Under the pieces are notes generated by a model that worked only from the letters and a program-made list of their open reading frames with translations, had not been told where the DNA came from and made no database searches. The translations under genes were made by a program, and so were the position numbers. This document shows, one piece after another, positions 1 to 64,000 of a DNA stretch of 64,000 nucleotides. The stretch comes from Paraburkholderia phenazinium (lineage in GTDB: Bacteria > Pseudomonadota > Gammaproteobacteria > Burkholderiales > Burkholderiaceae), in contig NZ_FSRU01000002.1 of NCBI RefSeq assembly GCF_900142845.1, positions 3,100,001 to 3,164,000 on the forward strand, read 5' to 3'. Each line of letters opens with the position of its first letter. Position 1 is the first letter of the stretch.

Positions 1-1
1 G

Positions 2-292
2 ACGACCTTCAAGACCGAAGACGAAGCGCTCGAAATCGCCAACGACACGTTGTATGGTCTCGGCGCCGGCGTCTGGACGCGCGACGGCACGCTTGCCTAC
101 CGCATGGGACGCGGCATTCAGGCGGGCCGCGTGTGGACCAATTGCTATCACGCGTATCCGGCGCATGCGGCGTTCGGCGGCTACAAGCAGTCGGGCATTG
201 GCCGCGAGAATCACAAGATGATGCTCGACCACTATCAGCAGACCAAGAATCTCCTCGTCAGCTACAGCCAGAAGCCGCTCGGCTTCTTCTGA
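2..292 (+). CDS. Aldehyde dehydrogenase, C-terminal part (gene starts before the window)
   Basis: Only the last 96 codons are present, in the frame starting at base 2. The protein reads through [22 protein letters not shown] and [12 protein letters not shown], the C-terminal signature of NAD-dependent aldehyde dehydrogenases; the catalytic Cys lies upstream and is not visible. The [12 protein letters not shown]...L..Y.QTKN...SY ending resembles the acetaldehyde dehydrogenase II/ExaC group. The DUF779 gene just downstream is the usual partner of that group, and the ethanolamine ammonia-lyase genes facing it make acetaldehyde. A role in oxidising acetaldehyde to acetate is therefore a reasonable inference. 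Confidence 0.9.
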
Positions 293-439
293 TGCCGCCA
301 AACCTGGCGCTCCGCGCCAGGTCTCCCGAGGAGGTCAAGAAAACTTGGGGCGGCCCGGCGTCTTCTTCAGCGCCAGACGTTCCAGATGGGCGGCGGGCCA
401 CCTCGTGCGGCTCGCTCTCTTTTCAGGTGAGGAATCGTC

Positions 440-832
440 ATGGCTGGCAAGGAAGTGGAACGCGTGATCGTGACGCCGGCGGCGGCGGAATTGATCGGGA
501 AGTTACGCGCCGAACATGGGCAGATGCTGTTTCATCAGTCGGGCGGATGCTGCGACGGCAGCGCGCCAATGTGTTTTCCGCTCAGCGACTTTATGGTCGG
601 TTCATCGGACGTCAAGCTCGGTACGATTGCGGGCGTGCCGTTTTATATGAGCGAATCGCAATTCGAATACTGGCAGCACACGCAGTTGATCATCGACGCC
701 GTGCCAGGCAATGGCGGCATGTTTTCGCTGGAGCGGCCGACAGGGCTCAGGTTTCTGACGCGCTCGCGGCTCTTTGAAGACGATGAGAATGCGTGGCTGG
801 AAACGCATCCGGTCGAGCGCGCGGATGCATGA
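440..832 (+). CDS. DUF779 domain protein
   Basis: A 130-residue cytoplasmic protein of the DUF779 family. It shows the family core: LRAEHGQMLFHQSGGCCDGSAP near residues 23-45, a CC pair typical of the family, and a C-terminal ERPTGLRFLTRSRLF. The start follows an AGGTGAGGAATCGTC stretch that can serve as ribosome binding site. It lies 147 bases after the aldehyde dehydrogenase on the same strand, the arrangement seen in many proteobacteria. The biochemical role is not established; an auxiliary role to the dehydrogenase is inferred from linkage only. Confidence 0.88.
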   Translation: MAGKEVERVIVTPAAAELIGKLRAEHGQMLFHQSGGCCDGSAPMCFPLSDFMVGSSDVKLGTIAGVPFYMSESQFEYWQHTQLIIDAVPGNGGMFSLERPTGLRFLTRSRLFEDDENAWLETHPVERADA

Positions 833-862
833 ACGGGCGGTTCGTTTGAATCTGGTTTCGCG

Positions 863-1663
863 TTACTCCGTCGCTGCTGTGCCGCTGACTGCGGGCGTCT
901 GCGGCGCCGCTTCCAGCAACGCATCGCTATCGTCTTTCAACCCCACTCCGGTGAGACCCAGGCGACGCGCGTGCGTCAGCAGATAGTGCAGCTTGTGCGC
1001 CGCGCCTGCATAGCTCAACCCCTCCGGCCGCACGTTCGAAATGCAGTTGCGCTGCGCATCGCTACAGCCCGCTTTGGGTGCATAGGTCAGATAGATGCCG
1101 AGGCTATCCGGCGAGCTCAAGCCCGGACGCTCACCAATCAACATCACCACCAGCCTGGTACGCAACAGCTCGCCAATCTCGTCGCCCAGCGCCACCCGCG
1201 CTTGCCGCGCGACCACGACCGGGCCGATCTTCCAGTCCGTGAGTTTCGGGCACACCGCCTGGATTAGCGGAATGGACTGCTTCGCGGCAGCGAACGCCGA
1301 TAAGCCGTCGGCGATCACGAACACCACATCCGGCGACTCGGTGCCGGCCTGCGCCAGGGCAAGCACCTCGCGACTCTCGTCCGCCAAACGCCGCCCCAGG
1401 TCGGGACGCCGCAAATAATGCTGCCGGTCGGGCGCCGCGCTATGGACATCGAGCGTCGTGAAGCCGCTGGCGCGTAGCTGCTCGTGCAGCGAGTCCGCAT
1501 CGAGCGGTTGATGCACCGCATCCCGAGCTTGCGCATGCGACAGATTGAACGCCAGCAGCGGCTCGGTCGGCAGGCTGTTGCCGGCGCGGCCCAAGGCAAT
1601 GCGCGCGTTGGTGAACTGCCGCAACGCGCTCCATGGATTCTTCTCGAGCAGGTCCTTGCTCAT
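863..1663 (-). CDS. eutC: Ethanolamine ammonia-lyase, small subunit
   Basis: EutC, the light subunit of the adenosylcobalamin-dependent enzyme that splits ethanolamine into acetaldehyde and ammonia. The 266-residue protein begins MSKDLLEKNPW and contains the family segments ARIALGRAG, VVFVIADGLSA, PVVVARQARVALGDEIG and LIGERPGLSSPDSLGIYLTYAPK, which contribute to the cobalamin site, then CISNVRPEG. The start at 1663 overlaps the eutB stop in an ATGA, so translation is probably coupled. A longer frame extends upstream into eutB but lacks family similarity. Substrate uptake is provided by the permease upstream of eutB. Confidence 0.95.
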   Translation of the reverse strand: MSKDLLEKNPWSALRQFTNARIALGRAGNSLPTEPLLAFNLSHAQARDAVHQPLDADSLHEQLRASGFTTLDVHSAAPDRQHYLRRPDLGRRLADESREVLALAQAGTESPDVVFVIADGLSAFAAAKQSIPLIQAVCPKLTDWKIGPVVVARQARVALGDEIGELLRTRLVVMLIGERPGLSSPDSLGIYLTYAPKAGCSDAQRNCISNVRPEGLSYAGAAHKLHYLLTHARRLGLTGVGLKDDSDALLEAAPQTPAVSGTAATE

Positions 1664-3054
1664 GCGATCCCCATCCATTCGCGCGCGCCTTCCAGCAAGG
1701 GCTGCCGCGTCGCGCCGTTGAGCAGGACGCCGCGCGCGTCCGCGATCTGCATGGACTCCAGCCATTCTTCGAATTCGGGCGCTCGCCGCAGGCCCAGCAC
1801 GTCGCGCACATACAGCGCATCGTGGAACGACGTGCTCTGATAGTTCAGCATGACGTCGTCCGCACCGGGCACGCCCATGATGAAGTTGATGCCCGCGACG
1901 CCTAGCAGCGTCAACAGGTTATCCATATCGTCCTGATCCGCTTCCGCATGATTCGTGTAGCAGATGTCGCAGCCCATCGGCACGCCGAGCAGCTTGCCGC
2001 AGAAGTGATCTTCGAGACCGGCGCGCGTGATCTGCTTGCCGTCGTACAGGTACTCCGGGCCGATGAAGCCGACCACCGTATTGACAAGGAACGGATTGAA
2101 CTTGCGCGCCACCGCGTACGCGCGCACTTCGCAAGTCTGCTGGTCGACGCCGTGATGCGCGTTGGCCGAGAGCGCACTGCCCTGTCCGGTTTCGAAATAC
2201 ATCACGTTGTTGCCGACGGTGCCGCGCTTGAGCGACAGCGCCGCTTCATACGCTTCCTGCAGCAGCGCCAGCGAGATGCCGAAACCGGCGTTGGCTTTTT
2301 CCGTACCGGCGATCGACTGGAACACCAGATCGACCGGCGCGCCTTTGTTGATCGCGGCAATCGTGTTGGTCACGTGAGTCAGCACGCACGATTGCGTCGG
2401 CACCTGGTAACGCTGCCGGAAGTCGTCGATCATCAGCAGGAGCGTGGTGATCGCCGCGAGGCTGTCGGTGGCGGGGTTGATGCCGATCATCGCGTCGCCG
2501 CAGCCGTACATCAGGCCGTCGAGCATCGAGGCGGCGATGCCTTTGACGTCGTCAGTGGGATGATTCGGTTGCAGACGCACCGACATATGACCCGGCAAGC
2601 CCACCGTATTGCGAAACCGCGTGATCACCGGCCGCTTGCGCGCCGCCGCAATCAGATCCTGGTTGCGCATCAGCTTCGAAACCGCCGCCACCATCTCCGG
2701 CGTCAGGCCCGCTGTGATCCGGGTGAGCGCCGCGGCATCCGTCTCGCTGCTGAGCAGCCAGTTGCGAAAATCGCCCACCGTCAGATGGGCGATTTCGGCG
2801 AAGGCCTCGGGCGAGTGGTCGTCGATCACCAGCCGCGTGACTTCGTCGCTTTCGTACGGAATCAACGCCTCGTTGAGGAAGGTCCGCAGGGGCACCTGCG
2901 CGAGCGCCATCTTGGCCGCCACGCGCTCTTCCTCGCTGGCCGCCGCGACGCCCGCGAGCTGGTCGCCCGAACGCAGCGGGCTCGCCTTCGCCAGCAGCGT
3001 TTTCAGATCGGCAAACCGGTAGGTGCGACTGCCGATGATCTCCGTATAGCTCAT
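1660..3054 (-). CDS. eutB: Ethanolamine ammonia-lyase, large subunit
   Basis: EutB, the catalytic TIM-barrel subunit of ethanolamine ammonia-lyase, 464 residues from MSYTEIIGSRTYRF. Family landmarks include FRNTVGLPGHMSVRLQPNHP, GCGDAMIGINPATDS, FQSIAGTEKANAGFGI, MYFETGQGSALSANAHHGVDQQT, NTVVGFIGPEYLYDGKQI and MGCDICYTNHAEADQDDMD. Length matches the family. An upstream in-frame start at 3117 would add 21 residues without similarity and overlap the permease, so 3054 is preferred. Transcribed with eutC and the permease on the minus strand. There are no microcompartment genes nearby, so this is the simple cytoplasmic eutBC type. Confidence 0.96.
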   Translation of the reverse strand: MSYTEIIGSRTYRFADLKTLLAKASPLRSGDQLAGVAAASEEERVAAKMALAQVPLRTFLNEALIPYESDEVTRLVIDDHSPEAFAEIAHLTVGDFRNWLLSSETDAAALTRITAGLTPEMVAAVSKLMRNQDLIAAARKRPVITRFRNTVGLPGHMSVRLQPNHPTDDVKGIAASMLDGLMYGCGDAMIGINPATDSLAAITTLLLMIDDFRQRYQVPTQSCVLTHVTNTIAAINKGAPVDLVFQSIAGTEKANAGFGISLALLQEAYEAALSLKRGTVGNNVMYFETGQGSALSANAHHGVDQQTCEVRAYAVARKFNPFLVNTVVGFIGPEYLYDGKQITRAGLEDHFCGKLLGVPMGCDICYTNHAEADQDDMDNLLTLLGVAGINFIMGVPGADDVMLNYQSTSFHDALYVRDVLGLRRAPEFEEWLESMQIADARGVLLNGATRQPLLEGAREWMGIA

Positions 3055-3097
3055 CTTCACGACTCCGTCGCCGCGGCTCACGCAGCGGCTTGATCCG

Positions 3098-4501
3098 TCA
3101 ATCTTCGAGCAACGCATCCGCCGGGGCGACTTCGCGCTGGTGACGCGTCAGCAGGAAGTAGACATAGCCCAACGCCAGAAAGGCCGCGAACACGACGGCA
3201 ACGAGAAAGTTGAAATACACCATCGTGCCCAGCGAAATCACCGCGGCCACCAGCGCGAATGCCGGAAAGAACGGGAACAGCGGCGCGCGGAACGGCCGCT
3301 CCATGTTCGGCTCGGTGCGGCGCAGCTTGAACAGCGCCAGCATGCTGATGATATACATCACGATAGCCCCAAACACGGACATCGTCACGATGTTTGCCGT
3401 CAAGGTCTGGCCGGCGAACTGGATCAGCTCGTCGCTGTAGATCGCGGCAATGCCGATCACGCCGCCGGCGAGAATCGCGCGATGCGGCGTCTTGAAGCGC
3501 GGATGCACCTTGGAGAGCCACTCGGGCAGGTAGCCGGCGCGGGCCAGCGCGAAAATCTGGCGCGAATAACCGAGGATGATGCCGTGAAACGACGCGACGA
3601 GGCCGAACAGGCCGAGCCACACGAGCATGTGCATCCAGCCGCTGTGTTCGCCGACGATGAACTTCATCGCTTGCGGCAGCGGGTCGTTGATGTTGGAAAG
3701 CTTGGTCCAGTCGCCTGCCGCCCCGGCGAACACCATCACGCCGATCGCCAGTGCAACGAGCGTCAGAATACCGGTGACGTAGGCAATCGGAATCGAACGC
3801 TTTGGGTTTTTCGCTTCTTCGGCGGCCATCGCCACGCCTTCGATGGCGAGGAAAAACCAGATCGCAAACGGAATGGCCGCGAACATGCCGTGGAACGAAC
3901 CCATGCTGAAGGTATCCGCCCCGGACCAGCCACCCTTGGTGAAGTTGGCCCACTCGAAGCCCGGCGACACCACGCCCATGAACACCAGCAGTTCGAAGAT
4001 CGCGAGTACCGTCACGCACAACTCGAAGGCCGCCGCGATCTGCACGCCCACGATATTCAACGCCATAAAGACCAGATACGCGCCCATCGCCGCGTGCTTC
4101 GGTTCGAGACCGGGAAACTGAACATGCAGATACGCGCCGATGGCAAGCGCAATGGCCGGCGGTGCAAACACGAATTCGACCAGCGTCGCGGCGCCCGCCA
4201 GATAGCCGCCCGTCGGACCGAAGGCGCGGCGTGCGTACGCGAAGGGGCCGCCGGCTTGCGGGATCGAAGTGGTGAGTTCCGTGAAGCTGAAAATGAAGGT
4301 GGTGTACATCGCGGCGATGAAGATCGCCGTGAAGACGAAACCCAGCGTGCCGGCGCTCGCCCAGCCATAGCTCCAGCCGAAATACTCGCCCGAGATGACG
4401 AGTCCGACAGCAATCCCCCACAGTTGCCACGTGCCGAGCGTCTGCTTCAACTCGTGATGCGTAACCTGTCCTACGTGCTGACTTTTCGACTCTGCTTTCA
4501 T
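3098..4501 (-). CDS. eat: Ethanolamine permease, APC superfamily
   Basis: A 467-residue integral membrane transporter of the amino acid-polyamine-organocation superfamily, best fitting the ethanolamine permease group. About twelve hydrophobic segments are visible, starting with GTWQLWGIAVGLVISGEYFGW, and the consensus loop TTSIPQAGGPFAYARRAFGP follows near residues 78-97. It lies upstream of eutB on the same strand, with only 43 bases between them, which supports ethanolamine as substrate. The ATG is preceded by a GGGAG ribosome binding site. The cytoplasmic tail is short. Confidence 0.93.
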   Translation of the reverse strand: MKAESKSQHVGQVTHHELKQTLGTWQLWGIAVGLVISGEYFGWSYGWASAGTLGFVFTAIFIAAMYTTFIFSFTELTTSIPQAGGPFAYARRAFGPTGGYLAGAATLVEFVFAPPAIALAIGAYLHVQFPGLEPKHAAMGAYLVFMALNIVGVQIAAAFELCVTVLAIFELLVFMGVVSPGFEWANFTKGGWSGADTFSMGSFHGMFAAIPFAIWFFLAIEGVAMAAEEAKNPKRSIPIAYVTGILTLVALAIGVMVFAGAAGDWTKLSNINDPLPQAMKFIVGEHSGWMHMLVWLGLFGLVASFHGIILGYSRQIFALARAGYLPEWLSKVHPRFKTPHRAILAGGVIGIAAIYSDELIQFAGQTLTANIVTMSVFGAIVMYIISMLALFKLRRTEPNMERPFRAPLFPFFPAFALVAAVISLGTMVYFNFLVAVVFAAFLALGYVYFLLTRHQREVAPADALLED

Positions 4502-4825
4502 TCGACGCTCCCTGGTTTAGCCGCTTGTGGTGCTACGAGCCGCCGTGGAAGGCGCAGCGCGCGAGCGGGCAGGCGTCAGCCGATGGTAGTAAGCCATTAA
4601 TCGAGGCGTTATCAAAAATCGGCAAAGTTCGGGGTGGGGAGAGATATTGCCTGTTTTCAGGCTATTGCCCTGACTTTGTTGCACTGCAATGCCAATTCAG
4701 GAGAATTTTGATTGGGCCGTTCGGGTCAAGTCCGCAGGATTTGGTAAATCAAGGCGTGGTACTTTTGTTCGCACTCGCCTCTTGCACTGCGTTGCTCTAT
4801 TCCTGACGCACAGGACCTCACGCAC
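4502..4825. promoter_or_regulatory. Divergent promoter region of the ethanolamine operon and the AraC gene
   Basis: 324 bases between divergent genes. It contains an inverted repeat GCCTG-TTTT-CAGGC at 4649-4662, inside an AT-richer stretch, and a GGGAG ribosome binding site for the permease. A regulator site is likely here, but no -10/-35 pair stands out clearly enough to call. Confidence 0.4.
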
Positions 4826-5680
4826 ATGAACGATCTCAGTCACCGGGAGCGCTACGAAACACGCCTGAACCGCGTGCTCGAGCATATTTACGATCACCTC
4901 GATGAACCGCTCGATATCGAGCGGCTCGCGCAAATCGCCTGCCTGTCGCCGTATCACTGGCACCGGATCTATCAGGCGATGCACGGCGAAACCGTGGCGT
5001 CGACGGTGCGCAGGTTGCGTCTGCATCGGGCGGCGGGCTATCTGGCGAATGGTTCGATGCCGATTGCAGAGATCGCGGAACGCTCGGGATACAGCAGTTT
5101 GCAGTCGTTTTCGCGGACTTTTCGGGCGGTGTTCGGCATGCCGCCGGCACAGTATCGCAAGCAGGGTACACATAGCCGGTTCAAGCCGGCGTTATCAGGA
5201 GACGGTCAAATGACGACGCGCGAAGTGGAGATTCGGGAAATCCCCGCCATGCAGATTGTGACGCTCGATCACACGGGCTCGTATATGCAGATCGGCAAGG
5301 CGTTCGATGCGCTGGTGGGATGGCTGGCTGCACGCGACCTGCTGTCGCCTGAGATGCGGATGGTGGGCATCTACTACGACGATCCGGGCGTGGTCGCTGA
5401 GGCTGCGTTGCGCTCGAAGGCGGGGGTGGTGTTGGCACGGACGGTTGAGGTAGCTGCACCGGTTGCATTGACGGTGGTGCGCGGTGGGCCGTACGCGGTG
5501 TTACGACACAAAGGACCCTACGCCGACATGGCCGGCGCCTACCAATGGCTATATGGGGAATGGCTGGTGCAGTCGGGACGGGAGGCCGCCGATGCGCCGG
5601 TCTTCGAAGAGTATCTGAACAACCCTAAAGACACGGCCCCGTCTGAGTTGGTGACGGAGATCTGCCTACCGTTGGTCTGA
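4826..5680 (+). CDS. AraC-family regulator with GyrI-like ligand domain
   Basis: A 284-residue regulator. Residues 8-110 are an AraC/XylS double helix-turn-helix (LDEPLDIERLAQIACLSPYH... then IAEIAERSGYSSLQSFSRTF). Residues 130-284 are a GyrI/effector-binding domain (VEIREIPAMQIVTLDHTGSY at its start, EEYLNNP near the end), the layout of Rob/SoxS-like multidrug sensors with a ligand pocket. It is divergent from the ethanolamine permease. Control of that operon is possible, but it does not look like EutR, and a drug or redox response is equally likely. Confidence 0.88.
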   Translation: MNDLSHRERYETRLNRVLEHIYDHLDEPLDIERLAQIACLSPYHWHRIYQAMHGETVASTVRRLRLHRAAGYLANGSMPIAEIAERSGYSSLQSFSRTFRAVFGMPPAQYRKQGTHSRFKPALSGDGQMTTREVEIREIPAMQIVTLDHTGSYMQIGKAFDALVGWLAARDLLSPEMRMVGIYYDDPGVVAEAALRSKAGVVLARTVEVAAPVALTVVRGGPYAVLRHKGPYADMAGAYQWLYGEWLVQSGREAADAPVFEEYLNNPKDTAPSELVTEICLPLV

Positions 5681-6015
5681 GGTCTTTGTCTTGAAGAGCT
5701 CGTTCGCGTCTTGCCAAGCATTTGCGCGCTCTGGCCGCAGCGTAGTGCTGGCCCTGTCTTTGTCTTTCACTGTATACATATATATACGTAGTAATAGTTA
5801 ACAAGGGTCGCCTCTTTCTGTGGATAACTCCGATCTTCACTGACGGATCAAGGCTCTACGGATTCGATAACCCTAGGTGCCGTTCGTGCACAGCCGTCTT
5901 GAGCCAGGGACAACTTTTGACGCGCGTGAACGGCTCGACGTTTTATCAAAGTTCGGCCCACAGGAAGTTAGAGGCTTTATCCCGGAGTTGTCCAGATGCG
6001 CGTGTGGATAACTCG
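5681..6015. other. Convergent intergenic region with two perfect DnaA boxes
   Basis: 335 bases between the ends of two convergent genes, so no promoter is expected. It holds two perfect TGTGGATAA DnaA boxes on the same strand, at 5819-5827 and 6003-6011. There is also an AT-rich alternating stretch near 5771-5803 (TGTATACATATATATACGTA). A near-box TTTATCCCG occurs near 5980. It may bind DnaA; see findings. Confidence 0.45.
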
Positions 6016-6927
6016 CTACTTGCCCTTGCCTTTCCTCGTGCCTTCGAGCGCGGGCGCAAGCGCAGTCACGAACGCTTCCGTCACCGGCGGCAAGGTTCTG
6101 CCTCGCTTCTTGATCAGCGCAATGCGCCGTACGAAACGGGGATCGTCGATGACGCGCGCCACCACGCTCGGCTCGGCATGAATCTCACGCGACGAGCCGG
6201 GCAGTATCGTCAGGCCTAAACCGGCGCGCACCATCGCGACAGCGGTCATCATGTACATGGGTTCGCAAGTGAGGACGGGCGCCACGCCAGCCTGTTCGAA
6301 TGCCGCGTCGACGACTGCCCGCACGCTCGTGCCCGCAGCGGTGAGCACCAGTGGGTACCCCACCAGGTTTTCCAGCCTGATGCGGCGTTTCCTTGCGAGC
6401 GGATGGTCGACGGGGCACACGACGCAAAGCCGGTCCTCGCCCGCATGAAGCACCTCGAGCGACGGGTCGACCACCTCGCCGCCGGTGAGCCCCAGATCGG
6501 CCTCTTCACTGCGGACAAGCCGATTGACGACGCTCGCCACCACATCGCGAATGTCGAAGACCGCGCCCGGCACCTGTTGTCGAAAGTCACGTACGAGGTC
6601 CGGCAGCAGGCTCGCCGCGAACGACGGCAAGCAGGCAATTCGCACCGTGCCCGTCGAGCCGTCGCTTAACGCACGGGCGTCGAGCAGCACATGCTCCATC
6701 TCCCGCAGCGACTTCTGCAGGACCGGCAGCAGTTCCCTGCCGACCGGCGTCAACGCGACGTTGCGGCTGTTGCGATCAAAAAGGCGCGCGCCCAGCGTCT
6801 CCTCGAGCCGGCGAATCTGCACCGTCAGCGCCGGTTGGGACAAATGCAGCCGCAGCGCCGCCCGGGTAAAGCTGCCGGCTTCGGCGACTGCGATAAAAGC
6901 GCGGATTTCGCGGAGATTCAGATCCAT
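6016..6927 (-). CDS. LysR-family transcriptional regulator
   Basis: A 303-residue LysR-type regulator. The N-terminal winged helix-turn-helix (MDLNLREIRAFIAVAEAGSF...LSQPALTVQIRRLEETLGARLF) occupies residues 1-60 and a periplasmic-binding-like effector domain occupies about 90-295. The tail is basic (EGTRKGKGK). It is divergent from the CitMHS transporter gene with about 100 bases between the real starts, the classical arrangement for a LysR protein controlling its neighbour. The inducer is probably a substrate of the transporter or of the AtuA-like enzyme; this is inference from context. Confidence 0.92.
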   Translation of the reverse strand: MDLNLREIRAFIAVAEAGSFTRAALRLHLSQPALTVQIRRLEETLGARLFDRNSRNVALTPVGRELLPVLQKSLREMEHVLLDARALSDGSTGTVRIACLPSFAASLLPDLVRDFRQQVPGAVFDIRDVVASVVNRLVRSEEADLGLTGGEVVDPSLEVLHAGEDRLCVVCPVDHPLARKRRIRLENLVGYPLVLTAAGTSVRAVVDAAFEQAGVAPVLTCEPMYMMTAVAMVRAGLGLTILPGSSREIHAEPSVVARVIDDPRFVRRIALIKKRGRTLPPVTEAFVTALAPALEGTRKGKGK

Positions 6928-7026
6928 TACGTAGTGTGATTGCTGCGATCAAATCATTTCAATTGCTCTATTCATGCGTGGAACCTACGCTTGTCGACAC
7001 TAAAAGACAAGATCGGAGACAAACAC

Positions 7027-8331
7027 GTGCTGCCACTATTGGGTCTGTTGACCATCGTCGTCCTGCTTGCGGCGATCCTTTCCAAACGGATGTCGCCGCT
7101 CGTCGCGCTGATCATCGTGCCGATCGCCGCTTCGCTGATCGGCGGCTTCGGGCTGCAAACCAGCAAGTTCGTGATCGACGGCCTGAAGAGCCTCGCGCCG
7201 GTGGTCGGCATGTTCGTGTTCGCGATTCTCTACTTCGGTACGATCACCGATGCCGGGACGCTCGACCCGATCATCGACCGCATCCTGCGCACCGTCGGCA
7301 CGCGGCCGACGCGCATCGTGATGGGCACGACGCTGCTGGCGTTGCTGATCCACCTCGACGGCTCCGGCGCGGTGTGCTTTCTGGTGACGATTCCCGCCAT
7401 GCTGCCGCTTTACGACCGTTTGAACATGGACCGGCGCGTGCTGGCCGCGGCGGCGTCGATGGCGGCCGGCATCAATTTTCTGCCGTGGACCGGGCCGATG
7501 ATTCGCGCGTCCGCTTCACTGCATCTGCCGATCTCGGCGCTCTTCAATCCGCTGATTCCCGTGCAGATCGTCGGTTTGGTGTTTGTCTTCGGCATGGCGT
7601 TCTGGCTGGGTCGGCGTGAGGAACGTCGGTTAGGCCTAACGGCCGCGGCGGGCAGCGTTCCGATGCCGCAGCGCGAACTCACCGAGGAGCAAAAGGCGCT
7701 GCGCCGCCCGCGCAACTTCTGGTTCAACATTGTGCTGACCGTCATCGTGTTGGGATCGATGGTGGTGATGGGTGAGAAAGTGCCGCCCGCGCTCGTGTTC
7801 ATGGTGGGGCTGTGCGTGGCGTTGCTGGTGAACTATCCGAACGTCGACATGCAGCGCCAGCGCATCGATGCGCATGCCCGCGCTGCGTTGATGATGGCGG
7901 GCATTCTGCTCGCCGCCGGCGTGTTCACCGGTGTCATGCAGGGCAGCGGCATGCTCAAGGCGATGGCGCAAACCGCCGTGGGTTTTGTACCGGCGACGAT
8001 GGCCTCGCATATTCCGGTTGTGCTCGGCCTCGTGTCGATGCCGCTGAGCCTGCTGTTCGACCCGGACTCGTTCTACTTCGGTGTACTGCCTGTGATTGCA
8101 GAAGTAGCCGGTCAGCTCGGCGTGCCGGCGGTGAAGATCGGTCAGGCGGCATTGCTGGGACAGATGACCACCGGTTTTCCGATCAGTCCGTTGACGCCCG
8201 CGACGTTTCTCGTCTGCGGGCTGACCGGCATCGATCTGGCCGATCACCAGAAATTCACCTTTCCCCTCCTGTTCGGTGCGTCGATCGTGATGACGATCGC
8301 CTGCGTCGTGCTGGGCATTTTTCCTCTTTGA
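7027..8331 (+). CDS. CitMHS-family citrate/carboxylate:H+ symporter
   Basis: An inner-membrane transporter of about 434 residues from a GTG start (LPLLGLLTIVVLLAAILSKRM). It contains repeated hydrophobic segments and the family stretches LIHLDGSGAVCFLVTIPAM, INFLPWTGPMIRA, PDSFYFGVLPVIAE and TTGFPISPLTPATF. CitMHS proteins take up divalent-metal-complexed citrate or related tricarboxylates. The GTG at 7027 has a CGGAGA ribosome binding site eight bases upstream. A longer TTG-initiated frame from 6940 would add 29 polar residues and overlap the LysR promoter, so it is disfavoured. Followed 15 bases later by the AtuA pair, probably one operon. Confidence 0.9.
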   Translation: MLPLLGLLTIVVLLAAILSKRMSPLVALIIVPIAASLIGGFGLQTSKFVIDGLKSLAPVVGMFVFAILYFGTITDAGTLDPIIDRILRTVGTRPTRIVMGTTLLALLIHLDGSGAVCFLVTIPAMLPLYDRLNMDRRVLAAAASMAAGINFLPWTGPMIRASASLHLPISALFNPLIPVQIVGLVFVFGMAFWLGRREERRLGLTAAAGSVPMPQRELTEEQKALRRPRNFWFNIVLTVIVLGSMVVMGEKVPPALVFMVGLCVALLVNYPNVDMQRQRIDAHARAALMMAGILLAAGVFTGVMQGSGMLKAMAQTAVGFVPATMASHIPVVLGLVSMPLSLLFDPDSFYFGVLPVIAEVAGQLGVPAVKIGQAALLGQMTTGFPISPLTPATFLVCGLTGIDLADHQKFTFPLLFGASIVMTIACVVLGIFPL

Positions 8332-8346
8332 TCGGGTTGAGCCGCG

Positions 8347-9708
8347 ATGAATTCAGCGCATCCTCCTCGTGTGGTCCGGCTCGGTGCCGGCGCCGGTTAT
8401 TCGGGCGACCGCATCGAGCCCGCAGTAGAACTCGCGATGCACGGCGCGCTCGACTATCTCGTCTTCGAATGCCTGGCAGAGCGCACCATTGCGTTGGCGC
8501 AGCAGGCGCGCCGCCTTGATCCCGAGAGCGGGTATGACCCGCTGCTTGAAGCGCGGATGCGGGCAGTGTTGCCGGTGGCGAAGCGCAATGGTGTGCGGAT
8601 TGTCTCCAACATGGGGGCGGCGAATCCGTTGGCCGCAGCGCGCAAGACGGCGGCGATTGCTCGCGAGCTTGGGCTTGCCGGTCTCAAGATCGCAGCGGTA
8701 ACGGGTGACGATGTGCTCGACGTGGTGCGGCAGGGTGATTACCGCTTTGAAGAATCCGGTGATCTTGTGGCCGCGTTCGATGAGCGGATCGTATCGGCCA
8801 ACGCGTATCTCGGTGCCGCGCCGATCGTTGCGGCGCTGCAGGCGGGCGCGGATGTCGTGTTGACCGGACGTGCTGCTGATCCTTCGTTGTTCACCGCGCC
8901 GTTGATTCACGAGTTCGGTTGGAGCTTCGACGATTGGGAACGGCTCGGGCAAGCCACCGTGGTCGGGCATCTGATGGAATGCGCCGGACAGATCACCGGC
9001 GGATACTTTGCCGATCCGGGCTTCAAGGACGTCGCCGGTCTCGCGCGGTTGGGTTTTCCGATTGCTGAAGTTGCAGAGGATGGCGCGGTGGTGATCACCA
9101 AGGTTCCGCACGCGGGTGGCTTCGTGACGGCGGCGACCTGCAAGGAACAACTGCTCTACGAGATCCACGATCCGCAGCGCTATCTGCAGCCCGATGTCGT
9201 GGCCGACTTCACGCAGGTGCGAATCGCAGAGGAAGCGAAGGATCGTGTGCGGGTGTCCGGCGGACGAGGCACGGCGCGCACGGCGACGCTCAAGGTCTCC
9301 GTCGCTTACGTTGATGGGTATATCGGCGAAGGACAGATTTCCTATGGCGGACCCGGCGCAGTGGCACGCGGACGACTCGCGTTGGAGATTGTGCGGGAGC
9401 GGCTGGTGATCACTGGCGTGGATGCCAGCGAGTTGCGCTTCGATTTGATCGGCGTGGATTCACTGTATGGATCGACACTCGGCAGCAGCAGCGGCGCGGA
9501 ACCCTATGAAGTGCGAGTACGAGTAACCGGCAGGACGGCGTCGAAGGCTGAAGCGGTTCGGCTCGGCAATGAAGTGGAAACGCTTTATACGAACGGTCCT
9601 GCGGGCGGCGGCGGCGTGACTAAAAATACGCGCGAGGTTGTGGCGGTGCAATCGGTTCTGCTGCCACGTGACCAGGTGAAGCCGACGTTCGAGATCGTGG
9701 AGGTTTGA
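8347..9708 (+). CDS. Acyclic terpene utilisation AtuA-family protein (DUF1446)
   Basis: A 453-residue DUF1446/AtuA-type protein: VVRLGAGAGYSGDRIEPAVELA at the start, then YLVFECLAERTIALAQQ, NMGAANPLAA, ADVVLTGRAADPSLFTAPL, GHLMECAGQITGGYFADPG and LYTNGPAGGGGVTK. AtuA is needed for citronellol/geraniol degradation in Pseudomonas, but its paralogues occur in many carboxylate pathways and the reaction here is not known. It is followed one base later by a 103-residue gene matching the C-terminal domain that is fused to AtuA in other organisms, so the two products likely form one complex. With a CitMHS carrier upstream, a hydroxylated or branched dicarboxylate substrate is plausible. Confidence 0.88.
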   Translation: MNSAHPPRVVRLGAGAGYSGDRIEPAVELAMHGALDYLVFECLAERTIALAQQARRLDPESGYDPLLEARMRAVLPVAKRNGVRIVSNMGAANPLAAARKTAAIARELGLAGLKIAAVTGDDVLDVVRQGDYRFEESGDLVAAFDERIVSANAYLGAAPIVAALQAGADVVLTGRAADPSLFTAPLIHEFGWSFDDWERLGQATVVGHLMECAGQITGGYFADPGFKDVAGLARLGFPIAEVAEDGAVVITKVPHAGGFVTAATCKEQLLYEIHDPQRYLQPDVVADFTQVRIAEEAKDRVRVSGGRGTARTATLKVSVAYVDGYIGEGQISYGGPGAVARGRLALEIVRERLVITGVDASELRFDLIGVDSLYGSTLGSSSGAEPYEVRVRVTGRTASKAEAVRLGNEVETLYTNGPAGGGGVTKNTREVVAVQSVLLPRDQVKPTFEIVEV

Positions 9709-9709
9709 G

Positions 9710-10021
9710 ATGAAGTTGCGAGAATTCGCGCATTCGCGAACTGGGGATAAGGGCAATACGCTGAACGTATCGGTGATCTGTTACGACGAGCGGGACTACG
9801 CCCACTTGCTAATGCATGTCACTGAGGAACGGGTGAAGGCTCACCTTAGCGACGTCGTGCACGGTGACGTCACGCGCTATACATTGCCGCTGATCAGTGC
9901 GATGAACTTTGTTCTGAGAGATGCGCTAGGTGGTGGTGTGACGCGTTCCCTTGCGCTCGATGCGCATGGCAAGTCGCTTAGTTCGGCGTTACTGGATCTG
10001 GAGATACCCGAGCGGGAATAA
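9710..10021 (+). CDS. AtuA-like ferredoxin-fold subunit
   Basis: A 103-residue protein beginning MKLREFAHSRTGDKGNTLNVS, the hallmark of the ferredoxin-fold domain found at the C-terminus of fused AtuA proteins (R.GDKGN..N). It also has YTLPLISAMNFVLRDALGGG near the middle. The start lies one base after the DUF1446 stop (TGAGATG), so the pair is cotranscribed and probably translationally coupled. No independent catalytic role is known. Confidence 0.88.
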   Translation: MKLREFAHSRTGDKGNTLNVSVICYDERDYAHLLMHVTEERVKAHLSDVVHGDVTRYTLPLISAMNFVLRDALGGGVTRSLALDAHGKSLSSALLDLEIPERE

Positions 10022-10051
10022 ACCCCTGCGGCCGTCCTCATGCGCGCTTCC

Positions 10052-10636
10052 CTATTTCCGTGAAGCACGCGTGCGCGGCGCCGGTTCCCTGACCCTCGTG
10101 TTGCCGCGCGTCGTGGCCGCGACCTTCGGTTTCCCGCGCAACAAAGACCAGGCGAGCGCGCCCAGCCCCACTCCCATCAGCACGCAAACCACGCCACCAC
10201 CCAGGTCCCCCTTCCAGTCACCGTTGTCGACCGCCTCGCTTCTGCGTGCCCGCGTTGCATCGCTGGGCGACACGCGCAAGGTAGCCGCTACCTGCCGGTC
10301 GCAGAAGCGCTTGATGAGGGCCGACGCTTCGCTCGCACTCATGAGATCGACTTGCGAGCGGGTGTAGGTCGGCGAGTCGTCGGGCGACCAGATGTCTTCG
10401 AAGTGTTGCGCGAGTCCCGCCCCGTAACTGAAGTCTGCCGTCATCTGCCACGATGCATCGTTCTTGCTATAGCGAAGCTGAGCGGTGCATCGGTCCAGAT
10501 GGGCGGCCACCATAGGCCAATTGCGCGCCTGTAGCAGCGTGACTGCGTCGTGGAAGACAAACACACCGATCAGCAGAAACATCAGTCCGAACAGACTCAG
10601 GATCGCGGAGCGCAGGCAAGAAAACAGGAATTTCAT
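10052..10636 (-). CDS. DUF3592-like membrane protein
   Basis: A 194-residue protein with an N-terminal membrane segment (AILSLFGLMFLLIGVFVFHDAV), an extracytoplasmic domain with FSYGAG and YTRSQVDLMSASEASALIKRF, a second membrane segment (LGGGVVCVLMGVGLGALAWSLL) and a basic tail. This two-span layout around a small periplasmic domain is that of DUF3592 proteins, whose role is unknown. It is convergent with the AtuA operon and divergent from the retron module. Confidence 0.7.
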   Translation of the reverse strand: MKFLFSCLRSAILSLFGLMFLLIGVFVFHDAVTLLQARNWPMVAAHLDRCTAQLRYSKNDASWQMTADFSYGAGLAQHFEDIWSPDDSPTYTRSQVDLMSASEASALIKRFCDRQVAATLRVSPSDATRARRSEAVDNGDWKGDLGGGVVCVLMGVGLGALAWSLLRGKPKVAATTRGNTRVREPAPRTRASRK

Positions 10637-10742
10637 TGTTGCAGGTGTAGTGACGGATTGGCTGGCGCGTCAAAGGATATCCCGAAATTGCTCGACACCC
10701 CTAAGCATTGACACAGGTTCCTCGCTCGACTATCGTCAGCTC

Positions 10743-10908
10743 GCGGGACAGCGGGTCAAGCTCGCCAAGGGACAGGCAGTCGATGTTCCCGGCACTACGG
10801 GGTTACCCCGTGGATCAGCATGATCTCCGCAGTTCGTCGCATGAGCCCGCGTTGCGCGGTGCGCAAATCAGCTCACGCAGCACCAGACGCGTTGACTCGC
10901 TGGCCCGC
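10743..10908 (+). ncRNA. Candidate retron msr-msd RNA
   Basis: The DNA just upstream of the reverse transcriptase can fold like a retron primer-template RNA. Bases 10743-10759 pair with 10892-10908 over 17 positions with one A-G mismatch and one G-U pair, matching the a1/a2 repeats. The next base, G10760 in an AAGC context, sits where the branching guanosine is expected. Inside are a GGGACA/TGT(T)CCC hairpin (10769-10790) and an ACGGGG-TTA-CCCCGT hairpin (10797-10811). A nested hairpin TGAGC...TTGCGC-GGT-GCGCAA...GCTCA (10842-10875) would be the msd core. The element ends 13 bases before the preferred transcriptase start. Built by eye from pairing; no energy calculation was done. Confidence 0.72.
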
Positions 10909-10921
10909 CTCCTCTAACGCT

Positions 10922-12259
10922 ATGCGCTTATCGTCGCTCCAACACGTTACCTACGCCATCGCCGACGCCATGCTTGCCGGGCCGGCGGAACCTGACTCGA
11001 TTGTCGAGCGCATGACCCGTTGTTTAGGCGGTCGTTCGGAATGGATGCGGGGATTGGCACGCAAGGTTGCGAAGCGTTTCGGCGCGCGCTGGGATAGTGT
11101 CGATCGTAAAGAAGTGTCGATGGTTATTGCAGGCACAGCGGGGTTTGTTGCCGCTTGGCAAAGCGATATACGACCTGTGATCGCGCAGGTGCTGCGCCGG
11201 CCTCCCACGCAACAACCGCCGCCACCGAGTTTGCGCGAGGTCGCGCTGCCGCAGTTGCCGACGCTTGGCGATCTGGCTTCCTGGCTGGAAGTAGAGCCGG
11301 CTGATCTCGAGTGGTTTGCGGATCGCTGGCGTGTCATGCCGCAGAGTGCAGGCACGCCGCTTCATCACTATTCGTACAAGGCAATCGAAAAACGCGACGG
11401 CCGATGCCGGCTGATCGAAATGCCGAAGTCGCGCTTGCGGAGCATGCAGCGCAAGATTCTTCATGGTCTGCTTGAACGGGTGCCGCCGCACGATTGCGTG
11501 CATGGGTTTCGCAAGGGCCGCAATACCGTGACGTATGCGGCGCCGCATGCGGGTAAGGCCGTAGTGGTTCGATTCGATCTTGCGGATTTCTTTGCGTCCG
11601 TGCATGCCCCGCGCGTTCATGCGTTGTTGCGAACGCTGGGATATCCGCAGGAGGTCGCGCGGGCGTTGACTGCGGTGTGTACGAATCGGGTGCCGAGTGC
11701 GCGTCTGCTGGCGGCGGATGTGCGGGGCAAGATGGAATGGCAGGAGCGGCAGCGGTATCGCACGAGGCATTTACCGCAAGGCGCGCCCACGTCACCGGCG
11801 TTCGCCAATCTCTGCGCGTTTCGGCTCGACCTTCGGCTCGCGGGTCTCGCACGTGCGCTCGGGGCCACTTACACACGCTATGCGGACGACCTGGCGTTTT
11901 CAGGTGATGAGGATCTGGCGCGGGTCGTCGAGCGTCTGTCGATTCGTGTCGCGGCGATTGCGCTTGAGGAGGGATTCTCGATCCAGTTCCGCAAGACACG
12001 CGTGATGCGGCGCGGTGCCAGGCAGCACCTGGCAGGGGTTGTGGTGAACCAGCATCCGAACCTGGCACGGAGCGAGTTCGATACGCTCAAGGCGATTCTG
12101 ACGAACTGCGTTCGACATGGCGCCGCTTCGCAGAACCGCGCGGGTCACGCGGATTTTCGCGCCCACTTGCAGGGACGGGTTGCGCAGGCGGTGATGTTGA
12201 ATGCCGCGCGGGGGGCGAAGTTGAAGGCGATTTTTGAGCGGATCGGGTGGTCGGAATAA
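10922..12259 (+). CDS. Retron-type reverse transcriptase with N-terminal extension
   Basis: A 445-residue reverse transcriptase from ATG 10922. The polymerase core carries FDLADFF (metal-binding D219), HLPQGAPTSPAFAN (Q286 region) and YTRYADDLAFSG (YADD, residues 320-323). Next come KTRVMRRGARQHLAGVVVN in the place of the retron VTG motif and a thumb region. Residues 1-130 are an extra N-terminal part, followed by LEVEPADLEWFADRWRV and a KRDGRCRLIEMPKSRLR segment, as in myxobacterial retron enzymes such as Mx162. An in-frame ATG at 10820 would run through the candidate msr-msd RNA, so 10922 is preferred. No toxin gene is linked, so any effector activity may lie in the N-terminal extension. 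Confidence 0.9.
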   Translation: MRLSSLQHVTYAIADAMLAGPAEPDSIVERMTRCLGGRSEWMRGLARKVAKRFGARWDSVDRKEVSMVIAGTAGFVAAWQSDIRPVIAQVLRRPPTQQPPPPSLREVALPQLPTLGDLASWLEVEPADLEWFADRWRVMPQSAGTPLHHYSYKAIEKRDGRCRLIEMPKSRLRSMQRKILHGLLERVPPHDCVHGFRKGRNTVTYAAPHAGKAVVVRFDLADFFASVHAPRVHALLRTLGYPQEVARALTAVCTNRVPSARLLAADVRGKMEWQERQRYRTRHLPQGAPTSPAFANLCAFRLDLRLAGLARALGATYTRYADDLAFSGDEDLARVVERLSIRVAAIALEEGFSIQFRKTRVMRRGARQHLAGVVVNQHPNLARSEFDTLKAILTNCVRHGAASQNRAGHADFRAHLQGRVAQAVMLNAARGAKLKAIFERIGWSE

Positions 12260-12351
12260 AGTGCGTCGACGCTCTCGCGATGCATAGAGCATCACGTCAT
12301 GACCCGGATTTCTCATTCGATCTTTTTGCTGGCATGATGCCCGACAGATCA

Positions 12352-13242
12352 ATGACGCCCTCCAGGTTCATGCTTCTCAAACAACATCAACGATTCGCGC
12401 AACTGATATTCGGGGCTGTCGTGCTAGTGGGCCTGTGCGATGCGCCATGCGCGAGCGCAGCGGCCGCTACGTTGCCCGCGCAAGCCCGAGACCTCCCAGC
12501 CGCCGGCACGACCTGGTGCTACAGCATCGGCGCAGGGCGCGTAACGCCCATGACGCTCACAGGCGTGACATCCAACATTGCGAGCTACGAAGCCGGCGGC
12601 GGTAGTGCGCCGATCAAGATCGACGAACAGGTCGACACCTACTCCACGCTCAACGCCACTCGCCACGGTCAGCGCAGACTCCTGGACTTTCCGGTCGTGA
12701 AGGACAAGCGATGGTCGGACGAGTTCGACGAAACCGTGACTTCGCAACTCGGCCACGACGCGTCATGGCAATACCACTACCATGCAGTCGCGCTAAGCCA
12801 GGTCGGCGCGACACAGAAACTGAAAGTGGGTGCGGGCACCTTCGATACGTTCGTGATCGAGCGGACGACTGCGTGGACCAAAAGCGATCCTCACTCGTCG
12901 AGTGCGATGCTGCACGCGCAACATTGCGACGATGCATCGTGCTCGGTTTCCGGATTCAGCAAGGAAGTGTTCTGGTATGCGCCTTCGATCGGGCGAGCCG
13001 TGTTGCGTGCGTATACGCAAAGCGGTGATTCCAGCTATGTCGCCAATCAAACGCCCGACGACATGCTGCACGACGCCGGGACACTCGTGACCGAGCTGGT
13101 CGGCTATGGCGACAATGCAACGTGTGCGGCGCCCCATGCGTCATTGCAGGCAAGAACGCCATCGAGTCCGTGGTATGGCTTTGCGCTCTGGTCCAACGAT
13201 ACGTGGGAGTTTCTGATGACGCGGGATATGGCGCGGGAGTGA
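12352..13242 (+). CDS. Secreted protein of unknown function
   Basis: About 296 residues. The preferred start leaves a short polar stretch, then a signal peptide (FAQLIFGAVVLVGLCDAPCASAAAATLPA) with a likely cut after CASA. The mature part has repeated beta-like segments, an isolated CDDASC pair and a W-rich end (SPWYGFALWSNDTWEFL). I do not recognise the family. It lies 92 bases after the retron enzyme on the same strand, but its export signal makes it an unlikely retron effector. Alternative starts at 12334 or 12370 cannot be excluded, as none has a strong ribosome binding site. Confidence 0.65.
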   Translation: MTPSRFMLLKQHQRFAQLIFGAVVLVGLCDAPCASAAAATLPAQARDLPAAGTTWCYSIGAGRVTPMTLTGVTSNIASYEAGGGSAPIKIDEQVDTYSTLNATRHGQRRLLDFPVVKDKRWSDEFDETVTSQLGHDASWQYHYHAVALSQVGATQKLKVGAGTFDTFVIERTTAWTKSDPHSSSAMLHAQHCDDASCSVSGFSKEVFWYAPSIGRAVLRAYTQSGDSSYVANQTPDDMLHDAGTLVTELVGYGDNATCAAPHASLQARTPSSPWYGFALWSNDTWEFLMTRDMARE

Positions 13243-13326
13243 GTCTTTTGAGTTCGGCGGCGCGATGCTGGGCACAGGTCTCCAACGAGGGGTTCAATAC
13301 ATCCGTTGTACTGAACGCTCGCTTTC

Positions 13327-14001
13327 CTAGTCATCCCCGTTGGTAAATAGCTGCTCGCAACCATCCGGTCGCACGACTTTCTTCCTCGTCTGCAGATCCC
13401 AGATGCCCGGGTACGAGTCATCCGTACAGTCCATTGATCCGTTGGCGCTCACGTATCGTCCATCAGGAGAGATTCGCCCGGGCATTGAATCGTCGTAGTC
13501 AAAGCCCTCTTCCTGAATCTTTTCGAAGCGCTTCCCCGGCATATACATACCCTGGAAATCCGCAAGCGGAGTCGTCTTGCCGAGTCGCGCCACGGTCGCC
13601 GCGAAGGTGAGAGGACCGGCGCTGACTGCGTCGAGGGACAGGTAAATATTCTTCTTGAGATTCACGTCGACGACAAAGCCCACGCGGGCTGGAATCCGCG
13701 AGGCGGAGACCTTCCCACCGCGGCATGCGAGGACGTCGGCGACGCTCACGTAATCAACGTCCGAAAGCAGAATGACCTGCTTGTTCCAGTTCAGGTGCGG
13801 CGAGATGTTCTTGATTTGCCGGTCAAGTGCGCATTGCGTGGCGCCGTTGTTCGCGTCGACGAGCGCGACGGAATGACTCGACTCCACGTACTTGACTGAG
13901 GCCAGTTGGTCCGCGTGAGCGCCAATCGACGATGCGCATGCGAGGAGGGAGAACAGGGAAGCTGCTAATGGTAGGAAGAGGGTTTGCATGTCGTCGCTCA
14001 T
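13327..14001 (-). CDS. Secreted protein of unknown function
   Basis: A 224-residue protein starting MSDDMQTLFLPLAASLFSLLACASSIGAHA, a signal peptide whose ATG overlaps the TGA of the upstream gene (ATGA). A second ATG at 13989 (MQTLF...) is equally plausible. The mature protein contains LACRGGKVSASRIPARVGFVVDVNLKKN and a C-terminal part with DGRYVSANGSMDCTDDSYPG, suggesting a beta-propeller-like or disulfide-containing periplasmic protein. The C-terminal ISPDGRYV...CSA/CTDDS pattern recurs in the protein encoded at 32501-33556. It is last in the minus-strand chain of small genes downstream of the type VI cassette. Confidence 0.65.
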   Translation of the reverse strand: MSDDMQTLFLPLAASLFSLLACASSIGAHADQLASVKYVESSHSVALVDANNGATQCALDRQIKNISPHLNWNKQVILLSDVDYVSVADVLACRGGKVSASRIPARVGFVVDVNLKKNIYLSLDAVSAGPLTFAATVARLGKTTPLADFQGMYMPGKRFEKIQEEGFDYDDSMPGRISPDGRYVSANGSMDCTDDSYPGIWDLQTRKKVVRPDGCEQLFTNGDD

Positions 14002-14504
14002 TTCTCTGAGCCGTGTGGTCCATAAGACTTTCCATCGAAGGTGTAACGCTTCGAGGCGTTGCCGGACGCAGTGCCCGCCAGAATGATCACGTCCGCCAAA
14101 CCGTTGTGAGACTTCGCGGAAGGTGACAGGGCGTAGCCGCCGGTCGAGAGGATCACCGTCGCGCCCAGGCCTATCCTGTCTTCGACGAGCCATATCGGTC
14201 CCAAGGCGGCGCCCCAACCGCAGGCATCGGCGGTCGTGACGAACCATGTTGTCGTTGATTGATCGGTGGAGAGCGAAACCGCTTTCCCCTTGATCTTGCA
14301 CGCCAGGCTTTTGAAGGCCCCGAATGACTTGTCGACCGTCACCTTGGCGGCGACTTCCTGAGGAACGGGCCCGAGATCCCCGCTCTCGATCGAGGTGGCC
14401 GATTCAGCACAGTAAACCGAACGGGTCAGCAACATCGTTGCCAGAAATACCAGTGCAAGTCGCATGAGATGAGTTCGCGTGATGGTTTGTCGGGGCTGGG
14501 TCAT
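13998..14504 (-). CDS. Periplasmic protein of unknown function
   Basis: A 168-residue product. The internal start at 14465 (MRLALVFLATMLLTRSVYCAESA) gives a textbook signal peptide; the ATG at 14504 adds 13 residues and has AAGGAG about 13 bases upstream. The mature part contains LACKIKGKAVSLS and TTADACGWGAALGPIWLVED, with two cysteines that could pair. No family recognised. It starts six bases after the stop of the preceding gene and overlaps the next one, so it is part of an operon. Confidence 0.65.
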   Translation of the reverse strand: MTQPRQTITRTHLMRLALVFLATMLLTRSVYCAESATSIESGDLGPVPQEVAAKVTVDKSFGAFKSLACKIKGKAVSLSTDQSTTTWFVTTADACGWGAALGPIWLVEDRIGLGATVILSTGGYALSPSAKSHNGLADVIILAGTASGNASKRYTFDGKSYGPHGSEK

Positions 14505-14510
14505 GCTACG

Positions 14511-15455
14511 TTAATTCATCTCCTTCGCGTGTGCCCGTATTTGCCCTTCCAGCCAGAACGGCGGAATGTCCTTGATAAGAGGATCGCCCCACTTCAACGG
14601 CGCCCAGCTCTTTCCGCCGTCCTCGGAATGGACGATCAAGGGGCCGTCGTCGAGCGCGAGCGTGCTGTCGACCGCGGCAAGCCAGATATGCTGATCGTCG
14701 GCCACATAGGCACTCACGAGTTCAGAGATCTGTTCGGGTAGTTTCACGACCGACCAACGCGCGCCGTCGTTCGAACGCAGCAGCGTGGTCTCGGTCGATC
14801 CCACGATCCACCAGTGCCCTTGCGGGGACCATCCAAGCTCGACGAGGTTGTCGGGATTTCCCAAGTCGGTCGATGCCACGATTCGGCAGGACTCCGGTTC
14901 AATCTTCACCGTCCGATAGCGGGTGTCCGATGGCTCATTGCTCACGAAGGTAAGCAGACCGATCAGCGGTCCGCTTGAATCGACAAAGCGGATACTCGTG
15001 CTCTTCAACAACTCGAGCGCGCGAGCATCTTTCGCCTGGAACCCCAGGCTTTTCAGCGTGAGCGTGCACGTCTCTTTGCCTTCAGCGATGCGAAACGCCC
15101 TTCCCGAAACGTCGGGCTCGATCCGGTAGTGAGGGCCCAGGATCACCCGCTCGAGCTTGTGGTCGTCTGCGATGAGGCGTCCAGTGTCAGCGGAGAGAAT
15201 CTTGTCGCCGATATAGAACCTGCCGTGACTGTCCGTCGCGATCTGCGGCCAAAAGGCACCGCCGCGATCGTCGACACGAATCGACTTGCCGTCTTTCAGA
15301 TCGAACTGGATGTATGAGCCGGACTGCTGCTCGATCTTGAGGCGCCCGATATCCAACTGTTCGACCGGATTGGCGAGCGCCGAGGACTGAGCCAGCGGCG
15401 ACACGAGAGCCGCCATGAGACAGGCGACGATCATAGGCTTGCGGAATTGCATCAT
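14511..15455 (-). CDS. Secreted beta-propeller-like protein with BNR/Asp-box motifs
   Basis: A 314-residue exported protein (MMQFRKPMIVACLMAALVSPLAQSSALA signal). The C-terminal half has two Asp-box-like turns, LRSNDGARWSVVKLP and VHSEDGGKSWAPLKW, typical of BNR repeats in sialidase-like propellers. The N-terminal half carries an IATDSHGRFYIGDK blade-like segment. It lacks any recognisable sialidase active site, so a structural or ligand-binding role in the periplasm is more likely than an enzymatic one. It belongs to the same minus-strand chain behind the type VI effector genes; whether it is an immunity or accessory factor is unknown. Confidence 0.65.
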   Translation of the reverse strand: MMQFRKPMIVACLMAALVSPLAQSSALANPVEQLDIGRLKIEQQSGSYIQFDLKDGKSIRVDDRGGAFWPQIATDSHGRFYIGDKILSADTGRLIADDHKLERVILGPHYRIEPDVSGRAFRIAEGKETCTLTLKSLGFQAKDARALELLKSTSIRFVDSSGPLIGLLTFVSNEPSDTRYRTVKIEPESCRIVASTDLGNPDNLVELGWSPQGHWWIVGSTETTLLRSNDGARWSVVKLPEQISELVSAYVADDQHIWLAAVDSTLALDDGPLIVHSEDGGKSWAPLKWGDPLIKDIPPFWLEGQIRAHAKEMN

Positions 15456-15505
15456 GCGGATCTTTGCCGATGCTCAACTGCCAGCATGGCGGGCAAGAAT
15501 CGATC

Positions 15506-15847
15506 TCATCGTGTGAACCACTTAAAGATCGCAGCAAGAATGACCGCGACGACGAACAGCAAAGCCATCATCCTGTAACGCGCCTTCGGACTGAGCGGCG
15601 CAGCTTTACCGCTCGCGCCGGCTGCATCACGAACAGCCGTCGGTACACTCACAATGGTTGCGATCAGAAAGACCAGCAGCACGTCTGAGAACTGCCACTC
15701 CACCGTCCCAGCGGACATGTTCAGGTTGCCACGGAAAACCATGTTCACGATGCAGACGATCGCGCCAGCAGCGGAGAATTTGGCCAGGGAGAGCAGCCAT
15801 TTGCTGCTGGGGATGTCTTTCTTTGTCGCTTCTATTCCTTGGGGCAT
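15506..15847 (-). CDS. Small inner-membrane protein, three predicted spans
   Basis: A 113-residue protein with hydrophobic segments near residues 21-40 (LAKFSAAGAIVCIVNMVF), 54-70 (FSDVLLVFLIATIVSVP) and 93-110 (MMALLFVVAVILAAIFKWF), and a basic loop between the last two. No family recognised. It lies between the methyltransferase and propeller-like genes on the same strand. Such small multi-span proteins are common as immunity proteins to membrane-acting toxins, but no toxin here is assigned to it. Confidence 0.6.
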   Translation of the reverse strand: MPQGIEATKKDIPSSKWLLSLAKFSAAGAIVCIVNMVFRGNLNMSAGTVEWQFSDVLLVFLIATIVSVPTAVRDAAGASGKAAPLSPKARYRMMALLFVVAVILAAIFKWFTR

Positions 15848-15922
15848 GCAGCGGGGTCTCCGTTAGAAGTTGATTGTGTCAAACAAGGGTGCCGTTTTCG
15901 GCTTCGACGTGCCACTGCACGA

Positions 15923-16699
15923 TCACGGCTGCCCGATGATCAGTCGCAGTGATCCATCAAACAAGGGCTGCGTGCGAAGCGACCCATACTGCGCATCCCA
16001 CGCCCCATCCTTGAGGTCGCGGCTCAGTCGATCGACAAAGCGCTCCTCGACGCCCGCCTCGACGAAACTCCACGCGGAGTTGGCGCGTCGTGCGCCGGGT
16101 TCGAGCAGTCTCTCCGGTCTGCCGTAATAGGCTTCGCTGAATCCATCCGTACAGTTCAGCGAAATCTCCACCGGCTGAACGATCGTCTGCCCTCCCAAGC
16201 CCTCAACGATTGCAGAGATGGGTGGATATCGCCGTGCCTCGACCGCAATCATCTCGGGCGCGTACGTCGCCAGCCACGAGCAATCCAGTCGAGCGGGATC
16301 GCAGGTTAGAATCAGAACGGCGCCACGTGTGACACGCCGCATTTCGGCGAGCCCGGCCTTAAGGTCCGGCCATTGATGAACCGTGAACGTGGCCATGCTT
16401 GCATCGAAGCTGGCGTCGGCGAAGGGCAGGCTTTGCGCTACCCCGTCGATTGCAACGGGCAGGTGTGCCGGCCGTTGCGCGCGCATGGAAGCCGACGGTT
16501 CGACCGCCACGACATTGCGGTCCACAGGCTCATACGATCCGGCGCCGGCACCGACGTTGAGAACCGAACGGGCATCGCCGAGTGCGTTCCGGATGAACCC
16601 CTCAATGTGGGGATCAGGTTGCCGGTATGAGGTGTAACCAATCCCTATCGTGCCGTAGTTGGCATCACCTGCGCTGCCGTCGTTAAATCTGTTATTCAC
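15923..16699 (-). CDS. Class I SAM-dependent methyltransferase
   Basis: A 258-residue methyltransferase of the UbiE/Methyltransf_11 type. Motif I is VLNVGAGAGSYEP near residues 46-58, the acidic motif II is VVAVEPS, and the motif IV region is LPFADASFDASMATFTVHQWPD, with ALAEMRRVTRGAVLILTCDP after it. The N-terminus YGTIGIGYTSYRQPDPHIEGFI is the usual lead-in of this group. The substrate cannot be predicted. It is embedded among secreted-protein genes of the type VI-linked chain. Confidence 0.87.
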   Translation of the reverse strand: MNNRFNDGSAGDANYGTIGIGYTSYRQPDPHIEGFIRNALGDARSVLNVGAGAGSYEPVDRNVVAVEPSASMRAQRPAHLPVAIDGVAQSLPFADASFDASMATFTVHQWPDLKAGLAEMRRVTRGAVLILTCDPARLDCSWLATYAPEMIAVEARRYPPISAIVEGLGGQTIVQPVEISLNCTDGFSEAYYGRPERLLEPGARRANSAWSFVEAGVEERFVDRLSRDLKDGAWDAQYGSLRTQPLFDGSLRLIIGQP

Positions 16700-16737
16700 G
16701 TGACTAGTCCTTTTCTTTCGTTAGACGAAGGGATCCG

Positions 16738-17163
16738 TCAGAAATTGTCGATGCCGGAGCATCGCTTGACGCCGGGGGTGATGGTCAGATGCGTCGCCAT
16801 CGTCGACGACTGTCCGCAAAAGTCGCTCAACGATACCTTCGAGAAATCGAACACAAATTGCTTGCCTTTCTTCGACACGGTGACTGTATCGTCGTTTGGC
16901 AACGCGAACACCTGAGCCCCGTTGGATGACTGGGTCACCTTCGCCCCGTTTGAAGCCACCAGGCAGTTGTTCACGCTACCGGCTACCGGTGTCGAGCTGG
17001 AGTAGTCGAACGTGCTGATCGTCCCGTTTTGAATCGTCACTTCCATGAAGTGGTCCACGGTGTTCCTGGTGGCGTGACAGGAAAATGTCTCGGCCTGGGC
17101 GACGCTGACGTTGCACGTGAGCAGTCCAGCGGAGATAGACAAGGCAATAAGAGGCTTGAGCAT
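16738..17163 (-). CDS. Small secreted protein with cysteines
   Basis: A 141-residue exported protein (MLKPLIALSISAGLLTCNVSVAQA signal, cut before ETFSC). The mature domain of about 117 residues has four cysteines (FSCHATRN, NNCLVA, DFCGQS, KRCSG), which could make two disulfides, and alternating beta-like stretches. No family recognised. The upstream spacer carries a probable PAAR-gene scar, so this gene may be a relocated immunity or accessory gene; that is inference. Confidence 0.6.
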   Translation of the reverse strand: MLKPLIALSISAGLLTCNVSVAQAETFSCHATRNTVDHFMEVTIQNGTISTFDYSSSTPVAGSVNNCLVASNGAKVTQSSNGAQVFALPNDDTVTVSKKGKQFVFDFSKVSLSDFCGQSSTMATHLTITPGVKRCSGIDNF

Positions 17164-17184
17164 TATGTTCAGGTTTGCGTGAGT

Positions 17185-17262
17185 TGTTTGGATCCCAGTT
17201 GCCGTGGCAACTGCCGTGGTGTTCGCAATGGTCTTGTCGCCGGTGCCGGTGCCGGTGCCGGG
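17185..17262 (-). pseudogene. Possible scar of a PAAR gene
   Basis: Read on the minus strand, this spacer encodes TGDKTIANTTAV, close to the TGDKTTANGTV start of the intact PAAR gene at 19241-19528. The underlying DNA shares GGTCTTGTCGCCGGT with it. It is preceded by three copies of a GGTGCC hexamer (17240-17259 region). Too short to be certain. Confidence 0.3.
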
Positions 17263-17268
17263 AAAATT

Positions 17269-17730
17269 TCACCCTTTTCCAGCATTCCAATCATAGAAAT
17301 CCCATCCCACGCCTGGTTTGGTGATGCATCCACCTACGTGAGCATTTTCTATATCCACTCCGGCATATCTCGGCCGTCCGGCAGTGTCCACCGTAATGGT
17401 CACCTGACCATTTGCACCATTGTCCTTGAAGACGTTTATATCCACCCCCTCGCCGTCCGGCAGGAACGTCGAGTCATCCCCCGCCGCGTCCTTCTCGGAG
17501 TAGAACTTTGCCACCCCTGAGATCGCCGACTTACACGTTTTCGACGCAAGGCTAATTTGGTAAGAAAAGATCCTCTTGCCCGCTGTGTCTTTGCCTACAT
17601 CCTTCAACGTGATCGTCGCTGGATAGGGCAAGTCATGCGACGTCAGCGTTACACCGCGATCGTCCGCCCAGGAAGGCAGCATGAATGTCGAAATGATGAA
17701 TATAAAGCTCGTTTGTTTCAGGAATTTCAC
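17269..17730 (-). CDS. Small periplasmic protein coupled to the Sel1 gene
   Basis: A 153-residue exported protein from a GTG start that overlaps the TGA of the Sel1-repeat gene (GTGA), which implies translational coupling. The signal peptide is KFLKQTSFIFIISTFMLPSWA. The mature part is beta-rich, with SKTCKSAISG and HVGGCITKPGVGWDFYDW, giving two cysteines. No family recognised. Coupling to a type VI immunity homologue suggests a second immunity or accessory protein; this is inference. Confidence 0.6.
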   Translation of the reverse strand: MKFLKQTSFIFIISTFMLPSWADDRGVTLTSHDLPYPATITLKDVGKDTAGKRIFSYQISLASKTCKSAISGVAKFYSEKDAAGDDSTFLPDGEGVDINVFKDNGANGQVTITVDTAGRPRYAGVDIENAHVGGCITKPGVGWDFYDWNAGKG

Positions 17731-18974
17731 GCGTACCCCCGATCGCCCGAAATCTTTAAGAACGTACCATCACCAAGTCGATGCGTCAGACGGGCACTCA
17801 TTCCGAACCACGCTGAAACTCCGGTCTGGCCTTTGCTCAGCTTTGTGCACCAGATGCCGTCTTCGGGACAGGGGTCACCTGTGGCGGCGATGGTGCCTAT
17901 CGGCAGGCGTGTAGCACCGGTCGCGGGTTGTTCTGCCGCAGACGTCTTGCTGGACAAACCCGCCAGCGGCAGGCCGGTCACCGGGTCGAGATTCTTCGCT
18001 TTCGCAAGCTGATTGATCAGTTCGTCGGAGGGTTGCTGCGGCGGCGCCATCGCATCCTGTTCCTTCTGCCACTGGAACGTGCCATCCCACGGGGGCAACT
18101 TCGCGGGCGGCAACGGTACGATTTTTTCGATGTCCGGAACCTTGGGATTGAGACCGTCGTTGGCGCGAATAAATAACTGAATCGCACGGTAACGTCGCGA
18201 ACGTTCAGGATCGTTTGGTAAAGCAAGATATGAGAGGCGGTCAGAACTTGGTGGGGCTTTGAACCCATCCTCCAGAGCCAGAGCGGAGAGGGTATCGCCG
18301 GCCTCCACCCCCTTTTGATACACGCTGACGGCCTCGGGATAAAAACCGTTATTTTTCAGGTTAATCCCCAACGAGTTCGCCGCGTCGCCATACCCCTGGT
18401 CTGCCGCGCATTGGCGCATCTGCCTCGCAATTTCAGGAGCCCTGTCGTGAGGGGCGAGTTGCTCGGCCACGTAAGCCTGTGCTTGCGGGCTACCCAGGTC
18501 GGCCGCCTTGCGGAAATAACCCAATGCAGCGTCGATGTCTGGCTTCAAGCCGTAGCCCGTTTCAAGGTAGTGACCGATATCGTAGTAGCCGCCCGGTACG
18601 CCTTCCTGAATCAACCGCATAGCAAGATCAACCGACTCAGTAGGGGCGTCGGGCGAGTCGGCAAGACCTTGCGCAATCAACGACTGCTGGTTCTGGTTCG
18701 CCTTATAGTGCCCGTACGCGGCTGCAATCCGGTAGTAGCGCGCGATGTCGTTGAAGTCTTTCGGAGCGTCCTTTTTCTCCAGATAGCGGGCATAGAGGAA
18801 AAGGCGGTTCGCCTGTGGATCGAGCGCCGGCAGGTGATCTTCCTCGTGCACGCAGGTAAACGCGAGATCGGTGCGTACGGCGCTCATGTCAGGCAACTGG
18901 GCCGTTGGTGTTTCCTTTTTCGTACAGGCGCAGAACAGAAGGGCCAGCGCAATGGCCAGAATATGTCTGCTCAT
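17727..18974 (-). CDS. Sel1-repeat lipoprotein, orphan Tli5-like immunity protein
   Basis: A 415-residue paralogue of the immunity protein at 19560-20867. MSRHILAIALALLFCACTKKE gives a lipoprotein-like signal with C17 as likely lipid site. Sel1/TPR-type repeats follow (YYRIAAAYGHYKANQN; GYFRKAADLGSPQAQAYVAEQL; NSLGINLKNNGFYPEAVSVYQKG). A C-terminal CPEDGIWCTKLSKGQTG motif is shared with the paralogue, after which the two diverge and this copy ends early with an unrelated tail. Sel1-type proteins guard against PldB/Tle5 phospholipases in Pseudomonas. No full effector precedes this copy, only the 73-residue tail relic, so it looks like an orphan immunity gene. Confidence 0.78.
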   Translation of the reverse strand: MSRHILAIALALLFCACTKKETPTAQLPDMSAVRTDLAFTCVHEEDHLPALDPQANRLFLYARYLEKKDAPKDFNDIARYYRIAAAYGHYKANQNQQSLIAQGLADSPDAPTESVDLAMRLIQEGVPGGYYDIGHYLETGYGLKPDIDAALGYFRKAADLGSPQAQAYVAEQLAPHDRAPEIARQMRQCAADQGYGDAANSLGINLKNNGFYPEAVSVYQKGVEAGDTLSALALEDGFKAPPSSDRLSYLALPNDPERSRRYRAIQLFIRANDGLNPKVPDIEKIVPLPPAKLPPWDGTFQWQKEQDAMAPPQQPSDELINQLAKAKNLDPVTGLPLAGLSSKTSAAEQPATGATRLPIGTIAATGDPCPEDGIWCTKLSKGQTGVSAWFGMSARLTHRLGDGTFLKISGDRGYA

Positions 18975-18977
18975 GGG

Positions 18978-19199
18978 TCAATCGAAAATGGTGACTTTCG
19001 GGGAAGTTCGCATGAATCCGACGAGTGAGGCAGCGGGCGGCTGCTTGCTTTTGCGGAGATTTGCATTGTTCTGGATCACGTCGATCCAGGCGCTAAAGGC
19101 TTTCTGCAGGTCCTTATCGGCGCCCTGCTTCAGTAGCGCGAAACCGGCGGCCGCAAGGTAGTCGCGAATCGCTACGATACGGTCATCACTGGTTGCCAT
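18978..19199 (-). pseudogene. Severed C-terminal tail of a phospholipase D effector
   Basis: A 73-codon frame whose last 50 residues align with the end of the phospholipase effector at 20871-22919. AFSAWIDVIQNN...KQPPAASLVGFMRTS matches AFKAWGAITDRN...KQPPVASLIAFVRTS, and both end in a final Asp. It contains no HKD motif. It sits three bases before the orphan Sel1 immunity gene, exactly where the intact effector sits relative to its own immunity gene. It is best read as what remains after recombination removed a second effector. Whether it is still translated is unknown. Confidence 0.65.
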
Positions 19200-19240
19200 G
19201 CAGACTGTGCGTCGTCATCAAGTACATCGAGAATGGAACG

Positions 19241-19528
19241 TCACGCGTCAACCGACATTGCCTGCTGGGAGGCCACAAGTTTCGGCGGTGGATCACAGTT
19301 GCAGATGCAGAGGTCATCGCTGAGCGCCACGCGTCGGCCGTCCGGACCCGTCATCGGCACGCGAGGCCCGTTGCACTGAATCTTGCCCGTCGAGTTGCAC
19401 GCGGGACACGACACGTCATCGTTTTCGTGCGCGATGCTGCGGGCATTTAGCCCGAGCGTGGTCGAGCGGGCGAGCACCGTGCCATTCGCCGTGGTCTTGT
19501 CGCCGGTCTGGATGATGTAGCGGGTCAT
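19241..19528 (-). CDS. PAAR-type spike tip protein
   Basis: A 95-residue protein MTRYIIQTGDKTTANGTV...IAHENDDVSCPACNSTGKIQCNGPR...LSDDLCICNCDPPPK. GDKTT..GTV followed by V.CPAC...GKI.C.GPR and ALSDDLC.C.C is the form of short Burkholderiaceae PAAR proteins that cap the VgrG spike. Several His/Cys residues could bind the structural metal. It follows the phospholipase effector and its immunity gene, so this cassette supplies spike, toxin, antidote and tip. Confidence 0.82.
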   Translation of the reverse strand: MTRYIIQTGDKTTANGTVLARSTTLGLNARSIAHENDDVSCPACNSTGKIQCNGPRVPMTGPDGRRVALSDDLCICNCDPPPKLVASQQAMSVDA

Positions 19529-19559
19529 GGAGGTGAGTGGTTCCGTTCTGTCCGCTAGA

Positions 19560-20867
19560 TCAGGCTTGGTCGATGTATCCGACCAGCTCCCATTGCACCT
19601 TCGCCATCTGCTGGCGCAGGCCCATTACCTGATCCAGCAAAGCTACTTTGCGCGGTTCACGCACGACGAGCGACGGCAGCACGTCGCCCTTCAGGAAGCG
19701 GCGCTGCGCGTCGCCAGTCTGACCTTTGCTCAGCTTTGCACACCAGACGCCGTCTTCAGGACAAGGTTCGCCTGTCGTAGCGAGCGTCCCGATCGGCAGA
19801 CGCGCCGCGACGGTCGCGGGTTGGTCCACCGCCGATGTCTTGCTGGTCGTACCACCCAGCGGCAAGCCAGTCGCCGGGTCGAGGTTCTTCGCCTTCGCGA
19901 GCTCATCGATGAGTTCTTCCGAGGGTTTCTGCGGCGGCACCGCTGCGTCCTGCTGCTTCTGCCACTGGAACGTGCCGTCCCAGGGCGGCAGCTTCGCCGG
20001 AGGCAACGGCACGATCTTGTCGATGTCAGGGACCTTGGGGCTGCGACCGTCGTTGCGATCTATGAAGACACCGATTAGCTTATAACGCCGCGAACGCTCC
20101 GGGTCATTGGGCAGTGCGAGGTAATACAATCGATTGCTCTCTGGAGGACCCTTAAATCCGTTTTCAAGGAGGTAGGCAGATTTTGTATCCCCTGCCTCGA
20201 CAGCCTTCTGGAGGAATTTGACCGCGTCTGGAAATAATCTGTCGGTGGTCAAGTCCAGCGCGAGATTGTAGGCCGCGTCGGCATAGCCCTGAGCCGCCGC
20301 GCATTCCCACATTTGTCGAGCGATGACTGGTGCCTTGTCGGGCGGCATCAATTGCTCGGCGACGTAAGCTTGTGCTTCGGGACTTCCAAGATCAGCGGCC
20401 TTGCGGAAATAACGCAGCGACGTTTCCGCATCCTGCTTCAGGCCGTAACCTATTTCGAGGTAGTGACCAATGTCGAAGTATCCGCCGGGCACGCCCTGCT
20501 CGACCAGTTGCGTGGCAAGGTCTACCGCTTCTTTCGACCCGTCAGGAGAAAGCGCCAAGCCCTGTGAGATCAATAACTGAGCGTTATGGTTGGCCTTGTA
20601 GTGACCATGTGCCGCTGCGATCCGATAGTAGCGGAGCATCTCGTCAAAATTTTTGGGTCCGTCCTTTTTCTGCAGATACCGCGCGTACTGGAAGAGGCTG
20701 TCTGCCTTCGGGTCGAGTGGCGGCAGGTGATCGGATTCATGCGTACAGGTGAACGCGAGTTTGGCGCGCACAGCGCTCATGTCAGGTAACTGGGCCACTG
20801 GAGCTTCCCTTTTTGTACAGGCGCAGACAAGAAGAACGAGCGAAATGATCAGGAAATGTCTGTTCAT
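19560..20867 (-). CDS. Sel1-repeat lipoprotein, Tli5-type immunity protein
   Basis: A 435-residue protein with a lipoprotein-type signal (MNRHFLIISLVLLVCACTKRE, C17), several Sel1-like repeats (residues about 80-240: YYRIAAAHGHYKANHN; RYFRKAADLGSPEAQAYVAEQL; YNLALDLTTDRLFPDAVKFLQKA) and a C-terminal module GEPCPEDGVWCAKLSKGQTG...RRFLKGDVLPS. The start is three bases after the stop of the phospholipase gene, the position of a cognate immunity gene. Sel1-type immunity proteins neutralise PldB-type phospholipases in the periplasm. The C-terminal CPE-G-W module recurs in the TsiV-like protein at 26782-28116. Confidence 0.83.
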   Translation of the reverse strand: MNRHFLIISLVLLVCACTKREAPVAQLPDMSAVRAKLAFTCTHESDHLPPLDPKADSLFQYARYLQKKDGPKNFDEMLRYYRIAAAHGHYKANHNAQLLISQGLALSPDGSKEAVDLATQLVEQGVPGGYFDIGHYLEIGYGLKQDAETSLRYFRKAADLGSPEAQAYVAEQLMPPDKAPVIARQMWECAAAQGYADAAYNLALDLTTDRLFPDAVKFLQKAVEAGDTKSAYLLENGFKGPPESNRLYYLALPNDPERSRRYKLIGVFIDRNDGRSPKVPDIDKIVPLPPAKLPPWDGTFQWQKQQDAAVPPQKPSEELIDELAKAKNLDPATGLPLGGTTSKTSAVDQPATVAARLPIGTLATTGEPCPEDGVWCAKLSKGQTGDAQRRFLKGDVLPSLVVREPRKVALLDQVMGLRQQMAKVQWELVGYIDQA

Positions 20868-20870
20868 CGG

Positions 20871-22919
20871 TCAGTCGCTGAAAGAGCGATCTTTCGACGT
20901 TCGCACGAAAGCGATCAGCGAAGCGACAGGCGGCTGCTTCCCCCGACCGTGTCTATTTCTGTCCGTGATTGCACCCCACGCCTTGAACGCCTCTGCCGGG
21001 TCTGCCTGATCTGGAGAATGTCCACCTGCGTCAGTGGTATGCAGTCCCCACAACTTGATTCGCAACGCCCTTGCGACATCGCCATTGTCGCTGCAGAAGT
21101 TCAGTTCACTGTCCACCTTCATACTCCGGGTGTTGATGTTTGCAGAGCCTTGGGTCACGAAAGCGTCGTCGATGGTCATGACCTTCGCGTGTACATACAC
21201 ATCGGTCCATTGACCCGCTGGCGAATCCGGTGCAACCAGCGTGCAGATCTGAATTTTCAGGCCCGGCACTTCGGTCGGAGGAGTGTCCGGACTGATCTGC
21301 TTATTGAGCTCCTTCTTTTTCTTTACGGCGTCGAGCGCTGCTTGCGTGTCCTGCTGGTCCCACTGGTTCTGCTGGACAGCTTGCGGGAGTCCCCCCGCCG
21401 AACCACTCGATAGATCCACGGACATATGCTGGAATTGCTGCCCTACTGCCTGCTGCTTTACAAGCTGGGCTTCCAGTGCCTTTTGCTGCGCATCCAGGTC
21501 TTCTCCCCGTTGCAGGTTAGCTACGCCGGGCATCGAATTACCGGAGCCCAATGAATCAAGCATCATGTATGTGCTGGCGCTGCCGTTGCCTATCGCCGCC
21601 TCACTGGCGTTCGTGATGACGAACAAATAAATTGGGCCGTGTTGGCCTGTATCCCGTCCACCTCCAGTGTGTTTGTTCGCGACGTCCTTGATCTTGTCCG
21701 CAAGCTCCAGCCAGCGGAAATACTGGTTCTGGAAAAAGATGTACTGCGTCGCATTGTTCACCGCCTGCAGATACATCTTTCCAATGTCTTCCTTGCCCTT
21801 CTGCGACTGCGTGCGCAGCACCTGCGCCATGACCTTTACGTTGTCCTTGTCATCGTGCAGCTTTAGGCTACACCCGTCGACGTGCGCCCTGGCTTTGGTC
21901 AGACTCTGGCCTGTGGCATCGTCCCACGCCTCACAAAAGTTTGAGTTCAGATACTGCAGGACGGGTCCGGTGACACGGCCGGAGATGTCCTGCCACGGCG
22001 ACGGACCATTGCGTCCGTCTTCGGGTTTGTTGACCTTGTAGCTGTGCTGGTCCGTATCCCAATACTGGTCGAGCATGTTATGGCCCATCACGAAGCCGAC
22101 GGCCAGATCGGGGACTTCGTAGTCAATTAGCACCATCTTCTGATGATGCGTGGGTTCGCTCGCAAACCCGGTTTTATTTCCACTTATCAATCGAGGGTCC
22201 CACTTCTGCGCTTCTTCATAGCGCTCGACCCGGCCAACGATTTCAGAGCGTTCCGGGTAGCTAAAAGTCCGGGTAGCAAACTCAAGATTCTTGAAGGCGT
22301 CCTCCTTATGGAAATGCCTGTTGTAGGCACCACTCAGGCTATCCCATCCACCTATCACCGTGGTGCCCTTAATCTTGTCGGCCGTCGTGACCTTCGTGAC
22401 ATTTCTCATTTCCGCACCGCGATACCAGGCGTTATCGAAATCCAGCTCCTCCTTTGTCTGATAGTCCGCCGAGTACAGTGTTGTTTTCTTGGACACCCAG
22501 TTGGAAACACGGTCTGGAATAGTCCTCTTGACATCTGTCACGCCGTCGTAGCCCGGCATGTTGTTTTCGCTCAACGCGGCTACATAAAGAGGATCGTGCC
22601 AGCACAACAGCCGCACCTTGACCTTGCCTCCATTATCCAGATCCCTGAGCAACTCTCCGATCCGCTTCGCACGCTCTGTGCCGCGCTTGAAGTACATCGA
22701 TGGCTGGAAACCCCAGCAGATAATGTCGACGGTCTTCGTCGCCTTGCTGATGGCTTCGTACACGGCGCCGAATGCATCGTGGCCGTTCACGAGGAACCGG
22801 TATGTTCCGTAAGTAGGACTGTATTCGGTTTTATCCACAAACCACTTCATGGCAACCCTGCCGGTGCACGTCTGGTTCAAGGCGATCGGTGTAGTGCTCG
22901 TCGTAGTCGATGCGGCCAT
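20871..22919 (-). CDS. Type VI phospholipase D effector, Tle5 type
   Basis: A 682-residue phospholipase D with two catalytic motifs, HQKMVLID (H259, K261, D266) and HAKVMTID (H577, K579, D584) followed by GSANINTRS. The N-terminal domain has VDIICWGFQPSMYFKRG and GRNGPSPWQDISGRV, as in Tle5/PldA-PldB proteins that attack phosphatidylethanolamine in the periplasm or phosphatidylinositol signalling in host cells. No signal peptide, as expected for a spike-delivered toxin. It starts three bases after the vgrG stop and is followed three bases later by its Sel1 immunity gene. An alternative start at MKWFVDK would remove 23 residues. Confidence 0.9.
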   Translation of the reverse strand: MAASTTTSTTPIALNQTCTGRVAMKWFVDKTEYSPTYGTYRFLVNGHDAFGAVYEAISKATKTVDIICWGFQPSMYFKRGTERAKRIGELLRDLDNGGKVKVRLLCWHDPLYVAALSENNMPGYDGVTDVKRTIPDRVSNWVSKKTTLYSADYQTKEELDFDNAWYRGAEMRNVTKVTTADKIKGTTVIGGWDSLSGAYNRHFHKEDAFKNLEFATRTFSYPERSEIVGRVERYEEAQKWDPRLISGNKTGFASEPTHHQKMVLIDYEVPDLAVGFVMGHNMLDQYWDTDQHSYKVNKPEDGRNGPSPWQDISGRVTGPVLQYLNSNFCEAWDDATGQSLTKARAHVDGCSLKLHDDKDNVKVMAQVLRTQSQKGKEDIGKMYLQAVNNATQYIFFQNQYFRWLELADKIKDVANKHTGGGRDTGQHGPIYLFVITNASEAAIGNGSASTYMMLDSLGSGNSMPGVANLQRGEDLDAQQKALEAQLVKQQAVGQQFQHMSVDLSSGSAGGLPQAVQQNQWDQQDTQAALDAVKKKKELNKQISPDTPPTEVPGLKIQICTLVAPDSPAGQWTDVYVHAKVMTIDDAFVTQGSANINTRSMKVDSELNFCSDNGDVARALRIKLWGLHTTDAGGHSPDQADPAEAFKAWGAITDRNRHGRGKQPPVASLIAFVRTSKDRSFSD

Positions 22920-22922
22920 GAC

Positions 22923-25772
22923 TTATGCGTCCGAAGGAGGATTGAGAAGATCACTGTAGTACTGCCGGTGCACGGCGCGATCGGGAGCAGGCGTATCACC
23001 ATCGGGCAGAGCTTCATGAAACTGGAATCCCTGATTCGCGAGCGCCCCGTTCGCCGGGTCCTTGTACTCGCCAGGCACCGGAATCTCATGCTTGTCGCCG
23101 TTGGCTAGCTCCAGCGTGTACTTCTGCGTCGTTACCTGATGATCGATCGGCAACTGGCCCGTCTTGTCGAACACACCCTGCTTCACCAGCGCACCGTCCG
23201 CAAACAGCTTGTACGGCATGCCGGCAGGAACGACGCTGGTGGCCGACGGTGACGCCATGGTGTTCAACGTCAACCGGCGCGTCGGCATGTCCTTGAACGC
23301 GGGGTTCGTGACATCCATCCGCGTCGGCCCGCTGAACGCGTGATCGGCGCCTTTGAAGTCGAGCTTCCCGGGTGCGTGGATCTCGATGTTGCCATCCTTG
23401 ATGCGGATATACGCGCCTCCAGACGTCAGCAGGATTTCCTGCTGCGCGGCCGCCTGAACCTTCTCCGTCACCGAGGTCAGCAGCAGCGACTTCTGCGCGG
23501 TCAGCTCGACGTTATCCGCATGCGCCTGCACCTCCACCTTCCCCTTCGCTGCAAACAGCTTCATCCCCGCGTTCTGCACGAACAGGCTCAACCGGTTCGT
23601 GATGCTTGCGACCAGCGATTTGCCCGTCGCAATGTGCGTGCTCTGGCCGCTGACCAGGTTGATGTGCTGGTCCGTCGCAATGTGCGCCGACTTCTGCGTC
23701 GACAGTGCGATGCCCGCCGGCGCAGCAAACAGCATCACTGGTTGCGAGAACGCATTGGCATTGCCCGTGCCGCCGCCGGCCGTGACTCCGCCTCCACCCG
23801 CTGTGCCCGAAGTACTGTGTTGCGTCGCATCGGTGAAGCTCTTCAGCGCATCGTGCCCGTCCTTCAAGCTCTCGGCCTGCGAGGCTTCGCTCGCCTGCGA
23901 CGATGCCTCCAGCACGCCCTCCGAACCGACGAGCTGGTTGCTGGCCTCACGCGCATCGAGCGGCTGGCTGGTGACCGGATGCGTCGTCACGTACAGCCCC
24001 TGGCCAGCGCGAAGTGCACCATATGCGTCCGAACTCAGGTCGAAGCCGCTGCCGAGAAAGTTGCCACGGCTGTTGCCGCTCTGGTTGATCAGGTATCCCA
24101 GGTGCAGCTGCGCATTCGCACTGCTCGAGTAAAGATGCACACGGTTCTGGCCCGTTGAGTCATCCATGACCATCTGGTTAAAGCCATCGCCCGAGAACTC
24201 CTTCGACCGGAAGCCCGAGAGCAGGCCGTTCGAATGCCATTGTGGCGTCGCTGCGCCGTTATAGACGCGATGAAGGGCGATTGGCCTGTCGATGTCATTT
24301 CCGACGTAGCCGATCAGCAACTCTTCGCCTGCGCGCGGCATGTGCACCGAGCCGTAACCATCACCGGTATCCGACTGCGCCACGCGCACCCAGCATGACG
24401 CGCGCTCATCGCCCTGGTTGATGCGGTCCCACACGAACATGACCTTGATCCGGTTTAGCTCGTCGGTGTACGCCTCGGCCCCCTGCGGTCCGACCACGAT
24501 CGCCGTTTCCAGTTTCGCGTCCGGCTTGTGATGTTCGAACGGGCTACGGTACGGCACCGTCGTACGCTGAGCCTCGATCTCGACCCGATAGAAACCCGTC
24601 GAACCGTCGGCATTGGCCACCTTGAACGTACCGCCTGCGTCGTCGGCTTGAGCCTGTTTCAGTTCGAGGGACAGGCTGTGCGAAAAACTGGCTTCATGCC
24701 CGGACAGCGACAGGTTGTTCCCGATGGTCCAGACCACCTCGATGGCCGCGAACTCACGCTGGCCTGCCGGGTCGTTATCATGTTCCGGATGTCCTTCAAC
24801 GGTGAAGCGCAACCCCGCATCGATCGCGCGAAGCCCGCCCTCACCGTGAAAGCGCTTGGCCTCCGACTCCCATTCCTCCATGCGGATTCGTGAAAGATCA
24901 TCGCCGCGTGTCTGCTCCGCATAGGTGTAGCCGCCCGTGTATTCGTACACCTCCATCTGGGACGGCAATGAACCCTGGTTTGCCATGGTCGGAACGCTCG
25001 TCGCCTTCGGATTAAATGACGTCGACGGGTTTTTATAATCGAAGGTGCGCGTCGTCAGTAATGCCGATTGCAACGTGCGCGTACCCGACCACTGCACCAG
25101 CGCATCCGTTTCGCTGCCAGTTCCCGCGCGGTAGAACTTCACCTGTTCCGGCGAGAGCGCCGGCAGGGTCTCGAGACGGTCGGTGATCACCAGTGTGTGC
25201 GACTTGCCATCATCGGCCTGCTGCCAGAAACCGTACAGGCCCTCCGACTCTAGCAACCGGTGAACGAAGTTCCAGTCGGTCTCGTCCTGACGGCAGTACG
25301 AGCGCGACGGCAGCGGCTTCGAGAGCGCGAAGCGGAACATCCCCTGCGCCTGCGGATGCTGGTTGAAAACGTCCGAGATGATCTGGTCGGCCGGCTTGTC
25401 CTGCCAGTACTTCTGGTCGCGGCGGAAATGCAGGAAGTGCATCCATGAGGCGCACGTGAGCTGGTATGAAGTCAAACCACCATCGGCGCCAAGCCGGCGC
25501 GCGGTGTGCACGTAAGCATGGTGCGGGTGATAGGAGTGGTCCGTTTGCTGGACCCAGAGCGTGACCGGCTGGGCGATCAGCGTCTTCAGCTGGACATCGC
25601 CGGACGTGGACACCACGTCGATCGTCCACGTGAAATCGCGCCCGATCCGCGAGCGGCCAATGGCCCGCTGCGGGAGCAGGACATTATTTCCTGCCGGGGT
25701 GTCCAGTTTAAGCAGGCGGTCCTGCTGTGAAAGACCTCCGCCTGTCACCCCGATTATGTTCTGGGTATCCAT
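22923..25772 (-). CDS. vgrG: Type VI spike protein VgrG with DUF2345 and C-terminal adaptor (copy 1)
   Basis: A 949-residue VgrG: gp27-like part (LLKLDTPAGNNVLLPQRAIGRSRIG... to about 400), gp5 OB-fold with WVRVAQSDTGDGYGSVHMPRAGEELLIGYV, then a DUF2345 beta-helix near residues 660-830 (GIALSTQKSAHIATDQHINLVSG...GGAYIRIKDGNIEIHAPGKLDFKG). The last 130 residues (MPYKLFADGALVKQGVFDKTGQ...) resemble transthyretin-like domains that dock a specific effector. This end differs completely from copy 2, while the rest is nearly identical. It heads the phospholipase cassette. Confidence 0.95.
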   Translation of the reverse strand: MDTQNIIGVTGGGLSQQDRLLKLDTPAGNNVLLPQRAIGRSRIGRDFTWTIDVVSTSGDVQLKTLIAQPVTLWVQQTDHSYHPHHAYVHTARRLGADGGLTSYQLTCASWMHFLHFRRDQKYWQDKPADQIISDVFNQHPQAQGMFRFALSKPLPSRSYCRQDETDWNFVHRLLESEGLYGFWQQADDGKSHTLVITDRLETLPALSPEQVKFYRAGTGSETDALVQWSGTRTLQSALLTTRTFDYKNPSTSFNPKATSVPTMANQGSLPSQMEVYEYTGGYTYAEQTRGDDLSRIRMEEWESEAKRFHGEGGLRAIDAGLRFTVEGHPEHDNDPAGQREFAAIEVVWTIGNNLSLSGHEASFSHSLSLELKQAQADDAGGTFKVANADGSTGFYRVEIEAQRTTVPYRSPFEHHKPDAKLETAIVVGPQGAEAYTDELNRIKVMFVWDRINQGDERASCWVRVAQSDTGDGYGSVHMPRAGEELLIGYVGNDIDRPIALHRVYNGAATPQWHSNGLLSGFRSKEFSGDGFNQMVMDDSTGQNRVHLYSSSANAQLHLGYLINQSGNSRGNFLGSGFDLSSDAYGALRAGQGLYVTTHPVTSQPLDAREASNQLVGSEGVLEASSQASEASQAESLKDGHDALKSFTDATQHSTSGTAGGGGVTAGGGTGNANAFSQPVMLFAAPAGIALSTQKSAHIATDQHINLVSGQSTHIATGKSLVASITNRLSLFVQNAGMKLFAAKGKVEVQAHADNVELTAQKSLLLTSVTEKVQAAAQQEILLTSGGAYIRIKDGNIEIHAPGKLDFKGADHAFSGPTRMDVTNPAFKDMPTRRLTLNTMASPSATSVVPAGMPYKLFADGALVKQGVFDKTGQLPIDHQVTTQKYTLELANGDKHEIPVPGEYKDPANGALANQGFQFHEALPDGDTPAPDRAVHRQYYSDLLNPPSDA

Positions 25773-26138
25773 GCCGCCTCTGACTTTATTTTCAGTCCGT
25801 GTCGCGTAATTCTACCCGCCAGTCATCGTTTCGTAATAGTGAAAATCCAAATGGAATGTTAAATCTGGATTGCCACAGGAAATCATTTATTCAAATCGGC
25901 TCAATAAACAGGCCTGCAAATAATGGATATGCGTTTTACATCGATTCCGGTTGCGAGGCGCCTGACTTCCAGAACCAGAAGACAAAGCCCAGCCCCGTAG
26001 CGTTTGCGTGAATACCTCTTAACGCCGCGGTATGGATTTTCTGCTGGGTACGCTCACGGCACGGCTGGCGGTGATGGCAATTCGCCCTGTGCATCCGGGA
26101 GCGCAAAAACGAATACGTCGAACGCCTTTTTGTCGCCA
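25773..26138 (-). promoter_or_regulatory. Upstream region of vgrG copy 1, duplicated at copy 2
   Basis: 366 bases with no supported gene. The part adjoining vgrG (to about 25940) repeats the sequence before copy 2: TGACTTTATTT, CCGCCAGTCATCG, GTGAAAATCC, AATGTTAAATCTGGATTGCC, AATCATTTATT and CAATAAACAGG occur in the same order in both. The conserved AT-rich blocks are likely promoter and regulator sites shared by both spike operons. Confidence 0.5.
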
Positions 26139-26729
26139 TCACTCCCTGACGAGCCTCAAATACAGGCCTTCGTCCGGGTCCGAGAAGCCGTACAGCGGGG
26201 CTGTATCAAACAGAATGCTTACCGGACTGCCATCGGATGCCCGAGATGAGGTCCAGTAAGCTCGGTCCGGGATGCCCGGAAACGCGGTGTACGCCACTCC
26301 CGTGCCGACGGGCTGAGTGTGACAGCCTTCCTGTACGATCTCCGCCTCGTGAAAGCAGATGAGCAACCCTCCCAGCTCATCACGACTCGGCACGCGCCAG
26401 TTCGTGTCTCCAGCGTAGCCCTTTCCGCTATTGAAATCCGCCACGCGCTTCATTGCGTCAGACAGCGTGAGCCTCTCCGGTGCACCCTGGCAGTCCGCAC
26501 CGTCCCATTTTTGGCCAACGCTACAACGCATCCACGTCAACCCCGTTCGAGCATCCTTGACTGTCGCGCCGCTACTCTGAATCAGATAGCGTCCATCGAC
26601 CAGATTGTTCGTTAATTGGGCAAAGCTGCGGAACGTCAGCGTCAAAGCGCTTGCGAGCAGCAACATGCGGAGCCACACGACTCGTCGATTTATAGCTGCT
26701 GGTCCAGCGGAGGGATTAGCGATCGGCAT
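26139..26729 (-). CDS. DUF1566 (Lcl-type) secreted protein
   Basis: A 196-residue protein with an N-terminal hydrophobic export segment (VVWLRMLLLASALTLTFRSFA). The DUF1566 pattern follows: V.DARTGLTWMRCSVGQKWDG, ADFNSGKGYAGDTNWRVPSRDELGGL, then AYWTSSRASDG and YLRLVRE. DUF1566 resembles C-type lectin-fold domains in cell-surface proteins. It is last in the VRR-NUC cassette, 52 bases after the immunity gene. Its role in the cassette is unknown; a second periplasmic immunity or accessory protein is possible. Confidence 0.8.
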   Translation of the reverse strand: MPIANPSAGPAAINRRVVWLRMLLLASALTLTFRSFAQLTNNLVDGRYLIQSSGATVKDARTGLTWMRCSVGQKWDGADCQGAPERLTLSDAMKRVADFNSGKGYAGDTNWRVPSRDELGGLLICFHEAEIVQEGCHTQPVGTGVAYTAFPGIPDRAYWTSSRASDGSPVSILFDTAPLYGFSDPDEGLYLRLVRE

Positions 26730-26781
26730 GGTTGGGCGGTAAGCGTTAGGCGCGGCTAACCTGCCACATTGAACAAGCCCC

Positions 26782-28116
26782 CTAATCTTGAGCGGGGGAC
26801 CATTGCCAGTTCGTAGCGCCCCACGAACTCTCCTGAATCACGGGCATGATTTCACCCGCCTTGAAGTAGCGACGGCTTCCCTCTTTCGCAGGAGTTTGCC
26901 ACCAGCCCGCCTCGGGGCAGGGACTACCACCTGGCACGTTATGTCGGGCCTGCTCATGTTTCGCGGGCTGCGGGACAATCTCGGGCGGTTCCGGTATCGG
27001 CGGCGCGTCAGGCAAGTCAAAGCGGGCCACCCACGCGCGCGCATTCCTGGTATCCGCACTCGGAAGATCGGGGATATATGTGTGCAAGGCGTCCGGATTC
27101 GGAGAGCGCAGCGCGCGCAACACGTTATTCACGAACACATACGGCTCAGGCAATCCTTCTTCGGGCGCACCGAGACGCGGGAAATCTCCCGCACGGATCA
27201 TCAAACACGCGTTGGCGCGTTCGATGTGAATGTCGGGGCGGTCCAGTTTTTCGCGTATCGCCGCCTCTCCGCCCAATCGTTCGATGAACAGTTCGCCAAG
27301 TATCGTGTACCAGTTCACACCCTTGATGAAACCCCACCGATGAATCTTTGATCCAGGATGCAGATAGTCATAATGCGCGGTCATTTCTTCCGTAGACTCG
27401 CCGTCATACGTACTGGTGCCGTAATCTGCGCTTTGTAGATGCGCAGTGCTATCAATCTCCAATCCGCTGAAGCGTTCTGCAAGCGCCCATTCCTGCGGCA
27501 TATAGCGGTGGTAGTTGAACGCCAGGACTGGGGCAAGTCCTCCGTAGCCACCTCGTACCACTAGCTTGTTGCACACATAACGCAAGAATTCCTCATACTG
27601 CCTTATGCCCTCGTTGGTGGTAACTAGATCCATCGGGACATTGAATTTCAGGTGCGACAGCCCGGATTCCTTTCCTTTAGTCACGCGCAGTAGTCCGTTG
27701 GGGTGGACATAGTCCTGCGCAAGTGCCGATCCGGTTAGTGTCTGGATGTTGTACTCCCCCGCTGTATCTTGATCGGTCACACTGGAACGAACAACGCTGA
27801 CTTCAAGGTGCGATGGTGTATCGGCAATCGCATTTCGAATCTTCTCCACACCCTTTGCGTTCCGTTTCGTGAATTTCCCCAGATCAGCATCCTTGCCCCC
27901 TTTCAGATGCTCGCCGAACATTTCATCAAACCGGTCGAAGCAATCGAGAATCGCCTGTCGCACTTCCGGCTGCGAGCCTCGCTCAAAGAATACCGTGCCG
28001 ATCACACCCGGCAACACGCCCATCGTGTTATTGGCAAGCCGCACGCTCAAATCTTCCTGATAGCGCGCAAGCGCCTGACGCGGTGTCAGGACAGGTTTCG
28101 AATCACTCAAAGCCAT
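26782..28116 (-). CDS. TsiV-type type VI immunity protein (DUF3396)
   Basis: A 444-residue cytoplasmic protein with the DUF3396 (type VI immunity for VRR-NUC) features: SHLKFNVPMDLV, FLRYVCNKLVVRGGYGGLAPVLAFNYHRYMPQEWALAERFSGLEID, and GFIKGVNWYTILGELFIERLGG. The C-terminus adds a module GSPCPEAGWW...RRYFKAGEIMPV...WQW that is shared with the Sel1-type immunity proteins of the other cassette. It follows the VRR-NUC effector gene by 38 bases, the expected position of its cognate inhibitor. Confidence 0.87.
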   Translation of the reverse strand: MALSDSKPVLTPRQALARYQEDLSVRLANNTMGVLPGVIGTVFFERGSQPEVRQAILDCFDRFDEMFGEHLKGGKDADLGKFTKRNAKGVEKIRNAIADTPSHLEVSVVRSSVTDQDTAGEYNIQTLTGSALAQDYVHPNGLLRVTKGKESGLSHLKFNVPMDLVTTNEGIRQYEEFLRYVCNKLVVRGGYGGLAPVLAFNYHRYMPQEWALAERFSGLEIDSTAHLQSADYGTSTYDGESTEEMTAHYDYLHPGSKIHRWGFIKGVNWYTILGELFIERLGGEAAIREKLDRPDIHIERANACLMIRAGDFPRLGAPEEGLPEPYVFVNNVLRALRSPNPDALHTYIPDLPSADTRNARAWVARFDLPDAPPIPEPPEIVPQPAKHEQARHNVPGGSPCPEAGWWQTPAKEGSRRYFKAGEIMPVIQESSWGATNWQWSPAQD

Positions 28117-28154
28117 AGTTGGGTTACCTGTTTATCTATCGGGTATGGAGCCAG

Positions 28155-29468
28155 TCAACCGCCAGCCGCAGTAAGAACGCCTCCGGTTGCTCCCGTCTCT
28201 CCGAGCGCAGCGGCTAGCGCGGCAACGGCGTCTGCGCCAGCTTCAATCACCACGCCGAGCGCCACGGCGAGTGCGGCAGCAGCCTCTACGCCGGCTGCGA
28301 TAATCGCACACAGGGCGGCGAGAATCGCAATCAGTTCGGGAAGCAACAGGATCACGATGACGACGCCCACGACCACGGCCACCGCAATTGCCACCCCTTT
28401 CAGTAGCGTCATACCGACCTGCGCCCAGTCGATGTGCTTGAGCACTTCCCACGTCATATCGGTCATTCGTACAATCGAGTCCCACCCGGCTTTTAGCTGC
28501 GCGGAGGTATAGGCGTAAATCTTCTCTCCTTCCTCACTGACGTATGTCCACGTATCACTCGCCTTGTCGCGCACCCATTGACCCGCAGTGAACATCCACG
28601 CCGCATGCTGGTGAAGATAAGCGCTAGTTTCGGCGGACACATAGGCATAGCCACGCTGAACCGCATCCCATATCGGCGCAACGGCCTTTTCAGCTTCTTC
28701 CCCATACTCGTGTGCTTTTTGCCACCAGTCCTCATACCAGACGTAATGCGGGATAGCGGGTACGGTACGAATAGGAGCGGTCTGTCGCTGCTTTTCATCT
28801 TCAGTTTTCGGTGCGGGGATGGGTGCAGGTTTAATTTTTTTTGCTAGTTCGCCATTGCAATCGCTCACATCGATTACCGTCATGCGTGTTTTGAAGTCAC
28901 CCGAGATCATCTGATAGGCGCGTTCTTGTCCCACCCCCCAATCGTCACCCGGAAACTTGACCTCAACCAGTCTCAACAGATTGTCGACATGCGCACCGCC
29001 TTCACGGTCGATATTGCCGCGACCGGGCCAGAGCACCTCCGGGTTTTTCACGATAATCACATCGGGACGTCGCAGCTTTCCAGGTGTCGCACCTTTCGGA
29101 AATGGGTTCAGACTGCGGCGACGCTCCGATCCTTGAGGCTTAGCGTCACTCAGGAAAGGAGTGGGGGCGAGGGCACCGGAAGTTGCATCAGCCGGTGTCA
29201 TATCGAAACTCACTTCGGCCTTGTACTGGAACAGCCAGTTCCAAAGCTTCTCCTCGGCAATCATCGGGACGCTCATCCCAGCCTGACAGATCAATCGGTG
29301 GATTATCGAACCGTCACGTAACTTGACCGGGATGTATCTCGCTGTCTTTAGCGCTGTTTCCACTTTCTCCTGCAAATACCCCTTGGTTCCCGGTGGCAAG
29401 TACGCGTACTTTGCCTGACGCTCCTTGATTGTCTCGCACGATCCTGCGGGTTGAAGTGTTCCGCCCAT
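28155..29468 (-). CDS. Type VI VRR-NUC nuclease effector (TseV-like)
   Basis: A 437-residue toxin. Residues 130-190 hold a PD-(D/E)xK site, RRPDVIIV (D136) then LLRLVEVKFPGDDWGVGQERAYQ (E169, K171, Q181), as in VRR-NUC endonucleases that break DNA in target cells. Residues 1-80 form a leader with HRLICQAGMSVPM. The C-terminal region from about 360 is strongly hydrophobic and Ala/Gly-rich (GVAIAVAVVVGVVIVILLLPELIAILAAL and further), suggesting membrane insertion for entry. It starts 25 bases after vgrG copy 2 behind an AGGAGAAG site, and precedes a TsiV-type immunity gene. Confidence 0.87.
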   Translation of the reverse strand: MGGTLQPAGSCETIKERQAKYAYLPPGTKGYLQEKVETALKTARYIPVKLRDGSIIHRLICQAGMSVPMIAEEKLWNWLFQYKAEVSFDMTPADATSGALAPTPFLSDAKPQGSERRRSLNPFPKGATPGKLRRPDVIIVKNPEVLWPGRGNIDREGGAHVDNLLRLVEVKFPGDDWGVGQERAYQMISGDFKTRMTVIDVSDCNGELAKKIKPAPIPAPKTEDEKQRQTAPIRTVPAIPHYVWYEDWWQKAHEYGEEAEKAVAPIWDAVQRGYAYVSAETSAYLHQHAAWMFTAGQWVRDKASDTWTYVSEEGEKIYAYTSAQLKAGWDSIVRMTDMTWEVLKHIDWAQVGMTLLKGVAIAVAVVVGVVIVILLLPELIAILAALCAIIAAGVEAAAALAVALGVVIEAGADAVAALAAALGETGATGGVLTAAGG

Positions 29469-29493
29469 CTTCTTCTCCTGATGTCGTCAGCGC

Positions 29494-32253
29494 TTACGCG
29501 TGTCCGTCACCGACATCTTTCAGATAATCGGCCCATATGTCGGGTTGCCCACCGCCAGCATATTTCCACGGCTTTACGTCCTGTTTATCCTGCTCAAACG
29601 CTTTCAGATTCACGCCCTGCGCGTTCGGCGTATACACCGGCACCGTTTCACCCAGATCGTTTGTGTGGCCGGACAAGGTGCGTCCAGAAGCCAGTTTCAG
29701 CTGGTACGCGTGCTGGATCATCGGTGCACCGTCCTTTTCACTTTTCAGGACGTACTGCCTCTGGTACGGCGGTTCGAATGGCGTCAGCGGATACGGTTCA
29801 CTGACAGGGCCAGCGAAGCTGTGTTGACTTCCCTTGAAGTCAAGCTTGCCCGGTGCGTGGATCTCGATGTTGCCATCCTTGATGCGGATATAGCCGCCCC
29901 CCGACGTCAGCAAGACTTCATCCTTGGCCGCCATCACGACTTTCTCCGTCACCGAAGCCAGCAGCAGCGACTTCTGCGCACTCAGTTCGACGTTGTCCGC
30001 ACGCGCCTGCACTTCGACCTTGCCCTTCGCCGCAAAGAGTTTCATCCCGGCGTTCTGCACGAACAGACTGAGTTTCTGGCCAGCGCTCGCGATCAGCGAT
30101 TTACCGGTCGCGATATGCGTGCTCTGGCCACTGACCAGGTTGATGTGCTGGTCCGTGCCAATGTGAGCCGACTTCTGTGTCGACAGCGCTATGCCCGCGG
30201 GTGCGGCAAACAGCATTACCGGCTGCGAGAACGCATTGGCGTTGCCGGTACCGCCGCCGGCGGTCACACCGCCGCTACCCGTGGCGCCGGACGCGCTGTA
30301 CTGTGTTGCATCGGTGAAGCTCTTCAACGAGTCGTACCCATCCTTCAGACTTTCGGCCTGCGAGGCTTCGCTTGCCTGCGACGACGCATCGAGCATGCCC
30401 TCGGAACCGACGAGCTGGCTGCTGGCCTGGCGCGCATCGAGTGGTTGACTCGATAATGGATGGGTTGACACGTACAGCCCTTGGCCAGCGCGAAGTGCCC
30501 CATACGCGTCCGAACTCAGGTCGAAGCCGCTGCCGAGAAAGTTGCCACGGCTGTTGCCGCTCTGGTTGATCAGATATCCGAGGTGGAGCTGGGAATTCGC
30601 ACTGCTGCTGTAAAGCTGCATACGGTTCTGGCCGGTTGAATCATCCAGTGCGAGGTGATTGAAACCGTCGCCCGAGAACTCCTTCGACCGGAAGCCCGAG
30701 AGCAGGCCGTTCGAATGCCATTGCGGCTGCGCTGCGCCGTTGTAGACGCGATAAAGCGCAATCGGCCGGTCGATATCGTTTCCGACATAACCGATCAGCA
30801 GCTCCTCCCCCGCGCGCGGCATGTGCACCGAGCCGTAACCATCACCCGTATCCGACTGCGCTACGCGCACCCAGCATGACGCCCGCTCATCGCCCTGGTT
30901 GATCCGGTCCCACACAAACATGACCTTGATCCGGTTCAGCTCGTCGGTATATGCCTCGGCTCCCTTCGGACCGACCACAATCGCCGTTTCCAGTTTCGCG
31001 TCCGGCTTGTGGTGTTCGAACGGGCTGCGGTACGGCACCGTCGTGCGCTGCGCCTCGATCTCGACCCGATAGAAACCCGTCGAGCCGTCGGCATTTGCCA
31101 CCTTAAACGTACCGCCTGAGTCGGCAGCCTGAGCCTGTTTCAGTTCGCGGGACAGGCTGTGCGGATAGTTAGTCTCATGCCCGGAAAGCGGCAGGTTGTT
31201 CAGGATCGTCCACACGACCTCGATGGTCGCGAACTCGCGCTCAGCCGCCGCATCCTGATCGTGTTCCGGATGATCGGTAATCGTGAAGCGCATCCCCGCG
31301 TCGATCGCGCGAAGCCCGCCTTCACCTTCAAAGCGTTTGGCCTGCGATTCCCACTCTTCCATGCGGATCTTCGAAAGATGGTCACCGCGAGTCTGTTCCG
31401 GATAGGTATAGCCGCCCGTGTATTCGTACACCTCCATCTGGGACGGCAGCTCACCCTGATTCGCCATCGTCGGAATATTCGTCGCCTTCGGATTGGATGG
31501 CGTCGACGGGTTTTTATAATCGAAGGTGCGCGTCGTCAGTAGCGCCGATTGCAGCGTGCGCGTGCCCGCCCATTGAACCAGCGCATCCGTTTCACTGCCT
31601 GTTCCCGCGCGATAGAACTTCACCTGTTCCGGCGACAGCGCTGGTAGGGTCTGGAGACGGTCGGTGATCATCAGTGTGTGCGACTTGCCATCATCGGCCT
31701 GCTGCCAGAAGCCGTACAGGCCCTCCGACTCTAACAACCGGTGCACGAAGTTCCAGTCGGTCTCATCCTGACGGCAGTACGAGCGTGAGGGTAATGGCTG
31801 GGAGAGGACGAAGCGGAACATCCCCTGCGCCTGCGGGTGCTGGTTGAAAACATCCGCGATGATCTGGTCGGCCGGCTTGTCCTGCCAGTACTTCTGGTCG
31901 CGTCGGAAGTGCAGGAAGTGCATCCATGAGGCGCAAGAGAGCTGGTATGAAGTCAAACCACCATCGGTGCCAAGCCGGCGCGCCGTGTGCGTATAAGCAT
32001 GGTGCGGGTGATAGGAGCGGTCCGCCTGCTGGACCCAGAGCGTGACCGGCTGGGCGATCAGCGTTTTCAGCTGGACGTCGCCGGACGTGGACACGACATC
32101 GATCGTCCACGTGAAGTCGCGCCCGATGCGCGAGCGTCCGATGGCCCGCTGTGGCAGCAGGACATTATTGCCCGCCGGCGTATCCAGTTTAAGCAGGCGG
32201 TCCTGTTGTGAAAGACCTCCCCTGATTGCTCCGATTATGTTCTGGGTATCCAT
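29494..32253 (-). CDS. vgrG: Type VI spike protein VgrG with DUF2345 and C-terminal adaptor (copy 2)
   Basis: A 919-residue VgrG nearly identical to copy 1 from MDTQNIIGAIRGGLSQQDRLLK through the DUF2345 helix and LDFKGSQHSF, but with a different tail of about 105 residues (GAPMIQHAYQLKLASGRTLSGHTNDLGETVPVYTP...). The tail is again a transthyretin-like docking domain, here in front of the VRR-NUC effector. The switch of tail at the same point as in copy 1 indicates modular exchange of effector cassettes behind one spike backbone. Confidence 0.95.
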   Translation of the reverse strand: MDTQNIIGAIRGGLSQQDRLLKLDTPAGNNVLLPQRAIGRSRIGRDFTWTIDVVSTSGDVQLKTLIAQPVTLWVQQADRSYHPHHAYTHTARRLGTDGGLTSYQLSCASWMHFLHFRRDQKYWQDKPADQIIADVFNQHPQAQGMFRFVLSQPLPSRSYCRQDETDWNFVHRLLESEGLYGFWQQADDGKSHTLMITDRLQTLPALSPEQVKFYRAGTGSETDALVQWAGTRTLQSALLTTRTFDYKNPSTPSNPKATNIPTMANQGELPSQMEVYEYTGGYTYPEQTRGDHLSKIRMEEWESQAKRFEGEGGLRAIDAGMRFTITDHPEHDQDAAAEREFATIEVVWTILNNLPLSGHETNYPHSLSRELKQAQAADSGGTFKVANADGSTGFYRVEIEAQRTTVPYRSPFEHHKPDAKLETAIVVGPKGAEAYTDELNRIKVMFVWDRINQGDERASCWVRVAQSDTGDGYGSVHMPRAGEELLIGYVGNDIDRPIALYRVYNGAAQPQWHSNGLLSGFRSKEFSGDGFNHLALDDSTGQNRMQLYSSSANSQLHLGYLINQSGNSRGNFLGSGFDLSSDAYGALRAGQGLYVSTHPLSSQPLDARQASSQLVGSEGMLDASSQASEASQAESLKDGYDSLKSFTDATQYSASGATGSGGVTAGGGTGNANAFSQPVMLFAAPAGIALSTQKSAHIGTDQHINLVSGQSTHIATGKSLIASAGQKLSLFVQNAGMKLFAAKGKVEVQARADNVELSAQKSLLLASVTEKVVMAAKDEVLLTSGGGYIRIKDGNIEIHAPGKLDFKGSQHSFAGPVSEPYPLTPFEPPYQRQYVLKSEKDGAPMIQHAYQLKLASGRTLSGHTNDLGETVPVYTPNAQGVNLKAFEQDKQDVKPWKYAGGGQPDIWADYLKDVGDGHA

Positions 32254-32500
32254 GCCGCCCCTGACTTTATTTCCGGTCCGTATTCTGTAATTCTAACCGC
32301 CAGTCATCGGTCCGTAACAGTGAAAATCCCCGAGAATGTTAAATCTGGATTGCCGCTGGAAATCATTTATTGAAAGCGGTTCAATAAACAGGTCTGTAAA
32401 TTATATGTTAAGCATTTCGCATAGATTCTGGTTACGCCAACGGCGAGTCGATTGCGCCGACGCGATATGATCACTGGGTGCAGGCCCTTGGAATGCGATC
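32254..32500. promoter_or_regulatory. Upstream region of vgrG copy 2
   Basis: The 190 bases next to vgrG repeat the upstream region of copy 1 block by block, including AATGTTAAATCTGGATTGCC. The remaining bases form the leader of the divergent gene at 32501. No individual -10/-35 call is made. Confidence 0.5.
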
Positions 32501-33556
32501 TTGAAAAACACGACTTCAAAATTTATACGGGCAAACGTTCCGCCGTTTCGAATCGGCTTGCCTCGCGTCCGTGCTGTCCGTATCGGTGCAGTGATCGCCA
32601 CGGTCTTGCTGCTGACCGGCGGCGCTGCCAAGCCAGCACTTGCCGCCGCGTCGTCGTCCACGTTCCAGTTCGCTTTGCCGGGTGGGGCGGCAATTTTCTA
32701 TGGGAAGGCCTTGAACCCTCAAGCACCGCTGACCCAGCGCGCATGGCGACAAGCTGTATTCCATTTCCCGAACGGCGCAACGTTCAGCCTGCTGCCAAGA
32801 GCTGGCGAGACGGACGCGGCCGGTACAGAAATGGAGCAGCCGAGCGACAGCAATATCTCGCCGTCCGGTGAATACGTGGTCATCGGGCGAGTCGAATCGG
32901 GGATGGTATCGACGGGGCCAGGGCAGGCGGAGATCGAATCCAGCCGGGAATACTGTTCCGCCATCGAGATTCGCACGGGGTGTATCACCTCCGATCAGAC
33001 TGGTGAGATATGCGGAGAGAGCTGGCAGGCTGGCCAGGATGCGCTTTGGGGAACAGACGATCAGACGAACGTGATGCTAAAGCGCGACCGTCCATCGGCA
33101 AGCCGGCTCCTGCGCTTTATCAGCGCCGGTCAGCCGCCAGGGCCGGTAATCGGCGACGATGCCGGTGCCGACAATCTCCTGCGTTGCGATCCGCCGTCGT
33201 CCGTCAATCGCGCTACCTATGGGAAGATTGCGGCCGCCTTGCATGCGGCAGGTGCGCACAAAGATGCGCGGCTGATCGACGCCGCGTTTTCGAATGCGAA
33301 CGGTGGCGGTGTGGGTACACCGGCGCCGGCAGCAGTGGAAAGCGAGCATCGTGCGGCGACCATATTGGCGCAAAGAGCGACGCTTTATACGGCACCTGAT
33401 GATGCCCACGCGAGCCGGGCCTATCTGGTCCAGAACGATGCGGTGACGGTGTTGAAGCAGTCGCCCGCCGGCTGGGCTTATGTGGACTATGTCAATGCTT
33501 CTGGCAAACATCTGCTTCGATGGATCAAAGCCGATCAACTGGCGATCAAGTCGTGA
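32501..33556 (+). CDS. Secreted protein with C-terminal SH3-like domain
   Basis: A 351-residue product from a TTG start, the best available. A basic stretch is followed by a signal segment IGAVIATVLLLTGGAAKPALA. The middle carries SNISPSGEYVVIGRVESG and SSREYCSAIEIRTGCITSDQTGEIC, resembling part of the protein encoded at 13327-14001. The last 60 residues (ILAQRATLYTAPDDAHASRAYLVQNDAVTVL...GWAYVDYV...WIKADQL) look like a bacterial SH3 domain. It is divergent from the VRR-NUC spike operon. Function unknown. Confidence 0.65.
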   Translation: MKNTTSKFIRANVPPFRIGLPRVRAVRIGAVIATVLLLTGGAAKPALAAASSSTFQFALPGGAAIFYGKALNPQAPLTQRAWRQAVFHFPNGATFSLLPRAGETDAAGTEMEQPSDSNISPSGEYVVIGRVESGMVSTGPGQAEIESSREYCSAIEIRTGCITSDQTGEICGESWQAGQDALWGTDDQTNVMLKRDRPSASRLLRFISAGQPPGPVIGDDAGADNLLRCDPPSSVNRATYGKIAAALHAAGAHKDARLIDAAFSNANGGGVGTPAPAAVESEHRAATILAQRATLYTAPDDAHASRAYLVQNDAVTVLKQSPAGWAYVDYVNASGKHLLRWIKADQLAIKS

Positions 33557-33653
33557 TGTCGTCGGCTATTTGCGTGGAGGTGATGCGATTTCGCTCCTCG
33601 GGGCACGCCATGGGTAAGTTAGCCGGGATACGGCCCAAAGCACTCTGCCTTTT

Positions 33654-33848
33654 GTGAAACGCTATCTAATCCTTAACGGCGACAAGACCACCGATAACGG
33701 AACGGTAAGGCGCACTGCCGCTCCTCTGGCTAGCGGCGTCAGTAAAATTCCTTCGGGTTCGTTGTTAAGATCCTCCGCAAGTAACGCAAGAGGCGGCCGG
33801 CAAAGTCGCGGCTCAAATTGCACGTCAACCGTTCACGGGTATTTTTGA
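33654..33848 (+). pseudogene. Truncated PAAR gene start
   Basis: The frame begins MKRYLILNGDKTTDNGTV, an obvious match to the first 18 residues of the PAAR protein at 19241-19528 (MTRYIIQTGDKTTANGTV). After about 33707 the sequence is unrelated, and the CPAC and DDLC motifs are missing. It marks a recombination end point of the type VI island. The frame closes in a TGATG overlap with the HNH gene, possibly by chance. Confidence 0.65.
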
Positions 33849-34222
33849 TGAAAAAGCACGAAGACCTGGACGAGATTTACGCAGATACATGGGGGCGGCG
33901 TACCGAACGGCTAGATGGGCGCACCTACCAGGAGTTTCTGGATTCCGAGCATTGGGCACATTTCAAAAAAGTTGCGAGCGAGCGCCCGAACTACCAGAAG
34001 TGCGAGTTTTGTGACTGCACCGAGGTGGAGTTGCATCACACGAGTTATAAGTGGATCTGGACAAGCAATGAACTCCGTTGTGTCATCAGCCTGTGCAGAC
34101 AGCATCATCAGGAAGTACATGACCTGGCCAGGGCACAAGGTATTTCGGTAAGACGGGCTACTAATGAGCTACGTAAGCGATATAAGCCCGACTATTCGCA
34201 GAAGAATCGCGTCTCCGGTTGA
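33848..34222 (+). CDS. HNH-type nuclease-like protein
   Basis: A 124-residue protein with an HNH-like metal-binding core: KCEFCDCTEVELHHTSYKW, then NELRCVISLCRQHHQEVHDLA. CxxC, the HH pair, Asn and C..HH...H fit the treble-clef HNH fold, though the spacing is compressed. The N-terminus (YQEFLDSEHWAHFKKVASERPNYQKCEFC) is the lead-in common to HNH proteins that act on DNA ends. Because it directly follows a PAAR relic, it could be the detached toxin of a PAAR-HNH effector or a mobile-element nuclease; the evidence does not decide. Confidence 0.65.
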   Translation: MKKHEDLDEIYADTWGRRTERLDGRTYQEFLDSEHWAHFKKVASERPNYQKCEFCDCTEVELHHTSYKWIWTSNELRCVISLCRQHHQEVHDLARAQGISVRRATNELRKRYKPDYSQKNRVSG

Positions 34223-34371
34223 TCGGCTTTTGTTGACGATGCGAACGCGGGTGTAATTTGTGTTTTTCGTTCCACATGTTTCCAAGGCGCGAGTTCTGGT
34301 CGAAGCGCCTGGCCAGTTTCGAAGGTCGGTTAGTAGGTCCGAGCGAGTCTCGATCGATTAACGCGTCCGTG

Positions 34372-34753
34372 TCAGTTCTCTAATTCATAGGACGTACTTC
34401 GTCCGCCCGCAGAGGACTTGCGCAGTATTCCGAGTGCGACCAGTTCGCCGATGTCCCGCAAGGCGGTGTCCGGTGAACACTTCGCAATTGATGCCCATTT
34501 GCTGCTGGTCAGTTTGCCTTCGAATCCATCAAGGAGACGATTAAGCAGTTTGGCCTGGCGCTCATTCAACGGCGTGGTCGCCCAACGCTGCCAGAAACGC
34601 GTCTTGGCGAGCACGGCGTCGAGGGTGTGTTGGGCGCTGTCAACCGCGCGGTGGAGCGCGGCGAGGAACCAGGCGAGCCAGGACGTCACGTCGAGTGTCC
34701 CTTTCTGCGTCTTTTCGAGGATGTCGTAGTAGTCCTTGCGCTCTCGTTGAATC
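34372..34753 (-). pseudogene. Fic-family protein, C-terminal fragment
   Basis: About 127 codons remain of a Fic protein. They read RKDYYDILEKTQKGTLDVTSWLAWFLAALHRAVDSA, then a winged-helix-like end (RQAKLLNRLLDGFEGKLTSSKWASIAKCSPDTALRDIGELVALGILRK). The catalytic HPFxxGNGR part is missing; the frame is cut at about 34753 by the end of an IS66-type remnant. Fic proteins modify targets by AMP transfer; this fragment cannot. Confidence 0.8.
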
Positions 34754-35040
34754 GTAAGCGCGCAGCAAACCCGCCTTGACGGATTGCGCTAGTTGACTAT
34801 CACAGGCGGACGCCAGCGATGCGGCAGCAATGCCGAGATGTCGCTGGCCTTGTGGGTCGGCAGCCGCGTGAGGATGTCTTTCAGATAGGCGTGCGGGTCG
34901 TGGCCGTTGAGTTGGGCCGAGCGTATCAGGCTCATGATGGCGGCAGCACGTTGGCCTGCTCGTAGCGAGCCGGCGAACAACCAGTTGGCCCTTCCGATGG
35001 CCCATGGGCGGATCTGGTTTTCGACCCAATTGTTACCTGG
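34754..35040 (-). mobile_element. IS66-family transposase (TnpC) remnant
   Basis: The frame ending at 34789 encodes NNWVENQIRPW, NWLFAGSLRAGQRAAA and SLIRSAQLNGHDPHAYLKDILTRLP, the conserved C-terminus of IS66 TnpC, including the Glu of the DDE triad in WVENQ. Upstream of about 35040 similarity stops abruptly. GTAAGCGCGCA at 34754 fits the GTAA terminus of IS66 elements, so the right end is intact, inserted in the Fic gene. Confidence 0.8.
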
Positions 35041-35279
35041 CATGCTATTCGTGCGCGCCGCCCGGCGCGCACGGCGCCGAGATGCGGCGTATCGTGCAGG
35101 TTCCGGGATAGGGGCGTCGGGAGCATGTCTTTCGGGCAGGCCGGCATTAGACAATGAGCTGCGAGCTCGGGTTGTTAACTGGCCACCCCTTCGACTTGCC
35201 CGGATGCGCTGCGAGCGCGAATCCGTAGTTGTCGTGTTGCCCGCGAGCTTCCGGCGTTTTGCAAACACGGAGGTCGCTT
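35041..35279. other. Junction sequence between IS66 and IS110 remnants
   Basis: No gene recognised. The last 100 bases are probably the left end and leader of the IS110-type element, since its transposase starts at 35280 with an ACGGAGGT ribosome binding site. Confidence 0.4.
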
Positions 35280-35789
35280 ATGAGAGTAATTGGACTTGAT
35301 ATCCATCGCACATTCGCACAGGTAGCCATTCTTGAGGACGGCAAGCCACAGGATCATGGCCGCTTCAACATGGACCGCGAAGCGGTGCTTGGTTTTGCCA
35401 CGAAGGTATTGCGCCGGGATGATGACGTCGTCGTTGAAGCCACCGGCAACACCGCGGCTATCGTCCGTCTGCTGCTGCCCTACGTACATCGGGTTGTAAT
35501 CGCGAATCCACTCCAGGTCCGTGCCATTGCGTGGGCGAAGGTTAAGACAGACAAGATCGATGCCGCCACCCTCGCACGCCTGCACGCTGCCGGGTTCCTG
35601 CCCGAGGTGTGGATGCCAACGGAGGAAGTAGAACTGCAGAGGCGCGTCATCGCGGAACGCACGCAACTCGTCTCACAAATGACGCGACTGAAGAATCGCA
35701 TCCAGTCGATTCTCCATGCAAATCTTCTGCCCAGAGAGACTGGGCGCATCTACAGTGCAAATGGACGGACGCGCCTCAAGTTGAACTGA
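35280..35789 (+). pseudogene. IS110-family transposase, N-terminal part
   Basis: About 167 codons of a DEDD transposase: MRVIGLDIHRTFAQVAILED (D7), VVVEATGN, VKTDKIDAATLARL and QLVSQMTRLKNRIQSILHANLLPRE. The reading frame is cut at about 35781 by insertion of an IS3-family element, and the serine-containing C-terminal domain is absent; nothing resembling it follows the IS3 element either. Confidence 0.85.
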
Positions 35790-35823
35790 CCCCGCAAAGT
35801 TAGACACTTTTGCAGGGAGTCTT

Positions 35824-36360
35824 GTGGGCAAGTATTCGGAAGAGACGAAGCTCGCGGTCGTCGAGGATTATTGTTCGGGAACGGCGGGGCTCAAAGTCGT
35901 TGCTCGCCGCCACGACGTGAATGTTGCGTCACTACGCAAATGGGTGGCTGGTTATCGTTCGCATGGTGCTGCAGGCGTCAGGGAAAAGGTGCGGGCTACC
36001 TATAGCTTAAAATTCAAGCTGTCGGTGTTGCGACGCATGCGTGACGAGCGCCTTTCCTATCGGCAGACCGCCGCGCTGTTTGACATTCGCAACTTCAATA
36101 TTATCGCTACATGGGAGCGCAACTACGATCAGGGCGGACTGGAGGCCTTGTCTCCGCACGCTTCCTTACGCCGCAAGAAGATGACAAAGCATCAGACCAC
36201 AGAATCCCGGGGATCATCAAAGGGCGACGCCAGGCGCACTCGCGACGAATTGATAAAGGAACTGGACAATCTCCGCATGGAGAATGCCTATCTAAAAAAG
36301 CTCAATGCCTTGGTTCAAACGACCGCGCAGCAAGCGCAGCGCAAAAAACACAAATCGTGA
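35824..36360 (+). CDS. IS3-family OrfA (helix-turn-helix protein)
   Basis: A 178-residue protein from a GTG start with two helix-turn-helix units, YSEETKLAVVEDYCSGTAGL...VNVASLRKWVAGYR and FKLSVLRRMRDERLSYRQTAALFDI...IIATWERNY, then a leucine-zipper-like coiled coil (RDELIKELDNLRMENAYLKKLNAL). It recognises the element ends. The frame ends at an A-rich slippery run CGCAAAAAACAC (36340-36351), where -1 frameshifting would give the OrfAB transposase. Confidence 0.88.
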   Translation: MGKYSEETKLAVVEDYCSGTAGLKVVARRHDVNVASLRKWVAGYRSHGAAGVREKVRATYSLKFKLSVLRRMRDERLSYRQTAALFDIRNFNIIATWERNYDQGGLEALSPHASLRRKKMTKHQTTESRGSSKGDARRTRDELIKELDNLRMENAYLKKLNALVQTTAQQAQRKKHKS

Positions 36361-37193
36361 TCGAGCTAAGGCACCAATACCCTCTTGCCGGTCTGCTCAA
36401 GCTAGCAGGCTTGGCGCGCAGCACTTTCTATTATCAACAGAAGGCGCTGCAGGTGGCCGACAAGTATGCTGACCTCAAGGCCCGGATCAAGACGATCTTC
36501 GACAGGCATAAAGGGCGATATGGCTACCGTCGCATCACCGCTACGATTCGGCAAGAGGGCCTCGCCGTCAACCACAAGACGATCCAGCGTCTAATGGTTG
36601 ATTTGCGACTGAAGTCCTGCGTGCGAGTCAAGAAGTATCGCGCCTACAAGGGCGAGGTAGGAAAGATTGCGCCAAATGTTCTCGAACGTCAGTTCGATGC
36701 AGAATCGCCGAACCAGAAGTGGGTAACAGACGTGACCGAATTCAACGTTCGTGGGGAGAAGCTCTATCTCTCTCCAGTCCTTGACCTTTACAACGGTGAG
36801 ATCGTTGCATACCAAATGGCACGACGTCCTTTGTTTGACATGGTAGGCACTATGCTGGAAAAAGCATTCGGGCGGCTCAAGCAGAGTGACAAGCCAATCT
36901 TACATTCCGACCAAGGCTGGCAATATCAGATGGCGGTGTACCGGCGCCTTCTTGAGAACCGTTCGATCACACAAAGCATGTCGCGCAAGGGCAACTGCTA
37001 TGACAATGCCGCCATGGAGAGCTTCTTCGGCACCCTCAAAGCGGAGTTCTTTTACCTCAACAAATTTGATAGTCTTGACGAACTGGAGGTCGGCATAAAG
37101 GACTATATCCGGTACTACAACAATGACCGTATCAAGCTAAAACTGCAGGGCATGAGTCCCGTAAAATATCGAACTCAATTCGGTCAGGCGTAG
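36357..37193 (+). CDS. IS3-family OrfB transposase (DDE integrase)
   Basis: The catalytic half of the transposase, in the -1 frame relative to OrfA. GTG 36357 overlaps the OrfA stop (GTGA), and the frame is open further upstream, as expected for fusion by frameshifting at the preceding A6 run. Conserved parts: GLARSTFYYQQ, HKGRYGYRRITATIRQEG, WVTDVTEF (D), ILHSDQGWQYQ (D) and NCYDNAAMESFFGTLKAEFFY (E). Intact DDE triad and full length suggest the element may be active. Confidence 0.9.
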   Translation: MIELRHQYPLAGLLKLAGLARSTFYYQQKALQVADKYADLKARIKTIFDRHKGRYGYRRITATIRQEGLAVNHKTIQRLMVDLRLKSCVRVKKYRAYKGEVGKIAPNVLERQFDAESPNQKWVTDVTEFNVRGEKLYLSPVLDLYNGEIVAYQMARRPLFDMVGTMLEKAFGRLKQSDKPILHSDQGWQYQMAVYRRLLENRSITQSMSRKGNCYDNAAMESFFGTLKAEFFYLNKFDSLDELEVGIKDYIRYYNNDRIKLKLQGMSPVKYRTQFGQA

Positions 37194-37227
37194 CCATCTA
37201 ACCGCCCAACTTCTGGGGGTCAGTCCA

Positions 37228-37818
37228 ATTTTAGTGGATACGATGCTCCCAAGACCTTCAATGCAACTCAAGACGGGATGGCTAGGCGCTTACGTTGAAT
37301 CTGCGCCGACAGGCTATAGAAGCGGTGCGGACTTTCGGCTGCGCGTGTGAGCGGCAAATGTCCTAAGGCCCTGGCGATTCGGCGACAGCCGTCGACGAAG
37401 AGACGCAAGTCGGTGGCCGTCGTTGCAACGGTGATTTATTCACCGCAGAAAATGCAGAGAATACACTGGCTATTCGCCGCATGCGGCTCGTTCTCATGCG
37501 ACGTCTGTCAGGCCGCGTTCGCCTCAATGTAGGGACGAGATGTGTGCAATGTTTTATTGTTCATCGAACGTCGCATGCTGTTGCACAAGCCCTAACAATG
37601 CGAGAAAATATATCGGATACCTAACAACATTATCGGTGACCGAAGCACCTTGCGCTTGGATCGTATAACAGAGCGACTAGCTGATTCGAAGTTAAACAAG
37701 GACGCGAAGGCGCCGAGCCGAGCATCAAGGAGAACGAGGAAGGAGACGAAGCGCGGGACGCATGGGCTGCCACCCATACGATCCGCTGACCGCAACCAGC
37801 TCATACTAGGAGTTGATC
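37228..37818. other. Non-coding junction between IS3 element and symE
   Basis: 591 bases in which I see no supported gene. It is less GC-rich than the core genome and probably made of old element debris. The last bases hold the AGGAG ribosome binding site of symE at 37808-37812. An antisense RNA to symE could start here but none can be identified. Confidence 0.4.
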
Positions 37819-38064
37819 ATGGCTGACGCCAATCATAAAGCAGTTGCGCCTGTTACCCAACGCGTCTTGACCATTTCGTCACAAAGACGCCCACGATCGA
37901 TGAAAATTTTCGCACCGTCTCATATCGAGTTTTATGAAGACTTGCCGCCAGCGCCTTGGATTCGGTTTTCGGGGCATTGGCTTGAACACGCCGGATTCGA
38001 AATTAATAAACGAATCTTGGTGGATGCGCAAAGAGGTCGGTTAGTCATAACGCCGTTCAAATGA
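37819..38064 (+). CDS. symE: SymE-like type I toxin
   Basis: An 81-residue protein of the SymE family: VTQRVLTISSQRRPR near the start, then PPAPWIRFSGHWLEHAGFEINKRILVDAQRGRLVITPF, the AbrB-like core with W.SG.WLE.AGF. In E. coli SymE is an SOS-induced, RNA-associated toxin repressed by antisense SymR and encoded beside a restriction-modification locus. Here too it adjoins a restriction-modification unit. The ATG at 37819 has AGGAG six bases upstream. The antisense partner is not visible by eye. Confidence 0.82.
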   Translation: MADANHKAVAPVTQRVLTISSQRRPRSMKIFAPSHIEFYEDLPPAPWIRFSGHWLEHAGFEINKRILVDAQRGRLVITPFK

Positions 38065-38071
38065 GATGGCA

Positions 38072-38105
38072 GGACACTTGCCGGACTAACACGAGTCAAG
38101 TGTCC
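38072..38105. repeat. Inverted repeat between convergent genes
   Basis: GGACACTTG and CAAGTGTCC form a perfect nine-base stem around a 16-base loop, just after symE and before the end of the convergent HNH endonuclease gene. It lacks a T-run, so a termination role is uncertain. Confidence 0.55.
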
Positions 38106-38227
38106 CACCAACGTCGCAGTTCGGCTCCGCGGCAAATCCACAATAGTCCATCCGCAAGGCCTAGATGAATCGCAACCTTGGATGGTCGGCGCTGGCTTTC
38201 GGACGGGCTTTGCGTCGATCGCCTGTT

Positions 38228-39208
38228 TTATAACCAGTCGTAACGATCAGCAAAAAACTCGTATCTTGCCTCTAGCATGGCGCGCCGCGGTGACTGTTGT
38301 GGTAGCGCAGGCTCCGCCAACACCGGGAACGTTTTATCCAAGAAGGCACCTAAAGCGGGATCTTCCTCAAGGCCTCTTGCGATTTCCTCATTGAAGACGA
38401 TATTCCGAGTTTCTGGATCCACCCAAATGTGGTGTGCATCGAAAGCGGCATGATGATTATGGCAAAGCGCCAAACCATTCCACACGGCATCCGGTGCCCC
38501 CTCGGCTGCAACCGGGTTGATGTGAGCGCCAACGACCAGTCCCGCACCAATCCCGCACATCGCGCAGCGGTGCCCATACGCATTCAGAACGTTCCGAGAA
38601 AACGCGTAGTGCCTAACCAACACAGCGGCCGCCCTGCGGACGCGCGTCGCGGAAGCATCGTTTTCGTCATCGATTAAGCCGGAGGCAATGGCTGCACTAG
38701 ATATTGCGTCGTCAATGCTAGAACCCAAGTCTGGTGCTTCCAAGCCATTGGCTAGCACGGCGATGAAAATCGGAAACATGCTCGGTCGAAAAGCATATAT
38801 TTTCTCCCCACTCCCCGACTGATAGACTGCCCACCCGGTTGTTCGAGCTTGACCGGCCACTCGAGTGTCAAATAAAACCGAAAAGCGAGCTTCTCGTCCA
38901 ATTCGACTCGTGCCATCCGTTGCGACCAGCAGTGTCGGATGGCCATCTTCCTCCCAGAGACCAAGCAGAATTGGAATAGCGCCGGCACGAGCCGCTACAG
39001 GTGAGCGATTTGCGGGGTTTTGAAAGCGAAATTCCCATTCCCTACGGTTGTGTGGACTAACCGTTGAAACATGCAACGCGATTTGGCGGATCTCCCCGTC
39101 CGGCAGCGCTACCGTGACGTCCCCCGGCCATCCGTCACCAAGTGCCGTAGGCACCGCCGCGCTACCAATAAGTCGACAAATTTTTACTAGCAACTGTACT
39201 CGCGTCAT
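38228..39208 (-). CDS. HNH restriction endonuclease
   Basis: A 326-residue protein with a C-terminal HNH domain: YGHRCAMCGIGAGLVVGAHINPVA (C215, C218, H229), VWNGLALCHNHHAAFDAHHIWVDPET (N244, H250, H253). Its N-terminal 190 residues probably recognise the DNA sequence. The gene lies 44 bases downstream of the cytosine methyltransferase on the same strand, so the two form a type II-like restriction-modification pair. The specificity cannot be predicted. Confidence 0.86.
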   Translation of the reverse strand: MTRVQLLVKICRLIGSAAVPTALGDGWPGDVTVALPDGEIRQIALHVSTVSPHNRREWEFRFQNPANRSPVAARAGAIPILLGLWEEDGHPTLLVATDGTSRIGREARFSVLFDTRVAGQARTTGWAVYQSGSGEKIYAFRPSMFPIFIAVLANGLEAPDLGSSIDDAISSAAIASGLIDDENDASATRVRRAAAVLVRHYAFSRNVLNAYGHRCAMCGIGAGLVVGAHINPVAAEGAPDAVWNGLALCHNHHAAFDAHHIWVDPETRNIVFNEEIARGLEEDPALGAFLDKTFPVLAEPALPQQSPRRAMLEARYEFFADRYDWL

Positions 39209-39252
39209 CTCTGGTCCATTTTTCTAATTGCCCGATGCAAGTATATCGCGCC

Positions 39253-41130
39253 TCATGCGACTATGCTGTCCGTAACGCGACGTTCCAGTTGCGCTTTGTC
39301 CGAGAGCAGAGGAAACGGATATGTGCAGAGAACGCCCAATTGTCGAATCGTATTATGCGTATCCGGCGTTCTAACATCCCAGCGATGAGACCGCATATCG
39401 AGAATTACCTCAGTCACTTCCTCTTTCTTCACATTGAGCGCCGCAGCAGCGAATTCCACTGTAACAAATTCACCACAGTTTTCGGAGCAACCAAAAAACT
39501 CAATGGCACGCTCTAACTTCGATTTTCTAGTTGAATTTATTTCAGTAGCTATCTTTACGGTATCACCTCGATTCGCATAATGACCGTAAATATCGATCAA
39601 ACTAAAAAACTGGCTGTTTGCTTTAAGCGCCTCTTCAATTACAGCCCAAATTCTGAAAACATCATCCAGATCGGAGAATTTGGCATCCACTGTTACCGAA
39701 TCGATGTGCAACAAGTATTTTGACAATCCGAGCAAAGATATTTTGAGGTCACGAGATCTACGTGTGACGGCGCTAACCGGGGTAATCTTCAACGAAATAG
39801 CATCTCTTTTCTGCGAAAATACAACGCTGTAATAATTCCGATCTAGCTCGAATTGAGACAGATTTTCGGCCCGTTGACGTGAAAAAAGCCCCTTAAAACC
39901 TACGAAGTAAGAGCTTGACCGTTCAAGTATATTTTCGTCCAAGATTTGTACGTTCGGAAAGCGAGCAGCAACTTCCTCAGCAGCACGCTCTTTGAAGAGT
40001 ACCGTTCTTTCGCGCTGCCGCTGACGAAAGGTCGATTTGAATTCGGCGCCTCGCTTCACATATGTAAGTTTCCGCGAAGGGCGAAGTAATTGCTCACGCA
40101 CGGATGTCGCAATTGTCTCGGCCAGTCGAGGAGGGACGGAATTCCCTACCTGTTCCATTATTTTCGCGTATGTTCCGACTATTTCATAATCGTCGGGAAA
40201 CGTTTGCAACCGCTTTAATTCATCAACCTTGAAATGACGATTCTTCCAATGAAATGGGCCGGTAAACTTTCCGGGCTGAGCCTTAATGGTCCGACTAGGC
40301 GTGCGTCGATCCACCTTATAGAGGAAATCGTGAAATTTAGAACGCCAAGCGAAATAAGGTTTCGGGTAACCCATTTCGCGAGTAAAAAAGGCGTAATTCA
40401 GCCCCTCGGGAACCAAGGATAAAAGGTGCCCATAGAGGCCATCCAACTCGTGATACGGCTCTTCGTCGTCTTGAAGATCGTCGATTGCGTTGAACACACT
40501 TACCAGGGGTTGACCGTCAGTAGAGTCAGGCCCATGAGTCGGCATAGGAAATTCAAAATTTCCCTCTCCTTCCTTGTACCCGACAATGATCAAGCGCTCC
40601 CGGTGCTGTGGAACGCCGTAATCGGCGGCGTCCAACACTTCTGCTCTCAATTCATAGCCTAATTTATGAAACGCTTCGCGTATTTCTTTCCATGGGCCGC
40701 CATCGTTCGCGCCCGGGAGCCCATACACGTTCTCGAAAACAAACACCTTTGGTTGGATCGCCTTAAGAATCTTGCAATACGACTCGAATAGCCGCCCTCT
40801 CGCGTCTGAGGTTCCTAACACTCCTCCTGAACGCCGACCAGCAGCGGAGAACGTCTGGCAAGGAGGCCCGCCGATGACGCACTCGATTCCTTGATCGACA
40901 TAGATAGCCGGATCAAATTCCCGAATATCTAAATTATGGACTTTTGTCGTTGTGGAAATATATTTGCCGATTTTTTTATTTGCGTCCAACGATTTTGAAT
41001 ATGCTGCTTCAATTTCGACACAAGCAACAACGTTAAATCCTGCCTGGTGAAATCCAATATCCAAGCCACCCGCACCAGTAAAAAGGCTTAAGGTTTTAAT
41101 TCCCTCATTATTTTTACGCACTTTATTCAT
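39253..41130 (-). CDS. DNA (cytosine-5) methyltransferase with C-terminal extension
   Basis: A 625-residue enzyme. Residues 1-350 are a C5 methyltransferase: motif I TLSLFTGAGGLDIGF, motif IV GGPPCQTFSAAGR with catalytic C91, motif VI FENVYGLPG, motif VIII HRERLIIVG, a target-recognition region, and motifs IX-X RLQTFPDDYEIVG and QVGNSVPPRLAETIA. Residues 350-625 are an extra domain that I do not recognise. ATG 41130 overlaps the TGA of the small upstream gene and has AAAGGA six bases before it, so translation is coupled. The gene is much richer in A and T than its surroundings, indicating recent acquisition. Confidence 0.92.
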   Translation of the reverse strand: MNKVRKNNEGIKTLSLFTGAGGLDIGFHQAGFNVVACVEIEAAYSKSLDANKKIGKYISTTTKVHNLDIREFDPAIYVDQGIECVIGGPPCQTFSAAGRRSGGVLGTSDARGRLFESYCKILKAIQPKVFVFENVYGLPGANDGGPWKEIREAFHKLGYELRAEVLDAADYGVPQHRERLIIVGYKEGEGNFEFPMPTHGPDSTDGQPLVSVFNAIDDLQDDEEPYHELDGLYGHLLSLVPEGLNYAFFTREMGYPKPYFAWRSKFHDFLYKVDRRTPSRTIKAQPGKFTGPFHWKNRHFKVDELKRLQTFPDDYEIVGTYAKIMEQVGNSVPPRLAETIATSVREQLLRPSRKLTYVKRGAEFKSTFRQRQRERTVLFKERAAEEVAARFPNVQILDENILERSSSYFVGFKGLFSRQRAENLSQFELDRNYYSVVFSQKRDAISLKITPVSAVTRRSRDLKISLLGLSKYLLHIDSVTVDAKFSDLDDVFRIWAVIEEALKANSQFFSLIDIYGHYANRGDTVKIATEINSTRKSKLERAIEFFGCSENCGEFVTVEFAAAALNVKKEEVTEVILDMRSHRWDVRTPDTHNTIRQLGVLCTYPFPLLSDKAQLERRVTDSIVA

Positions 41131-41336
41131 TTCCATTCCTTTGTCGCGACTGTGCCAGCATCCGATTCGTCGAAAAAACTTGTTTGCAAGCTGTCGCCGT
41201 GACTCGCAACGAAGTCGCGCATAAAATCGCGCAGCACCTGTGCCGCAGTCCTGTCCTGCGCTTTGCACGCAGATAAAAATTCTTGCCGCAATCGCGGATC
41301 AAGACGGATACGCAGTCCGCATGAATTGCTCTCCAT
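41127..41336 (-). CDS. Small RHH-like regulator of the restriction-modification operon
   Basis: A 69-residue protein MESNSCGLRIRLDPRLRQEFL...DRTAAQVLRDFMRDFVASHG. The pattern (beta strand LRIRLDP, then two helices with TAAQVLRDFMRDF) is that of ribbon-helix-helix repressors. ATG 41336 has GAGGT five bases upstream; a start at 41366 would add ten residues and run through the operator. It overlaps the methyltransferase start by ATGA. A perfect inverted repeat covers its own promoter, so it probably represses the operon and thereby times methylase and nuclease expression. Confidence 0.75.
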   Translation of the reverse strand: MESNSCGLRIRLDPRLRQEFLSACKAQDRTAAQVLRDFMRDFVASHGDSLQTSFFDESDAGTVATKEWK

Positions 41337-41345
41337 GATCACCTC

Positions 41346-41372
41346 GGATACACCATGTGTATCCAATTATAC
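41346..41372 (-). promoter_or_regulatory. Operator and -10 of the restriction-modification operon
   Basis: GGATACAC-CAT-GTGTATCC (41346-41364) is a perfect eight-base inverted repeat. Two bases beyond it, read on the minus strand, is a perfect TATAAT (41367-41372). The repeat therefore covers the transcription start and lies ten bases before the regulator's ATG. A -35 element is not clear. Confidence 0.72.
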
Positions 41373-41477
41373 GCGCCCCAAATGAGAACGGTAGTTCAGT
41401 GCCAAAGAATGTTAGAAGGGCAAGCGGACGCACCTCGCACCGGGGCGTCGCTGAGCTACAGCGTGGTACAGCCCCCC

Positions 41478-41515
41478 AAAAAAAAGGCTGGGCAGCTAAG
41501 CTGCCCAGCCTTTTC
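41478..41515 (-). terminator. Rho-independent terminator of gyrB
   Basis: Read on the minus strand: AAAAGGCTGGGCAGCT, then AGCTGCCCAGCC and nine T residues. The 12-base GC-rich stem and T-run lie about 60 bases after the gyrB stop. The A-tracts on both sides allow it to act in either direction. Confidence 0.93.
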
Positions 41516-41572
41516 AATAGAGCTTATCCTTTGTCTCAACCGCGCCGCTATTCTGCGCGGAAGTTCGGAGGC

Positions 41573-44092
<2,520 letters not shown>

Positions 44093-44158
44093 TCAAAACA
44101 CCATAAAAACGCCAAAGGGGCGCTGCGCCCCTTGGTGTTCTTCTTGATGTTGGACGCG

Positions 44159-45262
44159 TTAGATGCGCATCGGCATCACCACGTATTTGAATTCGTCGTT
44201 CTCGGGAATCGTGATCAACGCGCTGGAGCTGGCATCACCCAGGCTCACTTGCAACATGTCGACCTTCAGGTTTGCCAGCACGTCGAGCAGATACGTGACG
44301 TTAAACCCGATATCGACGCTGTCGCCGGTATACGCAATTTCCAGTTCTTCCTGCGCTTCTTCCTGGTCCGCGTTGGTGGACATGATCTTCAACTGGCCCG
44401 GCTCGATGATGCAGCGCACGCCCTTGAATTTGTCCGAGGTCAGAATGGCCGCACGTTGCAGCGAACGCTGCAGTTCTTCGCGGCCAATCAGGAACTGGTT
44501 CTTGTGCGACTTCGGAATCACGCGCTGGAAGTCCGGGAATTTCCCTTCCACCAGCTTCGACACCAGTTCCACCTGACCGAAGGTGAACTTCACCTGGCTC
44601 GGCGCGATGTCGATCTTCAGCGTGTCGTCGATGTCTTCCAGCAAACGCTGGAGTTCCAGAATCGTCTTGCGCGGGATGATCACTTCCTGGCGCGCAAACG
44701 AGCCTTCAATCTTCATGGACGAGAACGCCAGACGATGACCGTCCGTCGCGACCGCCATCAACTGGTCGCCGTCCACCACCAGCAGCATGCCGTTCAGGTA
44801 GTAGCGAATGTCCTGCTGGGCCATCGAGAAATGGACCATGCCGAGCAGTTGGCGGAACGTCTTCTGGGGAACCACCAGGTTCGCGCCGAAGTCTTTAGCT
44901 TGAGCGACCGTGGGGAATTCGTCCGCGGCCAGCGTCTGCAGCGCAAAGCGGCTCTTGCCGGATTGCACGGTGAGGCGCTTGTCGTTCAGCGTCAGCGTGA
45001 CCTGGCCGTCAGGCATGGCACGCAGGATGTCCAGCAGCTTACGCGCCGCTACCGTTGTCGCAACCGAATCGCCGCCCACGCCGAAGTCGCCGTGCGTGGT
45101 GATCTGAAGCTCGAGGTCGGTGGACAGGAACGACACGTCAGGGCCGTTCTTGGTAATCAGCAAGTTGGCGAGGATCGGCAACGTATGGCGGCGTTCGACG
45201 ATGCCGCTCACGGTTTGCAGCGGCCTGAGGAGGTTATCGCGTTCGGTCTTGACCAGTTGCAT
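44159..45262 (-). CDS. dnaN: DNA polymerase III sliding clamp (beta subunit)
   Basis: DnaN, 367 residues from MQLVKTERDNLLRPLQTVSGIVERRHTLPIL, the ring-shaped processivity clamp. Three repeated clamp domains are visible; the family ending FKYVVMPMRI is intact. A longer frame from 45307 adds 15 non-conserved residues. 114 bases separate it from gyrB. Confidence 0.97.
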   Translation of the reverse strand: MQLVKTERDNLLRPLQTVSGIVERRHTLPILANLLITKNGPDVSFLSTDLELQITTHGDFGVGGDSVATTVAARKLLDILRAMPDGQVTLTLNDKRLTVQSGKSRFALQTLAADEFPTVAQAKDFGANLVVPQKTFRQLLGMVHFSMAQQDIRYYLNGMLLVVDGDQLMAVATDGHRLAFSSMKIEGSFARQEVIIPRKTILELQRLLEDIDDTLKIDIAPSQVKFTFGQVELVSKLVEGKFPDFQRVIPKSHKNQFLIGREELQRSLQRAAILTSDKFKGVRCIIEPGQLKIMSTNADQEEAQEELEIAYTGDSVDIGFNVTYLLDVLANLKVDMLQVSLGDASSSALITIPENDEFKYVVMPMRI

Positions 45263-45576
45263 AGAGTTCCTTCGTTGATGTGACGGCCTGCGCGCCTCGC
45301 TCGGCATCCTGCACGCGGCCCCGGCCCCCGCCGGCGCTACGCTGCGCCAGTCACGGCGTACATCCGCCCCAAGCCGCCGGGCGGTTAAACCTGTATTGTG
45401 CCTGAAAACAGAACCGCTCCCCTAAAATGGGGGCGAGTTCCGAAATAAACAGGTCGATTTTCCCCGCTTTTTGCCCAAACTTTAGGCAACACCGCCGCGA
45501 CCGCGCGGTTATCCCGCAAATACCCTGCACTCACCCCGAATTCGCCTGAGGGCGTCGCCTCGAGGCCAGCCCAGGA
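45263..45576. other. dnaA-dnaN spacer
   Basis: 314 bases with no gene. It contains GC-rich hairpins near 45316-45385 and one partial DnaA box (GGTTATCCCGC near 45507), but no perfect box. Probably the dnaN promoter and dnaA terminator region. Confidence 0.5.
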
Positions 45577-47160
45577 TCAGCCCTTCAACGTCTGTTCAAG
45601 CACGTGCAGTTCGTGGTTCAACTGCGCATCCGTGCCGCGTTCGGCGGCGATCTTACGCACCGCGTGCAGCACGGTCGTGTGATCGCGCCCGCCAAACAGC
45701 TCGCCGATTTCCGGCAAGCTTTTCTGCGTCAGTTCCTTCGCCAGATACATCGCAATCTGACGCGGCCGCGCAATGTTCGCCGGCCGCTTCTTCGAATACA
45801 TGTCCGCGACCTTGATGCTGTAGAAATCAGCCACCGTCTTCTGGATGTTTTCCACCGAAATCTGGCGGTTTTGCACCGTCAGCAGGTCTTTCAGCGCTTC
45901 TTTCGTCAGTTCGATGGAAATTTCGCGGCCGTGGAACTTCGAATACGCGAGGATCTTGCGCAGCGCGCCTTCCAGCTCACGCACGTTCGAGCGCAGATGC
46001 TTGGCGACGAAAAACGCCACGTCCTCATTCAGGCTCACGCCTTCGGACTGCGCCTTGCGCATCAGGATCGCGACGCGCATTTCCAGCTCGGGCGGCTCGA
46101 TCGCCACCGTCAGGCCGGAGTCGAAGCGCGAGATCAGCCGGTCGTCGATGCCCGAAATTTCCTTCGGGTACGTATCGCTCGTGATGATCACCTGCGCCTT
46201 GTTCGCCACCAGCGCTTCGAACGCGTAGAAGAACTCTTCCTGCGTACGCGACTTGCCCGAGAAGAACTGAATATCGTCGATCAGCAGCAGGTCGAGCGAG
46301 TGGTAGTAGCGCTTAAAGTCGTCGAACGCCTTGCGCTGGTACGCCTTCACCACGTCGGACACATACTGTTCCGCGTGGATGTAGCGGATCCGCGCGCCGG
46401 CCTTGTCCATCAGCAACTGATTGCCGATCGCATGGATCAGGTGAGTCTTGCCGAGGCCCACGCCGCCATACAGAAACAGCGGGTTGTACGAGATGCCGGG
46501 GTTGTCCGCCACCTGGATCGCGGCGGCGCGCGCCAGCTGGTTGGCCTTACCGGTCACGAAATTGTCGAAGGTCAGCACCGGGTTGAGCTTCGAGCGCTCG
46601 TACATCGAATCGCTCTCGGCGTTGCCTTGCTGCGCGGCGCTCTGGCCCGGCCGCCAAGTACGGCGCGCCGCAGCGGCTTCGTTGGCGTCGAGGCTGGGCA
46701 GATCGAGGTCGCCGCCGTCGTCATGATTGTGCTGTTGCGCGCCATGACCGGCGTTCGCGCCCTGCCCCGCGCCATTCGCGCCGTGGGTCCGGGCGGCGTG
46801 TGCGGCCTGCACCGCGCCGACGGCCGCGTCCACCGCAGCCGTGCCGCCGTTGCCGGCGAATTGCGACGGACGTTGCGGCGCCGGCGCAGAAGCCGCCGCG
46901 CCGCGCATGCCGGCCTTGGGATCGAGGACAAACTGGACGTCGACCGGCACGTGCCAAAAGTCGCGTGCCATATCGGAAATGCGGCCGGAAAACTGGCTCT
47001 TGACCCAGTCAAGCTTGAAGCGGTTGGGCGCAGCGATGCTCAGCGTGTTCGCCGCCGCATCGAAGGCAACCGGGGCCAACGGTTTGATCCACGTCACGTA
47101 CTGCTGGGGCGTTAGCTCACGCTCTAGCAGTGCGGAACAGTGTTGCCAGAATTCGTTCAT
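45577..47160 (-). CDS. dnaA: Chromosomal replication initiator DnaA
   Basis: DnaA, 527 residues from [28 protein letters not shown] (domain I). A long low-complexity linker rich in Ala, Gly, Gln and His follows (residues about 95-190, typical of Burkholderiaceae). The AAA+ domain has Walker [18 protein letters not shown] and Walker [14 protein letters not shown]. Domain IV carries the box-binding signature [17 protein letters not shown]. An open frame continues upstream to 47340 without similarity. Confidence 0.98.
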
Positions 47161-47542
47161 CAAGTTGCTGTCGTTATGTTTGCACGGCGAGCCGCCGACG
47201 CCCCTGTTGCAGATACACAACAAGGCCCTGAGCGGCCAGGCGGAACGGCTCCAGGCGCTTGTGCCACAAGGGTTTGCGGGGCAAGCGGGCCGGAGCGGCG
47301 TGCAGGATTTTTGGGAAGTAGGACGAGATTCTACCGCCAAAACAACCAGGAAAGGGAGTTATCCACAGGGACCGATCAAACCTCCGCCATGAGCCCAGCC
47401 TGTGGAATACGTCGCTAAACTATTGACGACCAAAAGAAAACCGGTTTAAATAGCGGGTTCCGCGAAAACCAATTTTTGAACCACCGGCCATTGCACTTTC
47501 CGCGATGCTCGCGCGGTTAATTCTCTGCCAAGTGAGAGCAAC
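47161..47542. other. Probable part of the replication origin (dnaA-rpmH spacer)
   Basis: Divergent spacer of 382 bases between dnaA and rpmH. It holds one perfect DnaA box, TTATCCACA at 47359-47367, followed by an AT-richer stretch with TTTAAAT and AACCAATTTTTGAACC (47421-47485) that could unwind. It also serves as promoter for dnaA and rpmH. Box number is low, so I call this origin region with moderate confidence. Confidence 0.55.
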
Positions 47543-47677
47543 ATGAAACGTACTTACCAACCTTCCGTTACCCGTCGCAAGCGCACCCACGGCTTCCGCG
47601 TTCGCATGAAGACCGCTGGTGGCCGTAAGGTCATCAACGCACGTCGCGCGAAGGGCCGCAAGCGCCTCGCCATCTAA
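47543..47677 (+). CDS. rpmH: Ribosomal protein bL34
   Basis: A 44-residue protein [18 protein letters not shown]...[19 protein letters not shown], the complete, highly basic bL34 of the large ribosomal subunit. AGTGAGAG lies upstream as ribosome binding site. It precedes rnpA in the conserved rpmH-rnpA-yidD-yidC order. Confidence 0.98.
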
Positions 47678-47700
47678 GGCTGGCGAGCGGATTGCGCGCT

Positions 47701-48180
47701 ATGTCCGATGCCCGCGGCAGCGCGGGAACGGCAGGAGCGCCGCAACAGGGCTCGGTTCCGTTGCGAGCGCAAGCCGCCTTCCCCAAAGCCGCAAGGCTGC
47801 TAAAAACGGATGAATTTTCATCCGTTTTTCGTTTGCGCCCGTGGCGCCGCACCGCACACTTCGTCGTGTACGCCCGGCCCACCGGCAATGACGCGCGCTT
47901 GGGCCTCGTGATCGGCAAGAAGTATGCGCCGCGCGCGGTCACGCGTAATCTGGTGCGCCGTCTCGCGCGTGAAGCCTTCCGGCTGCGCCGCGCGGAGTTC
48001 GGCGGTTGGGACGTGCTGCTGCGTTTGCACACGCGCTTCGACAAGAAGGCTATGCCGGGCGCCTCGTCGCCGCCGTTAAAGGCGTTGTGCCGTAGCGAAA
48101 TAGAGGAGCTGCTCAACAAGGCAGCACGCGAAATTGCCCGTCGTGAGGCGCCGCCCGCGGATGCGCCTGCGACCCAATGA
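47701..48180 (+). CDS. rnpA: Ribonuclease P protein component
   Basis: RnpA, the basic protein subunit that helps RNase P RNA process tRNA 5' ends. 159 residues from ATG 47701: [53 protein letters not shown] (the RNR signature) and [12 protein letters not shown]. The N-terminal 28 residues and the Pro/Ala-rich tail are longer than in E. coli, as usual for Burkholderiaceae. Confidence 0.95.
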
Positions 48181-48289
48181 CGCTCATGGAGAGGCCCGTG
48201 CGGCCGCACACGTGGACGATGCCACGGTTCGGTCCCGCTAGCCTCCCCCGGTATCCCTTCTTGGGCGGCGCCGGTTGGCCGCACTAGTC

Positions 48290-48520
48290 ATGCAAACGGT
48301 ACTTTTCGCTTTATTGCGTTTCTACAAGGTTGCCGTGAGTCCCCTGCTCGGCAACCGGTGCCGTTTTTACCCTTCCTGCTCTGATTACGCGCGCGAAGCA
48401 ATCCAGTATCATGGCGCCGCGCGCGGGACTTATCTCGCCGCCAGGCGTATTTGCCGCTGCCACCCGTTTTCGGCGGGCGGCATCGATCTTGTCCCGCCTC
48501 CCACTTCTGAAAAGCGCTGA
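48290..48520 (+). CDS. yidD: Membrane protein insertion efficiency factor YidD
   Basis: A 76-residue Yid[32 protein letters not shown], then [24 protein letters not shown]. The cysteine-rich [12 protein letters not shown] and RCHPF motifs are the family signature. YidD is peripheral to the inner membrane and assists YidC; the yidC gene starts 30 bases later. An earlier in-frame start at 48275 is possible. Confidence 0.95.
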
Positions 48521-48550
48521 CGCGCCGTTCCATCGACACTGAGACAACGC

Positions 48551-50209
48551 ATGGATATCAAACGCACCGTCCTATGGGTCATATTTTTCATGTCGGCGGT
48601 CATGCTGTTCGACAACTGGCAGCGCGACCACGGACGCCCGTCGATGTTCTTCCCGAGCGCCACGCAGACGCAGACCGCGGCTAGCGCAGCACCGGGCACC
48701 ACGACGCCGGGAACCCAACCCGCCGACCTGCCGGCGACGAACACCGCCGCTCCGGGCGCCGCGCCCGCAGCCCAGGCCCAACTGATCCCGTTCACGACCG
48801 ACGTCTACAGCGGCGAGATCGACACGCGCGGCGGTACGCTGTCGAAGCTGTCGCTGATCAACAAGGGCAACGGTAACCAGCCGGATCTCGTCATCACCCT
48901 GTTCGACCACACCGCCGATCATACGTATCTGGCGCGCACGGGTCTGCTGGGCGGCGATTTCCCGAACCACACGGACATCTACACGCCGGTTGCCGGCCAG
49001 CCGCACGATCTGACGGGCGACGCCAAGTCGTTCTCGCTCAGCTTCGAGTCGCCGGTCAAGGGTGGCGTGAAGGTCGTGAAGACGTACACGTTCACGCGCG
49101 GCAGCTACGTGATCGGCGTCAATACGAAGATCGAAAACGTGGGTTCGACGCCGGTGACGCCGACCGTCTATATGGAACTGGTGCGCGATAGCCAGCCGGT
49201 GGAAACGCCGCGCTTCTCGCACACGTTCATCGGACCGGCTGTCTACACGGATCAGCACCACTTCCAGAAGATGACGTTCAGCGACGTCGACAAGAACAAG
49301 CAGGACTATGCGACCTCGGCCGACAACGGCTGGATCGCGATGGTCCAGCATTACTTCGCGACGGCGTGGATTCCGCAGCAAGGCGTCAAGCGCGATATCT
49401 ATGTCGAGAAGCTTGATCCGACGCTGTATCGCGTGGGTGTGAAGGAGCCGGTGCCGACCATCGCCCCGGGTCAATCGGCTGACGTGTCGGCGAAGCTGTT
49501 CGCCGGTCCGGAAGAAGAACGCATGCTGGAAGGCATCGCGCCGGGCCTGGAACTGGTGAAGGACTACGGCTGGGTGACGATCATCGCCAAGCCGCTGTTC
49601 TGGCTGCTTGAGAAGATCCACAGCTATGTCGGCAACTGGGGCTGGTCGATCGTACTGCTCACGCTGCTGATCAAGGCCGTGTTCTTCCCGCTGTCGGCGG
49701 CCAGCTACAAGTCCATGGCACGCATGAAGGCGATCACGCCGCGCATGCAAGCCCTGCGCGAACGCTTCAAGGGCGATCCGCAGAAGATGAACGCAGCGCT
49801 GATGGAGCTGTACAAGACCGAGAAGGTCAATCCGTTCGGCGGCTGTCTGCCGGTCGTGATCCAGATCCCGGTGTTCATCTCGCTGTACTGGGTGCTGCTG
49901 TCGTCGGTGGAAATGCGCGGCGCGCCGTGGATTCTGTGGATTCACGATCTGTCGCAGCAAGACCCGTTCTTCATCCTGCCGGTGTTGATGGCCGTCTCGA
50001 TGTTCCTGCAGACGCGTCTGAACCCGACGCCGCCGGACCCGGTTCAAGCCAAGATGATGATGTTCATGCCCATCGCGTTCTCGGTCATGTTCTTCTTCTT
50101 CCCGGCCGGTCTGGTGCTGTACTACGTGGTCAACAACGTGCTGTCGATCGCCCAGCAGTACTACATCACGCGGATGATGGGCAAGCCGAAGACCAAGGCT
50201 ACGGCCTGA
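48551..50209 (+). CDS. yidC: Membrane protein insertase YidC
   Basis: YidC, 552 residues. An N-terminal membrane anchor ([19 protein letters not shown]) is followed by a Pro/Thr/Ala-rich linker and a large periplasmic domain (about 75-345). The conserved insertase core follows, with [44 protein letters not shown] and further spans to [21 protein letters not shown]. It inserts inner-membrane proteins alone or with SecYEG. It ends before a strong terminator. Confidence 0.98.
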
Positions 50210-50265
50210 TCGGACGGGCGGGTGCTGAGTCACCCGCCAACGCATCCTCATCGCAGCAAGCTGTA

Positions 50266-50299
50266 AAAAAGCCGCCCGGTTTGCACCGGGCGGCTTTTT
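50266..50299 (+). terminator. Rho-independent terminator after yidC
   Basis: GCCGCCCGGT-TTGC-ACCGGGCGGC followed by TTTTT, a ten-base GC-rich stem about 60 bases after the yidC stop. An A6 run precedes the stem, so it may also serve the convergent XRE gene. Confidence 0.95.
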
Positions 50300-50340
50300 A
50301 ATGGGCAATTAGAAAGCGGTTGAAGGCGACGCGCGAGGGG

Positions 50341-50748
50341 CTATTCCTTGCCGGTGTCGTACAGACGGTCGACAAACTCCTCGAGGAAATGACGGTCTTT
50401 CGGGTCCAGCGCCTCGATCTTCGAAGCGAGCTCGATCGCCTCCGGCGTCAACGGGTATTTTTCGCCCGGCGCCAGCGGCTTGGCTTTGACGCCCACCGGC
50501 GGCGGCGGTCCATAATGGAGCCAGTGCATGCCCACACCCAGCCAGTCGGCGAGTGTCTGCAATTTGTCCGGCGTGGGAATGGTTCGGCCCGTCAGCCACT
50601 TGTGCGCGGTCTGCGGCGACACGGGCGCTTCGCCCCGATGCAGCAGATTGAATTCTTTGGCGAGCTGAGTCCCGCCCTTGACGTTCTTCCGGGCAATCTG
50701 GTCCTGCAGCCTCTTGGCGAACGCTAGTTTTTCTTTGGATGTCGGCAT
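50341..50748 (-). CDS. XRE-type helix-turn-helix regulator
   Basis: A 135-residue protein MPTSKEKLAFAKRLQDQIARK... with an XRE/Cro-type DNA-binding domain in residues 8-75 (GTQLAKEFNLLHRGEAPVSPQTAHKWLTGRTIPTPDKLQTLADWLGV). A proline-rich linker (HYGPPPPVGVKAKPLAPGE) and a C-terminal helical part (IELASKIEALDPKDRHFLEEFVDRL) follow. ATG 50748 is chosen because the domain begins there; an upstream frame to 50808 is not conserved-looking. It is convergent with yidC. Regulated genes unknown. Confidence 0.85.
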   Translation of the reverse strand: MPTSKEKLAFAKRLQDQIARKNVKGGTQLAKEFNLLHRGEAPVSPQTAHKWLTGRTIPTPDKLQTLADWLGVGMHWLHYGPPPPVGVKAKPLAPGEKYPLTPEAIELASKIEALDPKDRHFLEEFVDRLYDTGKE

Positions 50749-51108
50749 GGGCCAAATTGTGCAATCCGGCGCTCCAACAGTGGTCAACCGTTTAGGCGAT
50801 AATTTCACGCATTTAAGCTACTTTTAGCCCAAGATGAGCGCCAGATAAAGCGTCGCGCCATTTCGTCAATATGCGCTTTTTTCCTTTTGTGGTGGGCATC
50901 TCACGCATCGCGGCCGCATCGGCAGTCGTATTCACTCCTAGAGTTATCTTATCGTAGTTGAGATAAATCTTTATTTGTCTGAGAAAACGTCCCAAAGTCT
51001 GATTCGCCGGCCACGCGGGAGCCAGCCGGACCGCTCGCGTTACAATGCCTCGCGCCCCTAGCGGGGTCTTCCGTTCTTACTGCTCTCTCTGTTCTCGCGC
51101 CCAATTCC
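50749..51108. promoter_or_regulatory. Divergent region between the XRE gene and mnmE
   Basis: 360 bases, AT-rich in the middle. TTATCT at 50944-50949 and AGATAA at 50961-50966 form an inverted repeat that might bind the XRE regulator, though it is 200 bases from its gene. No further gene is supported here. Confidence 0.35.
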
Positions 51109-52509
51109 ATGCTCGCCACCGACTCCGATCCCATTGTCGCCATTGCCACTGCGCCCGGTCGTGGCGGAATCGGCGTGGTCCGGATTTCGTTCGGGCGGGC
51201 CGGCGCGGCAGCAGCGGAGCCATTGATGCAGGCGCTCACCGGTCAAACTCTGACGCCGCGTCATGCGAGTTATGTGCCCTTCCTCGATGCGGCCGGTAAC
51301 GCGCTCGACCGCGGCATCGCCCTGTACTTTCCGGCGCCGAATTCGTACACCGGCGAGCACGTGCTCGAACTGCAAGGCCACGGCGGGCCGATCGTGCTGC
51401 AACTGGTTCTGCAGCGCTGCATCGACGCGGGCCGCGCGGTTGGACTGCGGCTCGCGGAACCCGGCGAATTCACTCGCCGCGCGTTCCTCAACGACAAGCT
51501 CGATCTGGCTCAGGCCGAGGCGGTGGCCGATCTGATCGAAGCCAGCACCGAGGCCGCCGCGCGCTCGGCGGGCCGCTCGCTGGAGGGCGCGTTTTCGCGC
51601 GACATTCACGCCATGGTCGAAGAGGTCATCACGTTGCGGATGCTGGTCGAAGCTACGCTCGACTTCCCTGAAGAGGAAATCGACTTCCTCGAAGCCGCCG
51701 ATGCGCGCGGCAAGCTCGCTCGGATTCGCGAGCAGCTCGCTCATGTGCTGAACGAGGCGCGTCAGGGCGCGTTGCTGCGCGAGGGGCTGTCGGTGGTGCT
51801 GGCGGGGCAGCCCAACGTCGGCAAGTCGTCGCTGCTGAATGCGCTCGCGGGCGCCGAGCTGGCCATCGTTACGCCGATCGCCGGCACGACGCGCGACAAG
51901 GTCGCGCAGACCATCCAGATCGAAGGGATCCCCTTGCATGTGATCGACACCGCCGGTCTGCGGGAAACCGAGGACGAGGTGGAAAAGATCGGCATTGAGC
52001 GCACGTGGAACGAGATTGAGCGCGCGGACGTGGTGTTGCATCTGCTCGACGCCCGCACGGGAATGAACGCTGAGGATGATGTGATTGCGGCGCGTTTTCC
52101 TGCTGGTGTGCCGGTGGTGCGTGTGATGAACAAGACGGATTTGACGGACATCGCGCCAGCCGTGCGCGCGTTGGATGAAGCCAAGGAAGTGGATCTGCGC
52201 GAAGTGCGGCTGTCGGCAAAGAAGGGCGATGGTATCGCGTTGCTGCGGGCGGAATTGCTGCGAATTGCTGGTTGGCAGGCCGGTGCGGAAAGCGTGTACC
52301 TCGCACGCGAGCGGCATCTGATTGCGCTGCGCGCAGCGCAGGAGCATCTTGCGACGGCCGCGCAACACGCCGATCAGAATGCCCAGGCGCTTGATCTGTT
52401 CGCGGAAGAACTGCGGCTTGCCCAGGAGCAGCTGAACTCGATTACGGGGGAGTTCACGTCGGATGATCTTTTGGGGGTGATTTTTAGCCGTTTTTGTATT
52501 GGGAAGTGA
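51109..52509 (+). CDS. mnmE: tRNA modification GTPase MnmE
   Basis: MnmE (TrmE), 466 residues. With MnmG it installs the 5-carboxymethylaminomethyl group on wobble uridine of certain tRNAs. The N-terminal tetrahydrofolate-binding domain begins [23 protein letters not shown]. The G domain has [17 protein letters not shown] (G1), a G2/G3 region TTRDK...DTAGLRET and NKTD (G4). The protein ends in the invariant FSRFCIGK with catalytic Cys. Its last bases TTTTGTATTGGGAAGTGA nearly match the attachment site used by trmE-targeting genomic islands, and an integrase follows. Confidence 0.98.
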
Positions 52510-53075
52510 CGGAACGCGCAACGGCCACAGACAAAAATCTACAATAGGCCTTTGCTGTCGGCAAAAGAAGACGAATTGGCACCTCGTACAGAGGGTCTAA
52601 ACGACCTGCTCTATTTGGTACACAAAATGGTATTTCGGCCATTCTCCATGTCCTGTGTACCAAAATTTTCAGTGTTTCCGAAAATACTCCTCTGATCAGG
52701 GTCCGCTGGACAGCAAGCCGTTCGGATCGACAGGTTTCGAGAAGTCGTAGTCCGTAAATTCAGGAATGCTATCTGATCTGGACCGCGTCCGCCGAACCGA
52801 CCGATTTACCATCGGTGATGGCGCCGATCCTGGATCTGACGTTCGACCACCTGGCATGCTCCCAAGATCGATCAACTGGGAGTGATTTTGATCCGTTTCT
52901 GAGCCGGTGCGTGACTTCTCGCAATATACTAGGCGCACAGATCAGCAATAAGGCTGAAATTACGGAATAAAATAACAAATTCCGCTATACTTTGACGCTT
53001 GAATAAGCCTCAATTTTCGGTACACAGATTTGAATTTTCACCATTTCACACACCCTGTGTACCAACATCGCCAGC
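52510..53075. other. mnmE-integrase spacer with repeated TTTGGTACACA motifs
   Basis: 566 bases without a supported gene. TTTGGTACACA or its complement occurs at 52614-52624, 52654-52664, 53016-53026 and 53056-53066. These form two inverted pairs, each with exactly 29 bases between the halves. A fifth copy lies beyond the integrase at 54376-54386. They resemble recombinase arm sites or an autoregulatory operator. Confidence 0.6.
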
Positions 53076-54317
53076 ATGCCCAAAACCGTCCCTCCCCTCA
53101 GCGAAGCCCAAATCCGCGCGATGGAGCCCCGCGCAACCCGCTACTCCATCGCCGACGGCAACGGTCTGGTGCTGGAGATCATGCCAACCGGCAACAAGAT
53201 ATGGCGCTTTCGCTACACGCTCGACGGCAAACGCCAGCCGCTCACCACCATCGGCGACTACAAACGGATTTCGCTGCGCGTCGCGCGTGAGCGGGCGCGG
53301 AAATACGCCGAAATGGTCGCGACCGGTGTGTCGCCGGCGGCCACTGCGCGGCGAGATCGCGGCGCGGAAAAGCGCATCGACCTTCTGCGCGACGCCGCCG
53401 AGCTCTACATGACGGTGGCGATGGCGAGCAAGTCCGAAGAGTATCAACGGACCACCCGGCGCGCGCTCGACAAGGACGTGCTACGAGCCATCGGTAACAA
53501 GCCGATTAGCGGCGTGACGTCGGAAGATATCGTCGCGATCTGCGACCGGATCAAGAAGCGCGGCTCCCCGAAGATGGCGCTCCACACGCGCAACGTCATC
53601 AAGCGACTCTACGAATTCCTGATCGGCCGGCAACTCGCCACCAGCAACCCGGCGGCGGTCGTGCCGGCGCGCTTCATCGCGACGCAGGACAGCCGGACCC
53701 GCGTGCTCACGCCCGGCGAAATCGGCACCACGTTACGTGCGATTGGCGCATCGGGCATCCGCCGACCGCTCAAGCTCGCATTGCATCTGCTCGTGCTGAC
53801 GATGGTCCGCAAGTCCGAGCTGATCGAAGCCACGTGGGCCGAGTTCGACCTCAGGTCTGCGCTATGGAAGATCCCTGCGACGCGCATGAAAAGCGACCGC
53901 GAGCATTGGGTGTATTTGCCGCAGCAGGCGGTTGCGATGCTGCGCGAGTTGCGAGAGATGAAGAGCAGCCGGACCTTCGTGTTTCCGACCGTCAGAGGCG
54001 AGGATCGTCCTATCGCGAAGAGCACGCTGAACCAGGCGGTCAAGGCGCTCGGGCTGGAAGTGGAACACTTCGTTCTGCACGACTTTCGCCGTACCGCGGC
54101 AACTCATCTGCTGGAGATGGGTCAAGCGGCCGAGGCAATCGAAATGGCCCTTGCGCGCGCCGGCAAAGAGACCGCGCATACGACCGAGCAAGCGGACTGC
54201 GCCGACAAACAGCGCAGCGTATTGCAACGATGGGCGGATTTCGTCGATGCGCAAATCGCAGCGGTTCCGCCGGAGAGTCCATCCGTAGAACCCGAACGGC
54301 GACGACGCAGAGTTTGA
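53076..54317 (+). CDS. Tyrosine-type integrase, active site apparently degraded
   Basis: A 413-residue phage/island integrase with an N-terminal DUF4102-type arm-binding domain (MPKTVPPLSEAQIRAMEPRATRYSIADGNGLVLEI). The central domain follows, then the catalytic domain with R245 (LTMVRKSELIEATW) and H335-DFR338 (FVLHDFRRTAATHLLE). In homologues the second His and the tyrosine follow in a LAH...AY....Y pattern. Here the region reads LARAGKETAHTTEQADCADKQR: Arg361 stands for His, and His368 and Cys375 occupy the places of tyrosines, before a normal SVLQRWADFVDA end. The frame is intact, so it may bind DNA without recombining it. Confidence 0.85.
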   Translation: MPKTVPPLSEAQIRAMEPRATRYSIADGNGLVLEIMPTGNKIWRFRYTLDGKRQPLTTIGDYKRISLRVARERARKYAEMVATGVSPAATARRDRGAEKRIDLLRDAAELYMTVAMASKSEEYQRTTRRALDKDVLRAIGNKPISGVTSEDIVAICDRIKKRGSPKMALHTRNVIKRLYEFLIGRQLATSNPAAVVPARFIATQDSRTRVLTPGEIGTTLRAIGASGIRRPLKLALHLLVLTMVRKSELIEATWAEFDLRSALWKIPATRMKSDREHWVYLPQQAVAMLRELREMKSSRTFVFPTVRGEDRPIAKSTLNQAVKALGLEVEHFVLHDFRRTAATHLLEMGQAAEAIEMALARAGKETAHTTEQADCADKQRSVLQRWADFVDAQIAAVPPESPSVEPERRRRRV

Positions 54318-54484
54318 AGGCGCCTCGCTTCGCACGATGCCTGGCCGAATCACAGGCATCGTGCAGAATCCCGCTTTTGGTACACAGATATTCTCAATCA
54401 ACCAGCGAAACGTCTCCAGTAAATGAAATGAGACGTTTTCGCTAGGTTATGCTTCACTCATACCCGGGCATCCGTTAAAGCCAG

Positions 54485-54793
54485 TTACGGACGGCTATAC
54501 ATGGCATTCCAGTCCGCGGCCGACACCCGGCTGCCGCCCGACTGTGACACACCGTTCGCCACCCCGCCGTAACCGCTCGCGGCGCCATTCTGTGCGGCCA
54601 CGCGGGCTTCTGCGGCCTGCACGGCTGCTGGGTAATGGATGTCATCGCCGCCCGGGCGATAGCCGGCCTTTTCGAGCTGGACGAGATCGGTGCGTACCTG
54701 AGCACGGGTGACAGGCGCATTCGATTGGGCAAACGACAGGACCGGAGCGGCCAATGCGGCAGCAACGACAACAGCTTGGATCAGCGATTTCAT
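54485..54793 (-). CDS. DUF4148 small secreted protein
   Basis: A 102-residue exported protein with signal MKSLIQAVVVAAALAAPVLSFAQS. The DUF4148 motif follows: VTRAQVRTDLVQLEKAGYRPGGDDIHYPAAVQAAEARV. Many copies are typical of Burkholderia and Paraburkholderia genomes and often respond to stress, but their function is not known. Confidence 0.92.
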   Translation of the reverse strand: MKSLIQAVVVAAALAAPVLSFAQSNAPVTRAQVRTDLVQLEKAGYRPGGDDIHYPAAVQAAEARVAAQNGAASGYGGVANGVSQSGGSRVSAADWNAMYSRP

Positions 54794-55415
54794 GATGACT
54801 TACCTCGAGATTCTGTTCTTGTCCCGCTACGAGCACCCTTGTTCGTAGCCAGTAAGGACAGTCTAGGTAAGTGAGCGCTTAAGATTAAGCACCTTGCCTG
54901 GAAGGTATTGTTCTTAAACTAGGTATAAACCCTAGAATTCCTTGATGGCATCCATAGCGCAGGTCAGTCGAGCGGTGCCGACCGGCCCCATCGAAAGCAC
55001 CGTTCCGTCGTAGACCAACCAGGTTGAAGCCCACAAGAAAGCAGTCCGAGACCTTTCGTCAGACGCTTTGCGAAGCATGTGATCTTCGCGCAACCGTTAG
55101 ACATCCCAAATAATCCGTCTCACGCTAGCGTGGCCGATTCAGGGGTGCGACTCGTAAAACCAATGCAGTCTGAATCCGACAAATCTCAGACCGATGCGGC
55201 GCACAAGCCGCCACCGCATTGGGTATGGCTTAGAGTCTGTCCCGTGCGTGATCCCCCGCGCATGTAGTACCATTTTCTGGCCGCCGATTTGGCGGCCTTT
55301 TTGTTTCCCGTTCGCCAACGCGAAACGGCAGCGCGAAATTCGACGGCTTGAGGCTCTCTCACCGGTTTATGGACGCCTAAACTGCAAGCAAGGTTGCATG
55401 CTTGGGGAGGCAGCC
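54794..55415. other. Long spacer with a terminator but no clear gene
   Basis: 622 bases. A 34-codon frame (55163-55267, MQSESDKSQTDAAHK...) ends 11 bases before the terminator at 55279 but has no ribosome binding site. Several complementary stretches (GATGCGG...CCGCAT near 55193-55217) suggest that a structured short RNA ends at that terminator. Neither can be asserted. Confidence 0.3.
55279..55302 (+). terminator. Rho-independent terminator
   Basis: GGCCGCC-GATTT-GGCGGCC followed by TTTTT. No plus-strand protein gene of standing precedes it, so it may end a small RNA. Confidence 0.85.
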
Positions 55416-55541
55416 ATGACCGAGTCAATGCTGGCCATTTCGATGGCGACCATCCTGATCGTCTTCGGCACGGCGATACGGGCGACCCATCTGAACCGCG
55501 ATCGACTGATCAAGTGGTTCGAGAAGCACAACATCCGGTGA
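55416..55541 (+). CDS. Very small membrane protein (41 residues)
   Basis: MTESMLAISMATILIVFGTA followed by IRATHLNRDRLIKWFEKHNIR: one membrane span, then a basic amphipathic tail. GGGGAGG lies six bases before the ATG. It resembles the small proteins encoded at 55581-55739 (minus), 56149-56316 and 57766-57930 (minus): an acidic N-terminus, a single span and a His/Arg-rich cytoplasmic tail. Function unknown. Confidence 0.68.
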   Translation: MTESMLAISMATILIVFGTAIRATHLNRDRLIKWFEKHNIR

Positions 55542-55580
55542 TGGCGTTGGCCGGCTACGCGCCTGCGCTGACAAATCCCG

Positions 55581-55739
55581 TCAATGCCGCGGGCGAGTGA
55601 AATCGTGCAAGCGACGCCCATGCATCGCCCGAATCATGCGTTGCCGAAGATGCTCGCGCCGGTAATGCCCGACGACCAGCAAGGTGGCAATCAGCAGCAC
55701 GGAGAATCCCATTGCGACGCCCACCATTGTCTCGTCCAT
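55581..55739 (-). CDS. Very small membrane protein (52 residues)
   Basis: Translation gives MDETMVGVAMGFSVLLIATL followed by LVVGHYRREHLRQRMIRAMH and a tail ending TRPRH. One membrane span and a strongly basic tail, behind a GAGGGG ribosome binding site. It has the same plan as the neighbouring small proteins at 55416, 56149 and 57930. Function unknown. Confidence 0.65.
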   Translation of the reverse strand: MDETMVGVAMGFSVLLIATLLVVGHYRREHLRQRMIRAMHGRRLHDFTRPRH

Positions 55740-56148
55740 GGCTGCCCCTCGTCAGTATGCCTTGAGATTCATCTTAGATCGCAGCCGGGGCTTTTGACAG
55801 GCGAGTGTCCAATTACCAGGACGGCAATCCTGCTGCCTGCAGCAAAGGCAAGTCCACACGTCTTCACCGCACAAAAGAAAGCCCGCGCAAGGCGGGCGAA
55901 GGGTTTCGGCGTATCACTCACACGCGCTATCCGGGGACCGGCGTCGCGCACACGCATCCTGCCGCAGGCCGGCGCACGCGAATGTGCGAAGGCAAACCAA
56001 GAATCCGCTTAACTTTGGCGGTTCGATGCTGGAAGACCGACCCCACACACGCGAATGCCCTCGCGCTAAAGCACCCGTTTACCCTCGGCTATCGCCTAAA
56101 ATACAGCCATCGTCTGTGATAGCGGTCGCGACCTCGACGGAGGGTCTC
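55740..56148. other. Spacer with a minus-strand terminator
   Basis: 409 bases without a convincing gene. GCCCGC-GCAAG-GCGGGC (55881-55897) followed on the minus strand by TTTCTTTTGT looks like a rho-independent terminator reading leftward. The transcript it ends is not evident. Confidence 0.4.
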
Positions 56149-56316
56149 ATGACTGAATCGGTAATGGCTTATTTGCTGGGGCCACTCGTAATGGCTGTGG
56201 TGGGCGTCGCGCTGTGGGCTGTCGCTCACTACCATCATCGTGACGGCGATCAGGAAGGGCGCCGGGAGCGCTGGCTCGATACGCATCACGTCGACTGGAT
56301 GCGTCACCGGCATTGA
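56149..56316 (+). CDS. Very small membrane protein (55 residues)
   Basis: MTESVMAYLLGPLVMAVVGV followed by ALWAVAHYHHRDGDQEGRRE and a tail ending DWMRHRH. Single span, then a His/Arg-rich tail; GGAGGG ribosome binding site. The same MTES start as the protein at 55416, and the same W...H tail style as the one at 57766-57930. Confidence 0.68.
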   Translation: MTESVMAYLLGPLVMAVVGVALWAVAHYHHRDGDQEGRRERWLDTHHVDWMRHRH

Positions 56317-56389
56317 TGGCACGCGCAAACGTTGGCGCGCGCAAAGCGGGCGGCACGCGTGCCCCCGCTGTGCGGCAATGGTCGGCGGC

Positions 56390-56590
56390 TTATCGGCCGC
56401 CGAGTATGCGCAAAACGTCGCGCGCGAAGTCTTCGTCCGCAGTTTCCCAGTCGGGTGAGCCCACCGCGTAATCGACCGGATTCCTCTTGCCCTGAGCTTT
56501 GCGGATTGCCGCGATGCTCAGTGCGAGGGCTCGCGCCTCGAGATACTGCGGATGTCCCGGCCCGAAGGGGATGGAATGTTCGTCGTTCAT
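56390..56590 (-). CDS. Small hypothetical protein
   Basis: About 66 residues from MNDEHSIPFGPGHPQYLEARALALSIAAIRK, with GSPDWETADEDFARDVLRIL at the end. Composition and amphipathic helices look protein-like, but no family is recognised. The start is uncertain: the frame is open to 56656 and no strong ribosome binding site is seen. Confidence 0.5.
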   Translation of the reverse strand: MNDEHSIPFGPGHPQYLEARALALSIAAIRKAQGKRNPVDYAVGSPDWETADEDFARDVLRILGGR

Positions 56591-56698
56591 TGCCAGGATG
56601 TCGGCCTGTTCTGCGCAAACTTTAGTGCCCGTGCACCGCACCCGGGCATATCCCATGGAGTGAAACCACTAGCGCGGACGCTTTACGCGCCCAGACGC

Positions 56699-57046
56699 TT
56701 ACCAACCCGGTTGCGGCGGCGGCGCATAGCCGTAGGGCCCCGCCGGTGCCGGACCGCATGCGACGTACCCGCCTTGATACTGGTCATAGCAGTATCCGGG
56801 CGGGGGCCCTGCATAGACGGGTGCCTGTTGGTACACCGGTGCATAAACCGGCGCCTGGTAGACAGGCGCGTAAGCCGGCGCCTGATACACGACCGGCGGC
56901 GCGGGGTTCAACGCCGAACCGACCACCGCACCCAGCACCGCGCCGCCCAGCAGCGCGCCGACAATGGCGCCGCCGTCATGAGCCGAAGCCTGACCCGCGA
57001 CGGCCAGGCCGCCGACCATCAACACTGCTGCCGCAATTTTTCGCAT
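56699..57046 (-). CDS. Exported glycine-zipper protein with YxAP repeats
   Basis: A 115-residue protein with signal MRKIAAAVLMVGGLAVAGQASAHD. A glycine zipper follows (GGAIVGALLGGAVLGAVVGSAL), then a proline/tyrosine repeat region (YQAPAYAPVYQAPVYAPVYQ) and a GYCYDQYQGGYVACGP segment with two cysteines. Such glycine-zipper proteins associate with the outer membrane. Role unknown. Confidence 0.8.
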   Translation of the reverse strand: MRKIAAAVLMVGGLAVAGQASAHDGGAIVGALLGGAVLGAVVGSALNPAPPVVYQAPAYAPVYQAPVYAPVYQQAPVYAGPPPGYCYDQYQGGYVACGPAPAGPYGYAPPPQPGW

Positions 57047-57302
57047 TTTATTTTTCCGCCATCAGGTCATGTAAGTACATGCGGCGGATTGTGAGCGCGA
57101 AGCGCAGAAACAGATGCTGCAAGTGGTAACGAGGTATTACCGGCGTAAGCGGCGGCGAGGCGCGCCATCGGATACGGTGAGGCTGCCGCGCCCGTCTGCT
57201 TGCGCCGGACGCGGACTCGCATCATGATGCGGCGGTGAAAAATCCCGTTTGCGCTGATACAAACGCCACAAAAACGGACAAATCAGAACCCGGAGGAACG
57301 CC

Positions 57303-57743
57303 ATGAAGTACGACGAGAGCAACCCGTTCGCCAGAATTTTGCGCGGCGAACTACCGTGCATCAAGGTCGCCGAGACGGATGCCACGCTGGCTTTCATGGA
57401 TCTGATGCCGCAGTCGGACGGGCATGTGCTGGTGGTGCCGAAAGAAGCCGCTGCGGAGATCTTCGAACTCTCCGATGCCGCGACGGTGGCCTGCATGCGG
57501 ATGACGCAGAAAATCGCCGTGGCGCTACGCGCGGCGCTGCAACCGGATGGAATGTTTATCGGCCAGTTCAACGGTGCGGCAGCGGGCCAGACAGTCGCGC
57601 ATGTGCACTTTCACGTGATCCCGCGTTGGGAAGGTCAGGCGCTGCGCATGCATGCACGCGAAATGGCCCCGCAGGCGACGCTCGAAGCCCTCGCGCAACG
57701 CATCCGTGCGCAGCTTGGCGACGAGCCGGCGCGCCGCTTATGA
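57303..57743 (+). CDS. HIT-family nucleotide hydrolase
   Basis: A 146-residue histidine-triad protein: NPFARILRGELPCIKVAETD...FMDLMPQSDGHVLVVPKEAA, then QTVAHVHFHVIPRW with the triad H100, H102 and H104. HIT proteins split nucleoside phosphoramidates or dinucleoside polyphosphates. GGAGG precedes the ATG. Full length. Confidence 0.94.
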   Translation: MKYDESNPFARILRGELPCIKVAETDATLAFMDLMPQSDGHVLVVPKEAAAEIFELSDAATVACMRMTQKIAVALRAALQPDGMFIGQFNGAAAGQTVAHVHFHVIPRWEGQALRMHAREMAPQATLEALAQRIRAQLGDEPARRL

Positions 57744-57765
57744 CCGTGACGTACGTCGAAAGACC

Positions 57766-57930
57766 TCAATGACGATGCAGCAGACTGCGCAACGGATGAT
57801 GCCAATCGATATGCCGCGGGTGGTCTTTCTGCGCGCGCTGGAGATGTTCCTGCCACAGTTCATCGGAGAACAGGAACGCGACTATCAGCAGCGGCACGAC
57901 CAGAAACGCGCCTAGTATCAGGTGCTCCAT
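57766..57930 (-). CDS. Very small membrane protein (54 residues)
   Basis: Translation gives MEHLILGAFLVVPLLIVAFL followed by FSDELWQEHLQRAQKDHPRH and a tail ending LLHRH. A span at the very N-terminus, then a His/Arg-rich tail. A strong AGGAGG lies before the ATG. It is convergent with the HIT gene. Its PRHIDWHHP tail resembles that of the 55-residue protein at 56149. Confidence 0.7.
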   Translation of the reverse strand: MEHLILGAFLVVPLLIVAFLFSDELWQEHLQRAQKDHPRHIDWHHPLRSLLHRH

Positions 57931-58248
57931 CACAGCATCCTCCTATCGGCCAGTCCTTGATTGCATTGTAGGCGCACTCCTCGTGCCCGGTGTGTGCCCG
58001 CGCGCGCATAAGCATCCGGCCCCGGTCTGCGACAAAGCGACGCCCTGACCCTGCAAGACCCTTGCCACACCTCACCGGGCGGGCGCTGCGCCGCTGTGTC
58101 GGCCCCCTGGTTGCTGAACCCCAGGGCCCGCGCCAGGACTAACCCTGACTCGCCGGACATCATGGGCCATGTCGTGGGCCCCGCCGTTTTCGACACAACA
58201 CGGTCAATCCGGCGCAATCTAAAACCAATCAATTCCAAGGGGAATCTC
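57931..58248. other. Spacer before speG
   Basis: 318 bases without a gene. A hairpin GGCCCCCTGG...CCAGGGCCC (58101-58129) is present. AAGGGG at 58238-58243 is the speG ribosome binding site. Confidence 0.45.
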
Positions 58249-58791
58249 ATGACCGTTGAACGCGATGCCAAGCTCACCTTAAGGCCGTTGGAGCGCGACG
58301 ATCTGCGCTTCGTGCACGCAGTGAACAACAACGCGAAGATCATGCGTTACTGGTTCGAAGAGCCCTATGAAACGTTTTCGGAACTGTCGCAGCTCTACGA
58401 CCAGCACGTACACGATCAGCGCGAACGCCGTTTTGTCGCCGTCGATAACGCCGGCGAAACAATGGGCCTGGTCGAGCTGATCGAGCTCGACTACATCCAC
58501 CGGCGCGGCGAATTCCAGATCATCATCGCCCCGCAGGCGCAGGGTCGTGGCTACGCGACCATCGCGACGCGCCTCGCAATCGACTACGCGTTTTCAGTGC
58601 TCAATCTGCGCAAGATCTACCTGATCGTCGACACGTCGAACGCCGCCGCGATCCACGTCTACGAGAAATGCGGCTTCAAGCACGAAGCGGAACTGATCGA
58701 GGAGTTCTTTGGCAACGGCAAGTATCACAACGCCTTGCGCATGTGCCTGTTCCAGCAAGAGTTCTTCGCGACCTACAAGCGCGGCGACTGA
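58249..58791 (+). CDS. speG: Spermidine N1-acetyltransferase
   Basis: SpeG, 180 residues, a GNAT enzyme that acetylates spermidine with acetyl-CoA to limit polyamine toxicity. [64 protein letters not shown], the acetyl-CoA loop PQAQGRGYA, and [18 protein letters not shown] are all characteristic. ATG 58249 with AAGGGG is chosen over earlier in-frame codons. Confidence 0.94.
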
Positions 58792-58874
58792 CGCGGCGCC
58801 CGGCTCACGCGCCTTCACGTCACGCTTGGCTGCGCCGCTCGCAAAGCCGCTGCCCAACCAACCGCGAGCGATGC

Positions 58875-59501
58875 TCAGGCCGACGCCTTCTTCCAGGTCG
58901 CAGCGAAAATACCCGCGCCGATCAGCAGGGTGCCGCCGGTCCGATTCACGACGCGCTGCACCCGCGGACTGCGGATCGCACGGCGTGCAGCCGAGGCCAG
59001 CATCGCGTAGCAGAACGCATTCAGGGTGCCGAGCAGCACAAACGTCGCCTCGAAAGCCACGATCTGCGATGTGGCGGCCACGTGCGGATCAATGAACTGC
59101 GGCACGAACGCGACGAAGAAAATGATGCTCTTCGGGTTGAGCGCGGTCACCGCGAACGCGTGCGCGAAGATCCGGCTGGTGCGCGTCTCGGCCGTATCCG
59201 GCGTATCCGGCGCCTGCGCAGGCGCGCGCCACAGCTTGATGCCGAGATAGATCAGATAGGCCGCGCCGACCCACTTCAGCGCCGTAAACAGCGCCGCGGA
59301 TGCCGCGAGGATCACGCCGAGCCCGAGCATCGAGGCCGTCATCGAGGTCAGGTCGCCAAGCGCCACACCGGCGGTCGTGACCAGCGCAAAGCGGCGGCCG
59401 TGGCCGAGCGCGTACGAAATGACCAGCAGCACGGTCGGGCCGGGGATTGCAACCAGAATCGCCGAAGCGATCGCAAAGGGAAGCCAATGGGCAAGCGTCA
59501 T
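58875..59501 (-). CDS. LysE-family amino acid exporter
   Basis: A 208-residue inner-membrane protein of the LysE/RhtB family. It begins MTLAHWLPFAIASAILVAIPGPTVLLVISYALGHGRR, with the IPGP motif and GHG loop, and has about six spans, plus LYLGIKLWRAP and LNPKSIIFFVAFVPQF. Exported substrate unknown. Full length. Confidence 0.92.
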   Translation of the reverse strand: MTLAHWLPFAIASAILVAIPGPTVLLVISYALGHGRRFALVTTAGVALGDLTSMTASMLGLGVILAASAALFTALKWVGAAYLIYLGIKLWRAPAQAPDTPDTAETRTSRIFAHAFAVTALNPKSIIFFVAFVPQFIDPHVAATSQIVAFEATFVLLGTLNAFCYAMLASAARRAIRSPRVQRVVNRTGGTLLIGAGIFAATWKKASA

Positions 59502-59998
59502 GAGGAAGTCTCCAGAAAGTCGCCTGATTTATCCACGAACTTTCGGCGACTGCAAGCAACTTTTCTTGCGACGCGGCGGCCTCGTCCGAACGACGCCAAC
59601 AAGACCTGGCACCGTTTTTATTCTGCAACTAGCCCCATATCTGCTGCTTTTTCAATTATCTGTTGAATGACTTTGTGTGCGGCGCATCAAGCCGTTTTAA
59701 ATTCGTATTAAGTCGCTTAATTAGATGTACTCGTTTACGCGCATGAATGTCGCGAAGCTTTGACTGTTAAAGCGAAGCGCCCTTTGCGACTTTAAGGAAT
59801 CCGTCATAAAACGGCTGTTTCCCGTCGCGTCAAGGCCTTTAAAGCGCTGTCATCTCAGGTGCGACAATTCGCCACTGTTGCGAGCGCACACAAGATGTGC
59901 TTGTCGTCGGCTCAGCTTCTTCTAAAGTGCAAGATGCGGGTTCAACCTAGAAGTTAAATACATAGCTAACCTGAGTAATAACCCGCACGGAGGCAAAT
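59502..59998. other. Spacer between LysE and the small secreted protein gene
   Basis: 497 bases, AT-rich around 59640-59735, with no supported gene. One near-perfect DnaA box (TTATCCACG at about 59530). GGAGG before 59999 is the ribosome binding site of the next gene. Confidence 0.4.
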
Positions 59999-60340
59999 AT
60001 GAAAAAGCAGGTCGCTCTTCTTTTCGCCGTGGCGGCATTGGCCGCCGCGTCTGCGGTGCAGGCCCAGGATAGCGTGATCAAGCCGGCGCAAACCATCCAG
60101 TTCAAGCCGAACGCGTATGGTTGCCTGTCGAAGGATAAACTCGACGCCGCCGATCAGCACGCCCAGGCCGGCGAACAGCAGCAGATGCAGGAATTCTTCT
60201 CCGGCTATCAGTGCCTCTCGACTCCGGAGAATTCGAGTTTCCGCGTCGTGCGCGTGGTCGGACATGATGTCGAATTCGTCAATGCCGGCAATAGCGACAC
60301 GCAAGGCCTTTGGGCTAACGATCGCTTCATCAAGCAGTAG
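59999..60340 (+). CDS. Small secreted protein
   Basis: A 113-residue exported protein (MKKQVALLFAVAALAAASAVQAQ signal). The mature part has NAYGCLSKDKLDAADQHAQAGEQQQMQEFFSGYQCLSTPENSSFRVVRVVG, with two cysteines that could pair, and ends in GLWANDRFIKQ. No named family known to me. CGGAGG ribosome binding site; followed by a palindrome. Confidence 0.78.
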   Translation: MKKQVALLFAVAALAAASAVQAQDSVIKPAQTIQFKPNAYGCLSKDKLDAADQHAQAGEQQQMQEFFSGYQCLSTPENSSFRVVRVVGHDVEFVNAGNSDTQGLWANDRFIKQ

Positions 60341-60349
60341 CGAGGCTAC

Positions 60350-60371
60350 GACGAGGTTTTAAAACCTCGTC
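60350..60371. terminator. Perfect palindrome after the small secreted protein gene
   Basis: GACGAGGTTTT-AAAACCTCGTC, an 11-base perfect inverted repeat starting ten bases after the stop. Probably a weak bidirectional terminator. Confidence 0.6.
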
Positions 60372-60457
60372 CGATTGAACGCTACGCCAGGCGCCTTAAA
60401 GACGTCCGGTGATGAATACGCGTGGTTAAAATCCTGCGTCATCCATCGACGTAAATG

Positions 60458-60493
60458 AAAACGGCTGGGCAATTGCCCGGCCGTTTTATTTTT
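60458..60493 (+). terminator. Rho-independent terminator-like hairpin
   Basis: AAAACGGCTGGGC-AATT-GCCCGGCCGTTTT followed by ATTTTT. It precedes the LysR gene and probably isolates it from upstream transcription. Confidence 0.8.
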
Positions 60494-60739
60494 ACTCAGT
60501 CCGCGAGACGAAAAAGCGCTGATACGGACTGCCTTATATCTGCTTCGCTTCCTGTTTATCTCCCAGCAACAATCCCCGTCGTAGCAAATGGCGACCGGCA
60601 CCCACACGCCGCACGAATGCCATTCTGCCGCCGAGATAACACTCCACCCCGTTTTCCCTTATTCCGGATATCAATTCGGGTATGGCATCATCGAATCCGC
60701 TGCACGCAGACGGCAATGAGCCGCGATCTCGGGACACCC

Positions 60740-61717
60740 ATGACACGTAGTAATTCCAACTGGTTCGTGCGCGCGCGGCTCAAGACGCGTCAATTGCTGC
60801 TGCTGGCGGCAATGGAGGAGGAGGGCAACGTCCGGCGCGCCGCCGACTCGCTCGGCATCACCCAACCCGCCGCGTCGCGCCTGCTGAAAGAGCTCGAAGA
60901 CATGCTCGGCGTGAGCCTGTTCGACCGCACGCCGCACGGCATGCGCGCCACGCTCTACGGCGAAGTGATGATTCGCCACGCGCGCATGGTGCTGTCGAAC
61001 CTCAGTCATGCGCATGACGAGATATCGGCGTTGCGCGCAGGCCTGACCGGGCAGGTGCGGATCGGCGTGATCGCCGCGGCGGCCGCGACCATGGTGCCGC
61101 GCGCCATCGCCAGCGTGAAAGAGCGTTATCCGCAATTGCAGATCTGGCTACAGGTCGAGACCTCCGACGTCATGCTCGCGCAGGTCGCGGAGGGCGAACT
61201 CGACATCATGATCGGCCGCGTGCTTGAGCGGCAGGATCCGCTGAAAACCGAAGTCCGCTACGAACCGCTCGCGGACGAACCGTTATGCGTGGTCGCCCGG
61301 ACCGGACATCCTCTCGAAAATGAAACAGATTTGACGCTGCGCGAAGTCGTGGACGCGAGCTGGGTATTGCACCCGCCCGGCAGCGTATTGCGCCACCGTT
61401 TTGATCTGATGTTTTCGCAGATTGGGCTCAATCCACCGCAAAATGTCGTCAATACGAACAACTTTTTGGCTATTTCGAGCCTTTTGCTCCACAGCGACAT
61501 GCTCGCCGTCCTGCCCGACGAAGTGGCGCGCGAGTACCAGCAGTACGGCTTGCTGAAGCGAATGCCGGTGGATCTACCGTGCAGAATGGATACATTCGGT
61601 ATCATCACGCGCCAGGCGCAATTGCTGTCGCCGGCGGCGTCGATGGTGCTGGAAGCCTTGCGCTCGGCGGCCGTCGGCGTGTATGGTGCGGCCTTCGACC
61701 CAGCGGTGGCACGTTAA
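60740..61717 (+). CDS. LysR-family transcriptional regulator
   Basis: A 325-residue LysR-type protein. The N-terminal winged helix (ARLKTRQLLLLAAMEEEGNVRRAADSLGITQPAASRLLKELEDMLGVSLF) is followed by an effector-binding domain of type 2 periplasmic protein fold. The ITQPAASRLLKELE helix and the TPHGMRATLYGEVMIRHAR segment resemble the GbpR subgroup of sugar-responsive regulators; the inducer is unknown. ATG 60740 is preferred; 60716 would add eight residues. Confidence 0.9.
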   Translation: MTRSNSNWFVRARLKTRQLLLLAAMEEEGNVRRAADSLGITQPAASRLLKELEDMLGVSLFDRTPHGMRATLYGEVMIRHARMVLSNLSHAHDEISALRAGLTGQVRIGVIAAAAATMVPRAIASVKERYPQLQIWLQVETSDVMLAQVAEGELDIMIGRVLERQDPLKTEVRYEPLADEPLCVVARTGHPLENETDLTLREVVDASWVLHPPGSVLRHRFDLMFSQIGLNPPQNVVNTNNFLAISSLLLHSDMLAVLPDEVAREYQQYGLLKRMPVDLPCRMDTFGIITRQAQLLSPAASMVLEALRSAAVGVYGAAFDPAVAR

Positions 61718-61963
61718 ATGCTCATTCGTGGCTGCAGAAGCAGCCACGCTAGCGCAGGCGTCCATCGTGCGTGATCCGACCTCGCTACCTCGCGGCTGCA
61801 ATCCGGCCGGCGCCGTTTCGCTGCCTTGTTCCCAAGGCTGCCTCACGCCGCCGCCCGCAGCCCAGTGCAGGAGCGAGCAATGTACAAACAACATGGTAAG
61901 CGGCAGCGAGCTGCCGACGATTCCTTCTCTGTCCGGTCCGCAGGCGCGGGCCCCTGGATTGGC

Positions 61964-62518
61964 ATGGCTCTCAAATCGACGATTTACAAGGCAGAACTGC
62001 AGATTGCGGACATGGACCGGCATTACTACGCCGATCATGCGCTGACGATCGCGCGCCATCCGTCGGAAACCGACGAACGCATGATGGTGCGCGTGGCCGC
62101 GTTCGCGCTGTTCGCCCAGGAACGCCTCGAGTTCTGCAAAGGCCTGTCGGACGCCGACGAGCCGGATCTGTGGCAAAAGGATCTGACCGGCGCGATCGAA
62201 ACGTGGATCGAAGTCGGCCAGCCCGACGAACGGCGCATCGCGAAGGCGAGCGGCCGCTCCAACGAAGTCGTGGTGATCGCCTACGGCGGCCGCACGTCCG
62301 AGATCTGGTGGCAGGGGATTCGCAACAAGGTGGATCGGCTGCGTAACGTGACGGTCTGGACGCTCGGCGAAGACGTCGGCGCCGCGCTCGGCAAGCTGGC
62401 CGAACGAACCATGCGTCTGCAATGCACCGTGCAGGACGGCGCCGCGTGGCTCGGCAGTGCCGACGCAGATCCGGTACCGATCGAATGGACTGTTTTGAAG
62501 GCGCCGGCGAACGCCTAG
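61964..62518 (+). CDS. YaeQ-family protein
   Basis: A 184-residue YaeQ protein: MALKSTIYKAELQIADMDRHYYADHALTIARHPSETDERMMVRVAAFAL, EPDLWQKDLTGAIETWIEVGQPDERRIAKASGRS, and VTVWTLGE. YaeQ has a PD-(D/E)xK-like fold (D..W...GQPDERR.KKA..R) and its cellular role is unresolved. ATG 61964 is used because the family begins MA-KSTIYK; the frame is open 46 codons further upstream. Confidence 0.93.
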   Translation: MALKSTIYKAELQIADMDRHYYADHALTIARHPSETDERMMVRVAAFALFAQERLEFCKGLSDADEPDLWQKDLTGAIETWIEVGQPDERRIAKASGRSNEVVVIAYGGRTSEIWWQGIRNKVDRLRNVTVWTLGEDVGAALGKLAERTMRLQCTVQDGAAWLGSADADPVPIEWTVLKAPANA

Positions 62519-62599
62519 TTGACGGAGAGGCGAAACGGTCAGGACACCGCCCGCACCGGTTCAAGCCCCCTCACACGCAATTCCGGCTAGCCAGGCCGT

Positions 62600-63013
62600 T
62601 CAGACGGCCCCCTCCGGCGGCCCTTTCAGTTCGACCATATTGCCCTCGGGGTCGAACAGATACAGCGACGGTCCAAAGCCATCCGCGCCGTAACGCACGC
62701 CCAGCTCGCCGATCCGCGCGCCACGCTCCTGCAAATGCGCCTTGAGCGCTTCGCCGTCGAACCCTTCGACGCGCAGGCACAGATGATCCATATTTCGACC
62801 CTCGCCGGGTGTGCAGCTGTCGGGCCGGTCGATTTTCGCGCCCACCTTGAGCAGATCGATCAACGAGCGCCCCGCACGCAACTGGATCAGCCCGAGGTCG
62901 CGCTGCTCTTTTTCGACGCTGCAGCCGAGCACATCGCAGTAGAAACGAGTGATGGATTCGAGATCGGCGACCCGGATGACAACATGGTCGATCTCGCGAA
63001 TGTGGATCTTCAT
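62600..63013 (-). CDS. VOC-family (glyoxalase-like) protein
   Basis: A 137-residue vicinal-oxygen-chelate protein: REIDHVVIRVADLESITRFYCDVLGCSVEKEQRDLGLIQLRAGRSLIDLL, NMDHLCLRVEGFD, and SLYLFDPEGNMVELKGPP. Two beta-alpha-beta-beta-beta modules with likely metal ligands at H10, H68 and the E of GNMVEL. Substrate unknown. Confidence 0.92.
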   Translation of the reverse strand: MKIHIREIDHVVIRVADLESITRFYCDVLGCSVEKEQRDLGLIQLRAGRSLIDLLKVGAKIDRPDSCTPGEGRNMDHLCLRVEGFDGEALKAHLQERGARIGELGVRYGADGFGPSLYLFDPEGNMVELKGPPEGAV

Positions 63014-63154
63014 GGAAGGCGCCTCTTGGACGGTTCTCTACCGGTCAATGGCAGTGTAGGAGAAAGGCGGGGTGCCTGGAGACCTCGAAGAGCGAGGCGG
63101 GCGGCGGAAGAAGCGCGGACCCGGTCAGCGGCGGTCTGGAACAAAACCGACAGG

Positions 63155-63218
63155 CAAAAAAAAGCCCGCTCTCAGGGAGCAGGCTGAATCCATATCAGGA
63201 GGAGACATGGAGGAGACA
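63155..63218 (-). ncRNA. Candidate small RNA with two anti-Shine-Dalgarno motifs
   Basis: Read leftward: a promoter TTGCGT (63248-63253), 17 bases, TATAGT (63225-63230). A predicted transcript of about 64 bases starts near 63218. Its 5' part holds two tandem TGTCTCCTCC repeats (63209-63218 and 63198-63207), complementary to ribosome binding sites. It ends in a hairpin AGCCTGCTC-CCTGA-GAGCGGGCT (63163-63185) and eight T residues, a textbook rho-independent terminator. No protein gene lies on that strand in the interval. Expression is not shown. Confidence 0.68.
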
Positions 63219-63460
63219 GGAACTACTATACACACGGGGTTGGTGCGACGCAATAACTTTTTAAGGGAAAACCCGATGCGGTGGCGTTTTGTCGCAGCCG
63301 GCCGGGAAGCTGGGCTGAACCGGCCCTAAACTGGCGCTGGACAGGCCCCAGAACCCCTGTCGCCGCACGGGCCGCACAATGACAGAGCAAGAACCGGAGC
63401 GTAGTGTGTCGGCATGCAAACTACATTGGTGACCATCGAAACCGTCTTTTCGAGGACATC

Positions 63461-64000
63461 ATGAACCGTACCGTGACACCTGCCTGGTCTACCGACGCCG
63501 AACGCTGGGACGCCTTGACCCAGCGCGACCCGCACGCCGATGGCGCTTTCTTCTACGGCGTCAAAACCACCGGCGTGTTCTGCCGCCCGTCGTGCGCGTC
63601 GCGCCAGCCGCGTCGTGAGAACGTTGATTTCTTCGCTACGGCAGACGCCGCCCGCACTGCGGGCTATCGCGAATGCAAGCGCTGCCAGCCCGGCGGCCTG
63701 CCGCGCGAGCTCGAGATCGTGAATCGCGCCTGCGCCGCGCTCGACGCCGATCCGCAGCAGCGCCTCACGCTTGCCCAGTTGAGCGACGCCGTGCATGTCA
63801 GCCCGTTTCACCTGCAAAGGCTGTTCAAACGCGTCGTGGGCGTGTCGCCGCGCCAGTATCAGGCGGCCCAGCGCGGCGCGGCGCTGCGCGAGGCGCTCCA
63901 CCGCGGCACGGACGTGACGCGCGCCACTGTCGACGCCGGCTTCGGCTCGCCGTCGCGCATGTACGAAAGCGCACCGACCGAGCTGGGGATGGCGCCGTCG
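63461..64000 (+). CDS. ada: Ada adaptive-response methyltransferase/regulator (cut by window end)
   Basis: The first 180 codons of Ada. The N-terminal zinc domain has GVFCRPSCASRQPRRENVDFF (C41, C45) and GYRECKRCQPGG (C72, C75); one of these cysteines takes methyl groups from DNA phosphotriesters. An AraC-type helix-turn-helix follows (RLTLAQLSDAVHVSPFHLQRLFKRVVGVSPRQYQ). The O6-methylguanine methyltransferase half lies beyond the window. Methylated Ada activates the alkylation response. Confidence 0.95.
   Translation, partial: MNRTVTPAWSTDAERWDALTQRDPHADGAFFYGVKTTGVFCRPSCASRQPRRENVDFFATADAARTAGYRECKRCQPGGLPRELEIVNRACAALDADPQQRLTLAQLSDAVHVSPFHLQRLFKRVVGVSPRQYQAAQRGAALREALHRGTDVTRATVDAGFGSPSRMYESAPTELGMAPS

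Follow-up and report, generated by a model that had tools for sequence, protein, structure and literature searches.

A retron with an N-terminally extended reverse transcriptase and no linked toxin gene in Paraburkholderia phenazinium

INTRODUCTION

Well-studied retrons have an effector (PMC12548924), and they are read as toxin-antidote systems in which the reverse transcriptase (RT) and its multicopy single-stranded DNA (msDNA) restrain the linked effector. What RT and msDNA do alone is an old question that goes back to the first retrons, which were found in myxobacteria. Excerpts of PMC6868368 describe the myxobacterial retron RTs (Mx162, Mx65, Sa163 and Ne144) as having an extended N-terminus of unknown function, and several myxobacterial retrons as inferred to be vertically inherited. 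Retron-Bth1 of Bacillus thuringiensis is presented in PMC12548924 as having no obvious effector and an unclassified RT.

Here, we analyzed a 64,000-nucleotide stretch of the Paraburkholderia phenazinium genome (NZ_FSRU01000002.1, positions 3,100,001 to 3,164,000 of the forward strand; the window). The original prediction placed a retron with an N-terminally extended RT and no linked toxin gene in this window, and suggested that the extension might be the effector or that the retron might act without one. Among the titles and abstracts covered, which did not include the main classification and census papers, no paper on the present retron family was recognised.

RESULTS

The msr-msd RNA has the anatomy of a retron RNA. 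The elements of the RNA gene and of its upstream region are as follows.

10708..10736, + strand: sigma-70-type promoter-like site, TTGACA-17-TATCGT (6 bases before a1; 10/12 matches)
10743..10908, + strand: msr-msd RNA gene, a1 to a2 (53 distinct sequences, covariation)
10743..10759, + strand: a1 arm (16/17 positions pair with a2; 98.1% of cells paired, double-side changes in 4/15 counted pairs)
10760, + strand: candidate branching guanosine in TCAAGC (directly 3' of a1; role by analogy)
10769..10789, + strand: msr hairpin 1 (6 pairs, 85.1% of cells paired, 4 pairs with double changes; the weakest helix)
10795..10813, + strand: msr hairpin 2 (8 bp, 3-nt loop; 100% of cells paired, 2 pairs with double changes, the 4 inner pairs being demanded by the search pattern)
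10839..10878, + strand: msd outer hairpin, 10839-10846 with 10871-10878 (98.7% paired; double changes in 4/7 pairs)
10852..10866, + strand: msd inner hairpin, 10852-10857 with 10861-10866 (99.4% paired; double changes in 3/6 pairs)
10892..10908, + strand: a2 arm (basis as for a1)

The a1/a2 pairing had been predicted at exactly these positions. It includes one G-U pair, and its sole mismatch is A-G (10748 with 10903). When all placements of 17-nt arms in the window were counted over 31 gap lengths, 7 of 1,977,986 reached 16 pairs, a1/a2 among them. The candidate branching G was likewise present as predicted: TCAAGC (10756-10761) was found in 40 of the 41 rows of an alignment built without regard to the motif, and the odd row, L111, lacks it because its RT is frame-broken and the cut was therefore misplaced. 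TCAAGC is invariant in the later 53-row alignment, for which the search pattern had demanded it.

Retron RNAs are described in the excerpts of PMC6868368 as having one to three msr hairpins of about 7-10 bp plus an msd hairpin. As predicted, the present RNA carries two msr hairpins, of 6 and 8 pairs, and an msd hairpin that is nested (7 outer pairs plus 6 inner ones), and the G right after a1, expected in an AGC context, lies in AAGC. A 171-nt stretch folds at -76.1 kcal/mol (z -2.6 relative to shuffles). No Rfam family reached its gathering score at the retron site. Elsewhere in the window, on the minus strand at 63156-63218, the Betaproteobacteria toxic small RNA (RF02278) matched with 77.2 bits (E 7e-14). 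The tip of the msd has two perfect 20-nt matches in the same genome (G000 C2 1211620-1211639 and 1214110-1214129), in opposite orientation and 2.5 kb apart. The promoter-like site is weak alone (1 found versus 0.5 expected in shuffles), and its TTGACA is kept in 10/10 rows of the first alignment.

The RNA stems covary among relatives. The ncRNA sequence pattern matched 102 of the 109 scanned loci (all except L008, L010-L013, L043 and L071) and yielded 53 distinct sequences, with several loci representing the same genome twice. The pattern fixed TCAAGC, the msr-hairpin centre and GTTG, so that 8 of the 42 counted pairs were held; the first a1 letter that it fixed had to be a purine. RNAalifold predicted 34 pairs from the 53-row alignment, and 13 of these changed on both sides. 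Within the 42-pair structure, 96.9% of 2,222 cells were paired compared with 91.3% in shuffles (0 of 500 as high), and 17 pairs changed on both sides in 125 cells compared with shuffled means of 8.1 and 36.3, shuffles overstating independence since the rows are related. Sliding the partner by 1-3 columns, a control that keeps the relatedness and favours the alignment-derived structure, lowered the pairing to 39.5-44.8%. None of the 17 doubly changed pairs is among the 8 pattern-held pairs; when the latter were excluded, 1,729 of 1,798 cells (96.2%) were paired. Two of the 4 doubly changed pairs of the a1/a2 stem changed in 17 and 24 rows, and one pair of the msd outer stem did so in 23 of 53 rows. 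Covariation of the a1/a2 stem in homologues, the check set beforehand for the prediction, was found across 53 relatives.

The RT is of the retron group. The coding features are as follows.

10922..12259, + strand: retron RT, 445 aa (PADLOC RT_other, 8e-148; Pfam RVT_1, 3e-22; nearest solved structures are retron RTs)
10922..11212, + strand: N-terminal extension, residues 1-97 (five-helix domain at residues 3-80)
11264..12256, + strand: RT core, residues 115-445 (structure comparison)
11879..11890, + strand: YADD catalytic motif, residues 320-323 (invariant in 97 rows)

The RT begins 13 bases after a2, the predicted distance, and its ATG at 10922 is kept in 10/10 rows. A start at 10820, which would give a 479-aa reading, is unlikely because it lies inside the ncRNA, whose length varies among relatives (164-172 nt). 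Pfam matched nothing in the protein other than RVT_1. The protein is a retron-group RT with a YADD core. Region X reads YAAPH (residues 205-209), with A and H kept and N replaced, and in two Planctomycete relatives it reads NAKPH; NAXXH occurs in 14 of 16 validated retrons, and the two outliers differ at the N residue (PMC6868368, excerpts). The start of region Y reads LAG (residues 370-372) instead of the VTG given in the PMC6868368 excerpts, with the G kept, and among the relatives LAG, ITG, VCG, VTG and VAG were found. Two more distant RT matches lie in the same genome (G000 C1 1620509-1621315 and C2 2466379-2466639).

The dN/dS of the RT core was 0.08-0.20 (9 of 66 loci chosen), and the RT is thus under purifying selection. 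With this and the covarying RNA stems, the comparison of sequences argues that the locus is a genuine and intact retron. That it is instead a decayed, no longer active retron that formerly had an effector is very improbable: there is no effector gene and some relatives have broken copies, but the ORF and ncRNA are intact here, dN/dS is low and covariation has been maintained.

The N-terminal extension holds a compact five-helix domain with no recognisable fold. The predicted surplus of about 130 residues was about right relative to short retron RTs. It amounts to about 121 residues compared with the Ec78 RT, in which residue 28 aligns with residue 183 of the 479-aa reading (149 of 445), and to about 97 residues compared with the extension-less relative L011. 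A model of residues 1-90 alone had a pLDDT of 92.7 and a pTM of 0.84, and structure searches with the five-helix domain gave matches at noise level. No PADLOC profile matched residues 1-97 alone; since residues 1-135 match RT_other and RT_outgroup, that match comes from residues 98-135. A search with residues 1-104, with candidates limited to proteins of about 57-182 residues, returned 6 proteins only, which by length, name and identity resemble pieces of the same RT family.

The extension changes more quickly than the RT (mean identity 0.47 versus 0.74 in 66 rows), and its dN/dS was 0.14-0.41 in the 8 loci measured, with 0.14-0.20 in six comparisons. Invariant residues are few in the extension, and its conserved residues include no polar catalytic set. 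It is present in 66/66 close rows of the protein alignment, the rows having been picked from full-length matches, which suggests that its role may be more than dispensable. The extension diverges in the Planctomycete relatives.

Either the extension or the RT core can be lost without the other. Ten loci were read piecewise, bearing in mind that single frame changes could stem from draft-assembly errors. Three of them (L039, L048 and L160) keep the extension in open frame and have a frame change behind it in the RT. The converse was found at L047, where an intact ncRNA is followed directly by ATG and the RT core, at L043, where a degenerate ncRNA precedes a 349-aa core starting from GTG, and, outside the ten, at L011 (358 aa), all without the extension; L071 has an RT core with neither ncRNA nor extension. 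The other copies are L159 (residues 5-190 only), L007 (residues 1-264 only), L027 (a stop within the extension, the remainder open) and L072 (a stop plus frame changes).

These losses bear on the suggestion that the five-helix domain is an effector in cis, which RT and msDNA would hold inactive until phage interference frees it to stop growth. The domain is compact, confidently modelled, under purifying selection and faster-evolving than the RT, and its search matches appear to belong to the same RT family. Fused effectors are found in other retron types, whose RTs carry Toprim, TIR or protease domains that presumably act in this way (PADLOC profiles RT-Toprim, RT-TIR and RT-Protease). However, the extension lacks a polar catalytic set, its structure matches are at noise level, it stays open beside the broken RTs of L039, L048 and L160, and the RT persists without it in L043, L047 and L011. 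Such independent loss is a poor fit to a simple toxin held by an antidote. The suggestion is thus weakened, and we regard an effector in cis as unlikely; a retron acting without an effector fits better.

No gene family recurs downstream of the retron across genera in the loci compared. We compared 24 same-genus loci with 17 others (15 from other genera, 2 from the same genus). The 3' flank is present in 40 of these 41 loci, as the same-genus locus L112 ends at the RT. Among longest-first ORFs on the same strand within 400 bp, no family exceeded 4 loci, with JetA (Wadjet) in 3/24 same-genus loci and an H-NS-like gene in 4/17 others. Because longest-first calls hid genes under long spurious ORFs, ORFs in all frames within 1.5 kb downstream were also compared. 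No family occurred there in more than 4/24 same-genus loci, and none was shared across genera in the loci examined. The widest same-genus families have 4 members each (L081, L084, L086 and L110, at 55-1398 bp; L075-L078, on the opposite strand). The window's own downstream ORF (12247-13242) had no match at any other compared locus.

A recurrent downstream gene as the effector was rejected, no family being shared across genera in the loci examined. As far as examined, the predicted absence of a linked toxin gene therefore holds in the 40 of 41 loci with a 3' flank; neither a linked effector gene nor a recognisable fused domain, as in the effector-bearing types I-XIII, was found. The Planctomycete relatives L012 (4016-4900) and L013 (5065-5640) have in common a membrane-like gene that follows the RT at 138 and 60 bp, respectively, and is a possible effector in that lineage.

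The partner or effector might lie away from the RT, in trans or loosely linked. Most described retrons are reportedly tripartite (Mestre et al. 2020), and 11/17 others (L095-L105, one genus) have a gene, H-NS-like by eye, about 300 bp behind the RT. Its recurrence is read as shared location because the L095-L105 flank is collinear in every frame, and it is not among the downstream families common to the same-genus loci. The two genera have different neighbourhoods, and the relatives extend to metagenome-assembled genomes (MAGs) of Acidobacteriota and Planctomycetes. To our knowledge, known retron effectors are linked or fused, and we consider a partner elsewhere rather improbable.

The retron is patchily distributed and occupies a variable chromosomal spot. 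The RT was found in 33 of the 144 same-genus species (about a quarter) and in 30 of the 249 species of a draw from the family, which overlaps the same-genus one (4/25 genera). Of 14 named relatives, 8 are Paraburkholderia and 1 is a Burkholderia sp.; further relatives are in the Acidobacteriota and Planctomycetes MAGs. Four plasmid records have a relative (3 Burkholderia plasmids of 0.88-1.26 Mb and 1 from Tsukamurella), and one phage record has a distant partial match only.

The 5' side is often common among same-genus loci. It has an AraC/GyrI-type gene (window 4826-5680, by eye) followed by the element below.

5778..6011, + strand: conserved noncoding DnaA-box element, not part of the retron (230-300 bp, upstream in many Paraburkholderia copies)

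In 13/24 same-genus loci, the RT start is at most 1.3 kb from a DnaA-box pair; in three further ones, including the window, the distance is 4.3-6.6 kb. L082 has one DnaA box, and in L075 and L077 the AraC-type gene is about 8.8 kb away; no DnaA-box pair was found within the stretch examined in L088-L092 and all 17 others. The AraC-type gene is present in 26 of 58 genomes, 11 with the RT (some broken) and 15 without. Ten of the RT-less AraC-type loci were read: no RT follows the gene, and 7 have the DnaA-box element. Since the gene and the element also occur in RT-less relatives, the retron fills one of the slots at a variable spot.

Wadjet genes lie near 6/24 same-genus copies, downstream in four and upstream in two (L073, L075, L077, L080, L083 and L085). 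The sets are JetA-D in five loci and JetC + JetD only in L080, with one representative of each named. Wadjet is also at the spot in the RT-less relative L151.

The near-constant position of many same-genus copies beside the same chromosomal element, together with the strong purifying selection, would suit a domesticated or non-defence retron that has a regulatory role or is just inherited quietly; the same has been suggested for those myxobacterial retrons that are passed on vertically. Yet only 33 of the 144 same-genus species have the RT, several copies are lost or broken, and the retron sits where other genes come and go. We regard such a role as decidedly improbable.

Other features of the window were also noted. 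The DnaA-box element carries the TATACGTAGTANNAGTTAACAAG module and is conserved in retron-bearing and retron-less relatives. With at most 2 mismatches, the module occurs in 3 places of the 8.5 Mb genome: the element at 5778-6011, G000 C2 3191276-3191298 and 3194554-3194576. About 85-89 kb separate the latter two copies from the element, and both lie close to the lowest GC skew in the 424 kb examined. The element resembles an extra copy of part of oriC and is perhaps a second origin-like or DnaA-titrating site. The replication-origin gene neighbourhood (41573-48180: gyrB, dnaN, dnaA and an rnpA-like gene, all named by eye except dnaA, which Pfam identified) lies within the window, about 35 kb from the retron. 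A lower-GC island at 35824-41268 has, by eye, IS3-like transposase ORFs, an HNH-type protein and a C5-cytosine-methyltransferase-like ORF, and is likely a mobile restriction-type system.

DISCUSSION

The original prediction stood in the retron identity, the absent linked toxin gene and the extended N-terminus, and was weakened in the extension as effector. We favour, with a confidence only just on the probable side, the reading that this is an intact retron likely making branched msDNA, and that RT and msDNA form a predicted two-component anti-phage complex without a toxin gene, the N-terminal helices probably being accessory. An anti-phage role is suggested by the patchy presence, the variable spot and the defence neighbours, which are usual for defence genes, the neighbours being a circumstantial sign. 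Several points speak against this reading. Well-studied retrons have an effector, so that an effector-less one would be unusual; 11 loci of one other genus have the H-NS-like gene downstream, if by shared location; Wadjet also lies at the spot in the RT-less L151; the 17 other loci show no DnaA-box pair; the extension is present in all 66 close rows; and some copies are broken, so the system can be lost.

The two-component complex might work as follows. One transcript from the promoter-like site, starting near a1, would carry the ncRNA and the RT. Pairing of a1 with a2, which the covariation shows, would present G10760, and by analogy with known retrons its 2'-OH would prime reverse transcription (2'-5' priming), which would start beside a2, run back across the msd hairpin and yield an msDNA of very roughly 60-70 nt. 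The msr hairpins would keep the msDNA bound to the RT. A phage that disturbs the RT-msDNA complex would trigger the response, and the output would be delivered by the RT complex itself or by a partner from the host, since no gene recurs beside the retron across genera in the loci examined. From the natural losses, the five-helix domain would dock or sense rather than kill alone.

More tentatively, and with real doubt, the locus may represent a retron lineage that is complete without a toxin, occurs throughout Paraburkholderia and Burkholderia and has relatives among Acidobacteriota and Planctomycetes. In this lineage the RT-msDNA complex would be the machine, and the five-helix domain, found only in this RT family, would be a built-in sensing or output module. 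The combination of selected RNA and RT, no shared effector and natural losses of the extension makes a clean test case for what RT-msDNA does alone.

Comparison with known retrons places the locus, which lacks a linked toxin gene, in a class that is known but has been little studied. The best PADLOC profiles, RT_other (PDLC02949, 8e-148) and RT_outgroup (PDLC03740, 1e-139), cover nearly the whole protein and carry no described function or effector; the full-length RT_other alignment begins at residue 6, whereas residues 1-97 alone match neither profile. RT_XIII, the next best typed profile, is far below RT_other (5e-93), its match beginning only at residue 136 of the 479-aa reading, and no accessory genes are shared across genera here. 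For the RT core, the closest solved structures are those of Ec86 and Ec78 (Foldseek 7.6e-21, 7v9x; phmmer 1.8e-27, 7v9u), but their RTs are shorter N-terminally and their solved complexes have separate effector proteins.

With the myxobacterial retrons the locus has in common the extended RT N-terminus (about 97-121 extra residues here), a likeness by description in the excerpts; unlike theirs, its presence is patchy, and the predicted msDNA is shorter than the 162 nt of Mx162. Retron-Bth1 is similar as a retron without an obvious effector. It differs in being extrachromosomal and interrupted by a group II intron, and its RT-DNA has been shown, whereas the msDNA here is predicted. If the reading that we favour is true, the present retron works differently from most of the retrons that have been studied.
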